Shown here piece after piece: positions 1-64,000 of a stretch of DNA of 64,000 nt (the stretch's first letter is position 1; the number at the start of each line of letters is the position of its first letter). The DNA comes from Mytilus galloprovincialis (Eukaryota > Mollusca > Bivalvia > Mytilida > Mytilidae). The stretch is from positions 61,350,439 through 61,414,438 of the forward strand of contig NC_134847.1 in the NCBI RefSeq assembly GCF_965363235.1, in the 5' to 3' direction. The position numbers and the translations under genes were made by a program. A model generated the notes under the pieces. It saw only the letters and a program-made list of their open reading frames with translations. It ran no database searches and had not been told where the DNA came from.

Positions 1-1190
1 CAATAGATAATTTAACTAATCTGCAATCAATTCCAACTTCATGCCTAATAAATCATGTATGTGTTACAAATCTAGATTTTACTGACGAGGAAAGGAACAC
101 TAGGTTTTTAATTAGGTCTAGGTGGCCGGTGGTGTTGAAAACTAAACACAGTACATGCGGTGTTTTCCTAAGATCCCAATAGCATGAATACCTATTAGAA
201 CTACACCTTTTCATTAATCCTATTTGGGGTCAAAGTTTTTAATTTTCTTATCCAAAATCTTTCCCGAGCGAGTCTATCACCCGTAGACCAATTAGTGTTA
301 TAGTCTATGAGTGAATTGGTCAGTCGATTTGGAGCTGCGTTTTTGTTGCCAAGGGATCTCAAATGTAGACTGAGAGGACGGTCTTGCATTCATAGTCGAT
401 ACGATGGCTGTTCATACGTTAAAAAATAATGTTCTGACTCGCAAACATACTATTTACCACATTTACACTGTAGGAGATACATTTCATTTGCAATTTTGCA
501 ATTATGGTGTATTCCCTACCAGAAGAGTGACTGTTAAAAGCCTTTATATTCAGCATTTGCTTGAAGTCAGACATCGTTGGTTCCCGCATCCCTTTCAAGA
601 GCTCAAAGACAAAGAGTCTGATTTACAGGATAAATCAGCTCTAACAAGCGATTCTTTAAGGCTAGTGGATGCGGCTATGGAAAGATCTTGAATAATTTAA
701 GAATTTTTTTTCGATTTCTTTCCAATTTTCGTGGATGGTATGTGATACTTTGTCAAATCGAATTTGAGATGTTAAGTCAGCACATACGTCATTCTTTTGT
801 TGACCTGTTTGTCTTTATACTCTAAATGTTCATCTCGGCTGATGTTGATGGCACGAGAACAAGCCTACTCAATGTTTTCTTCTGTAGCTCCGATTTTTTA
901 GATGATCTCAAAATTTATGTAGTCGCCTTTTTCAAGGATCAAAAGTGGACAAATCCGTTTTATTCTTATGACCTGACTAAAGGGAATGCTCTTGGTACAA
1001 GGCTGACATTTCATAGGAGAAAGATGTTTGTCTGTGCTCTGGCAATTCACATCTGTGAAAACTTCATCTTTCATTGCGTTACATTGTTAAGAAATGCGAT
1101 CTATGAGTCAGAAAATTCCAAAAGTTAATTTTATTTATAACGTTGTCTTGTTTAATGAACGTATTGAGTTCTTGTTCCGTGTTCTCCCAC
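1..1190 (-). mobile_element. Decayed Penelope-like retroelement, end of RT through GIY-YIG region
   Basis: Reading the minus strand, scattered frames carry blocks typical of the region after the RT in Penelope-like elements. A piece reading KSIPFSQ followed by RIKRIC lies near 960-1020. A piece reading KESLVRADL lies near 640-670. A piece reading YLLQCKCGK, the start of a GIY-YIG nuclease, lies near 450-480. A longer open stretch at 201-389 ends in RERFWIRKLKTL. The order along the minus strand is the expected one. The frame changes many times, so the copy cannot make protein. It is a different lineage from the Penelope-like copies at 34.3 and 59.5 kb, which end soon after the RT. The first 200 bases probably hold its C-terminal end and 3' tail. 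The exact family is not assigned. Confidence 0.7.
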
Positions 1191-2060
1191 TTCATGTCAA
1201 TATTGTCGATGAATCGGAATCAAGAGAGAGATTGATTAAGATATGAATTGAGAATTTGTATATTATACTCTAAATATCAACACAACAATGTTAGATCTGC
1301 AATTTTGCTGAAGCAAATTGTGTTCTTCCTTCGCCTGTATTCGAACTTATGCTGTTTGGGATATAGAGATAACAACGCCTGCACTGTGTCAAGCGCTCTA
1401 GACCAGTCAGCCAACATTATATGTGTTTTACCTGTTTACTGCTTGGATTTGTCGTAGAGTCAACCTTAAAATATTCCCAGAGAAAAAAAAAACAAACATA
1501 TAGTGTACTTGTTTATGTCATTTGAAACCATTTTAGACACGAATGAAATTGGCCTTTTCATACAGGGAAGTATATTTCACGTTTATCACAAAAATGAAAT
1601 TTCCATTGCATAAGAAAGGTTCCATCACAAGAATAAATATTTAGAACATTTAGATAGTAAGCAACAATCTTTCGATGGTGTCGAGTCGTTGTGGAGAACG
1701 ATAATGTACACAATAAATGAATAAAATATACGTCTAAATATGCACAACATCAAAACAATCATAAAAATGTCAAACACAAAGAGTTCAATAATCTTTATCT
1801 CTCTACAAACAAATTAATTAACGTCTCCTCGGAGACGTTATAAAGAATTGAACGAATGACAGTCTGCGGCTGAATGCTTCTTACTACCTGATTGGAAGAT
1901 ATTACGAGACGTGAATAATTAAAGTTCGTTGATTGGTTGGGACAATCCAAACCTAGTAATGTCTTTCAATCCCGTAGGGTATCAGATATGTCCTCTCTAA
2001 TTTAGCAATTAGATTTTGCCTGGTCATTAATCATGGATATTGGTACACAGGTAACTTTTA
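1191..2060. other. Intergenic, no gene seen; one perfect hairpin
   Basis: No coding stretch is supported. At 1820-1839 a 9-bp perfect inverted repeat (AACGTCTCC / GGAGACGTT) with a 2-base loop lies about 220 bases before a TATA box and could be a cruciform or dyad binding site. The rest is AT-rich sequence. Confidence 0.6.
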
Positions 2061-2070
2061 TCTATAAATA
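2061..2070 (+). promoter_or_regulatory. TATA box candidate
   Basis: The string TCTATAAATA followed by GCC is a textbook TATA box on the plus strand, about 620 bases before the IgGFc-like exon at 2694. A coding first exon between the two was not found, so the link to that gene is inferred from position only. Confidence 0.45.
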
Positions 2071-2693
2071 GCCGAATCTTCTGGAATTTTGTAAACACAC
2101 ATCGTTAAACGATATACTACTTTATAACGTGTGACCCCGCGTGTGTGGTAAAATTTGTTGATTGTATGCAAGGCTATTCTGAATGAATTAATCTACAAAG
2201 CGAGACCACTTTCCATTTCCATCAGCTTAGAGACGGCTATCCTTTTTTGAAAAGCTATTACTTGTTGGTAACTAAAGATTGATAATTTCATTAGAGTGTA
2301 ATCATTATATAATCATAATAATAAAGTATTTTCAAACGTCGAATATGCGTAGTAATACATCTCAAAGTACACCGACAAATTTTGAACACGTGAATTTCAC
2401 GGGAAAAATTCAAGTGAACTTGACGTTAATCGAGCTTATACAAGAAATTCAAGTGGAAAGGCTTACGTAAGGCTACTACGGTGACCATTCATAATTGAAT
2501 TATGATATAATTTAATTCGAAGGCATCAACGCATTTGCAAAAATTGATAATGCCAAGTCATGAGGCATATTAAATATTGGTTTATACGAATAGACATCTT
2601 TATGTTGCAATTAATTACTGATTCTATAAACGCAAAAATATTTATTGACGAAGAATGTCCTTAAATGTTTCAAAAGTTTGATGACTTTTTTAG

Positions 2694-3937
2694 GCACAGA
2701 AATTCCCTGCTTCAAAGTGTTCATTTTGGAACAGAAGTGGCTTGTCAAACGAGAATCAGATGTATTAGTTGCGGGGAAGAGTACAGTCAAAATGACCGTC
2801 CAGGATTTTACAAAACATGACAAAAAGTCTGTTACCATAACAGAACACAACTATACATATATTCTTGATGATACAGTAAGGATACCTTCTGATGGAACTG
2901 GTCAGCACGGAGCTCTAATATGTGCAAATGATACTGCATCTATGTATGGTTTTTATGATACTGTGTACGGTGGTGAAGGGTACTTGTCTCTACCGGCTAA
3001 ATACCAATCTACTCAGTATGTTATTCCGTCTTATAATATAGATAATACACACAGCCGTTATTATTCATCAAGAAGCATTGTGGCTATCTCACCCTTAAAC
3101 ACAAATACAGTTGTTCACATTCTGTTAAAAAGTGATAATGGTCCCATTACAGTAAATAATGCAAATTATACTCTAGATTCCTCAATAAATATGGTCCTTA
3201 ATCCCACCGACACCTTTCAGTTTTCACATACACATGATTTAACTGGAACTTTAGTGACATCGTCTGCGCCAGTTTTCGTTATCAGTGGAAGCAACTGCAT
3301 TAACACATTTACTAGTAAATTTCCTGGTCGACTCAGTGATTGTAACCCATTAATGGAAATGATATTACCGACAAATCAACTTGACTCGTTGTTTATAGTT
3401 CCAGATATAGCTTACTATCAATGGAGCACTGTAAGGGTGTTGTGTATCAATGCAACCTCAATTATCTTTAGGAATAGCACAAATGTCATAAATATAACGC
3501 TTACACCCAGAGAATATACTGACTTTCAACACAGGCATATTTCATATATACAGGCATCGGATGACGTTATCGTTACTCTCTACCCTCATTATGAATACTT
3601 AACGTATTTTGATTCTTTTATGATGACTATTCATGGCGTTAATCAATATTTAGCTGAATATCATTTTGCTGTGCCTTCAAAATCCTTTAACAGTTCCATA
3701 AGCATTGCAGTGCAGAGTAGTCAAATAGGTGGGTTCATGCTGGATAATCATCGTATCACAATTTATATGTTCAGCATTTCCCATGGATCTGATGATTTCA
3801 GCACAGGAAAGGCCAGTATTAAACCTGGGGTACATCATATAAAGCATTTGAATGGAGTAAAATTCGGTTTATGGGTATATGGTAGTAAAATGCATTCCGC
3901 ATATGGATATCCTGGAGGAATACAAATTAAAAATTGA
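2694..3937 (+). CDS. IgGFc-binding protein N-terminal-domain protein (last exon, 5' end unresolved)
   Basis: A single open frame of over 400 residues matches the IgGFc-binding N-terminal domain as I know it. It has an early block SDVLVAGKSTV, a segment GYLSLPA then QYVIPSYN, a DLTGTLVTSSAPVFVISG core, and an end reading FGLWVYG then YGYPGG. In FCGBP-like proteins this domain is secreted or mucin-associated. Many N-x-S/T sites are visible, as expected for a secreted protein. The frame is open back to a Met at 2645, but a strong acceptor (GACTTTTTTAG) ends at 2693. Starting there gives a phase-1 exon beginning GTEI, which suits the family better than the Met. A signal-peptide exon is therefore expected upstream but was not identified. 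The stop at 3935-3937 is 3 bases before AATAAA. The gene stands alone, without VWF or TIL repeats after the domain in this frame. Confidence 0.78.
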
Positions 3938-3940
3938 TTA

Positions 3941-3946
3941 AATAAA
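3941..3946 (+). terminator. Polyadenylation signal of the IgGFc-like gene
   Basis: AATAAA lies 3 bases after the stop codon at 3935-3937, giving a very short 3' UTR, a style shared with the inhibitor genes of this window. Confidence 0.65.
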
Positions 3947-6600
3947 CCAAAAATGTTGTGTTTTTATATTAGCCATTTTACTTGAAAAAATATAGTTTCA
4001 TTCAATGCAAAATACTTAATTTGATCCAACAAGTATATATGGAAAATTGATATAAAGTAGTGTTGTCAAATCGTCCGACCGATTAACCGTTTAACCGTTT
4101 ATATAGTACCCTACAAATGTACGTTTGTATAATACGATAAATTGAAGCTTTCCCTTTGGCATTAAAAGGCTTGTCTGTGGGAAGTCCTGTCGAAGATTTA
4201 CTTTTGTTAACGTAATGAAAAACCTAAATGTTTCGCGCCACGTTTTTAGATTAGACACATTTCACGTCTCCTAGTGTGAAAAGTTATACTTTTAATACAG
4301 ATTGACAGTATTCTGACAGTGTCCAATATAATTAACAAGAATTGGATATACGTACTTTTATAATTTTGAAATTACAAAAGTAGTTGTAAATCTTAAGGAT
4401 TGATATTGTTCACTGTCAAATGATTATAAGATATAAAGAATTTGGGAAAAATGAAACTCAGCATACGCATGATACATGTCAAACAAAGCCCAAATCAGTA
4501 ACTGTAAATTAAGCGCAATATGAATATTTCAGAACAAACGCTTTCCCTTTACTAAATAGAAACGGGAGTATATGAAGGAGATATACAAACCCCTTAGTCA
4601 ACGAAAAACACAAAAAAGAAAAATCGGATAAACAAACAATAGTCGTCGAAACAGTTTATAGGCAACTAAAATTGAACAAAGTTACCGAACTTAAACCCTT
4701 GAAAAATTGTAAGCATGGGAATGGGGGTCATGTATCAGGTGTAGTTTACCTCATTTTATTAATGGGAAATAGTTATCATTCTATGATGTCAAAGACTAAC
4801 CAAAACTCATGTTGCGAAGTTTTTTGATTTCACTTTCAGATATTTTGTCATTTAAACGTACATCTCACATAAGTGAACTTAAACAGTCGGAATCCCGGTT
4901 GAAATAGAACAAAAGAATCGAAGCTTTTTGTTAGAGAAGGCGATAAATGCTTACTGTAATGTTTACTATGGTGACAAAAAATTTAAAAGTTAATAGAAAC
5001 AAACAAAATTACAATTTTCTTCTCAATTACGAAGTGTTTTATTTTAAAAACACCATTTGCATAGGTTTTCAATTTATCTAGTACATAGTTAAGCAAAACA
5101 ATTAGATATCAAGTCGACGACATGGGTATCTTTCAAGTTGGATGTAGAAAATGCATAACCTCCTATTTTTATTTTAATTTACCACGGACGGAAAACATAT
5201 CAATCTATTAGTTCAGTAATTTTCGTGTCTGCCCTTCCATTATGTGACTCAAGAAAAAATGGGTAACAATTGTATCGAAAAGAGAGAACCGAGTGCACCT
5301 TTTTATGTTAGGGCGTGTTTGAGTTGAATATTTTGTCTTGATTATTGAGTTGATATCGTACAAAGCAGGAATATTTCATACATCGTTTCGCTTCAGATTC
5401 TATCATGTTTATATATCAAAGCTACAGGTTGACTTTATAACATAAAAAAATCACAGTACTAAAAGATGAAATATATGGGTCAAGTGAAATACCTATCTAA
5501 TGAATCACAAAAACAGAGTACAATGTAGGTATGTTCAAATATCTAATTTTTTACTGAAAGTACTTGACGAAAGTCTTTCAAGTTGGATGATGAAAATGCA
5601 TATCTGCGAAAAATAATATTTTTTTGTGTGTGATAACCAGGGTTTATAGTCTTCAACCACTAAAAAAATCTAATCTAATTGAATATTTTGTCTTGATTAT
5701 TGAGTTGATATCGTACAAAGCAGGAATATTTCATACATCGTTTCGCTTCAGATTCTATCATTTTTATATATCAAAGCTACAGGTTGACTTTATAACATAA
5801 AAAAATCACAGTACTAAAAGATGAAATATATGGGTCAAGTGAAATACCTATCTAATGAATCACAAATCCCACGAAATATTTAATTAGAATTTTTTTTAAA
5901 TGTTTAAGAATTTTCGAAAATTTCACCTGACAACCGATCAGACAATAGTTTTAAGTTGAATCAATGCAGACAAGATCATTAACTGATGCTCATTAGCTGG
6001 TTGATACATTTGTCTTTTAAAATACAACTGACATATAAGGATCGTAATGGTGCAATGTGAATACATTTATCGGTTTCCGAGCGCAAAATTGGCAGCGCGT
6101 CATCCCTACAATGGCTTCCATTTCTACGATTGTGAAAATGAACTGGCGTAATGGGGAGATAATTTTGACGAAGTAGAATCCTGACTGAAAGTTATGGATA
6201 CTACCATGTCTTTTTCATATCTGGACTTTTTCTCTCCATATTGTCACAAATATGGACGTCTTCAGACTTTAATAAATTGATAAACGCGATAATATACAAT
6301 TTACAATTCTGAAAAGTAACATTCCTTCTACTCTCTTCTACATTATTTTCGTTTACATATCTCACTTACTAAACATACGTTACTCGTGTACACCTTAGTT
6401 ATTTGGCAAAACATTTCGGAATTTTATATTCTTAATGCTTTTCAAATACTGTATTACTTAAAACAAGGGATATATGGTATCCATTTATGACACAAAATCA
6501 GCACACACATAACTATAACACCCAACAAGCAAAGGTTTTATATAAAGTCCACAATGATGCTTTCTACATGAAGTTTTAAAAAAACAAGTTGCTCTCAAGA
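3947..6600. other. Intergenic, AT-rich, no gene seen
   Basis: No open frame or exon could be supported. The region holds a nearly perfect direct repeat (listed separately). It also has short echoes of one motif, CTTTCAAGTTGGATG, at about 5130 and 5575, suggesting several rounds of local tandem duplication. Near 4065-4100 there is a run of CCGATTAACCG-type words resembling hAT transposon ends, but no partner end was found. Confidence 0.5.
5324..5866. repeat. Near-identical 188-bp direct repeat, 355-bp offset
   Basis: The sequence at 5324-5511 recurs at 5679-5866 with only one difference noticed by eye (ATCATGTTT against ATCATTTTT). The offset is 355 bases, so this is a recent tandem duplication with a spacer that is not repeated. 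No coding potential is visible in the unit. Confidence 0.85.
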
Positions 6601-6604
6601 GCCT

Positions 6605-7386
6605 GAATCGCTCACCTGTTATTTTTTTACTTAAATCTTTCATCAATGGTTATTTTTGCTCTTCAATATGTATTAATGAGTGGCTTAAAAATGACATATA
6701 AATGTTCATTGTATCTGCCATATTTTCTTCAAAGGCAAATAAATGCATTTAACCAATATCTACCATTTCAGCCATAGTCTCTATGTTTCTTAACGTACAA
6801 GTAAATTAAAATACAAAGTGTTTTCTAGTTTCTTTTGAGAAGATTTTTGAATTTAAAAAAACATAAACAACTTGTGTAAAATTGTCCTTAAAGAGCAAAA
6901 ACTTCTTAAGGGATCAATTGACAATTTTGGTTCTTCAACATTTTTGTAGATCTTACTTTGCTGCACATTTTTGTTGTTTACAGTTTATCTTTATCTTCAA
7001 TAACAATCAAGATAATAACCCAACAACTGCAAAATGTCCTTACAATAACCAATTTAGTGGCAGCAACACAACAATGGGTTGTTCGGTTTGTCTAAATATT
7101 TCAGGGCTAATAGATCTTGTACTTTTAGAACTTAGGTTTCACCATGTCATATTAACTCTAAATGCATTCGTTTCTGAGATATAAGCCAAAAACTGCATTT
7201 GACCCTTATTTTATATTTTAGTCATGGCGGCCATGTTTGTCGGTGGATCAAAACGTATGAAGGTATTTGGCCCAGTAGTTTTTGAGGAGAATATTTTTGA
7301 AATAGTTAACGACGACCGACGACGGACTACGACAGAGACCAAGTGATGACATAAGCTCACATGGGGCCTGTCGGGCCCCGGTGAGC
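6605..7386 (-). mobile_element. Dispersed element with GCTCACC / GGTGAGC ends
   Basis: The left end reads CGCTCACCTG and the right end CCGGTGAGCTAG, giving inverted GCTCACC / GGTGAGC termini. Inside the right end are GACGACCGACGACGG and CAAGTGATGA words. The same end sequences recur at about 29745-30190, 48150-48380 and 59255-59270, so this is a multi-copy family. No transposase frame is visible. Target duplications could not be identified. Confidence 0.5.
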
Positions 7387-7503
7387 TAGGACCGATAGAA
7401 ACTCTCACTTCATTGCTCAAGTTTAAGCCGACCCTAATACCAGTATGAGCGAATTTCTTAGCATAAATAATTTGCAAGGTATGAACCAGGTTTAATCCAC
7501 AAT

Positions 7504-7685
7504 TTTCTACATAAGAATATGCCTGTACCAAGTCAGGAATATAACATTGTTATACATTCGTTTGATAAGTTTGAGTTTTTGATTTTGCCTTTGATAAGGG
7601 ATTTTTCGTTTAGATTTTCATCGGAGTTCAGTTTTTTTGTGATTTTACTTTAGGATAGACTTTGTAAGATATAACATTGATTAAA
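7504..7685 (+). repeat. Dispersed repeat family C (GTACCAAGTCAGGAATAT type)
   Basis: This stretch interrupts the duplicated block: copy II goes straight from TTTAATCCA to a sequence matching TACGCATTGGATAATAT. It starts with TTTTCTACATAAGAATATGC and runs through GTACCAAGTCAGGAATAT and GATTTTGCC. Related copies lie near 22240-22330 (inverted), 50780-50960, 52050-52280, 54240-54370 and 60400-60560. It therefore arrived after the duplication. Class unknown; no TIR seen. Confidence 0.6.
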
Positions 7686-8400
7686 AAAAAAATATACTAA
7701 TACGCATTGGATAATATAATCTAATAACAGGGGAGAGTTGTCGCATTGGAAATTATACCACATAAATGAGTTTAGATTCGCATATCAGTTGATACATGCA
7801 AAGCAGAAGACGCTTTTTATATCGCAGCAGCTGCTTTTGGAGTTCGTGCGATTACTCTGTTTCTTTGTTTGTGTTTATTACCTTGCTACGTCTCTTCCTA
7901 ATCGGTTTACGAAAATTGAATATCGTCAAAACTACATTTTGCTTAATTTACGGTCACTTTCACAAATATTAATTGATTGACCAATACGCTGTATTAGTGG
8001 GTCTACTCACTTGTGATATCGTATATTCTGTCGAGAATCTTTAGATTTTAGTCAATTGAACTGTTATTCGACCAATTTTGTCGTATATACGACTATGACG
8101 TTTCGACGGAGTGAGAATTCACATGGTGGGCGATGCATATATAGCAGGATACGCTCACCTTGTCGCTTCTTTTTGGGTTCCTGTGGTTCCCTCAGCTTTC
8201 GTGTTTTGCTTTGGTTTACACTTTTTAAACGATTTACGATATTTGAACGTCAGTTAAAGTCCCATCGCCATAATTCAAAAACGAGGAATGATGGTTAAGA
8301 TTATAACTCGATTATTGGGCGAGTGGAACATATCGGTGATTATCTGTGTCAGATATATTTCATAGCCGTCAACATAATAGCGAGTGCAGTAGAAAGTAAT

Positions 8401-8600
8401 ATAATTGAGAATGGAAATAGGGAATGTGTCAAAGAGACAACAACACGACCAAAGAGCAAAAAACAGCCGAATGTCAGCAATAGGTTTTCAAAACAGCGAG
8501 CAATCCCGCACCCAAAGGCGTACTTCGGCTTGCACCTTAAAATATGTACTAGTTTAGTGAAAATGAACTTCATACTTAACACCAGGCATATAATATCCAG
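8401..8600 (-). repeat. Dispersed repeat family B insertion
   Basis: This repeat is absent at the matching place in copy II, where AGTGCAGTAGAAAGTAAT continues directly into the 3' flank of the gene. It carries the family marks GAGAATGGAAAT, GTGTCAAAGAGACAACAAC and a CCC(A/G)CACCCA(A/G)AGGCGT block. Other copies: 24935-25530, 28525-28728, 32445-32715, 46500-46555, 55245-55590 and 57655-58185. This is probably a retroelement tail or SINE-like family. Confidence 0.6.
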
Positions 8601-8638
8601 ATAGTATTGCATAAAACAACAATACGTAAGATCGAATA

Positions 8639-8644
8639 TTTATT
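8639..8644 (-). terminator. Polyadenylation signal of inhibitor gene A
   Basis: On the minus strand AATAAA follows the TGA stop (8656-8658) after 11 bases. The same arrangement is found in the paralog at 41904-41909. Confidence 0.7.
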
Positions 8645-8655
8645 CTAAAATCTCT

Positions 8656-10802
8656 TCAGTGTTGACACCTACAACTTCCATCGACACAATGTGCTCGTCC
8701 TCCATGATTTTGACAATGTGCGTGACAGTCATCACGTGTGGTACAAGCTAGAAATAGAAGATATTTCATGCAAATAATACGTTTAAAAAACCCAGAGTAT
8801 ATAATGAGAATATATGAAATATCAAATGTGATATGTTATCTATAATTGAGAATATGAATTAAGGATCAAATATTTGTTACGCTTACTATTTACTTTTTGA
8901 AGATATTGAAAAACATTCAAATGTTTACTAAACAATGAAAAATTCATAGTCAAAGTCCTGTATTGGTTTTAAATTTTGCTCCTTATTACTCTTCATTACG
9001 GAAAAACAATTTTGATATGCCATAAATTTAGTAAAAACTTCAATATATTTTTTTGTTACAGAGGATTCCTTTTATAAATGTTTAGAGATCTTTAACTAAA
9101 TAAGAATCTATTATAGAGTAACTGCCTCATACATACTGAAATGGCTTTGTTTGATTTATTCCTTAGGAATGTGGATTATATTCATGTGTAAATGAATAAT
9201 AAAAAATAACAGTGCAAATCAACAAAATATACTTAGAACTTACCATTACCGGTGTCGGTTGCACATGTACATCTGCTGTCGATACAAGCCAATGTTCCTT
9301 GAGAACACTGTGTCAGAGTGCAGCCCGTGGCTAGTCTACAGTGCTCTGCGTAAACTGTAACTGTAAAATGAAGAGAATGTATTTTTTTTAGCAAATTCTA
9401 AAATAGTGTTTTGTCTTAAATACAAATATGATTTCCCAAAAGATGTTATTGGATTACACACAAATTAATCTTATATTTTATATCCTACAGTTAAGTGAAT
9501 ACATCAAATCGTTGCAACTAAGTGATAGAATATTTATTGCTATCACAATTGTGTCACCCTCGGATAAAGCGTTGGAAAAAGAAATGAGAAGTCAGGTAAG
9601 TTCAATTCATTTTTTTCAATTACATTCTATGTTTTCCTGACAAATGAATTTTGAAATACTGATTCATAATAAAGATTCTACTATTTGATGCTGAATGTAA
9701 TCCTTTTTTAACTTTTCTCTTGAAGTCGGAAACTGACCGAAAGGTCCCTGTTCAGAGAAGTGTGAATTTGAACATTTGAAAAACGGAAACTAGAATCGGG
9801 AGACGAAGAATATCAGATACCCAACCCATAGCATACTCTTGAACAGAAATTACTATTTTGTTAAAATCGAGCTTTAATACTAGGCACGTTTGTATTATTG
9901 TCAATAATGTTATGTTTAAATTTAAAACGATTTTTAAAACGTTGAAAACATACTTTCATAAAGAACTGGAATTTATCAAATTATACTTTAGAGAAAAAAT
10001 ATAGTGGCAAAATTCTTGATTGGTAAATGACAAAACTGTGACATTAATTTATAATTTTTGGAGATTATGTCCATGCAATGGTACGTAATTCATTATTTAG
10101 GAACCAAACAAATTTTTAAATTAAGAATTTATAAGCAGCATACTTTCTGAATGTTAAAGGCCAATACTGTCAAAATCGAATTTATTTATGGATCATAACA
10201 TTTTTTTTTAAACTTAAAGGACACTTTCAAAAAGTATCTTAGTTGAAACACGGAAACAAAACAAATCTCCTTTTGAAGATATTAATGTGTATACTATTAA
10301 ACGGTAAATTTTACATCTTTTTTCGTACACTGTCAAAAAATGAACTTTGCAAGTTTCAAATTAATCTATAACCAGAAACGATTTTGTAAAGTGGATCTAT
10401 TATTATCGTTCTGAAACTAAACAACTTTCAGATAACTATAACAGGCACATATCTTGAACGGTTAAACACAGTCAAAATATAATTTGACCTGTATTTTTTA
10501 TGGTTCAACACTATGTTTAAATTTCAAATATGTAGTCAATGTTTTTTTAATTGTTTCCCCAAAATCAAAAGTAGTGTGGTGGACGGACAAACAGATGGAC
10601 GGAGATGTACATCTTTATTTTCCCGCCTACTCCCTCCATTCTTCATTTGTAGCGGAGATTATGATAACATAACACATAACACTACACATGGCTTATTTCA
10701 TAAGATTTATCAAAACTGTTGTGAAGTAAATGTCTGCTTTTAGCTACAATTAAATAATTACGTACCAAGGAAAACTAATGCGAAACACAGAACGACCTTC
10801 AT
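8656..10802 (-). CDS. I84-type (cvSI-like) secreted serine protease inhibitor, gene A
   Basis: Three exons on the minus strand: 10802-10766, 9360-9244 and 8747-8656. All introns are phase 1 with GT-AG ends, giving 81 residues. Exon 1 is a signal peptide (MKVVLCFALVFL), with cleavage expected after VYA. Exon 2 codes a six-Cys module (Cys at HC, GC, QC, AC, RC, TC). Exon 3 codes a second one starting ACTTRDDC and ending CVDGSCRCQH. The spacing C-x5-C-x3/4-C-x6/7-C-x4-C-x-C, repeated twice, fits family I84 of oysters (cvSI-1/2), which blocks subtilisin-type proteases of the parasite Perkinsus. Function here is inferred from that resemblance. A TATA box lies 46 bases before the ATG. The copy-II paralog at 41918-44752 has the same exon lengths and an identical exon 1. 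Confidence 0.85.
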
Positions 10803-10847
10803 TTTCTTGCTGTTTGGTTAGTAATGAGCATAATCTTGAGATTTTCA

Positions 10848-10855
10848 TATTTATA
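10848..10855 (-). promoter_or_regulatory. TATA box of inhibitor gene A
   Basis: TATAAATA on the minus strand, 46 bases upstream of the ATG at 10802. This predicts a 5' UTR of only about 20 bases. The paralog has TATAAAAA at the matching place (44798-44805). Confidence 0.7.
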
Positions 10856-11989
10856 TCAGAATAATTATTGTCTAGGGTTCAATACATTACTGATAAGATT
10901 TCAGACTAATAATAGGTGTACTGAGAATATCACAACATGCTCTTTGTGATACTATATTTTGAACTTGTTTTGTCCAGTAGTCAATTATTCATGCACGTAG
11001 TGCATCAATAGTGTATTCAAACTCCCCGGCAGTTCCAGTTCCGATCCGCATACGGGCCCGAATACTACTCTACACTAATCACTGCCTTCGGCTTTTTTCG
11101 TTACGCGCTCTTCAAGCGGTTTGACCCGGATTGACCTTTTGTTGCTACTGAAGCAAATATGGCTGAACATTGATGAATGAGGATAATTGTTATTAACTTT
11201 ACCAGTATATATGAATAAAAACACTAACCGTAAGTAAAATGCACTCAATCCAAATAATTTTACAAAATAAAAATTTGCAAATTTCTGTATCGTTAGGTCG
11301 AAGAATTCAATTCTGGCATGAAAACTCGATCGACTTTGTTGAAAAAATCTTCGTCAATGAATAAACATAAAATATGATCTTCTCGTCTGTGAAGTTGAAA
11401 GAACACTTAACGCTATAGCTTTTGATATTAAATTGGACATACTTTTAATAAACTGGCACCCAATCATCAGCTAATAAACTCGTTTGAAGAACAGAATACA
11501 ATGTTGGGAGAGTGGCTAAATTTTACCCGAGAAGCTGCTCCATGTGGAATTAAAGATATTTTACAAAAGACAAATTTGGACTCTATAGGGATAAATTTAG
11601 GATTTCCTGGGAAAGGGGTGCAAATAATGCCAAATTGACACATGGCTTCAAATACATTATTTAAACGAACTTCAGTAAGGGCTGTATTACATGTATATTA
11701 TATTAAGACTCTGTTTACTTACCAATCTCCGAATTTCTCAAAACTCAATTTAGATTTCATGGATAAAAAAAATAAAACAATCATAAATTATTATAATTGA
11801 AAAATAATATAGGGTAACACACACATTACTAAATTTGTTATGCAATTTGCTTTTATTATATATATGTCACCATGGTCATGTATGTATTAATTTACAATAT
11901 TCTGGATGGGAGCATTTCCATTTCGAAATTACTATATTTTATTGAATTATTATCCAGTCAATTTATAGTCTATACAATATAATAATAAT

Positions 11990-12019
11990 AACCCCCCCCC
12001 CCCCCTCCAAAAAAAAAGT
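11990..12019. repeat. Poly-C / poly-A tract
   Basis: A run of C residues followed by TCC and a run of A residues. Low-complexity sequence inside the large insertion, no other content. Confidence 0.8.
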
Positions 12020-12606
12020 AAAATCTTTATAATTTTGGTCCAATTATTCTGTATTCTATTTACCCGTTAAGAACCACATTTAGGCCAAATAAATAAATAT
12101 GTGTGTTTCCTATTTCCCTCTGTACTAAACCCTATATGTTTTAAGCTTGGAAATAGCTGCCTACCTTAAAGTTTTTTTTGTAATTTTCCAATAAGCACTG
12201 TTTAAGTCAGATTATCTCTCCCTTAGACTCAATGTAAAAAAAAAATGTTGAATTACATAAATTCCCTACCTACAATGTACCTACCATTTATTTTCAAAGA
12301 TGTAATAGGAAACACACACAGTATTTTATTTGGCCTTAGCCCTTATATATACAATGTACATGTACTCTTAATAAACCTTTTATTCCTGCAATAAAAAACA
12401 CTTTTGACTATAATTCTAAGACGCCAGTAATCAATTCTAATGTTTTTATTTTTATCTTACAGATGGTGACAAAAAAGATAACAGCACAGTGTTAAGATTG
12501 AATCAGAATGAATAAAACAAAAAGATTATAATAGGTATTGGGTTTTTTTTTAAATATTTTTATTTGCATGGATTAATTACTTTATCAATTTATAAAAAAA
12601 TACTAT

Positions 12607-12687
12607 TTAATTATCCTGCCTTGCATGGAATAATTAATTATCCTGCCTTGCATGGAATAATTAATTATCCTGCCTTGCATGGAATAA
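12607..12687. repeat. Three exact copies of a 27-bp tandem repeat
   Basis: The unit starts TTAATTATCCTGCCTTGCAT and is repeated at 12607, 12634 and 12661 without differences seen by eye. A partial relative (TTGCATGGATTAATTA) lies just upstream near 12565. AT-rich minisatellite with no coding content. Confidence 0.9.
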
Positions 12688-13439
12688 AATGACAACTTAC
12701 ATTGTTCTAAAAAAAAATGTTTGTAAATAATGAGTAAAATTAATGCTCAATAACAATGTTTAAAATGTTAACATCAAAACTGATTTTGATTTGAAGCCAT
12801 ATTTTATGAAATTGATTAATGTAGACAAATCTTTTTTATAGTTACAAATGTAGGTGACACTTAAACACTCAATATCTTTCTTTAATTAGTATAGTAGGAT
12901 GATACAGATTGATGCCTGTGAAAGAATTATAAAAAAGGTTGCATTCAGTTTTTTATTGTCAATAATACTTCCCTCCCCCTATTTTTCAAACTTTTTATAT
13001 GTTAAATAATGCAGGTCCTTGCATTTCAACAATTTATTTTTAGTTATACTCATTTTATTATTTCATTAATTACTTTCAGCTCCCTCAACCAGAAGAACTA
13101 TGAACACAGTTATTGATTTCTATGTTTCCTTGGAGATTTTAACAGTTATTGTTAAAACTTGAAATCTAACAGAATGAAAATTTGAGAAAATTTACATATA
13201 CAGTGTACATGTACATGTAGCTTCAATATAAATCAACTGATACACCGTAAGTATGTCTTCTATATATGAAAGTTATAAATTGGTTTGTTTACAAAATTTA
13301 TTTTTTACTAGATATATTGGAGTAAATACCGGACCAAATTATATATTAAAGCAAATACTCACAAACGTTTTTTTTTTTAAAATTACTAATATTCCTATAT
13401 GGTGATATAAATTATATGATCAAATTGTGGATACAACTA

Positions 13440-13950
13440 CATGGTTTATGCTATAAACTGTGAATATAAAAAAAGAGTATGTTGTATGATTGCCAATGAG
13501 AAAACTCTTCCAACAAGAGACCAAATGACAGAAGTTAACAACTGTAGCCTATAGTAGGTCATAGTACAGTCTTTAAAACAATGAGTAAAGCCCATACCAC
13601 TCAGAGAGCTATAAAATACACTGAAATGACAAATGTGAAACAATTAAAACTAGAAATTTGGCCTAATTTATCATACATGTATGTACAAAATAATGAACGA
13701 AAAACAAATATGTGACACATCAAACAACAACCACTGAATTAAAGGCTCCTGATTTGGGACGGACACAGACATACATAATGTATCGGGTTAAACATGTTCG
13801 CTGGGACCCAACCCTCCCCTTACCTGGGACAGTGGTGTAAGAGTACAAAATAAAAACAAACTATAAAATTCAGTTGAAAAAGACTTAAATCTTAACTCAT
13901 CATGAGATGGATACAAGTAGAAATAAATAAAACCAAGAAAAAGGGGGCAT
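13440..13950 (+). repeat. Dispersed repeat family A copy
   Basis: Contains the markers GTATGATTGCCAATGAGAAA, CAACAAGAGACCAAATGACA, GAGTAAAGCCCATACC and CCTGATTTGGGACGGACA. Other copies or pieces are at 21400-21660 (inverted, in a Helitron), 22735-22990, 50120-50530 and 59490-59545. Likely a retroelement untranslated tail or SINE-like family. No coding frame is conserved. Confidence 0.6.
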
Positions 13951-14278
13951 GGTCAGGTACTATTACATACAAACAACTGAAAGACACTTAGTATAGATCT
14001 AGATTATTTACTCTAAGCACACTCAAGCTTAATAGATGTGAAAAATACCCTAAATCTGATAGGTCCTGCAACTTTTGACTCCAAAAAATTACTTATAAAG
14101 GGAACTCAATCTTAATTTTGTGTTAAAATTTCATGAGAAATTGTTCAAAGCAAAGGAGAAGGCCTAGGGCATTAAAGGACTATTTTTTGTCCAAGAATAT
14201 ATACTATTCCAAAAAACCCCATTATGTTTGGAATTGCATAAATTTAAGAAACATGAATTAAAAACATAATATTTTTTA

Positions 14279-15760
14279 TACGACCGCAAAAATTAAAAAA
14301 ATTTTGGTCGTATATTGGTATCACGTTGGCGTCGTCGTCGTCGTCCGAATACTTTTAGTTTTCGCACTCTAACTTTAGTAAAAGTGAATAGAAATCTATG
14401 AAATTTTAACACAAGGTTTATGATCACAAAAGGAAGGTTGGAATTGATTTTGGGAGTTTTGGTCCCAACATTTTAGGAATTAGGGGCCAAAAAGGGCCCA
14501 AATAAGCATTTTCTTGGTTTTCGCACTATAACTTTAGTTTAAGTAAATAGAAATCTATGAAATTTTGACACAAGGTTTATGACTACAAAAGGAAGGTTGG
14601 GATTGATTTTGGGAGTTTTGGTTCCAACAGTTGAGGAATTAGGGGCCAAAAAAGAGCCCAAATAAGCATTATTCTTGGTTTTCGCACAATAACTTTAGTA
14701 TAAGTAAATAGAAATCTATGAAATTTAAACACAAGGTTTATGACCATAAAAGGAAGGTTGGGTTTGATTTTGGGAGTTTTGGTCCCAACAGTTTAGGAAT
14801 AAGGGGCCCAAAGGGTTCAAAATTAAACTTTGTTTGATTTCATCAAAAATTGAATAATTGGGGTTCTTTGATATGCCGAATCTAACTGTGTATGTAGATT
14901 CTTAATTTTTGGTCCCGTTTTCAAATTGGTCTACATTAAGGTCCAAAGGGTCCAAATTTAAACTTAGTTTGATTTAACAAAAATTGAATCCTTGGGGTTC
15001 TTTGATATGCTGAATCTAAAAATGTACAGTATTCAGCAATAGCAAGAAATCTTCAATTGCACAGTATTGTGCAATAGCAAATATTTCCAATTGCACAGTA
15101 TTGCGCAATAGCAAGAAATATCTAATTGCAATTTCAATTGGAGTTATCTTTCTTTGTCCAGAATAGTATTTGAATCAACTTAAATCATTGTTTTATACAA
15201 TATATATAATTGATATTTCAATTGGAGTTATCTTTCTTTGTCCAGAATAGTAGTTGAATCAACTTAAATCATTGTTTTATACAATATACAATGTATATTC
15301 ACTTTTACTACCGACTGATAAATTAAAACAATCTTTACCATTCAGTGATAACAAGCACTTTATTTTACATTTTAATATTTTATGATGTATTTAAATGAGT
15401 AGTTATTGTTGCAATCTCCATTATTAGAAATTTGAATTGAGATCAGTTTTGGAAAAAGGGAAAGGGGGATGTGAAAAAAAAAAAAATGGGGGGGGGGGGT
15501 TAAATTTTTCTCATTTCAGATTTCATAAATAAAAAGAAAATTTCTTCAAACATTTTTTTGAGAGGATTAATATTCAACAGCATAGTGAATTGCTCAAAGG
15601 CAAAAAAAATATTTTAAGTTCATTAGACCACATTCATTCTGTGTCAGAAACCTATGCTGTGTCAACTATCTAATCACAATCCAAATTTAGAGCTGAATCC
15701 AGCTTGAATGTTGTGTCCATACTTGCCCCAACCGTTCAGGGTTCAACCTCTGCGGTCGTA
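14279..15760. mobile_element. TA-flanked TIR element (TACGACCGCA ends), 1.48 kb
   Basis: The ends are perfect inverted repeats TACGACCGCA / TGCGGTCGTA with a TA on each side, the mark of Tc1/mariner-type insertion. Next to the left end are a GTCGTCGTCGTC run and three tandem units of about 160 bp. These begin TTTTCGCACTCTAACTTTAG and contain GGAAGGTTGG and GGGGCCAAAA. Near 15030-15125 there are three copies of a (TT)GCACAGTATTG(T/C)GCAATAGCAA word that can fold on itself. There is no transposase frame, so it is non-autonomous. A diverged relative of its right half lies at about 18890-19400. It is nested in the 9.96-kb insertion. Confidence 0.75.
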
Positions 15761-15849
15761 TAAAGCTGCACCCTGCGGAGCATCTGGTTGTCTGATAAGG
15801 TCACAATTACATCATGAAGACGAGGACAAATATAGAATTTATGCAGTTT

Positions 15850-16300
15850 CCAAAACAACAAAATAATTTAAAAAAACTTTTATTATAACTATTGACATAA
15901 TCTCACTAAATATAATTTTTTTCTTGGATGGGCACATTACAGTCTAAAATATAATTTTATTTGACAAAAAACAAAGAAAATTAAGAAATTTTACAAATTT
16001 GGTCTAAGTTTATTGCCATGGTAACTCTTTAGTTGTAAAAAAAAACCCATTATTTTCTGAATATGGTGTACCTTAGTCTAGTTTGGACAAATTTTGAAAT
16101 ATTTAGGATAACTGTTAAATTAGCAGTAATATCTGGGCCAAATAAAAACCTTTTTTAGTTAGCCCCTACTACTTTGAGATATTGAACAAAGTGTTGCCAT
16201 AATGATTTTAAAGGATGGATGGACAAACAATGGCATAACATATACATCCCTTACCTACCAGAAGTTACAAAGTTATAAAAAAAATGTTTATATATTTTCA
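15850..16300 (+). repeat. Dispersed repeat with GGATGGATGGACAAAC tail
   Basis: Ends in AAGGATGGATGGACAAACAATGGCATAACATA, broken here for length: GGATGGATGGACAAAC then AATGGCATAACATA. This resembles the intronic repeats at 10140-10590 and 44100-44570, which end in GGTGGACGGACAAACAGATGG and GCGGACGGATATACGG. Boundaries are vague and no coding content is seen. Confidence 0.4.
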
Positions 16301-17129
16301 GATCACAATTATGTCAACCTAATCATTGGAAGTTTATCAAGTTACATGAGAAGCATTGAAAGCCTGCAGAGATTCTACATGTATAAATAAATGGAATAGA
16401 CTCACACTTAAAAATAACTTTTACACAAGACTAATGCACTCTCAAACAAGGATTATTCATGTTTCAATGAGTGAATTGAAGTGCATACTAGCTGCTCATG
16501 AAAATTTGTGTGCATTTTTTAAATATTTATTTTCGTTTTATTGATTGTTGTTTTCAAAAATTTGTATGTCTTCATAAATTAATCATGAACATACATGTAT
16601 TGTTGTTAATAATTAAGATAGATATAAAGAATATTTTTATCTCAGTTTTAGCCAAATGATACAGTTAAATCTGATTTAACTTCTTTCCAAATATATAAAC
16701 ATATGAATACAAGGAGATTTGGGGTATAGGTTCATTGGACAGCATCCCAACAACAACAAAAAACCACAAGACTAAAGTTGATTACAATTTTCCAAAACAG
16801 AATAGTTTCAATTGGCCATTCATCAAAAAGTGTGAATATATTTATAGCCCAACAAATAAAGATCTGCTATCAACAAAAAGAAAACAATAATAAAATTATC
16901 TCGCAAATGAATTATTATTGTGCAAACAGGGTTAACCCGATCTCAAAATGGATACATTATAAACGCTTTTGATTAAATAGTAGATTTTATGCATAAAAAA
17001 AATGCAGTATTACAACTGCTTTTACTACAATGACATTCATTTTTGTCATGAATTTGATGTTAAAATACTTATGGCATATATTACCATATGAGATATTCAA
17101 GCTCCATGTAGCTTTCAGTTTTTGTCGAG

Positions 17130-18263
17130 CGTGCGACTTTTGTCGCAGAAAGCTCAACATAGGGAGAGTGATCTGGCGGCGGCTGTGTATGCTAACTTCT
17201 TAAAAGCTTTGTATTTTAGAAGGTGGAAGACCTGGATGCTTCATACTTTGTATATAGATGCTTCATGTTACAAAGTTTCCGTCAGTCACATGTCCAATGT
17301 CCTTGACCTCATTTTCATGGTTCAGTGACTACTTGAAAAAAAGTTAAGATTTTTTGTAATGTGAAATTCTCTCTTATCATAAGTAAAAGGATAACTATAT
17401 TTGGTATGTGCGTAGCTTGCAAGGTCCTCATGCCCGTCAGACAGTTTTCACTTGGCCTTGACCTCATTTCATGGATCAGTGAACAAGGTTAAGTTTTGGT
17501 GGTCAAGTCCATATCTCAGATACTATAAGCAATAGGTCTAGTATATTTGGTGAATGGAAGCACTGTAAGGTGTACATGTCCAACTGGCAGTTGTCATCTG
17601 ACCTTGACCTCATTTTCATGGTTCAGTGGTCAAAGTTAAGCTTTTGAGTTTTGGTCTTTTTTTTCTAATACTATATGCAATAGGTCAACTATATTTGGTG
17701 TATGGAAATATTTTATGATCTATATATCAGTTGTGCAGGTTTTATTTGACCTTGAACTCATTTTCACAGTTCATTGCTCAGTGTTAAAGTTTTGTGTTTT
17801 GGTCTGGTTTTTTTAAACTACTGTGGATTCATTTATTTTCGTGGGTACCAATTTTCGTGGATAAGGGAAAACTTGGATGTTCGTGGATATTTAATTTCGT
17901 GGTTTTGATGAAGTCATCCTATAAGCCCATAGCAAATTTGTCATTCGTGGAACATTTAATTTCGTGGTTTACCTGTAACCACGAAACCCACGAAAATTGG
18001 TATCCAACGAAAATTAATGAATCCACAGTATAAGCAATAGGTCAACTATATTTGTTGTATGGAAGAATTGTTAGCTGTACATGTCTGCCTGGCATGGTTC
18101 ATCTGACCTTGAGCTCATTTTCATGGTTCATTGGTCAATGTTAAGTTTTCTTGGTTAATGTTATGTTTATGTGACTGTTGAAATAAAGCTTTATATTTAG
18201 GACTATCAACATAATATCAATGATTAGTAAAGAAGGCGAGACATTTCAGCGTGTGTACTCTTG
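17130..18263 (+). repeat. Array-type repeat with TGACCTTGACCTCATTTTCA units
   Basis: About five units, roughly 145 bp apart, each contain a version of TGACCTTGACCTCATTTTCA followed by TGGTTCA and a conserved ACTATA(A/T)GCAATAGGTC word. The left end has CTTTTGTCGCAGAAAGCTC and the right end GAGACATTTCAGCGTGTG. The same family lies inverted at 30643-31506 with the same two ends. It is interrupted by a TIR element at 17821-18028. No coding frame. Confidence 0.75.
17821..18028. mobile_element. 208-bp MITE, CTGTGGATTCATT ends, TA target site
   Basis: It starts CTGTGGATTCATTTATTTTC and ends AATTAATGAATCCACAG. It is flanked by TA on both sides inside one unit of the surrounding array. Neighbouring units read ACTATAAGCAATAGG without it, which is the empty site. 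Internal ATTTTCGTGG / CCACGAAA words extend the inverted symmetry. Tc1/mariner-type MITE by its TA duplication. Confidence 0.85.
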
Positions 18264-18889
18264 TGTTTCCTTACTGAATAAAAATTATGAGATTTCAATT
18301 GCTAGTGAGACAATAATTTAGCAGTGACAAACAGGCAATTGGACCAGATTCCTTTTCAAAGTTTTTGAAATATAAGCAATTGATTTACAGTACATATATT
18401 CATCACTGGTTTAATGCACACAACTACAATAACAATTACTGTTAATGCCAAGAGTATCAGGACATAATTTGGGTGTAACAGCTACCAAGGTATCTGTTAG
18501 CTTAAAACCCAGTCCCCAATCATGTATATTAAATAATTGAAATTGGTTAATGTGCAGTAAAAGTAAAGAGTATATGTACAATAATGTAAAAGAGAAGGGG
18601 TCAAGATAATGTTTTGATGAGCAGTAATAAAAATACAATAAAAATTAATGCAGCAAGGTTCAGTATTTCAAAGAATTATTTCATAGGTGTCTAGGTAAAA
18701 TGTTTGAACAAGAATAGGATTCATAATTATTAGGACCATTACATCTACATATACCATTCATCTATTAAAAGGGGGGCAGGTTTGTTTTCTCTCTCGGAAA
18801 TAACATAAATTTAAACTGCATTGATCAATTTGTTTTATACAACTGCTAGAAATTTGTGGTTGTGTAATGGTATGGTGATGTCATCATTG

Positions 18890-19400
18890 GGAGACATTTA
18901 GTTTTTAGACAATAACTAAAGTATAAGAGAAGGGATCTGTACAAGATGGTCCAACCGGTCCAAAATTAAAATTTTTGTTTGATTTTTATAAAAAATAAAT
19001 ATTAAGGTTTTTTTGTTATGCTGAAGCTAAGGTTCCATGAATTTAGATTTTGAGCCCCATTATTAAATTAGTCTCACATTGAAGTCCTAAGGGTCCAAAA
19101 CTAAACTTAATTAGTTTTCATTAAAAGTTCAATTCTTCTGATTCTTTGATATGCTGAATCTCAACATGTAATTATATTTTGAATATTATACCATATTACA
19201 TGTACATATTATAAGTGAAATATCCAGTTTTAAAACTTAAAGTTCTTAGTCCACATTCAATCTGTGCCAGAAATCAAGCTATGTCAAATATATATATATA
19301 TATAATCACAATCCAAATTGAGAGCTGTATCAAGCTTGAATGTTGTGTCCATTATTGTTCAGGGTTCCACCTCTGGGTAGTATCTAGCGGCACCCAACCA
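18890..19400 (+). repeat. Diverged partial copy of the TACGACCGCA element
   Basis: Shares with 14.8-15.75 kb the phrases GGTCCAAAATTAAA, TTCTTTGATATGCTGAATCT, AATCACAATCCAAATT, and TTGAATGTTGTGTCCAT followed by GTTCAGGGTTC. The terminal TACGACC repeat was not seen on the left. A short TA run lies at 19286-19303. Old, decayed copy. Confidence 0.5.
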
Positions 19401-20289
19401 TGCCAACAGAGCATTATATTTTGGAAGGAACAAACTTATTTTAACAATTCACTTTTGAAAACAATTATTATAGATACAACGTACATAAATGCTGATTTCA
19501 TGAATTTTCTTGTTTCATTACACCTCTAGAGCTGTCATGATTGATGAAAAGAAAGACTGACCATATTCATACTTGACTTGATGACGTCATAAAAAAGTTC
19601 AAGCGGTATCAAGCCTGCAATAACTCTTGGATGTGTGGTTGTTCACAAATAAAATAAAACTGAATAAACATTATAATTGCTATTGTAGGTAAGAAAATCT
19701 GGAACACATGTTAAAATATGTCACATTTTGTAAGGTTTGACATGACAAAATGACTGAGATTACTAAATAAGTTTTAGTCATTGCAGACTGTGGCACATGC
19801 AGGTTATACCTTATGACCTATAGTTGCTTAAATCAATATCATTTGAACTTTGGTGGATAGTCACATTAGCAATCATACCTGAACTCCATATTTTAATCAT
19901 CATGTATATTACAGCACATAATGTGTTAAGAGTTTCTGTTCCAATCATTGTATAAATATCAAATGGCCAATATATTATGTGCTACTCAAGTTAGTGAACA
20001 TATTGAAGGGCAAGTTAACATGGTCATTTGTTAATTAGTCACAAATGTGTTCACTATATGTCAATGATGCAAACTTTAAAGTTTATATATGTAGGGTTGT
20101 CTAACTGACAACCTCTTTACTTCATACTGAGAATGTCTTGTCATAGTGAAAGTACAAAAGTGAAAAGAATGAAAATGGCACGTACATTTTTATGTTTATG
20201 TTATTTGCAAAAACTTTTCCCAGAGAACCTTACTTCTATCTGGTATTTTTTACTAACAATGTTAAACCTTGAACAGAAATGATATGAAC

Positions 20290-20455
20290 CTACAGTCTTA
20301 TATTACATGGGAAGGGGCACTGACTGACCTAAAAAGGGGGGGGGGGGGTTGTTGTTTCCAGTCATGCTTCAGTGATTCCCTATATAATAAACCAACATTT
20401 ACCAGGGAAAAAAGGGGGGGCTGGGCCACCCTGGATCCGACTATAAATGGATAAA
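20290..20455. mobile_element. Partial CAGTGGCGGATCC-type MITE
   Basis: Contains GGGGCACTGACTGACCTAAA, a G run, CAGTCATGCTTCAGTGATTC and a GGATCCGACTAT end, matching the elements at 26423-26587 and 26856-27013. The left terminus is degraded. It is nested close to the right end of the 9.96-kb insertion. Confidence 0.55.
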
Positions 20456-20973
20456 AGATGTCCCTTTATGTTCATAATGAGAAAAGGAAACATGGAAAGG
20501 CTTGCATAATTTGGTAGACCAAACTTCCTCCGTTGACAACCGCATATTCATTCAAATCATCATTTGTACCTGTCCAAGTTTATGTTGCAGCATTTGGGCT
20601 TGTTTTCCCTTTGGACTTAGGAGGGACTATGCGCCTAACACACATTTCAATTATATATCTGATTCACGTTTCCCTCCATGTTTACTTTCCAAAGGGTTCG
20701 GGGAGATAACTTAGATAAGAATGCACACATAATAAAGGTCCTGTGTGGGACGTAAATTTAATGCTCATTTTTTAAATCTAGGAAAAGTTGTTTAAATTTT
20801 GGGAAGAAATTATCAAATTGAAGTTTTTCAAGACGGTAACTAATGGTTCTGAGGAAATTTATTGCGTAGATAATCGTTCCAAAATTTGGAACGAATTTCG
20901 AAAGCCGGTGGCAGTGATTGATGGAGTAAGGGAAAACAGTTCCGGAACGGAAACGATCACTGTCCGGAGTTTG

Positions 20974-21144
20974 TAGTGTATTTGCACTTCGGTTTAACAT
21001 CGCAATTATTCAATTTGATAAGTATTTCGTCTCATATAGGTCATTTCTAATCGATCACTAAAAAGAGAAAGCAGTTGTTGTATGCATCACTGAAACGTAG
21101 CACAAGTGTTATATAAATTTGAGACTCGTTCCTTTTATTTGCAA
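20974..21144. repeat. Segmental duplication, copy I, middle part
   Basis: Resumes the block after the large insertion. TAGTGTATTTG is followed by CGGTTT, CATCGC, GAAAGCAGTTGTTGTATGCA and CACTGAAACGTA, which match 44955-45065 of copy II. It is cut off at 21145 by a Helitron end. Confidence 0.8.
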
Positions 21145-22212
21145 CTAGAAGACACCCGCGAAATCGCGGGCATTCAGAGCGTAGTTTAAAGTATCGGTAT
21201 GTAAAGTGTTGTTGGAAGAATTTTGTTAAATACAGAATGACTGGAGAATTTCAGCAAAAGTATCATAAGTCATAGGTTATTGGGGACAGGAAAATGTTTT
21301 TTTTACCCTCCACCTTTATTTCCAAAGTTCCCAATTTTTGGTTTTCTATCAATTTCAATATGAACATACATTTAGTATGTTATGAACATTTATTGAAGTA
21401 AGGAGCCTGTAATTCAGTGGTTGTCGTTTGTTTATGTGTTACATATTTGTTTAGTTTCGTTCATTTTTTGTACATAAATAAGGCCGCTAGTTTTCTCGTT
21501 TGCATTGTTTTACATTGTCATTTCGGGGCCTTTTGAAGCTTAGTATGCGGTATGGGCTTTTCTCTTTGTTGAAGGCCGTACGGTAACCTATAATTGTTAA
21601 TTTCTGTGTCATTTTGGTCTCTTGTGGAGAGTTGTCTCAACATGGCAATCATACCACATCTTCTTTTTTTTTTGTAACCAATGAATTTCGTAAAAGATTT
21701 AATGACTGGAGAATTTCAGAAAAAGTATCAAAAGTTCACATGAATAATTTTAGCTCTTATCTGTATATTATGAACATTCATTATTATATAAATAAAGCGT
21801 ATTTACTTTCAATTCTAAGTTTACTAATCGATCCATGGTGATCATTGATATAGTATACAGACCCTCTCTATTTAATAAACTCTGTGACTGCCGTGGATAG
21901 TAAACTTGAAAATGAAAGCAGATAAAATTCTGAAAATACACTTTATTCGTAGTATATGTATGTTCAAAGTATACAGAAAAACGCAAACCGGAAGTCTAAT
22001 CTGACTTAAAATTTCGTACAATGACGGGACAATACCCGGATGCCTTTTTTCTCGTTTTTCTCCTAAAATAACTCAATCTGAATAATCATATGAATGGATG
22101 ACAAATGCGACTATGCACTGTACTTATAGGACACAGAGGCGTGTTAATTAATTTATTGTGGAAAGAAGAGAAGCGACACCAAAAATGAGGTCTTCTCGTT
22201 TAATAGTATAGA
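21145..22212 (-). mobile_element. Non-autonomous Helitron (minus strand)
   Basis: Read on the minus strand it starts TCTATACTATTAAACGAGAA (5' TC end at 22212). It ends with the hairpin CCCGCGATTTCGCGGG, then TGTCTT and CTAG (3' end at 21145), followed by T. A subterminal hairpin plus a CTAG end is the Helitron signature. The base before the 5' TC is T rather than the usual A. The same ends and interior occur at 26003-27561 on the plus strand. No Rep/helicase frame is present. A family A repeat sits inside at 21400-21660. Confidence 0.8.
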
Positions 22213-22319
22213 AAACTAAGAGTCAACAGGATAATATATGGTGTGAGTAATTCGCTCTGACCCAAATGGGAAAAAGTAAAATCACAAAAATGCTGAACTC
22301 CGAGGAAAATTCGAAACGG

Positions 22320-22500
22320 AAAGTCCCTAATCTTTACTGACCCCATATAATTCGTATAAGGTCACTAGCACACAGTATAATGGATTTATCTTACCGTGTG
22401 TTATTTAGACTAATGATATATCGAAGAGATTTTCGACAGGCAGAGCCAAAAATCATAATCAATTCTTTGTATACTATACATGGTAAAATTTGGTAAAGGT
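22320..22500. repeat. Segmental duplication, copy I, third part
   Basis: AATTCGTATAAGGTCACTAG, TGTTATTTAGACTAATGATA and a GGTTTTAATTTG(A)TTTATTGT stretch match 45145-45330 of copy II. After about 22500 the match stops and 1.2 kb of unrelated sequence follows. Confidence 0.75.
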
Positions 22501-23739
22501 TTTAATTTGATTTATTGTTACGAAATCACTGACTTATTAAAAACAGGATATCACACCCTAATTTTGACGATGGTGTTGTTTATAGAGCCCGTAAAGTTAA
22601 GACTCATGTTTATTCGTTGATCCCTTGAATATGCCTAAAAGTTATAAATTTACCACAGTAATACGATCTTTGAAATTGTTTTTATTGGCAGTAACCTTTT
22701 GATTTTGAATAATTACGACATAATTAAAGTTTATTACTTTATATATGAAAATAAGAAGGTTTGGTATGCCAATAAGAGATATATTCACAAACGTATTAAA
22801 TGAAGTTGAAGTAAGCCATTATAGGCAAACATACTCCCTTGAACAATGAGAAAAACTATGCAAAATATGAAAGTTAACAATTCAATCGAAATTCAAAAAT
22901 TCAAAAGAAAACTAACGGCATATAACTCATAACAAAACAATTAACAAAAAACATAGAAGATAAACACGAAACATCGTCAACCACTGATACATGTACAGTT
23001 GCGAGAACTCATGATCCTGCATCATGCCGTTACTGTTTACATATATATTGTCATGGCACAATGTCGTGCCTTTCTCAGACTGTTTATGACATCTTTGAAA
23101 TTACTTCATTATACGTGTACCGGTTAATATGCTAAGAGAGCATGTTTCATGTGTTACTGGTCATTGGCTTTGAACTAGCTTCCAGTAACTACGAGTACTG
23201 TTATATCTGCGTTTTTTGTTTTTATGTTAGCTGTCTGTATGGACGTTAAGATATATTGAGTTTATACATGTGCAACTTATCTTTACATGTTGTTCTTTTT
23301 TGTGTGTGTTTACGCCACTGTCCACTGTTAAGTGAATGGTTGAGCGTCCACAAAGACATTTAACCCGTTAAATGTTTTATTTCCCTCTGGTAAAATTGAC
23401 ATTAGATTGATGTGTTCATTCTTTTATGCCCCTCTTGATTATTTGTTAGTATTTGCATATCCTTGGCTTTATTTTCATTTTGTTTTGAGCATTTCTGATG
23501 ATGATAATTCCACACAGAGGTTCGGACGCACTAACATTTATCAAAAATATTATTTTCATTTTCTAATCAAAATATTTTGCAGCTTATATGATGATCAATA
23601 ATAAATACAAATTTCATTGGTTTATTTTAAACTATTATTCAAAATACAAATATACTTTAACGGTCGAGAATATTTTTTCCGATTTTAAGTTTTCTCTGGT
23701 ATTAAAAGAAAAGGACAAAGTAGACAAAGCCCTAAACGT
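22501..23739. other. Copy-I-specific insertion, no gene seen
   Basis: Copy II lacks this stretch. It includes a family A repeat piece at about 22735-22990 (AACAATGAGAAAAACTATG, AAAACTAACGGCATATAA). No coding frame is supported and no clean terminal repeat was found, so the insertion class is unknown. Confidence 0.45.
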
Positions 23740-23950
23740 GCATCAAACAAGAAAGATCAGATTTGAACGTTCGATGACCTTTAAAGATAAAAATAGGCAG
23801 AAGGTTGAATATCTAATACAAAATGAAGGTTGTTATACTCAGTATATTAGTTCTGTTATGTAAGTAGCACTATACATTTCTGAATATGAGAATTAACTAT
23901 AACGTTTAATTTATTTACTTTTACAAACTCAGATTTATCAGTTTAAAATT
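23740..23950. repeat. Segmental duplication, copy I, right end with orphan exon
   Basis: Matches 45345-45535 of copy II: GAAAGATCAGATTTGAACGT, GAATATCTAATACAAAATGA, and TAAGTAG(C/G)ACTATACATT after the splice donor. Similarity fades after about 23945, and nothing like exon 2 or exon 3 follows. Confidence 0.85.
23823..23859 (+). pseudogene. Orphan first exon of an inhibitor gene (gene B)
   Basis: Codes MKVVILSILVLL with a phase-1 GTAAGT donor, the exact counterpart of exon 1 of gene D at 45428-45464. The upstream flank and the start of intron 1 are also kept. No six-Cys exon was found in the following 20 kb, so the gene is truncated by the end of the duplication or by later loss. In copy II the matching gene is head to head with gene C. 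Here the partner (gene A) lies 13 kb away because of insertions. Confidence 0.75.
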
Positions 23951-24934
23951 TTAAACATTTTTATTTATAGTGGATTGGGAAACAAATTCTTAAAGTTTAT
24001 ATATAAATCCCTTTCAACTTTCCAGGTGCGAGTGCTGCACCGGAGTTTGAAATCCTATCAATAAGGGGGTAAAAATATACCAAAGTCGACTATCACAGTA
24101 GAGCTTCTCTCGAAGAGAGAAGCGACAGGAATGCAACGCATTTTCCTACTTTTTTTAAAAGGGACGTTTTGGGTCGGAATAAACGCTATCCGTCAATTAC
24201 AAAACATATTTTTACTTCAATTTACCATTTAAACTTCTTTTCGGTTCACTAATTATTCATTTACAGCTTATTTTGACGTCCAGACAGGACTCAAGATTTT
24301 CTGTAACTCCATGACAGGAAGTCCTAATAGAATGAGGATCGCACTGAATATATGCAAATGTAGTATTTTTATGAATTAAATAAACAGTCGAAATAAATTA
24401 TACAGATTTATTAGGCACTTGCTAGTAATTTATCCTAATTTATTATGATGGTAAACTATTTAAAAACCCGGTTCTTTTATTAATTTAGATTGTTCTATAT
24501 TAGCTAAGGGAAATAACTCATCTGAATAAAAGGTTTAAAAAACGCGGGAAATTAAGACTACTCTTTATCAATGAAGGGATCATTTATATGTTGAAAGTAT
24601 TTGTAGAAATGGGGGATATGAATTAAAATGTTATTAAAGGGAAAACATAGATATCTTTGAAATACAAATAAATATGCACAGAAATTAAATATTGAAAAAA
24701 ATATGAAAAAGATTTCAGTAACCTTTGATTTATGCTTCTAGAAAAACAATATAATATCAATAGATGGTGCAATGATAATCAATCGTTTTTGGGTATTTCA
24801 TTGGTTCATAAAGTCTAATAAAATATGTCTGTTAACTCTTAAAAGAAGATTTCAAGGTTTTATATGCTTTCTTATTCTTATGCCAAAAGAGATATGATGA
24901 ATCGCATATGTATTTTTTCCTTACATAAAATTGA
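23951..24934. other. Intergenic, no gene seen; one strong hairpin
   Basis: No coding stretch is supported. At 24103-24123 a 9-bp perfect inverted repeat (GCTTCTCTC / GAGAGAAGC) with a 3-base loop occurs close to GGAATGCAACGC. The rest is AT-rich. Confidence 0.5.
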
Positions 24935-25530
24935 GAATGGAAATGGGGAATTTGCTTTTTATGGATAAATCTAGAATTCAGAAAAAAAAAAAAACAAACG
25001 CGGAAAAATTACTGAAGTTATTCGTTTCAATCTTAAAGAAAAAGAATATAAAATTGAGAATATAAATTGGGAATATGTTAAAGAGCAGACATCAGCCGAA
25101 GTCCACCAATGTGTATTCAAAATCCCGTACCTACAGAGGTTGTCCTCAGCTGGCTCCTAAATAAAAGTGTGTACTAGTTTAATAAAAATGGACGTCACTC
25201 TAAACTCCAACATATAAATCAGTGGCGGATCCAGAAATTTTCATAAGAGGGTGCCCACTGACAGCATAAGAGGGGTCCGCTCCAGTCATGCTTCAATGAT
25301 TCTCGATATAAAGAACTAAATTTCCCTCACAAAATGGAAGGCCCCGTCCCCCTGGGCCACCTATACCTGTCTCTGTAAATGAACTTCAATTAAAAAAAAT
25401 CAAGACAAACAAAGCCCAGAGGTTCCGAACTTTAAGGACAGGCGCAAAAATTTGGTGGGATTAAACATGTGAGATCTTAACCCTCCCACTATATACCGGT
25501 AACTCTAGCCTATGTAGATTAAAGAAACGC
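24935..25530 (-). repeat. Dispersed repeat family B copy, split by a MITE
   Basis: Family B marks (GAGAATATAAATTGGGAATA, CTCAGCTGGCTCCTAAATAA, GACAGGCGCAAAAAT, ATCTTAACCCTCCCA) lie on both sides of a CAGTGGCGGATCCAG element at about 25220-25372. That later element landed inside this repeat. Confidence 0.6.
25220..25372. mobile_element. CAGTGGCGGATCCAG-type MITE
   Basis: Starts CAGTGGCGGATCCAGAAATT and carries the family interior (AGTCATGCTTCAATGATTCT). The right end is degenerate around GGGCCACCTATACCTG. It is nested in family B. Confidence 0.55.
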
Positions 25531-26422
25531 ATACGATTGAAAAAAAGACGTTCATCCTCAACTGTATCAGCCCTTTTATATAAAAAAAATAAATAAATAT
25601 ATATATATATATATATCAGCTGTACAATATAAAGAGTAGCGTTAAGATCTTGCAATACGATTTTTTTTTAATAACCTGGCATATTTAATTCCTAATCTAA
25701 TGGGTGAGCACTGATTCTTGAATACGTATGAAGTGCCTCTCTTAAAATCAATGATATCTAAATATTGTTATTTTTGAAAGCAATCTTTAAATGATAACTA
25801 AAGTTGTCAGTATTCATCGATCTGATGAGTTCACCCTTTTCAACTAATTTTTGCCCCCCCCCCCCTTTTCTACCCCCAATGATCTAAGTCAGTTTAGCTG
25901 CATGCATGGTAGTTTAGTGGTTGTCTGTCGTATTTGTTTTTGTCAATAGTTTTGTTGTATTTCATCAGTCCTACCTCTCTCCCAACCAATATAAAATAGG
26001 CATCTATACTATTAAACGAGAAGACCTCGAGCTCATTTTGGGTGTCGCTTCTCCTCCTTCCACAATAAATTAATCATCATGCCTCTGTGTCCTATAGGTA
26101 ACATGTATAATCGCATTTGTCATCCATTCTTATGATCATTCAGTTGGGGTTATTTTGGGATAAAAACGAAAAAGAATGCGTCCGGATATTTTCCCGTCAT
26201 TGGACAAAACTTTAAGTCAGATTAGACTTCCGGTTTGTGTTTTTCTGTACTTTGAACATACAAAGACTATGAATAAAGTATATAAATTTGCTTTCTGCTC
26301 TCATTTTGAGTTCTAGCATGTATCATCCTTGCTTAACGTGTTTCAGTTTGGGTTATTGTGGGAGGAAAACGAAAATGAATAATATTTGCTATTTACTATC
26401 AATTAGACTATCAATTAGTTTA

Positions 26423-26587
26423 CAGTGGCGGATCCAGAACTTTTCATCGTGAAGGGAGGGGGGCACTGACTGACCTAAAAGGGGGAGGGCGTTCCTCTCA
26501 TGCTTCAGTGATTCCCCATATAATCCACAATTTTTATCAACGAAAACGGGGGCAGGGCCTCCAGGCCCCCAATGGGATCCGCCTATG
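26423..26587. mobile_element. MITE with CAGTGGCGGATCC / GGATCCGCCTATG ends, GTTTA TSD
   Basis: Imperfect terminal inverted repeats are flanked by GTTTA on both sides (26418-26422 and 26588-26592). The interior has GGGGCACTGACTGACCTAAA, and TCATGCTTCAGTGATTCCCC. It was copied along with the surrounding Helitron unit. Confidence 0.65.
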
Positions 26588-26855
26588 GTTTATAATCAAC
26601 GGCGGTCACTGCGGATATATTTCTGTACATACTTACATAAATTAACTATGAATAACTGTATTTGTTATAATTTACTATAAATTCCTTTTCTGTACCTTGA
26701 ATATACAAAGACTATGAATAAAGTATATAAATTTGCTTTCTGCTCTCATTTTGAGTTCTAGCATGTATCATCCTTGCTTAACGTGTTTCAGTTTGGGTTA
26801 TTGTGGGAGGAAAACGAAAATGAATAATATTTGCTATTTACTATCAATAAGTTTA

Positions 26856-27013
26856 CAGTGACAGACTCAGAAATTTTCATAAGGGAGGGGGCACTGACTG
26901 ACCTAAAAGGGGGGGTGGGGGTGGGGGTGCGCGTTCCTCTCATGCTTCAGTGATTCCCCATATAATCAACAAAAAAATTTCAACGCCCCCCCCCCCCCTG
27001 GGATCCGCCTATG
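26856..27013. mobile_element. Second copy of the GTTTA-flanked MITE
   Basis: Same interior and right end as 26423-26587, again between GTTTA words (26851-26855 and 27014-27018). The left end is changed to CAGTGACAGACTCAG. It arose by tandem duplication of the host unit rather than by a new insertion, because flank and element are duplicated together. Confidence 0.6.
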
Positions 27014-27084
27014 GTTTACTATCAACGGCGGTCACTGCAGATATATTTCTGTATACATACATTTACTATGAATAACTGTATTTG

Positions 27085-27087
<3 letters not shown>

Positions 27088-27168
<81 letters not shown>
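27088..27168. repeat. (TA)n microsatellite, about 80 bp
   Basis: An uninterrupted run of about 40 TA units. A shorter run lies at 27291-27305. Confidence 0.95.
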
Positions 27169-27170
<2 letters not shown>

Positions 27171-28050
27171 CGTAAAAAATAATTTTCACATGTGAAGAAC
27201 AGTTATCCTGAAGAGTCCCAATGGAAGGATGAAATCGATAGAATGGAACTGTTAACTTTTTACTTATTTTATTATTTTATTTAATGAATATATATATATA
27301 TATATGCAAGTACCTTTGACTTTTGATACCTTTCCTGAAATTCTCTGTATAGTAATTAAAGTATATATGCATGTTCATAGAGTACAGATAAACAGAAGGT
27401 ATAAAAATCGGTATTTGGAAAATAGGGGGAGGGCAAAAAAATGTGCCCATTCCCTAAGTACCTTTGACTTTTGATATCTCTCCTGAAATTCTCCAGTCAG
27501 TATATTTTTTTTACAGTTTACGTACGCTCTATTTCCCCGCGATTTCGCGGGTGTGTTCTAGTATATTTTTATTTATGTAGTTCATAGCAGTGAAACCTCA
27601 CTCCCGTGATATGCCAAAGGGGGAAACTGAGGATCTATAGTGATAGATCAAGACAAAAAAACAACAACAGCGAACAGAACAGAATGGCAGTTGACATGCA
27701 GTAGGGGATCCAGCAGGGGGGGTATTGGATCCCTCTTGTTTAACCAATCAATGCATTTGAATGGGGACATGTAGTTGGAACTCCCCCCCTCTTTTATGAA
27801 TGGTTTGATTCACCCCTGACACGTAAACGCCCAAATTAAAAGAGGAATAAAATACCAAGTCCCGTGAAACGAAAGAGGGACGAGGGATAATGACTGACCA
27901 GTTGCAATGAGTATGTGTAACAACTCCAATATACTGAGACAAATATCCCGCTTGAGAAGAATACTGGAAATGAAGACGGACAACCACAAATATTATAGGG
28001 AACCATGTTGGATCTTTTTAGAGAAATGTTCCTATAGACTTAGGACAGAT

Positions 28051-28175
28051 GCATTGTCGGAATAATGAGCTGTCAGGATAATGGGTTGTCGAAGTGATAG
28101 ACTGTCGGAATCATGAGTGGGCTTTATGAGTAATGGGCTGTCGGAATTATGGTTGTCGGACTAATGGGTTGTCAC
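28051..28175. repeat. Degenerate minisatellite, TGTCGGAATAATGGG units
   Basis: About seven imperfect units of 15-20 bp built on TGTCGGAATAATGGGT (ATTGTCGGAATAATGAGC, TGTCAGGATAATGGGT, TGTCGGAATCATGAGT, and so on). No coding content. Confidence 0.75.
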
Positions 28176-28372
28176 CAAATTTCCTATAGCTTTAAATTTT
28201 ATGTGTCAGTTTATTTACGAATAAAAACATTTAAAAGGGTTCAGATTGTGTACTATTTAAGACACGTAACCAATGCATTCACAAGTTTGATAATTGCGTT
28301 CAGCTTCTAACAATTACACTTTATAAAACGATATCGTTCATTTGTATATGTTCCAGACTATATGAGTATTTG

Positions 28373-28468
28373 GACCGTACTCGTACGGTCCCAATCGTAT
28401 ACGTATGCTCGTACGGTCCGACCATACGCGTACGGTCGGACCGTATGCGTATATGCGTATGGTCCAGT
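28373..28468. repeat. Cluster of CGTACGGTC palindromes
   Basis: Within about 95 bases the words GGACCGTACTCGTACGGTCC, CGTACGGTCCGACC, CGCGTACGGTCGGACCG and GCGTATGGTCC follow one another. They form overlapping GC-rich dyads in an AT-rich setting. Role unknown; it may be a decayed end of a TIR element or a cruciform-forming site. Confidence 0.6.
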
Positions 28469-28524
28469 ACGAACTGACCTTACATGTTATTGGATCATCT
28501 GGGTTAAATTTAAACAAACATTTT

Positions 28525-28728
28525 TACAATTTGGAAATTAGTATGGCGTTCATTATCACTGGACTAGTATATATTTGTTTAGGGGCCAGCTGAAGGACGC
28601 CTCCGGGTGCGGGAATTTCTCGCTACATTGAAGACCTGTTGGTGACCCTCTGCTGTTGTTTTTTCTATGGTCGGGTTGTTGTCTCTTTGACACATTCCCC
28701 ATTTCCATTCTCAATTTTATTTATCACA
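28525..28728 (+). repeat. Dispersed repeat family B copy
   Basis: TATGGCGTTCATTATCACTG, GGGGCCAGCTGAAGGACGCC, TCCGGGTGCGGG, GTTGTCTCTTTGACACATTC and a CATTTCCATTCTCAATTTTA end. It is nearly the same as 55395-55590 and inverted relative to 57655-57860. Confidence 0.75.
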
Positions 28729-28959
28729 ATCTTTATTTTTAGTTAATTTTGTTATTATTACCAGTGACATATAATACAATTATATGTATTATATGTCTCT
28801 GTTATTACAATTAGATGGATAAAATAAACGAACGAACAATTGAAATTAAATATATGTTAAATTGTATATCTGAATCCTATTCTGGTACTCTTGCCCAAGG
28901 TGACACAAGTAACGTAAAATTGTCTTACATTAACATGTTTGCAGTTCATGCATATTACT

Positions 28960-28993
28960 TTGCATTTGCATTTTTTTTTTTTTTTTTTTTTTT
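28960..28993. repeat. Poly-T tract
   Basis: A run of more than 20 T residues; low-complexity sequence with no other content. Confidence 0.85.
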
Positions 28994-29744
28994 GTGGAAA
29001 GTTGCTTAATATTCTAAAGCAATTGTCCTCCCACATTAGTGTTTACTTCCGATATCTTCAATTTCATTTATTTCAATTATAACTGAACTTCGATCTAATG
29101 AGACGTAGTGCAGTGTTTATGATGATGAACTTTTCATTTCATTGTTAACTATACATAAATTTACTTCAAATTTTTTTGTCAATGGAAACCAAACTGGTCG
29201 GATTAAGTGTGTGTGTGTGTTTGTGTGTATGTTTAATTTTTTTTTTCATCAATGATACTTTTTGTGAGGGCTGGGGACATACCTCTTTTAGTAGAATATC
29301 TTTTATTACATAGAATTTTCTGAATCTTCTCTGCTGTTCAGTAGGTTTCTCACTCTGTTTAAAAAAAAGAAGCTGCGCCATGGATGCATGATACGTCCGT
29401 CGCGTTTTCAAATATGAGAGTGTTGACCCTAAGACATTTAGGTTTAACAACTTGTGAGAATTGGATATCACTTGATATCAACTCTAGCTCGTTATTTAAT
29501 TCAATGAGAAATAACAACTAGGCGAAGGCTTGTTTATTATTATATTAAAATTAAATAACTCGAGTTGATATCAAGCGATATCCATTATCAGTCGTTATGA
29601 AATCTATAAATAATTTCTCAATGTCATATAAAAAAATATATGAAAAACTAAAGGGAGGTTACCTTAATCTATATAAACCAGTCACCGTAGTTTCATGAAA
29701 ACTCCTCAAAGCACTTTAAGAAATATTTTTAAATCATCCCTTTT

Positions 29745-30190
29745 TAGTTCACCTGGACCAAAAGGGTCAAGTGAACTTTTTTCACTTGGCGTCCGTCGTC
29801 GTCTTCCATTAAGTTTTACAAAAATCTGCTTCTCTGAAACTACTTGACCAAGTTCATTATAGAAAGAAATAACTTTAAACAGCAAGAATGTAATATGTAA
29901 AGTAAGATCCACAAACACTTCACCATCACCGAAGCAGAGACTTTTTGTAATGAATTCTATTTTTTTTTAATGTTGAAGAGTGTCCTTTGTTTTATATGCA
30001 CTGCAGCACATAGACCAAGTTGAGCGACACAGGATATTTAGAGCTTCTAGTTTGTTTAATAAAACCCAATAACTTGAGGTTACAGCTTTTTGGGGTTATT
30101 ATCCGACATGCTGACGACGGACGGGCGGACAATAGTATACCATAATCCGTCCCGTATAAAAACTCCAGGGTTCACCACGAAAAATATTAT
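29745..30190. repeat. Copy of the GCTCACC/GGTGAGC family
   Basis: TTAGTTCACCTGGACC, AGGGTCAAGTGAAC, CACTTGGCGTCCGTCGTC and CTGAAACTACTTGACCAAGT mark the family, and CGACGGACGGGCGGACAA lies to the right. Partial and diverged. Another partial copy is at 48150-48380. Confidence 0.5.
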
Positions 30191-30642
30191 TAACTGAGAC
30201 AACAAAAGTACCATGAAATGAAGTTGAAATGATTCCCCTTCACTATGTTCTAAAGACCGTTTTTTATAAAGGACCCAATAATTTGAATTTAATACTAGAA
30301 AGGTTTTGATAGAAGGCTTGCCGAACAAAAATGTGCATTCTATAATTTCATTTAAAAAGGTTAATTTTTTTATCAACGTGAGGTTTTGGTGATTTATTGA
30401 CAATATATGGGACATTTTCATTCATTTAATTACGGTTATAAACTAAAAAAAAGGTCATTTTTAAAGTCAAGAATACCTATTACCTTGTTTCTTTATAATG
30501 ACAGGCACAAATTTTTGGTTATGCTTGCATATTAACAATTTTAAATATCTTTTGAAAGCTTGCTTTGACTTTATCTCTTAAATCTGTAATTGCGAAATAA
30601 AGATGGGCCCGTCTAGGAACCTTCAATCCTTTTTAACAAGAA

Positions 30643-31506
30643 TGCACACGCTGAAATGTCTTGCCTTCTTTACAAATAATTGATATCATGTTGATAGTCC
30701 TAAATATAAAGCTTTATACAACTGTCACATAAACTTAACATTAACCAAGAAAACTAAACATTGACCAATGAACCATGAAAATGAGGTCAAGGTCAGACGA
30801 ACCAACGCCAGACAGGCATGTACAGCTAACAATTCTTCCAACACTTAGCAATGAACCGTGAAAATGAGGTCAAGGTCAAATAAACATGCGCGATTGACAT
30901 ATATAGATCATATTTCCATACACTTAATACAGTTGACCTATTGCATATAGTATTAGAAAAAAAGACGAAAACTAAAAAAACTTAACTTTGACCACTAAAA
31001 CATGAAAATGAGGTCAAGGTCAGATGTCAACTGCAAGTTGGACATGTACACCTTACAGTCCTTCCATACACCGAATATACCAGACCTATTGCTTATAGTA
31101 TCTGAGATATGGACTTGACCACCAAAACTTAACCTTGTTCACTGATCCATGAAATGAGGTCAAGGTCAAGTGAAAACTGCCTGACGGCCATGAGGACCTT
31201 GCAAGGTACGCACATACCAAATATAGTTATCCAATTACTTATAGTAAGAGAGAATTTAACATTTCCAAAAATCTTAACTTTTTTTCAAGTGGTCACTGAA
31301 CCATGACAATGAGGCCAAGGACATTGGACATGTGACTGACGGAAACTGCGTAACATGAGGCATCCATATGCAAAGTATGAAGCATCCAGGTCTTCCACCT
31401 TCTAAAATATAAAGATTTTTAGAAGTTAGCTAACGCAGCTGCCGTAGCCACCCCTGCCGCCAGATCACTATCCCTATATCGAGTTTTCTGCAACAAAAGT
31501 CGCAGG
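30643..31506 (-). repeat. Array-type repeat with AGGTCAAGGTCA words, inverted copy
   Basis: The reverse of the family at 17130-18263, with matching ends (CACACGCTGAAATGTC and AAAAGTCGCAGG). Four exact AGGTCAAGGTCA words are at 30784, 30867, 31011 and 31157, with a fifth altered one near 31312. There is no MITE in this copy. No coding content. Confidence 0.75.
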
Positions 31507-31989
31507 TATTACGTTTACTGATTTATATACATTATGTACCCAATTTATTTAACAGCTGCATGTATACAAGATATAGTTCTGGTAAATCCAACCAATCCAA
31601 TGTTTAAAATTAAATGGTATGCCTTTGACTTCGACTGAAGCGTATTGCTGGTACAAATCTGGTACATATATATGTAATATATAATAATTCTATTGGTCTA
31701 CATGGTCTATACAAATATACGAAACATACATTTTTGGTTTGAATTTATGAACTTGTCGGTAGACCAAAATTTTTAAAGCAACATATTTAGTATATTTACA
31801 CGAGATATGAAGCATAATATGAATGAAATTATCAGGCTTTCTATACCATTATCAAATTAGAATATGCCTAATAATATTAATAATATCGCGGAATAAGAGT
31901 ATAAATGCAAATTAGCTGCCCCAAATAAGCTACATGGATTTCATTCAGAATTCATACCACAACGATGATCTTGAGAGAATAATCTTTTG

Positions 31990-32155
31990 TATTTTTATAC
32001 AAAAACTAATATATATATATAATCTACTTCCAAAATGTCTTCTGTACTATTATTTGTCTGTTTGTCTTTTTATTTTAGCCATGACGTTGTCAGTTTATTT
32101 TCAATCTATGAGTTTGACTGTCATTTTGGTATCTTTCGTCCCACTTATGATGCAC
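31990..32155 (+). mobile_element. Tail fragment of a Penelope-like element
   Basis: TTCTGTACTATTATTTGTCT, CCATGACGTTGTCAGTTT, ATGAGTTTGACTGTC and GGTATCTTTCGTCCC match the 3' tail of the element at 36460-36650. Only the tail is present, as in a strongly 5'-truncated insertion. Confidence 0.6.
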
Positions 32156-32444
32156 AAAAATAACAATTAACGTTAGCAACGTTCTTCCCTGTACATGTAT
32201 CGTTACGTCAAACTGTAATATATTAGGAAAGGAAACATTTTCAACTGATTTAACTGGAAAACGATAACATTGACCCATTTTTTTAAAATGACATTTGACT
32301 TGATTATTATGAAGATTTTCTGTTTCAACTTTATGAACAAATCAACAATGTTTGTTTTTTTAAACAAGATTTATATACAGCAAAAACATACATTTTTTCA
32401 CTAAAATTATGTTATTTAATAAAAAAGAATTTCACCAGAAGCTG

Positions 32445-32715
32445 CTGACTTAAGACAGGGGCATAAATGCGGCAGGGGTTAAACATGTTTTGTTAAATCT
32501 CAACCCTCACCTATAGTTCTATCCATTGTTTAATAACGAAACATATAGCAATACGTACAGTAACAGTCAGTTTCAGTCCGAGTCCATGTCAGAATAGGTA
32601 ACAAAAGAAATTAAGCAAAATAACAATGATACATAAATTAACACAGGATTATTAGCAGTTACTGACATGCCAGCTTCAGACTTCAATCAAACTGATTGAA
32701 ACATTCCTTTGACGT
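32445..32715 (-). repeat. Dispersed repeat family B copy
   Basis: GACAGGGGCATAAATGCGGC, TTAAACATGTTTTG, TCTCAACCCTCACC and TACTGACATGCCAGCTTCAG match 57900-58180. The GGGGCCAGCTGAAGG part is missing here. Confidence 0.6.
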
Positions 32716-32824
32716 CATTTAATTATTGTATCCGTTGTATTTTAGTGGTTGGACTATCAGATACCTTTAATAAACTATAATTTTACCTTTAAAAAGGGAC
32801 AAAGTATATCAGATGGCCGTTGAT

Positions 32825-32967
32825 CTGGGTTGAGTTCAATATCTTAGCAGTACGTAGCGGCTATGTAGCTGCTATCAATATCTATGTAGCAGCTAGTCTA
32901 TAGCTACACGTTCAATATTCAAAATCTACGTAGCACTACTTAGCAGCTACGATACTGAACGCAGCCT
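32825..32967. mobile_element. Short palindrome-rich MITE (GTTCA(A/G)TATC ends)
   Basis: The left end reads GGGTTGAGTTCAATATC. The right end, reversed, reads AGGCTGCGTTCAGTATC. Between them lie many TACGTAGC / GCTACGTA words. No clear target duplication was found. Probably a small non-autonomous DNA transposon. Confidence 0.5.
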
Positions 32968-32999
32968 AACATTCATATTGATGGAACAAAGTAGTAGAG

Positions 33000-34343
33000 A
33001 TATATTATATGCGTTTTAACCAACTTTATATACATTTGAGTTGATTTGGTTTGATTGTTCGCTATATTCTCAAGAATTCTGATCGCATTAAGATAAACTG
33101 TACCTTAATCGCCACAATTTGGTAACACCATTAACGATAAATAAGTCGGAAAGTTTGAAGCGGACGTGTCGATGTACAGTCACACTGCCTCTGAATACAG
33201 ATATAAAGTGAACATTGAATTGGTAAATACATCAAACTATGATATGTCAATAAGTACATTAAAGAAATATCCGATGTAAAATTCAAACGAGCATTATAGA
33301 GACATACGCCGCCCTGTTCATGAAACATACCACATTGTTGAATTACACATTTACTATAAATATACCTATATTCTTTTCATTTGTCAATATTATCGATGAA
33401 GCTAGTAGGTATATCTATCAAAAAAAGGATCAAAAATAAATTGAGGGGCTTTATTTTCTTCATGGTTAATAAAAAAAAACGCATTTTACTTAACAACTTT
33501 TTTACAACCCAAAACTCCAATGTCGTTATGGTAAGAAAAAAGAAAACGTTTTTTTAAAGATATACTTAGGTGAGGTTTTGGAAATTTGTGTCAGATGTTC
33601 GGTCTCCTTGTTTTTTATCCAACGATACAGAGTACAATATTTTTCATAATTTCGCCTGTTTTTCTTTTCATAGAAGACTTCAGTAGCACATCAAAGGTCA
33701 TTTTCCAAAACTTAACCAGACTCTTGATTTATTTAATATCTTTCGATTTGAGAACCAAATAAAATCAATGAAAATGTAAAGTATAAGTTTGAGTCAGCAT
33801 TTTCCCGCCATTGTTTTAAACGAAAAAAGCTCAAAATAGGAGCTCCATGATCTATCTTTACTTTTAGCTTATTGTGTTCCTTAACCGATGCTGTTTCAAC
33901 TTAACTATGTAGAAAATTGCTTGAGCCACAATTCATATTAACAAGAATTCTGTAACTACCGTTCTTGAACAGGAGAAAAAGGATGCAAGTTGCAGAAAAA
34001 GCATATGTACAAAAAACAAATTTCCGGATCTGTAGGATATGATGTTTTGAAAATATTTAAACTCAAATGAAATAGAAAAAGAAAAAAAAATACGAAACAC
34101 TTGTACATCAAATTTTTCTTCGCTTAATACGATTAAAGCATTTAAGTATGACTCCACCTAAGAATCATGCAATATGAAGAAAAAGTGATTTACCCTATGT
34201 AACCAATATGCTAGATATTTGGTTATGTGACATACTTTGAGTAAAAATTAACATATTTTCAACCATAATTGTTAATGTCATTTATACTCTAATAAAAATT
34301 CAGATGGGCATGTTTTTCTCACTATATAAGTATTGGAAATATT
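33000..34343. other. Intergenic, no gene seen; possible TIR pair
   Basis: No exon is supported. CTTAGGTGAGG at about 33568 and its inverted form CTCCACCTAAG at about 34153 could bound a 0.6-kb TIR element, but no target duplication is visible. AT-rich throughout. Confidence 0.35.
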
Positions 34344-36655
34344 ATGAATGCTATAACTATTACCGGTGACCTTAACATTGTTAATAACACTTCTCTACGA
34401 AATGTGTTATCGAAAGGTCCGAAATATCGTGAGCCTAAATCCATCAATTGGAAATACAACTTTAAAATTTTGATGGACTCAGTGGAGGATTATGCCAGGC
34501 AATGGGCTATAATCCTGCTGGCCACGTTATAACCGGTGACCTTAACAGTTAATAACACTTCTCTACGAAATGTGTTATCGAAAGGTCCGAAATATCGTGA
34601 GCCTAAATCCATCAATTGAAAATACAACTTTAAAATTTTGATGGACTCAGTGGAGGATTATGCCAGGCAATGGGCTATAATCCTGCTGGCCACGTTATAA
34701 CCGGTGACCTTAACATTGTTAATAACACTTCTCTACGAAATGTGTTATCGAAAGGTCCGAAATATCGTGAGCCTAAATCCATCAATTGGAAATACAACTT
34801 TAAAATTTTGATGGACTCAGTGGAGGATTATGCCAGGCAATGGGCTAAACGTGAAAAGGAAGACGTAGACACTCTATCCGAATGGATTGAGGTCGTTAAT
34901 ACAAATAAGAATCACGAAACTGAATGGGTCCATCAATGCCCATGCTCCGTCAATCTTTAAAGACCCAAATGTTGCTAAACACTTATCCAACCTCCATGAT
35001 AAATATGTTGTTGTCCCCGCAGACAAAGCCCCAAATAACATCGTTTTTGTCTGTAAAAGTCACTACATTAATTGCTTGATAAACGAATTAGGTATAGACA
35101 ATTCACTTGGAAACTCAACATATACCCTCACGACACTTACCAAAGAGGAAATCCTGGATAATCATAGGTCTGTTCTTTGTTCCTTTGGTATTTCAACCAA
35201 AGATGAAGAACTGGATTTTCCATCACTGTATTGGATACCTAAACTACACAAGTGTCCTTACAAACAACGATATATTGCTGGGTCTTCCAAGTGCTCCACG
35301 AAACCTCTTTCTAAATTATTAACATCTATTTTATCAGCAATCAAAGACGGGCTTCAAAGTTATTGTGAAACTGCCTATTCTAGAGGAGGTGTGAATCAGA
35401 TGTGGATACTTAAAAATTCCAAAGATCTTTTAGAGTACATACAATCTAACTCTCTTTCATCTTGTAACAGTATTAAAACATTTGACTTTTTTTACTCTTT
35501 ACACAAGTATTCCACATTCCAAACTAAAAGACAAATTGAAAGAGTTGGTATTACTTTGCTTCATAAAAAAGAATGGCCAACGTAGATACAAGTATCTTGT
35601 CTTAGGGAGGGATAAATCATACTTTGTAAAGAATCACTCTGATTCAAACAAAAAATTCTCTGAAACCGATATTATCAAGATGCTTGATTTCTTGATTGAC
35701 AACATATTTGTAACGTTCGGAGGACGTGTTTTTCAACAGACTGTCGGCATCCCAATGGGAACAAACTGTGCCCCTCTACTTGCCGACTTGTTTCTTTATT
35801 ATTATGAGGCTGACTTCATGCAGGAACTTCTTAGGAAGAAAGATAAGAAGTTAGCAATATCCTTTAACTCTACTTTCCGCTATATAGATGACGTCCTTTC
35901 ACTAAACAATTCAAAATTTGGTGACTATGTGCAACGCATCTATCCCATCGAATTGGAGATAAAGGATACTACAGATACAGTTAAGTCGGCTTCATATCTT
36001 GACTTACATCTAGAAATTGACAATGAGGGTCGGTTGAAAACAAAACTTTACGACAAAAGAGATGATTTCAGCTTTCCAATTGTGAACTTTCCATTTCTAA
36101 GTAGCAACATTCCAGCAGCACCTACATACGGGGTATATATCTCCCAATTGATACGATATTCCCGTGCTTGCATTTCCTATCATGATTTTCTTGATAGAGG
36201 GTTACTGCTCACAAGGAAGCTATTAAACCAAGAGTTCCAAATGGTGAAGTTGAAATCATCCCTTCGTAAATTTTACGGACGCCATCACGAGTTGGTTGAC
36301 CGTTATGGAATAACCGTTTCACAAATGATATCGGATATGTTCCTTACGTCGTAACTACAATCCCTTTCATGAATGTGACCTACCGAATTAGACTATTTAC
36401 CGGATTTGTAATCACATAAGCAACACGACGGGTGCCACATGTGGAGCAGGATCTGCTTACCCTTCCGGAGCACCTGAGATCACCCCTAGTTTTTGGTGGG
36501 GTTCGTTTTGTTTATATTTTAGTTTTCTATGTTGTGTCATGTGTACTATTGTTTTTCTGTTTGTCTTTTTCATTTTTAGCCATGGCGTTGTCAGTTTGTT
36601 TTAGATTTATGAGTTTGGCTGTCCCTTTGGTATCTTTCGTCCCTCTTCTATAACA
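34344..36655 (+). mobile_element. Penelope-like retroelement, 5'-truncated, RT largely readable
   Basis: The N-terminal part reads [19 protein letters not shown] and [10 protein letters not shown]. The RT region has ADKAPNNIVFVCKSHY, IPKLHKCPYKQRYIAGSSKC, GIPMGTNCAPLLADL and the catalytic FRYIDDVLS. It closes with YGITVSQM and a stop at 36352-36354. These are Penelope-like RT marks. No GIY-YIG nuclease follows the RT, so the copy either belongs to a lineage with the nuclease in front of the RT (now truncated away) or lacks one. The catalytic residues are intact, but about two frame breaks and the lost 5' end make it inactive. The 3' tail (36432-36655: GTGCCACATGTGGAGCAGGA, CTTCCGGAGCACCTGAGATC) is found again at 31990 and inside the TIR element at 40814. 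Confidence 0.85.
34363..34870 (+). repeat. Triplicated unit of about 170 bp at the 5' end of the Penelope-like copy
   Basis: CCGGTGACCTTAACA begins units at 34363, 34533 and 34701 (periods 170 and 168). Each unit repeats the same coding stretch up to GCCAGGCAATGGGCTA. Only the third unit leads on into the RT. The junction GGGCTATAATCCTGCTGGCC shows that the duplication joined the end of one unit to sequence just upstream of the next. The units are almost identical, so it is recent. Confidence 0.9.
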
Positions 36656-36659
36656 TATA

Positions 36660-39600
36660 TCTGCTGTGAGCAGGCGAGTTGAAGTAAACCATTTTGCATT
36701 TCAGAAAGTACCAAGTATACTACAGCACATGGACCAACTAATATAACCAATGACAACGAAACAAAATGGCAAGATAAGAGAGGCATACAACACAATAGAA
36801 ACACTGGGACCAACAAATCCAACGATCTGAGAAGCGCTATAAAGCACATAAAGACAAAGCAAGCTAACAATAAGCACCAAATATCAAACTCTTTTTTAAC
36901 CATCCCAAGCCTCAAAAAAGTTCCACCAAATCAGGACACAATATTGTTAGAAACAGTCCACAGATTATAGGCGTAACAACATTCAACATTGAGGGCATTA
37001 AATCAAATTTGGAATACTTGAAAGAACTTTTAAAACAACAAAATTTCTTATGTATACAGGAACACTGGCTCTGGACATTTGAACAAGACTTTATTGATAA
37101 AGCAGTACCACAAATGGATCATTTTACAAGATGACATGACTTTAACGATCAAATAACCAATTTTCAAATTCCAAGAGGTCGTGGTGGAGTTTCGATTTTA
37201 TGGCCAACGGAATGGAGCCCCTTTGTTAAAAAACTAGATGATGGAAATAATAGAATAATTGCTGTCGAAATTTTATCAAACAACAAACCCATATGCTTAG
37301 TAAATGCCTACATGCCAACTAAAAAGGCAAATTCAGATTTTGAATATCAAGAACACCTAGATATTTTACAATCAATAGTAGACAAATATGAAGACACCCA
37401 TTCAGTACTAGTCTGTGGAGATATGAATGGTACATATCTAAATGATAGGAATAACAGCCATGATGCAAAATTTAAAAAGTTTATAAAGAAAAACAATATG
37501 ATTATCCATCGTGACATGAAGAGCAATCAAACTTTTTATCATAATGATGGCAGATCTTCGTCTCAAATTGATTATATTACATCAAACAATGACATTCTTG
37601 AAACAACAATGGTTATCCAGCAAAGTCCTATAAATTCCTCTACACATCTGCCAGTAAAAGCCATAACAACAAAGGAACTTGATGCTAAACAGCAAAATAG
37701 GAAAAAGAAAAATACAACTTCATACAAGCTGCTGTGGGACAAAGTAGATAAAAAACGATATCAATCAACGTTTAAAGACCTACTAGCAATTTCACAAATC
37801 AACTGGACCAATTTTTCTGTCGATGAGAAATTGCAAGATCTTACCTTAATTCTACATAAAACAGCTGAATCTGTCGTACCAAAAAAGCGCATTAGACTTA
37901 ACGGATTCAAAAGAAAAGCATCTCCAACTGTTCTGCAGCTGATAAGAAAAAGCAAAAACAAACATAGAGAATGGGATTTGGCAGGACGTCCAAGAAACAA
38001 TCACAAGCTATTTCTTACTAAGAAAGAAGCAAAGCGTATACTAAGACAACAACAGAGAAATGAAATCGCCATTGAACGACAACAGTTTTTTGACAAACTA
38101 AAGCACGACCCGAATGACAAAACCTTCTTTCAGCTATTAAAACGAAATCAGTCAACGGTAAAATCCTCTGTACCAGAATATATTATGAAAAAGGAACAAA
38201 TAGCTTCAACCTCAAATGAACAAAGACAAATCTTTGTTGAATATTTTAAGGAACTAGCCACCCCACAAAACCAACCAGAATTTAATGATCAATTAATGCA
38301 AAATAGCCAAAGAAGATATGATATTATCAAGAAAGTCTCAAAGTCAGAAAGAAAAAGGAAAATTGATGTATCCAAGGATGAAATAAAGAAAGCTATACTA
38401 AAACTCAAAAATGGCAAGACAGCAGATGAATATGGGATAAGAGCAGAACATATAAAACATACTGGAGATGAAGCACTTATTGCTTACCAAACCATTTTAA
38501 AACAAATTCTGGAAGAAGGCAAAGTAGCAAAGTCATTTAAGACTGGAGTAATTACACCTGTCCTGAAGAAAGGAAAAAATGCGATGTATACAGAAAACTA
38601 CAGAGGCATCACTGTCACGTCTATCCATGGCAAAGTTGTTGAATATGTACTTATAGAAAAAGCTAAAATACGCAACATGAATCAATCTAATATGCAGTTT
38701 GGATTTACTGAAGGGTTCTCCTCAAATATGGCCTCACTTATTCTATCTGAATTGTGCTCTGAAATTACAGGAAAGAACAAATTACTATTTATTACGACTC
38801 TTGATAGCCAAAAAGCATTCGATGTTGTTAACCATCAAATATTATTGGACAAAATGTATTTTCTTGGCATGGATATTCAGTTCTGGGACATAATCGAAGA
38901 TCTATATGAGGATATAACATCTACTGTGAAATGGCAAGGAGATCAAAGCTTTAGCTTTAGGATTGAACAGGGCGTAAGACAAGGTGGGGTCTTATCCAAT
39001 CATCTCTATAAACAATATATCAATGAGCTACTATGCAATCTAGAAAAACATGGAATTGGTATCTCGATCGGGAACACCTACGCAGGATGCCCTACATGTG
39101 CTGACGATATCGTCTTACTCTCATATGATCATACAGAAATGCAAGAAATGTTGGACACCGTGTATACATATGCTGGAGACCATAGATTTCAAATACATCC
39201 TGTAAAGATCCTATCAAAAATATTACTAAGGTAACATCAGAGAACTTCAATAATAATTTAGACAGTCTTAAACTTGGACAAAATGATATAGATATCAATT
39301 CTGAGACCACACACCTTGGTCTGAAGAGAACTACTTCTGATGACAGTAAAATTAATGTTGACGAAAGAATAACATTGGATAGGCGAACTTTATACTCATT
39401 GATTAAAAGTGGAATCCATGGAACAAATGGGTTAAATCCTAGAACATCCGTCAAAATTTATCAAATATATGTCATCCCAAGATTATTGTATGGACTTGAA
39501 ACTATACATATCCAAAACAAGGACATGGTCTCACTCTGCAGCTTCCATCTAAGCACACTAAAACACCTCCAGTCCTTACCAAATAGAACAGCTACCTCAG

Positions 39601-40314
39601 CAGTATATCTCTTAGTTGGCGCTCTTCCAGTTGCCGCAGAAATCCACAAACGACAGTTAAGTCTCCTACATTCCATTAATTGCTATGAGTGATAACATGT
39701 CTATCAGAGAAATAGCTCGTAGACAACACATAAGTGGAAAACCAACTAGCTTCTTTGTTAAAATACAAGACGTACTCACTATGTACCAATTACCTTCATT
39801 CAGTGAAATAATGAACGGCCATTTCAATAAACTAGATTGGAAAAAACTTGTCAAAACATCAATCAATTCATATTGGACTTCCAAATTAAGAGAGAACTGC
39901 AACTTAAAAACAACTTTGAATAAACTTGCATTTGACATTATGGGAATAGGGAAAACGCATAATATATGGGATACCAAATCTAACTCTGTTAAACAAGTTA
40001 AACAGGCAGTAACAAAAGCCCGAATGGCAACAGGAACATATACTCTACAAATCCATAAAGTGAAATTCAATCAGTCTGAGCTGGATCCAACTTGTCCTAT
40101 ATGCAGATTGGAAGATGAGACTCTTCTCCATGTACTCACTAGATGCTCGGCATTTAATGATATAAGAAAATCACAATTTCAAATACTGAAGAATCTTATT
40201 ATATCTAAAATTGGTCAGGAAAAATGGAAAAGTCAGTTTATTAATAGACAAATAATATGCCAACTAATTATTGACTGTCAGTGCCTCGTTCAGCAACACT
40301 TATTGCCCCGTTGA
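36660..40314 (+). mobile_element. APE-type LINE, almost full coding region
   Basis: The APE endonuclease begins near 36970 (GVTTFNIEGIKSNL), with QEHW, GDMNGTYL, SSQIDYI and STHLPVKA. The RT core follows in 37312-39234: NYRGITVTS, LDSQKAFDVV, GVRQGGVLS and the catalytic CADDIVLLS. The C-terminal part at 39685-40314 holds a zinc-knuckle-like CPICRLEDE followed by HVLTRC. One in-frame TGA at 37132-37134 splits the nuclease. The frame shifts near 39200 and again near 39685, so the copy is not functional, though all catalytic RT residues stand. It belongs to the Jockey/I/CR1-like superset; the exact clade is not assigned. Stop codons at 36865 and 36871 close the frame before the nuclease, and a short frame ending near 36832 may be the end of ORF1. 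The 3' end is abrupt: the stop lies exactly where the duplicated block begins, with no 3' UTR or poly-A seen. Confidence 0.85.
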
Positions 40315-40813
40315 GCTAAAATCGAATGAAACCCTCACCTCATTGCAAGATTAAGACGACCCTAATACCAGTATGAACGGATTTTTTAGCACAAATAATT
40401 TGCTAGATATAAACCCTGATTTAATCCAAAAAGACAAATACTAGTACGCATTAGATGATATTATCCAAATACAGGACTTTGTGGAGAGTTGTCTCATTGG
40501 GAATTATACCACATACATGAGTTTGGATTCGCATTGACGTTGATGCATGCAAAGCAGACGATGCTTTTTATGTCGCAGCTGCTTTTGGGGTTCATGCGAT
40601 TACTCTGGTTTTTTTTTGTGTTTATTACCTTGCTACGTCTCTTCCTAATCGGTTAACGAAACTTGAACATCGGTAAAACTACATTTGGCTTAATTCACGG
40701 TCACTTTCACAAATATTAATTGATTGACCAATACGCTGTATCGGTGTCTCAAGTCACTTGTGATATCGTATTTGCGGTCGACAATCTTTAGATTGTAGTT
40801 AATTGAACTGTTA

Positions 40814-41469
40814 CAGTCCTTGGATGGTGTAAACTTCCCCTTCCGGAGCACCCGAGATCACCCCTAGTTTTTGGAGGGGTTCGTGTTGTTTATTCTTTAG
40901 TTTTCTATGTTGTGTCATGTGTACTATTGTTTTTCTGTTTGTCTTTTTCATTTTTGGCCATGGCGTTGTCAGTTTGTTTTGGATTTATGAGTTTGACTGT
41001 CCCTTTGGTATCTTTCGTCCCTCTTTTCCCACTAACACCATACACCATTACACAATACACCATACACCATTACACCATACACCTTGTTCCATTACACCAT
41101 ACACGTTACACCTTTGCACCATACACCTTACACATTACACCCTGCACCATTGCCCATTCTATCTACACGATCCTAAATTACCCATAATGCAATCAAATTT
41201 CAAATATTAAGATTATTATTATTGTTTATGTTTACAATTCGAAAAATTAAAATTAAAAGAACTTCTATATCAACCAATGAAATGTTGTACACCATCATTC
41301 ACACCATTCCCTATCGCACGTTACACATCACATTATTCCTCAAACACCATTACACCATCCCCCTTACACCATACACCATAGCACCATACACCTTACACCA
41401 TTACACCATATGCCATACACCATTACACCATACACGTTTTTTGGAGAAGTTTACACCATCCAAGGGCTG
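40814..41469. mobile_element. 656-bp TA-flanked TIR element with captured Penelope tail and satellite core
   Basis: Ends: CAGTCCTTGGATGGTGTAAA on the left and, reversed, CAGCCCTTGGATGGTGTAAA on the right, each followed by CTTC, so 24-bp TIRs with one mismatch. TA lies on both sides. Copy I at about 8060 has GAACTGTTATTCGACC with a single TA, proving the insertion. Directly inside the left TIR is a piece of Penelope-like 3' tail (about 40842-41025: CTTCCGGAGCACCCGAGATC). The rest is satellite-like ACACCATTACACC repeats at 41036-41150 and 41300-41435, which resemble the TIR word TTTACACCATCC. Tc1/mariner-type target site. No transposase. Confidence 0.85.
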
Positions 41470-41903
41470 TATTCGACCAATTTTGTTGTATGTAAGGCTT
41501 TGACGTTTTGACGGAGTGAGAATTCACATGGTGGGCACTATCTATATAGCAGGATACGCTCACCCTGTTGCTTCTTTTGGGGTTCCTGTGATTCCCTCAG
41601 TTTTCATGTTTTGCTTTGGTTTACACTTTTTTAACGATTTACGATATTTGAACATCAATAAAAGTCCTATCGTCATAATTCATAAACAAGGAATGGTGGT
41701 TAGGATTATAACTTGGGCAAGTGGAACATTCTGGTGGTTATCTGTGTCAGTTATATTCCATAGCAGTCAACATAATAGCGAGTGCAGTAGAAAGTAATGA
41801 ATACTTGTCATTCAAATTCCAAGAGATATTACTGTAACAAATGGAACACAATTTGCATATAAACATTGTATAAAACAACTATAAATATATTAAAGATCGA
41901 ATA

Positions 41904-41909
41904 TTTATT
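41904..41909 (-). terminator. Polyadenylation signal of inhibitor gene C
   Basis: AATAAA on the minus strand, 8 bases after the TAA stop at 41918-41920. Confidence 0.7.
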
Positions 41910-41917
41910 TAAACTTT

Positions 41918-44752
41918 TTAGTGTTGGCACCTACAACTTCCATCGACACAATGTGCTCGTCCTCCATGCTTTTGACAATGTTGGTGACAGTCATCACGTG
42001 TGGTACAAGCTAGAAGTAGAAGTTTTTTACATGTAAATAGTACCATTTTTATAAGCAAATAGGTTTTCCAACTGTTTAAAAAAAAAATCACCAGAGTACA
42101 TAATAAGTGAAATATCAATTATATCTGAGATATCTATAGTTGAGAATATGAATAAAGGATAAAATACATGTTACGCTTTCTTCTTTGTTTTGCTTTAGAA
42201 GATATGACAAAATATTCAAATTAATACTATAGAGTGAAGAATTCATGGACAAAGTCCTGTATTGGTTTCACATATTCCACTTCATTACTCTACATTACAA
42301 CAATCAATTTTGATATGGCATTAATTTTGTAAGAAATCAATATAGTTTTGTATTACAGATTTTGTTTTTATAATTGTTTTGAGATTTTTTAATTAGAGTA
42401 GAATCTATTATAGAGTAACTGCTTCATACATGTTAAGGTAGCACAATACAAAGATTTTTTAACTTCCAATCTCCAAATTTTAAAATGTCGTTACTTTCTT
42501 AAAACTGCTTATAAATTAATGAAAGAGGTATATATAGATAGATAAAAGATTTATCTTTTAAATGAATGCAGTATTATTGTTATGCAATCATTATGTAATC
42601 AATTATTATGCAATTAATGCCACAATCTTGGTCAGTTCATTTGAATGAATTTAGCTTCCACTCATCTCTATAACTATACAGGAAATGTTAACGAAATCTT
42701 AATCAACACAGCAGGAGCTACAAAATAATGTCTCAAATTATCTCTATCGTAATCCATTATCTCATAAATCTGTAATAAGTGTAAACATCCTTACCAAATA
42801 AAAGTATATAATGTTTGATTATATACAGTCTATCCGAAATCTGAGACATGCTTTTGTAGATAATGGCTCTAGGAACAACTTATAATAAAATCAACCCTCT
42901 CGAGGTATCCATGAAGAAGCTATTTTCAATTGCAATTGGAAATTTTGTGTTAAATTTTGCAGACACAGTTAACATTATAATTGATTACATAATTGTTGTA
43001 TAATATTAACATTGCATTCATTTGAAAGAGTAATCTTTAAGCTGTCCATAAATACCACTTTTATAAATGTTCAAGCACTATAAAGAAAGTTACAGCATTT
43101 TAAAACTGGCGATTGAAGGTATAAAATCTTTGTATTGTGCTACCTTAAACTGGCTTTGTTTGATTTATTTATTAAATGAATGAAATATTCTTATATCTTA
43201 CCGTTGCCGGTATTGGTTGCACATGTACAACTGTGGTCAATACAAGCCAATGATCCTTGAGAACACTGTGTCAGAGAGCAGTCCGTTGCTTGTTTACAGT
43301 TCTCTGCGTAAACTGTTACTATAAAATGAAGAGGATATAATTTTTTGGTAAATTCTAAAATAGTGTTTTGTCTTAAATACAAATATGATTTCCCAAAAGA
43401 TGTTGTTGGAGAAACAAATTAATATGATATTGCATAACCTACAGTTTAGTGAACACATCAAATCGTTTAAACTAAGTGATATAATATTAAAAGTTATCAC
43501 AATTGTGTCACACTCGGATAAAGCGTTCGAAAAAAATGTGAAGTCAAGTAAGGTGAAATTCTTTTTATTTTCATATATTCTACGTGTTCCTGACAAGTAA
43601 ATATTTAGACTGATTCATAATAATGATTCTACTATTTAATGCTGAATGTAATCCTTTTTGGCTATTCTCTTGAAATTGTCGGAAACTGATCGAATGGTAC
43701 CTATTCAACCTGTAAACTATCATTGTCTCTTTGCTTATGGGTACATGTATCCAATAGTGATACTTAAAAGTGTTCATATGCCAGTAAACGAATATGTCTG
43801 TTCAAAACAGAATTCCATGTACTTAACGTATAAGAAACGTTCGCCATCTTAAATTATTATTTGGAATTTTTTCTTAGATTTGAAAAACTGAAACTAGAAT
43901 CGTGAGATCAAGGATAACAGATACCCAAACCACAGCATACTCTTGAACAGAATTGACTATTTTGTTAAAATCGATTTTTAATACTAGGCATGTTTGTATT
44001 ATTGTCAATTATGCTGTGTTTAAATTCAAAACGATTTTTTAAAACGATGAACACATTAATGTCCATGTAATGGTTATTTATTCATTATCTAGGAACCAAA
44101 GAAAATTTTGATTTAAGAATTAATAAGCGGCATACTCTTTAAATATTAAAGGCTAATACTGTCAAAATCGAATTTATTTATGGATCATACCATTTTGTTT
44201 TAAACTAAAAGAACTCTTTCAAGAAGTATCTTAGTTGGAACACAGAAACAAAACCAATTTTCAAAGATTTTAAAAGGGGTATACTCTTAATTGATAAATT
44301 CATACACTGTCAAAAATGAACTTGGTAAGTTTTAATTAAATCTATTAACAGAAACGATTTTGTAAAGTGAAACTATTATTTTCATTTTGAAATTAAAGAT
44401 CTTTCAGATAACTCACAGGCACATATCGGTTAAACACAGTCAAAATGAAATTTGACCTGTATTTGTTATGGTTCAACACTATGTTCAAATTTCAAATATG
44501 TAGTCAAGGTTTTTTTAATTATTTTCCCAAAATCAAAAGTTAAGTGTTGCGGACGGATATACGGATTGACGGAGATGTACATTATTATTTACCCGTCTAC
44601 CCCATCCCCCTTCATTGGCGGAGATATAACACTACACGTGGCTTATTTAATAAGATTTATCAAAGCTGGTATGAAGTAAATGTCTGCTTTTAGCTACAAT
44701 TAAATAATTACGTACCAAGGAAAACTAATGCGAAACACAGAACGACCTTCAT
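41918..44752 (-). CDS. I84-type (cvSI-like) secreted serine protease inhibitor, gene C
   Basis: Three exons on the minus strand: 44752-44716, 43318-43202 and 42009-41918. Introns are phase 1 with GT-AG ends, giving 81 residues. The signal peptide MKVVLCFALVFL is identical to that of gene A. Module 1 starts ENCKQATDCSLTQC and ends CIDHSCTC. Module 2 starts ACTTRDDCHQHC and ends CVDGSCRCQH. Twelve cysteines in two six-Cys modules fit family I84 (oyster cvSI inhibitors of subtilisin-type proteases). It differs from gene A at nine residues in module 1 but only two in module 2. Intron 2 carries a TTAA-flanked element (42437-43144) absent from gene A. It is head to head with gene D, with 675 bases between the two ATGs. 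Function by family resemblance. Confidence 0.87.
42437..43144. mobile_element. 708-bp TTAA-flanked TIR element in intron 2 of gene C
   Basis: It starts GGTAGCACAATACAAAGATT and ends, reversed, with the same GGTAGCACAATACAAAGATT. The symmetry continues for roughly 45 bases. TTAA lies on both sides (42433-42436 and 43145-43148). Gene A has CATACTGAAATGG at this point with no insertion. The TTAA target suggests piggyBac- or Kolobok-type transposition. No transposase frame is present. A weaker relative with GGTAGCA ends lies at 55883-56471. Confidence 0.85.
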
Positions 44753-45427
44753 TTTCTTGCTGTTTGGTTAGTAATGAGCATCATCTTGATATTTTCATTT
44801 TTATATCATAATAATTATTGTCGGACTAGGGTCCAATACATTACTGATAAGATTTCCGACTAATAATAGGTGTACTGAGAATATTAAAACACGTTCTTTG
44901 TGATACTTTATTTTGAACTTGTTTTGTCCAGTAGTCAATTATTCACGTTTATCAATAGTGTATTTGTACTACGGTTTCTCATCGCGATTATTTGTAATCG
45001 ATTACTAAACAGAGAAGGCAGTTGTTGTATACATCACTGAAACATACCACACGAGACCCGTTCCTTTCATTTTTTTAAATTTCAAAGTGTAACCAAATAC
45101 GATATATAAGGCTATACTCTCACCCAATATGGAATTTACTGAACAAAATAATTCGTATTAGGTCACTAGCACACAATGTAATGTATTTATCTTAACGACC
45201 ATCTCAACATGTGCTATTTAGACTAATAACATATCTAAGAGAATTGGACAGGCACAGCTAATTTAACATCATAATCAATTTTTTGTATACATGGTAATAG
45301 TTGGTAACGGTTTTAATTTATTTATTGTATGAACTCAAAAGTGCACGAAACAGGAAAGATCAGATTTGAACGTTCTGTGACCTTTCAAGAGATAATAATA
45401 AGCAGAAAGTTGAATATCTAATACAAA
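44753..45427. promoter_or_regulatory. Shared head-to-head promoter region of genes C and D
   Basis: A 675-base interval lies between the two divergent start codons. On the minus side a TATAAAAA box is at 44798-44805, 46 bases from the gene C ATG. On the plus side no canonical TATA is seen; GATAATAATAAG near 45395 is the closest. The interval is conserved with copy I, where it has been split by the 9.96-kb insertion and a Helitron. Confidence 0.6.
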
Positions 45428-47139
45428 ATGAAGGTTGTTATACTCAGTATAGTCGTTCTATTATGTAAGTAGGACTATACATTTCTGAATATGCGAATTA
45501 ATTATAACGTTTAATTTATTAACTTTTTCAAACTCGGGTTTCTTCTGAACCTCCGGTACAATACAGGCATATGCATGAGTCTAAATCGTACATGTTTCAT
45601 ATTATTTAGACTCTTGTTGATCTATAGAGCTTTGACTTATTCTGTGCTTCTCCTTTATTCAAACAAATAAATACAAACAAACTTATTTCAATATAACTAT
45701 TCGAAATTTTAAAGTTGTTAAGATCGATTATTTTTTCTATTTTAGTTACGAGTACAAATATCACATAATCATCATGCAAGTTATTACATGAAATCTTAAA
45801 CATGATAGAATATGTTCATTTTCAGAGGTTCATAATTATGTTCATAGCAATTCTTTTTTCTCAAGTAGGTGGTATATCTGGACCGTATTTTTTTTATTGT
45901 ATGCTTTACAAACACGATTTGGGGTTTAGATAGGTAAGGGGGGTCGGATGTTTATTTGCTTGTCTTTACCAAACTACATTTCTAACCAGAACTACTAATA
46001 TTGGGTCTCCGAAGAATGTGTTGTTCTTAGTTTTTGTATTGTTTAGAGGAATCGCTAATCTGTCCATGTGGTAAATCTTGTTATACCCTTTATGTATTAT
46101 GTGTTAGTTGTAAGTTTTTTGTCTATTTAGCAGCTGCAGCATGTGCAGAGGACTGTCCCGGTGGGTCAAATTCAGAGTGTTCAACTGTTTGCTGTAAACA
46201 AGGATCATTGGCATGTGTAAATACGATATGCACGTGTGCTCCAAATACGGGACATGGTAAGATTCATCTTATAGTAAAATGTTTTTCTACAGTGAAACAA
46301 ATATACCTTTATTGTTGATATCTTAAACAGAGGAATATATCCTAAAGAATTCGAGAAAGCGAAGAGTCGGTCTTCAACAAAATGTTTAATCAGAAAGACA
46401 TTTGTATTTCACCATGCTCGTTTTCGAAGCAAAAACGTTTTGTTATCGACTATTATATTTGATAGCGACCATTTTCACTGAACTAATACACATTTTTGTT
46501 AAGGGGCCAGCTGAAGACCACCTCCGGGTGCAATATTTTCTCGATGTGTTGAAGATTCAATGATGCAGAAAATGAACAAAAAAAAGTAGGGGGTATATGT
46601 TAAATTATATAGCAATGCAACGAGATGAATAACATAAATCATATGTAGCACACCATACAGTCTAGATACACATCAATTGATGTTGTATGGCTACTTATCT
46701 GAGATACAGAGACTCCATCCATCATTGGATAGCTTACAGCGATTGTGCGAGTGTACAACGTGTGACGTATTACTTTCAGTCGTAAACCCGTATGAGTACA
46801 ATTCAAGTTCACACGATTCGCATTCTTAAACATAATACAGACCACATTTTTGAGAAACGTTCAGATGTAAAATAATAATATAACATATAGAAATTTTGTT
46901 CCTAACTCAAACATTTGATGTTTGTAACAATCTTGACATCTTAGATCTGTCATTTCATTTAACTTTGAAATTATTGTTACTGTAAACGCAATAATATTTT
47001 TTTAATAAATACAAGTTGAAATACCATCTTTTGTTGAACAGGCTGCATTACAAGAGAAGAGTGCCATACACGTGGTATATGTGGACCATTACATGTGGCT
47101 TATTGTGTGAACGGACACTGCAAATGCGAGTTCCATTAG
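45428..47139 (+). CDS. I84-type (cvSI-like) secreted serine protease inhibitor, gene D
   Basis: Exons 45428-45464, 46134-46256 and 47042-47139, with phase-1 introns and GT-AG ends, give 85 residues. The signal peptide MKVVILSIVVLL runs into SAACAEDC, with cleavage expected after ACA. Module 1 has an adjacent Cys pair (STVCCKQGSLAC) and a longer first loop (CPGGSNSEC). Module 2 reads CITREECHTRGIC and ends CVNGHCKCEFH. The acceptor could also be three bases earlier (TTTAG/CAG), adding one Ala. Compared with genes A and C it is clearly a different subtype. Its exon 1 and promoter flank recur as the orphan exon at 23823. AATAAA lies at 47182-47187. Exon 3 is outside the duplicated block, so copy I could never have held a full gene unless the duplication once extended further. 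Confidence 0.83.
46500..46555 (+). repeat. Short family B fragment in intron 2 of gene D
   Basis: GGGGCCAGCTGAAGACCACC and TCCGGGTGCAATATTTTCTCG match the core of the family B repeat. No further family B sequence is adjacent. Confidence 0.5.
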
Positions 47140-47181
47140 CCTAGATTGAATACACTTTATACTTCTCTAGTCATATAGTCA

Positions 47182-47187
47182 AATAAA
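47182..47187 (+). terminator. Polyadenylation signal of inhibitor gene D
   Basis: AATAAA 42 bases after the TAG stop at 47137-47139. Confidence 0.65.
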
Positions 47188-47199
47188 CTAAAATACAGA

Positions 47200-49369
47200 C
47201 CGTCAAATAGTTGTTGCGCTGCCTTTACACAAGACATCGGATTTATCGTCTTTATAAAGACCGGACGTAACTTAGGATTTATGAGTCCATTATATCCAAT
47301 CATAGCATCTTAGGATAATTTGCCAGAAGAAAGAAAAAGTTCTAGTTAATTGATAACATTGCTTGATCACAGTAACCCTTCAGTTAATAATGTTTTCGAA
47401 TTGGTTGGTCAATCCCTTGTCATTACTTAGCTTGATATTGCGACAGTATATTTGCTATATAAGTAAATAAGCATTTATTTTCGTACATAATTTCCTTTTG
47501 CTACTGAAACAAACGATATTTGCAGTGTGAAATTTGAGTCTGTTTAACAGAATGAAATGTTGTCCAAACTATAAACAAACTCTTCAATGAATAAGTTTAT
47601 TATAAACATGTTTTGTATGCTGTGGTATAAAGTGTTCATAAAACAACACAACTGTATCCTGCTATTTTTTGCTCTATTTAGACAACAGTAGTCACTGGTA
47701 GTGTATTGATGTTCACGTCTCATAAATCGATTGAGAAAACAAACCAAGGTAACAAACAAAAATGAGAGAATCCCAAGAAATTAAAAAGGAGCAAGACCAG
47801 ATTTGATGGTACATGTGAGTGCCGACATTAGTAGAATCATATATTTCGTATGTTTCAGCCAACGGTAACGGTAATGTTAAGGGATAACAGTTGATCTGAA
47901 TGGTCAGTTGGTCAATCAATGGTAAATAATCATGTTTTGAAAGAGTATGGGGTATTTGAACTAAGGCAAAGATGGTTTACCTATGTTCAAATCAAATAAA
48001 TTGATGTAGAATTATATATTTAAACTCGGAATATTTCTTAACGTTTCCATCAACAAAGGCTCAAAACGTTATAGACGCAATGAATAAGTGAAGATGGTGC
48101 TTTGCTCCGATGATCGAACGATTTTAATAATGAATTTTCTCATTTTTAAGCTCCCATGTTCAAAAGGCCCTGTGAGCTTTTTAATAACTTGGTGTCCGTA
48201 ATCAATCAACGTCCGTTATCTTTTACAAAACGCGTCTACTCTGAAGTTACTCGGTAAAATTAAACCAAAATTCGCCGCAATCATCATCAGGTTATGTAGT
48301 TTTCCACTTGTCAACCAACATGGCTGACATGGCTAAAATTAGAACATAGGGTTAAAAGGCTAGTTGTATCTATTAATTTGGAAAATTCTGTAAAATGAGA
48401 AGAACTAAAAGGGACGGAAATGTTATGAATTATGAGATCTACCTACTGTTTTTTGCCTATGATCTTGAAAACCATGACAATTGATTCGGAGAAAATTTTG
48501 ATGGCAAAAATTATTAGCAGGACAAGACCTAAGTTTTGTCGTCTTCACATTCATAGTGTGTCATCGAAACATCAACTTAACTCTACTGACGTCCCAATTT
48601 ATTCAAAATCAATGTTTAGATGTAACAGTAGTTTGAATCAGATTTTGATAACATTCAATCGATATTCAGTGTAGGCCTTGTTCGGGTTAAGTGTACAAAC
48701 ACTTTACATCAAAAATGTAAATTTAATTACATGTATAAGGAAGAAACATCAGAATATAACAAAATCATTATGTTATAAATGAATTTACATATCAATTTAT
48801 TTGTTAATTTATTTTTAAAAAAAGTCAACATTACTGTGTTATAGAAACAGTTTATGTAGTCTTATTAACCCAAAATGTAATACAAATTGACATTAAATGC
48901 GGCGAAGGAAAAGGGGGGGGGGGTAAATTTGGGACGCATGTTTGTTTTATTGGAACGAACAATTTTTGTTTTAAATGACAGGTATTTTTGGAACTTCAAT
49001 CTCTTAAATGTATTTCCTCCTAATTTTGAATGGAAAAAAGTTCAATAGATTTTGAATCAGACAATCTATCTTTAGTTAGCTCAACCCCCCTTCACACACA
49101 CACAAAAGTGAATTAGTATGTGCCTTACTGCTGTGGAAGTTTACTGACAAATATTGAATTCAATTTCATAAGTATGAGTTAATTGCTGATTTTGGCAAAA
49201 TGTTGAAATTTTGGTTTGTTTTATTTTCCTCTTTTTAATAGCATTAAGAGTGACTGTAGACATTGATGTTGTAAAACTTCCTCAGCACTAAATAAAAGAT
49301 TTTATTTGGAGTTACGGTATCAATAGGAATAAATTGACTAAGATGTCGTACACAATTTTAATGATGGTA
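47200..49369. other. Intergenic, no gene seen
   Basis: Contains a partial GCTCACC/GGTGAGC-family repeat at 48150-48380 (GCCCTGTGAGC, TTGGTGTCCGT) and a G run near 48912. A few short open frames occur (for example 48432-48674), but none resembles a known family. Confidence 0.45.
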
Positions 49370-49800
49370 TCCTGCTCTTGATCCAGACGACTTCCTCCAA
49401 TCAGCAAGACGAACCATCACAGCTAAAAAGTTTGACAATTATCAAGCAACTAACATAATTGAAAAACAAGTGAGAAACAATACTAGGTGTTTTGACATTC
49501 GTACCAGTTAAACACCGTAACATTCAAACTTATTTTTTATGTCCACTATTATTAACTGGAACCATCTAGAAGACACTATTGTGCGCGCAACAAGTGTAGA
49601 GGGCTTTACATCTGCTCTCGCGAAATGTCAGTAAATCGACAGCGCCTTCACTCCGGTTGTATAAAAGCCACAATTGGTAACTACGACGTACCCATACATA
49701 TACAGACACAACCACTTTGTCGATTCCACGGCTGGTGGAGGTTATCCCCCCGAGGGTATCAACAACCGAGTAGTCAGCTTGACATGAATTATGATTGATA
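49370..49800 (+). mobile_element. 3' end fragment of a LINE
   Basis: In shifting frames the strand reads RRTITAKKFDNYQ, NIIEKQVRNNTRCFDI and INWNHLEDTIVRATSVEGF, the usual closing segment of LINE RT proteins (a FF.RT...WN.L....V.A.....F pattern). Stops interrupt it and no RT core lies upstream, so this is a short 5'-truncated relic unrelated to the LINE at 36.7 kb. Confidence 0.6.
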
Positions 49801-50119
49801 TGGTCATAATTATAAAAAACTGTTTACAAAACTTTTCGAAATATTTAAGATAATCTTACCCATGTATATAATAGATTACAATAGGAAGGAAAAGGAAACG
49901 TCATAACAAACTGACTTTCACGAATGGGCACCTTACCATTCGGAAAACCGATGGCAATACATGACTGTTAACACAACTGTTTCACCAATGACAGCTGTGA
50001 TTCATCAATGGGATATAGTTTATAAATTACAAATTTTCGTAATAATTCAAAATGTTCAATTAAAAAAAGCTTTACATCGCTTTCTTTAAATATAAATACA
50101 TGGGCATTTACTAAACTGA

Positions 50120-50530
50120 GATGTGGTATGATTGACAATGACAACTATCCACCAAAGTTCAAATGAAATGCATGCAAGCTTTCATAGGAAACACTGCGAC
50201 TTAAACAATGAGAAAAACGTCTGCCGTCTGGTCGGCTATAAAAGGGCATGAATAGTTTGAAACAATTCAAACGAGAAAACTAACATCCTAATTTATAACA
50301 AAACAGTTTACGAAAAACAATATGACAAACATGAACCAATGGCAACCACTGAACAACATGCTTCTGCTTTGCGACAGGCACTTAAAGAATGTGGCAGCTT
50401 AAACATATTTATGACTGCTCACCCCTACCAAAACCTGGAACAGGGGTGTAAAAGTACAACAAAAGAAGAAACTACAAAAATCAGTTGTAAAAATCTTAAC
50501 TCATCAGAAGAATTCAAAAAGAAATACATA
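50120..50530 (+). repeat. Dispersed repeat family A copy
   Basis: ATGTGGTATGATTGACAATG, CGTCTGGTCGGCTATAAAAG, AACGAGAAAACTAACATCC and CTGGAACAGGGGTGTAAAAG match the family. A short open frame inside (50339-50533) is part of the repeat. A C-rich then A-rich tract follows at 50549-50590. Confidence 0.6.
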
Positions 50531-50779
50531 TAATAAAATATTTATACCCCTCCCCCCCTCCCCCCCCAAAAAAACAACAACAAAAAACCAACAACACTCA
50601 ATACAGATCTGAGAGGGCTCGCAATTACTACCATTTTACTAGTTCTACATAAATTACACTTATTAAAACGTAAAACGTTACTAAAGAACAGACACGAGCG
50701 TATCAAACGAGTTGAGATTTAAAAACACTACTGTAGGACGCTGCCTAAGGAAATCACCGTTCTCTTTTTTAAATTTATT

Positions 50780-51000
50780 TTATAAATTAGTGCGTTTCTA
50801 TGTATGTTGGTGTTTGATTTGTAGCAGTTCAGTGTTACTTTTTTCCGTTGTTTTCCTCATTTAGTTGATGTGTTTCCCACGGTCATGGTTTGTGACCTGG
50901 ATTTGTTTTCGCTTAATCGATTTATGACAATTGAACAGTTCTGTTGCCTTTATTTCGAGATATATGTTAAATCTAGACGTGTCTATGTTAAGTTTAGTGA
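50780..51000 (+). repeat. Family C-related repeat fragment
   Basis: GTTGATGTGTTTCCCACGGT, TTTGTGACCTGGATTTG and CGATTTATGACAATTGAACA resemble 52130-52260 (GTCGATGTGTTTCTCTC, TTTGTAACCCGGATTGG). Confidence 0.45.
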
Positions 51001-51186
51001 AAGTAGTGGCCTATTTACTGACGACAAAATCAACACCATACGTCTGATAACCTGAGCACGATAAAATAAGCATAATAATGAACAGCTGTCGTTATGTCGG
51101 GACTTGTTTCACGTGTTTCGACTTTGGTGAGAATGATGTCAGTCATTTACCGGAATTTTTATTTAACTTCTTATCAAAATAGTCCT

Positions 51187-51194
51187 TATATAAA
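51187..51194 (+). promoter_or_regulatory. TATA box of inhibitor gene E
   Basis: TATATAAA, 43 bases before the ATG at 51230. The spacing matches that of genes A and C. Confidence 0.7.
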
Positions 51195-51229
51195 CTGATC
51201 ACAACTTGTTCTGTTATCAAACCATCAAC

Positions 51230-54190
51230 ATGAAAGTTACAATTCTGTGTTTCGTTGTTCTAATTGGTAAGTTTTTGTGTAAAGATTTAACACACATTAA
51301 TACATACAATTATTTCTGGAATTTAATTTTATATTTAAAAGAGTTATAATTTTGTCAATGTCGTCATCAGTATGCTCATTTCACTTGTACTCATGGGCAG
51401 GAAAATGGAAAACAAATCATGATATTAATTCTTGATATTTATTGGTACTTCTAGACATAGTTACAAGCATTATGTTTTTAAATAAGTGTCGTATAACTTA
51501 TTGTATCAATTGTAATTAAATTTCTTTTCATTATTCCTAGATCTGATCTACGAAAAAATAACGGAACATCTATATGCATGTTTTGATAACTTGTTTTTCT
51601 TTCATATTCTCCATACTCGAAAATTTTATTTGTAACCAAACAACAAGGTCTGATACTTTTAATAAATTAGCAGGTTTTTCATAAAAATGTATCCATCAAA
51701 TATATGAAAATAAGATTTTTAATGCAAAAATTAACAATTAGAAAATTTCTTATAAATAAATTAATATGCATTATATATTTGACGTCGATACATTCCATTG
51801 TAATATTAAATAGCATGTCGTTTATTATTTAAAATAAACTGTTTTAAGTGTCTAAATGCAACAGATTTCCGTCATCTATATATATAATCACTTTAGGATT
51901 ATGTTAGATTGAAACCCTATTTTTGACATTTTACATATGATGTCACATATCGTTGTCAATATAATGGAATTTCATGCGACTGTCATACAAGTGAGAGGAT
52001 TATCTAGCTACAAAACCAAGTTTATCCCCTCTATTTATTTCTTGAAATATTCCGTACCAAGTCAGGAATATGGCAGTTGTTATCAAATAGTTCGTGTCTA
52101 CGTTTGTTGAATTGGCTCTGTTTTTGTTGCACTTCAGTGTTTCTGTTCTTCCATTATTTCACTTTTAAAGTCGATGTGTTTCTCTCAGATTTAGTTTGTA
52201 ACCCGGATTGGATTTCTCTAATCGGATAATGACTTTTGAACAGCGGTACACTACTGCTGTCTTTATCAATTCAAAGGTTTCACAATAATAAAGAATTTGA
52301 TAAAGGAATACACTACTTTGAAACGAATTAAAATACTTTGAAATGCAGTAAAATACTTTAAAATGCCGTGAAACACTAAGGAGAAAAAATAATTACTTTG
52401 ACCAATAGATAAATAAAACAAATATTTGAAACTTAACTTATGAGATATGCTAGAACTTAGTTTCATGGTAAAAAAAGTGACAAAGTGAGAATAGACATAC
52501 TTTCTTGAAGATTTTATCGACTTTTCTAACAAGGTATGCCTACAGAAATGTCCTGTTTAATCTTCAATGTCTTTTAAAATATTGAAATGTATATAATTTA
52601 CGTCATGTTGATGTACCACAATGAATTGTTGTAATGAGAGTCTATTTTAGAACGTTTTATCGAACATCAAATATGACGATTTATTTTTCTTTTTTAGCTG
52701 CAGTATATGCAGAGAACTGCCAAATGGCCAGTGACTGCACAATGGAAACCTGCAGCTCTGGAGGCATGGTAGAGTGCCAACATGGAGTTTGTACATGTGG
52801 AGGCGGTGGAGGCGGACCCGGAGGTAAATTGAATTATTCCTATTTGGATCGCCTTATTACAAGAAGAAAATGTATTATAATACTAGTATATGATTGAAAT
52901 AACATATTAAAATAACGTCTGTTGAGTAAGTTTTGAAAATAATTACGCATTACTGAATTATGACTATTTTTTTGAAATATTAGAGAGCAAACCAAAAAAA
53001 TTTCTTGTAATTTACGTCAGAATTTGTAAGTAGTTTCACTTCTATATAGGATTAGGAGATACAGCAGGGACAGTTTATACATATATAGTATAGGAAGTCC
53101 CTGATTGCTAGTATCATTAAACCTGTTTTTTTTTTGCACTAACGAATTGCTTTCCGTTAATATGCAACATATATTCATAAACCGACTTCCTTTTAGGTAA
53201 TTAAGCATATGTTTGCCCACATTTGCTTCGATACAAATCTTAATTGACAAGGATTGCAAGTGTTCCTTTCGAAGGTCGGAAGTTTTCTCCGTGCATTTTG
53301 ACATCCTCTACCAATAAGACAACACCGGACCTTCACGATATAGCCAATGGGACTGAAAGTGACATTAAACTTAAAAAACAAAACAATCATATTTATATTA
53401 TACCTTAATTATTTATTGTATAAACGTGAATATTATGGATTGCATGAATGTCTTTTGGTACACCGTCGGTAAATATTTTCTTATATACAATTTTCTTATA
53501 CCGTTGCCCAATTGAAGATTAAATCATGCTTTTGTTTTCTTAATAAGACAATCAAAAGTATGGACCAACGTGCTATTTTTCAAGATACATAGATTTTTCA
53601 TGCAAAAACACATTTTTGGTGAGAAAAAAAATCTATTGCTAGATAAAATTTTGAAACAAAGTATGAGAAGATATGTTTTACAATAGTCTTAAATAAAATA
53701 AATAGAACAAATGGTGTCACCGATCTTGTTTTCTTCTATAAGTAAAAAAATGAAAAATTCACTTTCAGTCCAGTATAGAAGTTTTACTATAAGAGTTGTC
53801 TTCCATTCAATGGCAGAAAAGTCGATTCTTAAAACCAAAAAGATGTGTTATTTGTTGAATCATTTTATATTGTGCAATACATCACTAATTTTTCTTTATA
53901 AAAAATAATATTCATACACTCAAATTGCAAATCTGTCTCAAAATTTGCAGATTTAGACAATGAACTAGACCGATTGTGAATTGCTATTTTACAATCCAAG
54001 ATGGCGGAAAGAGTGAATCTACCTTAAAGTTATAACAGTAAAAGAAATACAATGAAAACTGCATATGAATATTTACTTATATTTGGTTTTTATAGGTTGC
54101 ATGGACCAAGCTGACTGTCATGGTCATCATTGTCCACATGGTCATGGTATGCCACACTGCATTGATGGTCATTGTGATTGCAAACATTAG
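51230..54190 (+). CDS. Histidine-rich I84-type secreted inhibitor, gene E
   Basis: Exons 51230-51266, 52698-52823 and 54096-54190, with phase-1 introns and GT-AG ends, give 85 residues. The signal peptide MKVTILCFVVLI runs to AAVYA, with cleavage before ENC. Module 1 reads ENCQMASDCTMETC and ends CQHGVCTC. A glycine linker (GGGGGGPGG) follows at the exon 2 end. Module 2 reads CMDQADCHGHHC, PHGHGMPHC and CIDGHCDCKH, with eight His in 30 residues. Cys spacing is C-x5-C-x4-C-x7/8-C-x4-C-x-C twice, the I84 plan. The His-rich second module is unlike genes A, C and D (one to three His there) and could bind metal; that is inference. A TATA box lies 43 bases upstream and AATAAA 6 bases after the stop. 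The introns (1.4 and 1.3 kb) hold repeats. It is outside the duplicated block. Confidence 0.85.
52050..52280 (+). repeat. Dispersed repeat family C copy in intron 1 of gene E
   Basis: CCGTACCAAGTCAGGAATAT, GCAGTTGTTATC, and TTCTCTAATCGGATAATGAC followed by AACAGCGGTA mark the family. Confidence 0.5.
53190..53395 (+). mobile_element. SINE-like repeat in intron 2 of gene E
   Basis: The 3' part (TTTTCTCCGTGCATTTTGAC, ATCCTCTACCAATAAGAC, CACGATATAGCCAATGGGAC, GTGACATTAAACTTAAAAAA) resembles the widespread mollusc SINE tail that ends in a GGCGTTAAAC-type word and an A-rich repeat. The 5' head was not recognised and no TSD was found. Confidence 0.45.
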
Positions 54191-54196
54191 AATATT

Positions 54197-54202
54197 AATA
54201 AA
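54197..54202 (+). terminator. Polyadenylation signal of inhibitor gene E
   Basis: AATAAA six bases after the TAG stop at 54188-54190. Confidence 0.7.
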
Positions 54203-54239
54203 ATATAGAATCGTAATTGTCTTATGCTTAAGGAATGGG

Positions 54240-55244
54240 TAATGTCAGGTTCTGACAGTTCTTGTCCATTCGTTTTTATGTGTTTTGTCGTTTAGTTTTG
54301 CCATGTGATTATGGACTTTCCGATTAAATTTTCCTCTGAGTTCAGTATTTTTGTGCTTTAACTTTTTAATGAAATACCTTAATTCTTAGGATATTTGTCT
54401 TAAAACGCTTGCTTTATAAATATTGAAACAGTAATGTTATTTGACAGCATCAGCCTCAATGCAAAATATACAAATGTGATAGGAAGGGAATTTTAACATA
54501 TGCACCAAGCTGCGGGAAGTTATTTTACTTTCATTACTTCATGTACTAGCAGTGGTTTACATATCGGTTTTGATTTCGATTTCTCATTTGGTTCATGAGG
54601 AAGATAAGGTAGATGTCTAATTAGACATGACAGTTTATGAATAAGTTACTGTTAAGATACCTGCGAAATATACTTTGGTTCATAATTTAAAGATATATAA
54701 TGTTGGTTAAGGCGATATTAAGATCTTAAATCACAGTACCACCACTCAATATGACACACAGAAGAAAAGTCTTCTCGACAGAAACTAATGGCTTTTGTGA
54801 TCTAATCATAGGATATGTCATTGTTACACCCTGGATGGATTGCATTGATCAAAATAGTGTGTTTATAAATACCTTTAATTGGTGACATATATAGAGTAGA
54901 AACTGACTGGGATTTTTTACAAAAAGATATCCTGACCCTGTTTGTCTAGCACTTCTAGCAGTTGTGCCAATCCCACAAAAAATCTTTGAACAAAATTTTG
55001 AACACATAGGAAAAACATTGAATGATTAAAAAAATCCAGGTGCGCATGACAATCCCAGCCCCATTCCATGGAAAATCAAAGGGTCCGTGTCTAATACGGG
55101 ATGTGAACGTTGTGTAATACAGCTTTCATTGTCATCAAACTTGTATATTATATCTCTATATTATATACTATTATACTTACAAATTACAAAGTTATGTAAT
55201 TGGTATCTGGTTTATTGAGGTCAAAGTAAACGAACCTACAAATT
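54240..55244. other. Intergenic, no gene seen; family C fragment at its start
   Basis: A family C piece lies at about 54240-54370 (GGACTTTCCGATTAAATTTT, TTCAGTATTTTTGTG). The remainder has no supported exon. Confidence 0.45.
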
Positions 55245-55590
55245 TACTTTTCTGCATTGGCTAGAGGTAAAGGGGAGGGTTGAGATCTCACAAACATGTT
55301 TAACCCCGCCGCATTTTTGCGCCTGTCCCAAGTCAGGAGCCTCTGGCCTTTGTTAGTCTTGTATTATTTTAACTTTCAGTTTCTTGTGTACAATTTGGAG
55401 TTTAGTATGGTGTTCATTATCACTGAACTAGTATATATTTGTTTAGGGGCCAGCTGAAGGACGCCTCCGGGTGCGAGAATTTCTCGTTGGATTGAAGACC
55501 TGTTGGTGACCTTCTGCTGCTGTCTTCTCTATGGTCGGGTTGTTGTCTCTTTGACACATCCTCATTTCCATTCTCAATTTTAATTTTCAG
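55245..55590 (+). repeat. Dispersed repeat family B, long copy
   Basis: Runs from GCATTGGCTAGAGGTAAAGG through CCCCGCCGCATTTTTGCGCC, CAGGAGCCTCTGGCCTTTGT, GGGGCCAGCTGAAGGACGCC and GTTGTCTCTTTGACACATCC to the CATTCTCAATTTTA end. It is in the opposite orientation to the copy at 57655-58185. Confidence 0.75.
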
Positions 55591-55882
55591 TTTGGATTAA
55601 ATACAGATGGAAAAATAATCCACATCCCTCCGATCGGCAAATTATCTCGTTTACACCTTTTAAAACTGAAATCTTAATTCATTTGTTGCTTAGTTACCAA
55701 TGTTGATCACATGTGTTTTTTTTTCTGAAAAATCTTGTTTGCACCATTCTATTAGAACCTTGGTTTAATTTTTGTTAAATTGCTGCGGTTGCCTGAAAGG
55801 AAAAGCTCTTGACCTGCAAAGATATCTTGTTAAATTGCTGAGAGCGTCAAGGAAATGTGTATCACAAAGTGTTTCAGTGTAA

Positions 55883-56471
55883 GGTAGCACTCTTCAGTTA
55901 GAATATAAAATTAAAATGAACCACAAAATGTTAAATAATCTTCTATTCCTGGATGTCTTAAACATTAATCCAACTGTTTGTGTCATATATATGCGCATAT
56001 GTATGTAATCAGTATTTTCCATAAATTTGAGTTTCAAAAGTTAAAAAGTAGAACTATAATTCCTTTTTAGTGTATCCATTGCAACATTCTGCATCTATTT
56101 ACCATAAAATATTGCAAAAAAGGGAATGAAAATGTCACATATTCCCCAAAACTTTTATTCAAACCAGAATTTCTATGCTTTTGAGTGATACCTTTTCTGA
56201 AACTGTTGACATTAATCTACAAATTGATCATTAAAAAAAGCATAGCAACAAATGCCGAACCAATATGTGTTACGGATATGAAAATACAGACTGTCAAACA
56301 GAAAACCATATTAAATACATTAAATAATCTTGATGTTCTTATAAGCCAACTATGATGTCTATTTTAATCTTCAGCTATCCAAAAATGAATTTATTGCACA
56401 CTAGCTCTCATTCTTGAAAAACCCAAAGGGGACAATATGCAAAACTACACACCTAACTGTGGAATGCTACC
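55883..56471. mobile_element. TIR element with GGTAGCA ends
   Basis: The left end GGTAGCACTCTTCAGTTAG is mirrored by the right end, reversed, GGTAGCATTCCACAGTTAG. Flanks are TGTAA and TAAGG, so a TAA or altered TTAA target is possible. The ends resemble those of the TTAA element at 42437-43144. No transposase. Confidence 0.6.
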
Positions 56472-56896
56472 TAAGGTCAATATTTACCGTATCTGCTACG
56501 AAATTAAATTTAATTTTGCCTGGCAGACGTGCAATGATGGAAAATTTCAGAGCCGAAAGTCATGAAGAACAGTTGATCCGAACTGACTTTTTTCCGATTT
56601 TAATCACCATATACCCCCCAAAAGATCTTGAAATGAGTACAAAATAAACTACGCTTGCCATTATCCCTTGGTGGTATAAAACAATATTCGTGGATTTTAT
56701 GTGAATGAAAAAAAGGCGACACCCTATTTTACCTCTATTCATTTAGTAATTGTTTTTCAATACATTGTGACAATGAAACTACTGGAACACAAACTGCTTT
56801 CCACAATTTATCATCTGAACTCAACATCGGGTGTTGTTCAATCAGAGGCTCTTTGCTATTGTTTGTAGTCTCTTATGTGTCTTTTTAACTTCCATA

Positions 56897-57400
56897 GCCA
56901 AAGGTTACGATTCATTCTCCTCCTCTCCACCCGTGGCAGATGAAGTCAAAAATTGTGATAACAATGTTGCGCCATTTATCAGTTCATTAAAGTCACGCCC
57001 ATTCCGACTTTATTATTATTGACCAATGGTAGCACTTGAACTCACTTCAGTGTGGAGGTGAACACATTTATAACGTCTAGAGTTTATCAACCCGGAGAAG
57101 GAGGAAACGAAAAAATAAATTGAAAGTCCAACATGCAAGAAAACATACACAAGAACATCTATTAGTTGATTAAGAACTTTCAAATTGTCACTAAACATCG
57201 TCGTATTTTTTTGGTCGCAAAGACTTGTTGCACAATCAGCACGTGGCAAGTATTTACCTACATTTTCTAAATTTACACGGGGTCAAGTTATAGACGCATT
57301 GAATGACTGCAACCAATGAAAACCATTACCTAATGGATCCAAAATTCTCTCTTCATCTGCCAAGGGTACAGATGAGAGAAGTGAATCGTAACCCTTAGCC
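56897..57400. mobile_element. TIR element with GGTTACGATTCA ends, about 0.5 kb
   Basis: The left side reads GCCAAAGGTTACGATTCATT followed by GTGGCAGATGAAG. The right side, reversed, reads GGCTAAGGGTTACGATTCAC followed by CTTGGCAGATGAAG. The imperfect inverted repeats extend over about 55 bases. No clear target duplication was seen. A plus-strand open frame across the left end (56831-57022) is incidental. Confidence 0.65.
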
Positions 57401-57654
57401 AGCGAAGATAATGTCTTTTCGGTTATCATTTATTTTATGATAGGTCTTTCTGTTCAATTGAATCCACCTCCAGCAACATTAAACTCGAGTCGGGAAAGCT
57501 ATCACGAGATCACAGAGGCAGCTGTATGTAGTAACTTATTTATGAATTAGATTATTTAAAAATACTTACAAAAGTCTATCAGATTTAAAACCAAGAAAGA
57601 TATATCTGTACACAACAAACAATTTTCTTTTTTCTGAACTTAACATCTATATTT

Positions 57655-58185
57655 TTAATCATATATAAAATTGAGAATGAAAATGGAGAATGTGTCAAAG
57701 AGACAACAACACGAACATAGAACAAACAACAGCAGAAGGTCACCACCATGTCTTCAATGCGGTGTGAAATTCCCACACCCGGAGGCATCCTTCAGCTGGC
57801 CCCTAAACAAAAATATATACTAGTTCAGTAATAATGAACGCCATACTAAACTCCATATTGTACACAAGAAACTAAAATTAAACATAATACAAGACTAACA
57901 AAGGCCAGAGGCTCCTGACTTGGGACAGGCGCAAAAATGCGGCGGGGTTAAATATGTTTATGAGATCTCAACCCTCCCCATATACCTCTAGCCAATGCAG
58001 AAAAGTAAACGCATAACAATACGCACATTTAAATTCCGTTCAAGAGAAGCCCGAGTCTGATGTCAGAAGATGTAACCAAAGAAAATAAACAAAATGACAA
58101 TAATACATAAATAACAACAGACTACTAGCAGTTAACTGACATGCCAGCTCCAGACTACAATTAAACTGATTGAAAGATTATGTCT
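57655..58185 (-). repeat. Dispersed repeat family B, longest copy
   Basis: Inverted relative to 55245-55590 and extended at the far end by GTCTGATGTCAGAAGATGTA and ACTGACATGCCAGCTCCAGA. Together with 32445-32715 it defines most of the family B consensus in this window. Confidence 0.75.
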
Positions 58186-59330
58186 TCATCATATGAATAT
58201 CAGGCACAATCCTCCACGTTCTGGGTTTAGTATTCTTTATTTTCATTCCAGAATATTTCTTATATTTTTTGTATATAATTGATTGGATTCTAAACTTTGA
58301 TAACATCATATGTAGCAATGTAAAGTGTTTCTCTGGGCAACTATGAAGAATGAAGTTCACACAATAAGCAGAATAAATTATATGTGCTATTGATGTATCT
58401 ATTTAATTCATCCGGGTTTTTTACCAGAGATTATAAAACTATTTTACTAATGAGTTCGAAACTACAAGTATATCAAACAAACAAAACACCCGAAAAGTGG
58501 TAAAACTTCCCAATTAGAGACCAATAAGAGGTAGACTGAAGATTTCAGCCATGACATAATAGTATATCTTGTCTTGCTGATCTTTTTTAAAATGCAAGAT
58601 CCTGATCTTTTTAAAACAGCTTTCAAGATAAAAGGCAAAAATACAAAAAGGGGAACATAATAAATAAAGGGCAATAACTTCAATAAGAAAAAAACTATCA
58701 AATTTTATCATGTGACTTATTTGTAGATGTCTTGCTTATCAAGTTTACTTTTTTGAGGATTTTTATCTATCTAAAAGAATTACAAAAATGCATAAGAAAT
58801 GGGAAAAAACTCATTAAAGAATAATCACTTTAGAGGGGTGTCGACTGACGATTTAGATCATTTGATTTATTTGTTAGTCTTGTTTTGATGATAATTTGTG
58901 CATTTTAAAGTTTCTTGCTATCTATTATAATTTCAGAAATAAAAGGCAAATTTTAAAATATTGTAAAATGTGTTGTTTAATTAATGGTAATAAGTCTTGT
59001 AAAAAGTCGTTTGATAGATTAGATATAAATAGCCATTGGGAAGATTTCATCATCAGAAACATTTTAGCACTTGTCAGATTTCCACTATCTGAAGTGGTTT
59101 TCAAGATAATAATTATATAAACGAAACATACATTTTCCCTCTATGTTCGATTTATGCCATGTTGGCCATGTTTTTATGGCAAGCAGGGTCATCGTACATA
59201 GTTAATAAACAATATACCCTAATGATAATTGTGGCTAAGTACATGAACCTTCTGATCAGGTGAGCTAAAAGCAGTACATATGACACCATTTTGGTTTGTC
59301 CGAATACTTTAACCTGTCTTCTTTTTAAAT
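58186..59330. other. Intergenic, no gene seen
   Basis: Several open frames of 60-80 codons occur on both strands (58178-58360, 58462-58701, 58896-59120), but none shows family motifs or splice context. The right end (59255-59270) has GATCAGGTGAGCTAAAAGC, an end of the GCTCACC/GGTGAGC family. Confidence 0.45.
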
Positions 59331-59489
59331 TATTTTATTTGCATTTGTTTACATTATGCTTGTCAACATATGCCAACAATGAAAAACAAATTATCAAAAA
59401 TACCAAAATTAAACTTTGAATGCCAGACTTCGTTTTGGGTACATTTATTTGTGAAAAGAATACGGGATTGTAGTAAGGGTACAAGGCCG

Positions 59490-61870
59490 TACGGTTACCT
59501 ATAGTCAATTTCTGTGTCAGTTGGACTCTTGTAGAGATTTGTCTCATCTGTGGAACTGATATTCCATAACGGTCTACCAACTCGTGATGGTGTCCGTAAA
59601 CTTTACCAAGGGATGATTTCAACGTCACCAATTGGAACTCTGGGTTAAATAATTACCTTGTGATCAGCAACCCTCTATCAAGGAAATTCAAACCCGGGAA
59701 TATCATATCAATTAGAAGATATATACTTCGTCGGATGCAGGGGCTGCTGGAATATTTCTACATATATATAGAAATGGAGAGTTCACAAATGAGAAGCTGA
59801 AATTAATTGTTTTGTCGTAAAGTTTTGATTTCGCCTAACCCCCATTGTCAATTTCGAGGTGTTAGTCAAGATATGAGGCGATGGAATAGATGAGTTCAAT
59901 AAAGTCCCCAAACTTTGAATTATTTAGCGAGAGAACAGCATCTTTATAGCGGAAAGTAAAGTTAAGGAATACTGATAACTTTATTTCGTTCCTCTTAAAA
60001 GGTTCCTGTATGAAGTTAGCCTCATAAGAATAAAGGAACAAGTCGGCAAGAAGAGGGCACAGTTGGGTCCCAATGCAATGCCGATAGTTTGTTGAAAAAC
60101 ACGTCCGCCATCAACGTGACAAATGTATTGTCAATAATAAAATCAGGCATCTTGATAATGTAAGTTTCAGATAAGTTTTTGATTGAATCAGAGTTTGTTT
60201 ACAAGGTAGGATTAATCCCTCTCTAAGACAAGATACTTGTATCTACTCTGGCCATTCTTTTTTATATAACAAGGCAATACCAACTCTTGCAAATTGTCTT
60301 TTGGATATGAATGGGGAATACATGTGTAAAGTGTAGAAAAGTCAAATGTTTAAATACTATTGCCAGATGAAAGAGTCTTAGGTTGTTTATTAAACCAGGT
60401 TCAATCCACCATTTTCTACATAACAAAATGCCTGTACCAAGTCAGAAATGTGACAGCTGTTATCCATTTGTTTGATGTTTTTGAGCTTTTGATTTTGCCA
60501 TTGATTAGGGACTTTCCGTTTTAAATTTTCCTCGGAGTCCAGTTTTTTTGTGATTTACTTTTTTTATCTTTGGATTTTTTAATATCAACATTTGATTCTC
60601 GCCACTTCTTAAATATACAGTTTTACAATAATTTTGAAGCTCAGCTTTGAATGCTGATGTATTTGATGTAAGTAATTTAGAAAGAGGTTTTGTTGAGCAC
60701 TTGGAAGACTCAGCAATATAACGTTGTTTGTGTGGACACTTATGTAGTTTATGTAACCGATACAGTGATGAAATATCCAGTACTTCATTAAAATTCCATA
60801 GAAACATAGAACATAAATATGATTATCAGGATTTCCTCTTTAGTAAGTGTCGTGGGTGTATATATAGAGTTTCCAAGTGAATTGTCAATACCCTCTGCAT
60901 TTATCAAGCAGTTTATGTAATGTGATTTACACATAAAAATGTGTTGTTTGGGGCTTTATCCACGGAAACAACAACATATTTGTCATGAAGGTAAGACAAG
61001 TGTTTTGTAACAATTGGGTCTTTAAAGATTGACATCGCGAGGATATTAATATATCAATTCAGTTTCTTAATTCTGATATGTATCAACGACCACACAGCTT
61101 TAATAATTATGAAAAGAGTATCTACGTCTTCTTTCTTATGTTTAACCCATTGTCTGGCATAATTTTCGATAGAATCCATCAGTAATTGGAAGTTGTGTTT
61201 CCAATTGATGGATTTAGGCTCACGATATTTTGAACCTTTAGATAACACATTCCGCAGGGACGTGTTATTGACAAAGTTCAGGTTACAAATAATAACATGG
61301 CCAGTCGTATTATATATGAATGAGGAACTAGCATAGGTGCAATTTGGAGATTTAGACTTGAAGTCGTCAATGTTGAGATCCTGCAACTCGTGTTTGTAAT
61401 TTAACATATTAGTTTCAATTGGTTTGGTATAAGAATAAGAAATGATTGGTACTGTCTTATCTTTAAACATGGGAGGTATTTTCGATTGCACTAATTTATG
61501 TTGAAGGACAAAGCCCAAGTTGACGCTTCAGCATCTCTGTTGTCAAAAGAAAAATTAAAGGCAGGATCTTTTTTTTTTCATCTTTTCCAATGCAAACTGG
61601 TTTGAAAAGTTTGTGACTTGAAATATCCACCAAAATGAAAGCTGTAAGATTGTATTTGTTTGAATGGGGGTTTGTACCAGTGGTTTCCAAACATAAATTG
61701 AACAGAAAACGAAGTTTTGAAAAGAAAGGGTAATAAATGAAGGTTCGGGAAATGTGATGAATACCAAAAGGCTTTTGCATAAATGGCATCCGGTCATTGA
61801 TAGAGACATCCTTGGAATAACTAAATAGAATACCATACCAACAATAAGTTGATTCATTTTCCGTTCTAAA
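59490..61870 (-). mobile_element. Dead Penelope-like element, same family as 34.3 kb
   Basis: On the minus strand 61518-61054 reads [38 protein letters not shown] and DSIENYARQW. The stretch 60760-60600 reads LHKCPHKQRYIAESSKCSTK. Near 60100 the GIPMG block has become GIALGPNCA, and near 59960 the catalytic YIDD has become YKDA. Nearest the 3' end HHELVDRYGIS is kept, followed by a break with a family A piece at 59490-59545. It preserves more of the N-terminal region than the 34.3-kb copy, up to about 61870. A family C repeat lies inside at 60400-60560. Many frame breaks and changed catalytic residues show it is inactive. Confidence 0.8.
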
Positions 61871-61951
61871 CATTTGTGTGCAACTTCTTCAAACGTTACA
61901 CGTAACTATAATAATAAAACAAAATATATATACCATGTTTATTTTTTATTA

Positions 61952-63155
61952 GGGGACGACAATTTGATATTCGGGGGGGAGGGGGGTGATCGGTTATTTA
62001 TTTTTGTAAGCCAACAGGACCGATTATTCATTTTCTGCACTATTGAAGCAAGATTTTTCATTTTCATTAAAGCAAGGGACTGATTATTCAGTTTCACAAC
62101 TATATTTATCATATTCGAAGACACACAATTTTTAAATGATTTGTTTTGTAATAAATAATGTATAGTCAAGTCAGTATGTACCATTTAATCAGAATTGATG
62201 ATCATGCTCTGCAGAAATGAATCTTTTATATTCCCAACTGCATATACATGTATTGCATACATACATAAAAAAAATTGAAGGGTTTTGGAGCCACTGAAGG
62301 CCCAAGAAGCTATAGAACAAATGATGCAAAATCATGCTTTCTGTGTGTTCCGAAGACCCTTTCATAATCTGAAAATGCAAGTTTTCATTTAGTCATTTTT
62401 TTACAGTCTTTTGGTCTCAAAGCAAAATGTATAAATTCAGTGTAAGACTTAAGTTTCTAGGTACAACATCAAAAGACCAATGTGCATGATAAAGCAAAAT
62501 TAGAATTCACATAGTTAAGTCTGTGGCTGCTGTTTTTTTTTTAAAGTCAGGATCAAGTTCATAACAAAATTACTATATTTCAAAAGGAATGCAACACTGA
62601 CAGAATACAGAAGGGCAAACAATGAGCAAAAGACAAATAAATAAGAAACATTGTTCCCGAAAAATCAGGGCTAAGTCTGAAAGGAAACAGAACTTGCTTC
62701 TTGCAAGACACTCGCTGTGAACACAATTTGATATGTATACAAGCGTTTGGTTTTGAAATGTCCTACAAGAGGCATTTGCCTCAATGTAGTTACGGCCCTG
62801 TTAAAATAAAAGAGAGGTAAGGTTTCCTGAGACAATATACCTCAAATTTTCAGACATTTCATGTATTATTTATTTAAATAACACTTATTCTTTTATTATT
62901 AAAAAAATGGGAAGTGCTTCCCGATTTTTTTTTTTTTGGGGGGGGGGGGCAATGAATTAATAAAGAATCTGGTGCTATCTTATACTTTCGATTAGACCTG
63001 CTGAGTTATTTATTTTCAATACATTGAAAGTCAGGTAATTTATTTTCAAACTACCACAGAACAAACCATTTCTTTTTGTGATTATCAAGACTGAGTTATT
63101 TATTTTCAAAACCTGCCCCCCCCCCCCCCCCCCCGAATATCAAATGGTTGTACCC
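61952..63155. mobile_element. 1.2-kb TTA-flanked TIR element (Harbinger-type candidate)
   Basis: The left end reads GGGGACGACAATTTGATATT followed by CGGGGGGG. The right end, reversed, reads GGGTACAACCATTTGATATT followed by CGGGGGG. TTA lies on both sides (61949-61951 and 63156-63158). TTA duplications and GGG ends are typical of PIF/Harbinger elements. Next to each end are repeated GATTATTCA / GAGTTATTTATTTTCA words. No transposase frame is visible, so it is non-autonomous. Confidence 0.75.
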
Positions 63156-63345
63156 TTACCAACAAAACAGATAAAAATAAATACAATTATGTAAACAATT
63201 AACAAATAAATGATACGATTTCGTAAATCAACAATACTGATATACAAATAAGGATGATAATTTATGATAAAATATACATTTTTATGATCATGCATTCTGA
63301 ACAAATGAGTTTTTTTTTCAAACAGACTCTATTGTCTGCGTTCTG

Positions 63346-63960
63346 TCAGTTAGTTCGATCATTTTTCTGTATCTGTTTGACCATCCATCTAAAGCCATCA
63401 ACATATCCAATCTGTTGTACAACACTACTCATTACTAAGGTACATGGTCTGGTGCTGGATTTATCTTCTGTATTTACCTATAAATGGAGAATTTGTGAAC
63501 TTAGATTCAAGAAGATGTGGCATGAGTGCTAATGAGACAAATCTCCATCCAAGTCACAATTTGTCAAAAAAAAAACATTATAGGTCAAATTTATTTGTTT
63601 TACTTGACAGGATATAAATGAGAAAAAAGAAAAGTTTAAGAAAATATACTGTAATTGAGTATTAAGGTTAATGCTTTTCCTGCCCATCAACCAAATCGTC
63701 GAAAATTGGTACTCCACGAATATTAATAAGAATTCTAAGGTACGTCAATGAGAGTTCAAACAAAACTTTATGACCCCTTGGCTTTCTGTTTTATCATGCC
63801 TACTGTAATATCAGTTTTTCAAACTTACGTTTTCCGATAAGTACATGTTTATTCCAAGCTCTTGTATAAGTTGTTCTTTACCATAGCAACCATGTCTGTC
63901 TATTTTGTTACCAAGTATAAGGATTGGTACATCGGATACTATTTCATCTGTAAGAATACC
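63346..63960 (-). CDS. Sar1-like small GTPase, last two exons (5' part outside window)
   Basis: Two exons on the minus strand. The stretch 63960-63829 codes GILTDEIVSDVPILILGNKI and then DRHGCYGKEQLIQELGINMY. The stretch 63477-63346 codes a tail with RPCTLVMSSVVQQIGYVDGF and RWMVKQIQ to a TGA at 63346-63348. Both introns are phase 0 with clean AG and GTAAGT signals. VPILILGNKID is the G4 nucleotide-binding motif of Sar1/Arf GTPases, and the GY.DGFRWM..QI end is typical of Sar1. Sar1 drives COPII coat assembly at the ER. The segment between G4 and the end is shorter and more diverged than in ordinary Sar1 (GLYGQTTGKG-type sequence is missing), and the usual MCSV reads MSSV. It may be a divergent paralog. 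The G1-G3 exons should lie beyond base 64000. Confidence 0.8.
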
Positions 63961-64000
63961 CTGAATAAAAAGTTAACCTGATTATTATAATTAACTATTT

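Follow-up and report, generated by a model that had tools for sequence, protein, structure and literature searches.

A family of large, apparently non-autonomous transposons in the mussel Mytilus galloprovincialis, with short stub copies that may arise by in-place loss of the body at the inner TIR edge

Internal deletion derivatives of MuDR- and P-type transposons, formed by interrupted gap repair, keep their termini and TSD, lose the interior and carry filler or microhomology at the joint. Two further systems are close to the locus described here. The Tm1 elements of root-knot nematodes (Mutator/Phantom-Foldback) have 9-bp TSDs and termini shared among long transposase-less elements, MITE-like elements and deletion derivatives; they measure 0.17–2.5 kb, and a transposase copy is known (PMC3169594). 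Muta1 and other Aedes MULEs have 8- or 9-bp TSDs, long TIRs and many non-autonomous derivatives, with a 145-bp TIR of tandem subterminal repeats plus a transposase in Muta1 itself, whose derivatives are reported with truncated TIRs (PMC5225508).

The family described here, A, was recognized from an insertion in a 64,000-nucleotide stretch of the mussel genome (the window). It resembles both systems in TSD length, the Aedes MULEs also in its TIRs and many non-autonomous derivatives, and Tm1 also in having the same termini on long and on MITE-like copies. Unlike Tm1, A reaches 15.5 kb with no transposase found, and its short copies (stubs) mostly have private junctions at one edge; where the Muta1 derivatives have truncated TIRs, those of A would reflect a recurrent internal cut. 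The stubs are like the MuDR/P-type derivatives in their kept termini and TSD, lost interior, filler and microhomology, but differ from them in breaking on the same left-arm nucleotide in 39 of 63 cases. In the open-licence PMC literature we found no description of the A family or of recurrent internal excision at a TIR edge.

The insertion in the window is real and is one copy of a large mobile-element family. An earlier note on this DNA had reported a perfect 9-bp TSD and a paralogous empty site with a single copy of the duplicated motif, and both hold: TAGTGTATT stands at each edge of the insertion (Table 1), and the flanks together with one TAGTGTATT align across the junction (82%, 824 columns) to a diverged paralogous block within the same window. 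By itself TAGTGTATT is not rare in the window (5 matches against 1.09 expected), and its evidential weight comes from its position at both insertion edges and in the empty paralogue. The outermost sequence is CAAACTCC at both ends. Aligned with gaps, the terminal 80 nt of either side form an imperfect TIR of ∼75 bp, the inner limit of which is a shared block, CACTGCC..CGGCTTT (AATCACTGCC..CGGCTTT), starting at position 63 of the left end and 58 of the right. The TIRs, which had been called long, are thus confirmed as inverted ends with a shared inner block, and are long only loosely.

Table 1. Positions of the A-family copy, its parts and the empty site within the window.
Feature	Position	Strand	Remark
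A-family insertion	11018-20973		9,956 bp
Left TSD, TAGTGTATT	11009..11017	+	Read in window
Right TSD, TAGTGTATT	20974..20982	+	Read in window
Left arm, 62 nt, portion retained by most stubs	11018..11079	+	Exact 62 nt in 39/63 stubs
Left inner TIR block, CACTGCCTTCGGCTTT; putative cut immediately 5'	11080..11095	+	
Body, 9,837 bp, common to other long copies, absent from stubs, no coding sequence found	11080..20916	.	
Right inner TIR block, CACTGCCACCGGCTTT (minus-strand reading)	20901..20916	-	
Right arm, 57 nt, outer end begins CAAACTCC	20917..20973	-	53-57 nt in 52/63 stubs
Paralogous empty site	44299..45051	+	Single TAGTGTATT at 44956-44964

With either end of the window copy as query, its own genome (1.385 Gb, 331 contigs) yielded at least 42 matches for the left end and at least 42 for the right (40 candidates scored). 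Other copies with the same ends, which the earlier note had proposed to look for together with their TSD lengths, therefore exist: pairing by coordinates among the matches listed yielded 34 long elements of 1,866–15,509 bp (median 9,707), and the 9-bp TSD is identical in 23 of the 28 long copies for which both ends and flanks were read. The exceptions are C4_68 (8/9) and C1_31, C14_19, C4_97 and C3_16 (at most 5/9); in C14_19 part of another right arm sits outside the right end, and nesting accounts for at least that case. The interior had been described as mostly other repeats, and this did not hold up, since 14 of the 15 other long copies compared share with the window copy a colinear body that is the family's own, at ∼69–99% identity segment by segment with deletions, indels and inserted sequence; the fifteenth, C4_68, has only its ends in common with the window copy. 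Among 40 matches to a 501-bp piece of the body, scored from 502 candidates, all but two (C1:85413862 and C12:55410308) were judged by eye to adjoin listed arms or lie in the same neighbourhood.

No open frame of at least 110 aa occurs in the window copy, and none of its 20 ORFs of at least 60 aa matched a Pfam family above cut-off, in agreement with the earlier observation that no transposase frame is visible. The other copies contained 11 ORFs of at least 110 aa, nine of them without a Pfam match above cut-off. Two overlapping ORFs in a tandem repeat inserted in C8_21 did give Pfam matches, the 513-aa frame four above cut-off (DUF806 and others); given their tandem-repeat origin and the lack of any single stretch that passed, these were taken as repeat artefacts and not as true domains. 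No transposase domain was found in the ORFs of the A copies examined, in a search based on ORFs that intron-split exons could have escaped. Other copies with a 9-bp TSD and no transposase frame found support a very large non-autonomous family, as the earlier note had suggested for the single element.

Its superfamily is less clear. A search for MULE domains returned 140 matches from the best 150 scored of 324 candidates, and the PF00872 transposase two; among the matches listed, none lay within 37 kb of an end of A or of a second family, A2 (below), the closest being 47 kb from an A end and 38 kb from an A2 end. MULEs have TSDs of 8–11 bp, and the A family has 9 bp in 23/28 long copies and 54/63 stubs. 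The A termini are unlike those of the MULEs examined in this genome, two of three families having GG termini and 8-bp TSDs (three families among some 140 matches, the ends of the third pair not being visible). In animal MULEs, however, TSDs of 8 and of 9 bp both occur (PMC5225508), so that the local 8-bp/GG MULEs do not exclude Mutator for A. The assignment to Mutator-like elements therefore keeps the support of the 9-bp TSD and the TIRs while the termini of the two local families differ, and membership is not established. As a separate observation, two nearly identical pairs of MULE-bearing elements (L169/L170 and L173/L174; ∼2.7 kb, GG termini, 8-bp TSDs) are probably recently active Mutator families of the mussel genome.

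The more striking part of the family is its stub copies, of which the earlier note had made no mention. A pattern for both ends matched the genome 247 times (the reversed control 0 times) and the exact left-end pattern 95 times. From these we fetched 80 loci around end matches (L069–L148), a subset of all matches that is biased to young copies by its exact end patterns, and 63 of the 80 are two-armed stubs below 200 bp, 72–142 bp in size and typically ∼113–117 bp. Left out of the stub counts were L075, L087 and L096 (two-armed, 556–560 bp, with inserted sequence), five loci where the script found a left arm only (L088, L100, L114, L145, L146), and nine where it found no left arm (L089–L092, L094, L106–L108, L147), although a worn second arm is visible by eye in L089, L091 and L094. 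The stub TSDs agree at 9/9 positions in 54 of the 63, at 8/9 in six, and less well in three (L095, L127, L144). Being short and non-coding, with TIRs and a TSD, the stubs have the features of MITEs. They lack the homogeneity of MITEs derived from one or a few founders, with 34 junction signatures among 63 stubs, 29 of them seen once, and yet four small groups (of 2, 4, 2 and 3 copies) consist of whole stubs that are identical but stand at different TSDs.

The breakpoints of the stubs cluster sharply while their junctions vary. In 39/63 stubs the left arm stops exactly at nucleotide 62, directly outside the inner block, and in 52/63 the right arm stops at 53–57 (exactly 57 in 17). Microhomology of at least 1 nt was found at 44 junctions, filler at 16 and a blunt joint at three; even among the 19 that lack microhomology, 10 have a left arm of exactly 62 nt. 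A genome-wide pattern for joints with the full left edge, which by design detects only that kind, was found at 57 places, with gaps of 0, 3, 4, 6, 8, 9 and 12 nt at 10, 17, 23, 1, 2, 3 and 1 of them respectively, so ranking T = 117 (23) before T = 116 (17) and T = 113 (10). Two stubs, L078 and L148, retain part of the inner block. Arm haplotypes are common to long copies and stubs, and the stubs are not clearly older than the long copies, private arm changes numbering 32 over 6,715 sites in the stubs and eight over 3,051 in the long copies (Mann–Whitney p = 0.20). Among the loci read in this assembly, none was seen both as a long copy and as a stub.

About as likely as not, in our view, the stubs arose where the body was cut out in place along the inner edge of the TIR and the break was sealed by end joining. 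On this reading a non-autonomous TIR transposon of large size (median 9.7 kb), with a transposase presumably supplied from elsewhere, would use its outer CAAACTCC ends to insert and duplicate 9 bp of target, a mode of entry that the TSDs themselves demonstrate. After insertion, a putative enzyme would make a double-strand break at the inner TIR edge, placed by the sharp edge just before CACTGCC on each side, and in many copies the whole body would be lost. End joining, accompanied by slight resection, microhomology or added filler, would then unite the remaining arms (62 and 57 nt) into a ∼113–117-bp stub between intact TSDs that is MITE-like but bears a locus-specific scar; MITE-like copies would in this way form repeatedly. 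No enzyme cutting at the inner edge was found. Each of the common joints (T = 113, 116 and 117) is found with several different arm haplotypes, and there is no association between junction class and haplotype (5,000 permutations, p = 0.91), as would be expected if each haplotype were cut anew and healed into a few favoured joints. Signs of breaks made after insertion come from L086, where 11 nt of a 23-nt filler repeat sequence from the 30-bp flank of that locus (0/500 shuffles), from L128, where 9 nt of the filler repeat sequence from the arm of the stub itself (p = 0.004), and from L100 and L107, where one arm is intact to the inner edge and the other is lost with its flank. Such local templates were seen in two of nine fillers of at least 4 nt, the other seven giving no signal. 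The identical stub sets at different TSDs suggest that some stubs may themselves have moved. The broader proposal, that this is a two-tier transposon entering by its outer ends with a 9-bp TSD and then amputating itself site-specifically at the inner TIR edge, in at least two families, we offer more tentatively. Outer and inner ends resembled each other weakly (best p = 0.006 of 24 uncorrected comparisons), and a common motif behind both was set aside.

The second family, A2, is represented by a 120-bp insert (L068, C1:127247457-127247576) with CAATCTCC ends and a 9-bp duplication, inserted near the left end of an A copy, in its subterminal region. Its exact end pattern matches the genome 116 times, and the 27 loci fetched include 14 two-armed stubs, with left arms of 58–67 nt in 13/14 and identical TSDs in 10/14 (L175 among these is doubtful and reads like an element end). 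The joints lie near the inner edge, which two long copies define for one side; both arms are complete in L165 and all but 1 nt in L166. The T = 120 joint recurs in 5/14, its copies being identical at several sites. The A2 stub pattern thus resembles that of A, and is less sharp. A candidate autonomous A2 copy at C2:15827743-15830837 was rejected (no TSD, no ORF over 95 aa), and a third end family, distinguished by C or G as its fourth base, was dropped as well with one match only.

Copies of A or A2 were also found inside the inner region of other A copies, so that the inner edge may be an insertion hot spot. Two A copies occupy the same 9-bp target, TGCCACCGG, in the right inner block of other A copies (C1:104.9 and C6:74.8; L006/L007/L058 and L025), in opposite orientation relative to the host copy; an element is inserted at ATCACTGCC in an A copy (C1:88.9), and L088 has an apparent A copy inside the stub centre. 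In C14_38 the sequence directly against CACTGCC is the end of an A2 element, and a one-ended excision considered for that locus was dropped. Several neighbouring repeats were noted in passing: two long copies, oppositely oriented and with insertion points one base apart, in what is apparently a single kind of repeat (L042/L043 and L059/L060); a further element of ∼450 bp, ending in GGGAAAACGGTA or GGTGGCACGGTA, that three A copies (L075, L087, L145) carry in almost the same position of the left arm; and the same unrelated repeat (GGTAAGCGGAAGAAGGGATCCC...) against the inner edge of two A loci (L114 and L062).

Excision in place has three rivals. The stubs could have come first, a ∼117-bp MITE having spread alone and then received in its centre a separate 9.8-kb CACTG-ended transposon (TSD AT), a passenger that leaves excision footprints on jumping out; we consider this unlikely. 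The T = 117 joint, which retains one AT, is the commonest of the 57 exact-edge joints (23), and identical T = 117 stubs stand at three TSDs. The CACTG ends and 2-bp TSD of such a body would be reminiscent of CACTA elements. In corals, a novel element created by MITE insertion has been reported (PMC2872659). A nested CACTA/EnSpm element should, however, combine CACTA or CACTG termini and a 2–3 bp TSD with independent sites, whereas the body has CACTG ends and no arm-free copy among 74 inner blocks. The outermost arm end adjoins 67 of the 74; in five others it is lost or displaced, and the two without a listed end have both arms (L148) or part of an arm (L147). Of the 40 body matches scored of 502 candidates, by eye all but two stand by a listed arm or in its neighbourhood. 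The inverted repeat moreover continues through the supposed insertion point, and the A2 flanks there are inverted (GAC/GTC) and form no direct TSD. With inner blocks almost only beside arms and no direct TSD in A2, a nested CACTA was given up as the leading reading.

Under abortive gap repair, the mechanism put forward for P and MuDR, the element would exit by its outer ends and sister-templated copying would stop early, the ends being joined into internal deletions that keep TSDs and termini. It accounts for the intact TSDs, local fillers, microhomology and near-terminal breakpoints of the stubs, and a bias of such deletions to the termini is expected by Tan et al. (PMC8277862). By itself it does not fix the left breakpoint at one nucleotide in 39/63 stubs, or in 10/19 without microhomology, and we judge it improbable. 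Folding predicts no arm hairpins of the kind that could halt synthesis, with z 0.43 and -0.62 for the two arms and -0.92 for a third fold, placed 2 nt off the stub (L141:36-152). That the stubs were amplified as several independent MITE lineages, the long copies being an unrelated branch with the same ends, would suit the four identical stub sets at different TSDs and the identical A2 copies with T = 120, but is very improbable given that 29 of the 34 junction signatures were seen once, that junction class does not track arm haplotype, and that stubs and long copies have arm haplotypes in common.

The origin of MITEs is an open question. Here a single genome holds many stubs, their arms nearly identical and their junctions mostly private, together with long copies as their possible sources, which makes the step from large element to MITE testable. 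Should the inner TIR edge indeed be cut by a dedicated activity, this would be a process whereby a transposon discards its own body, leaving harmless remnants.
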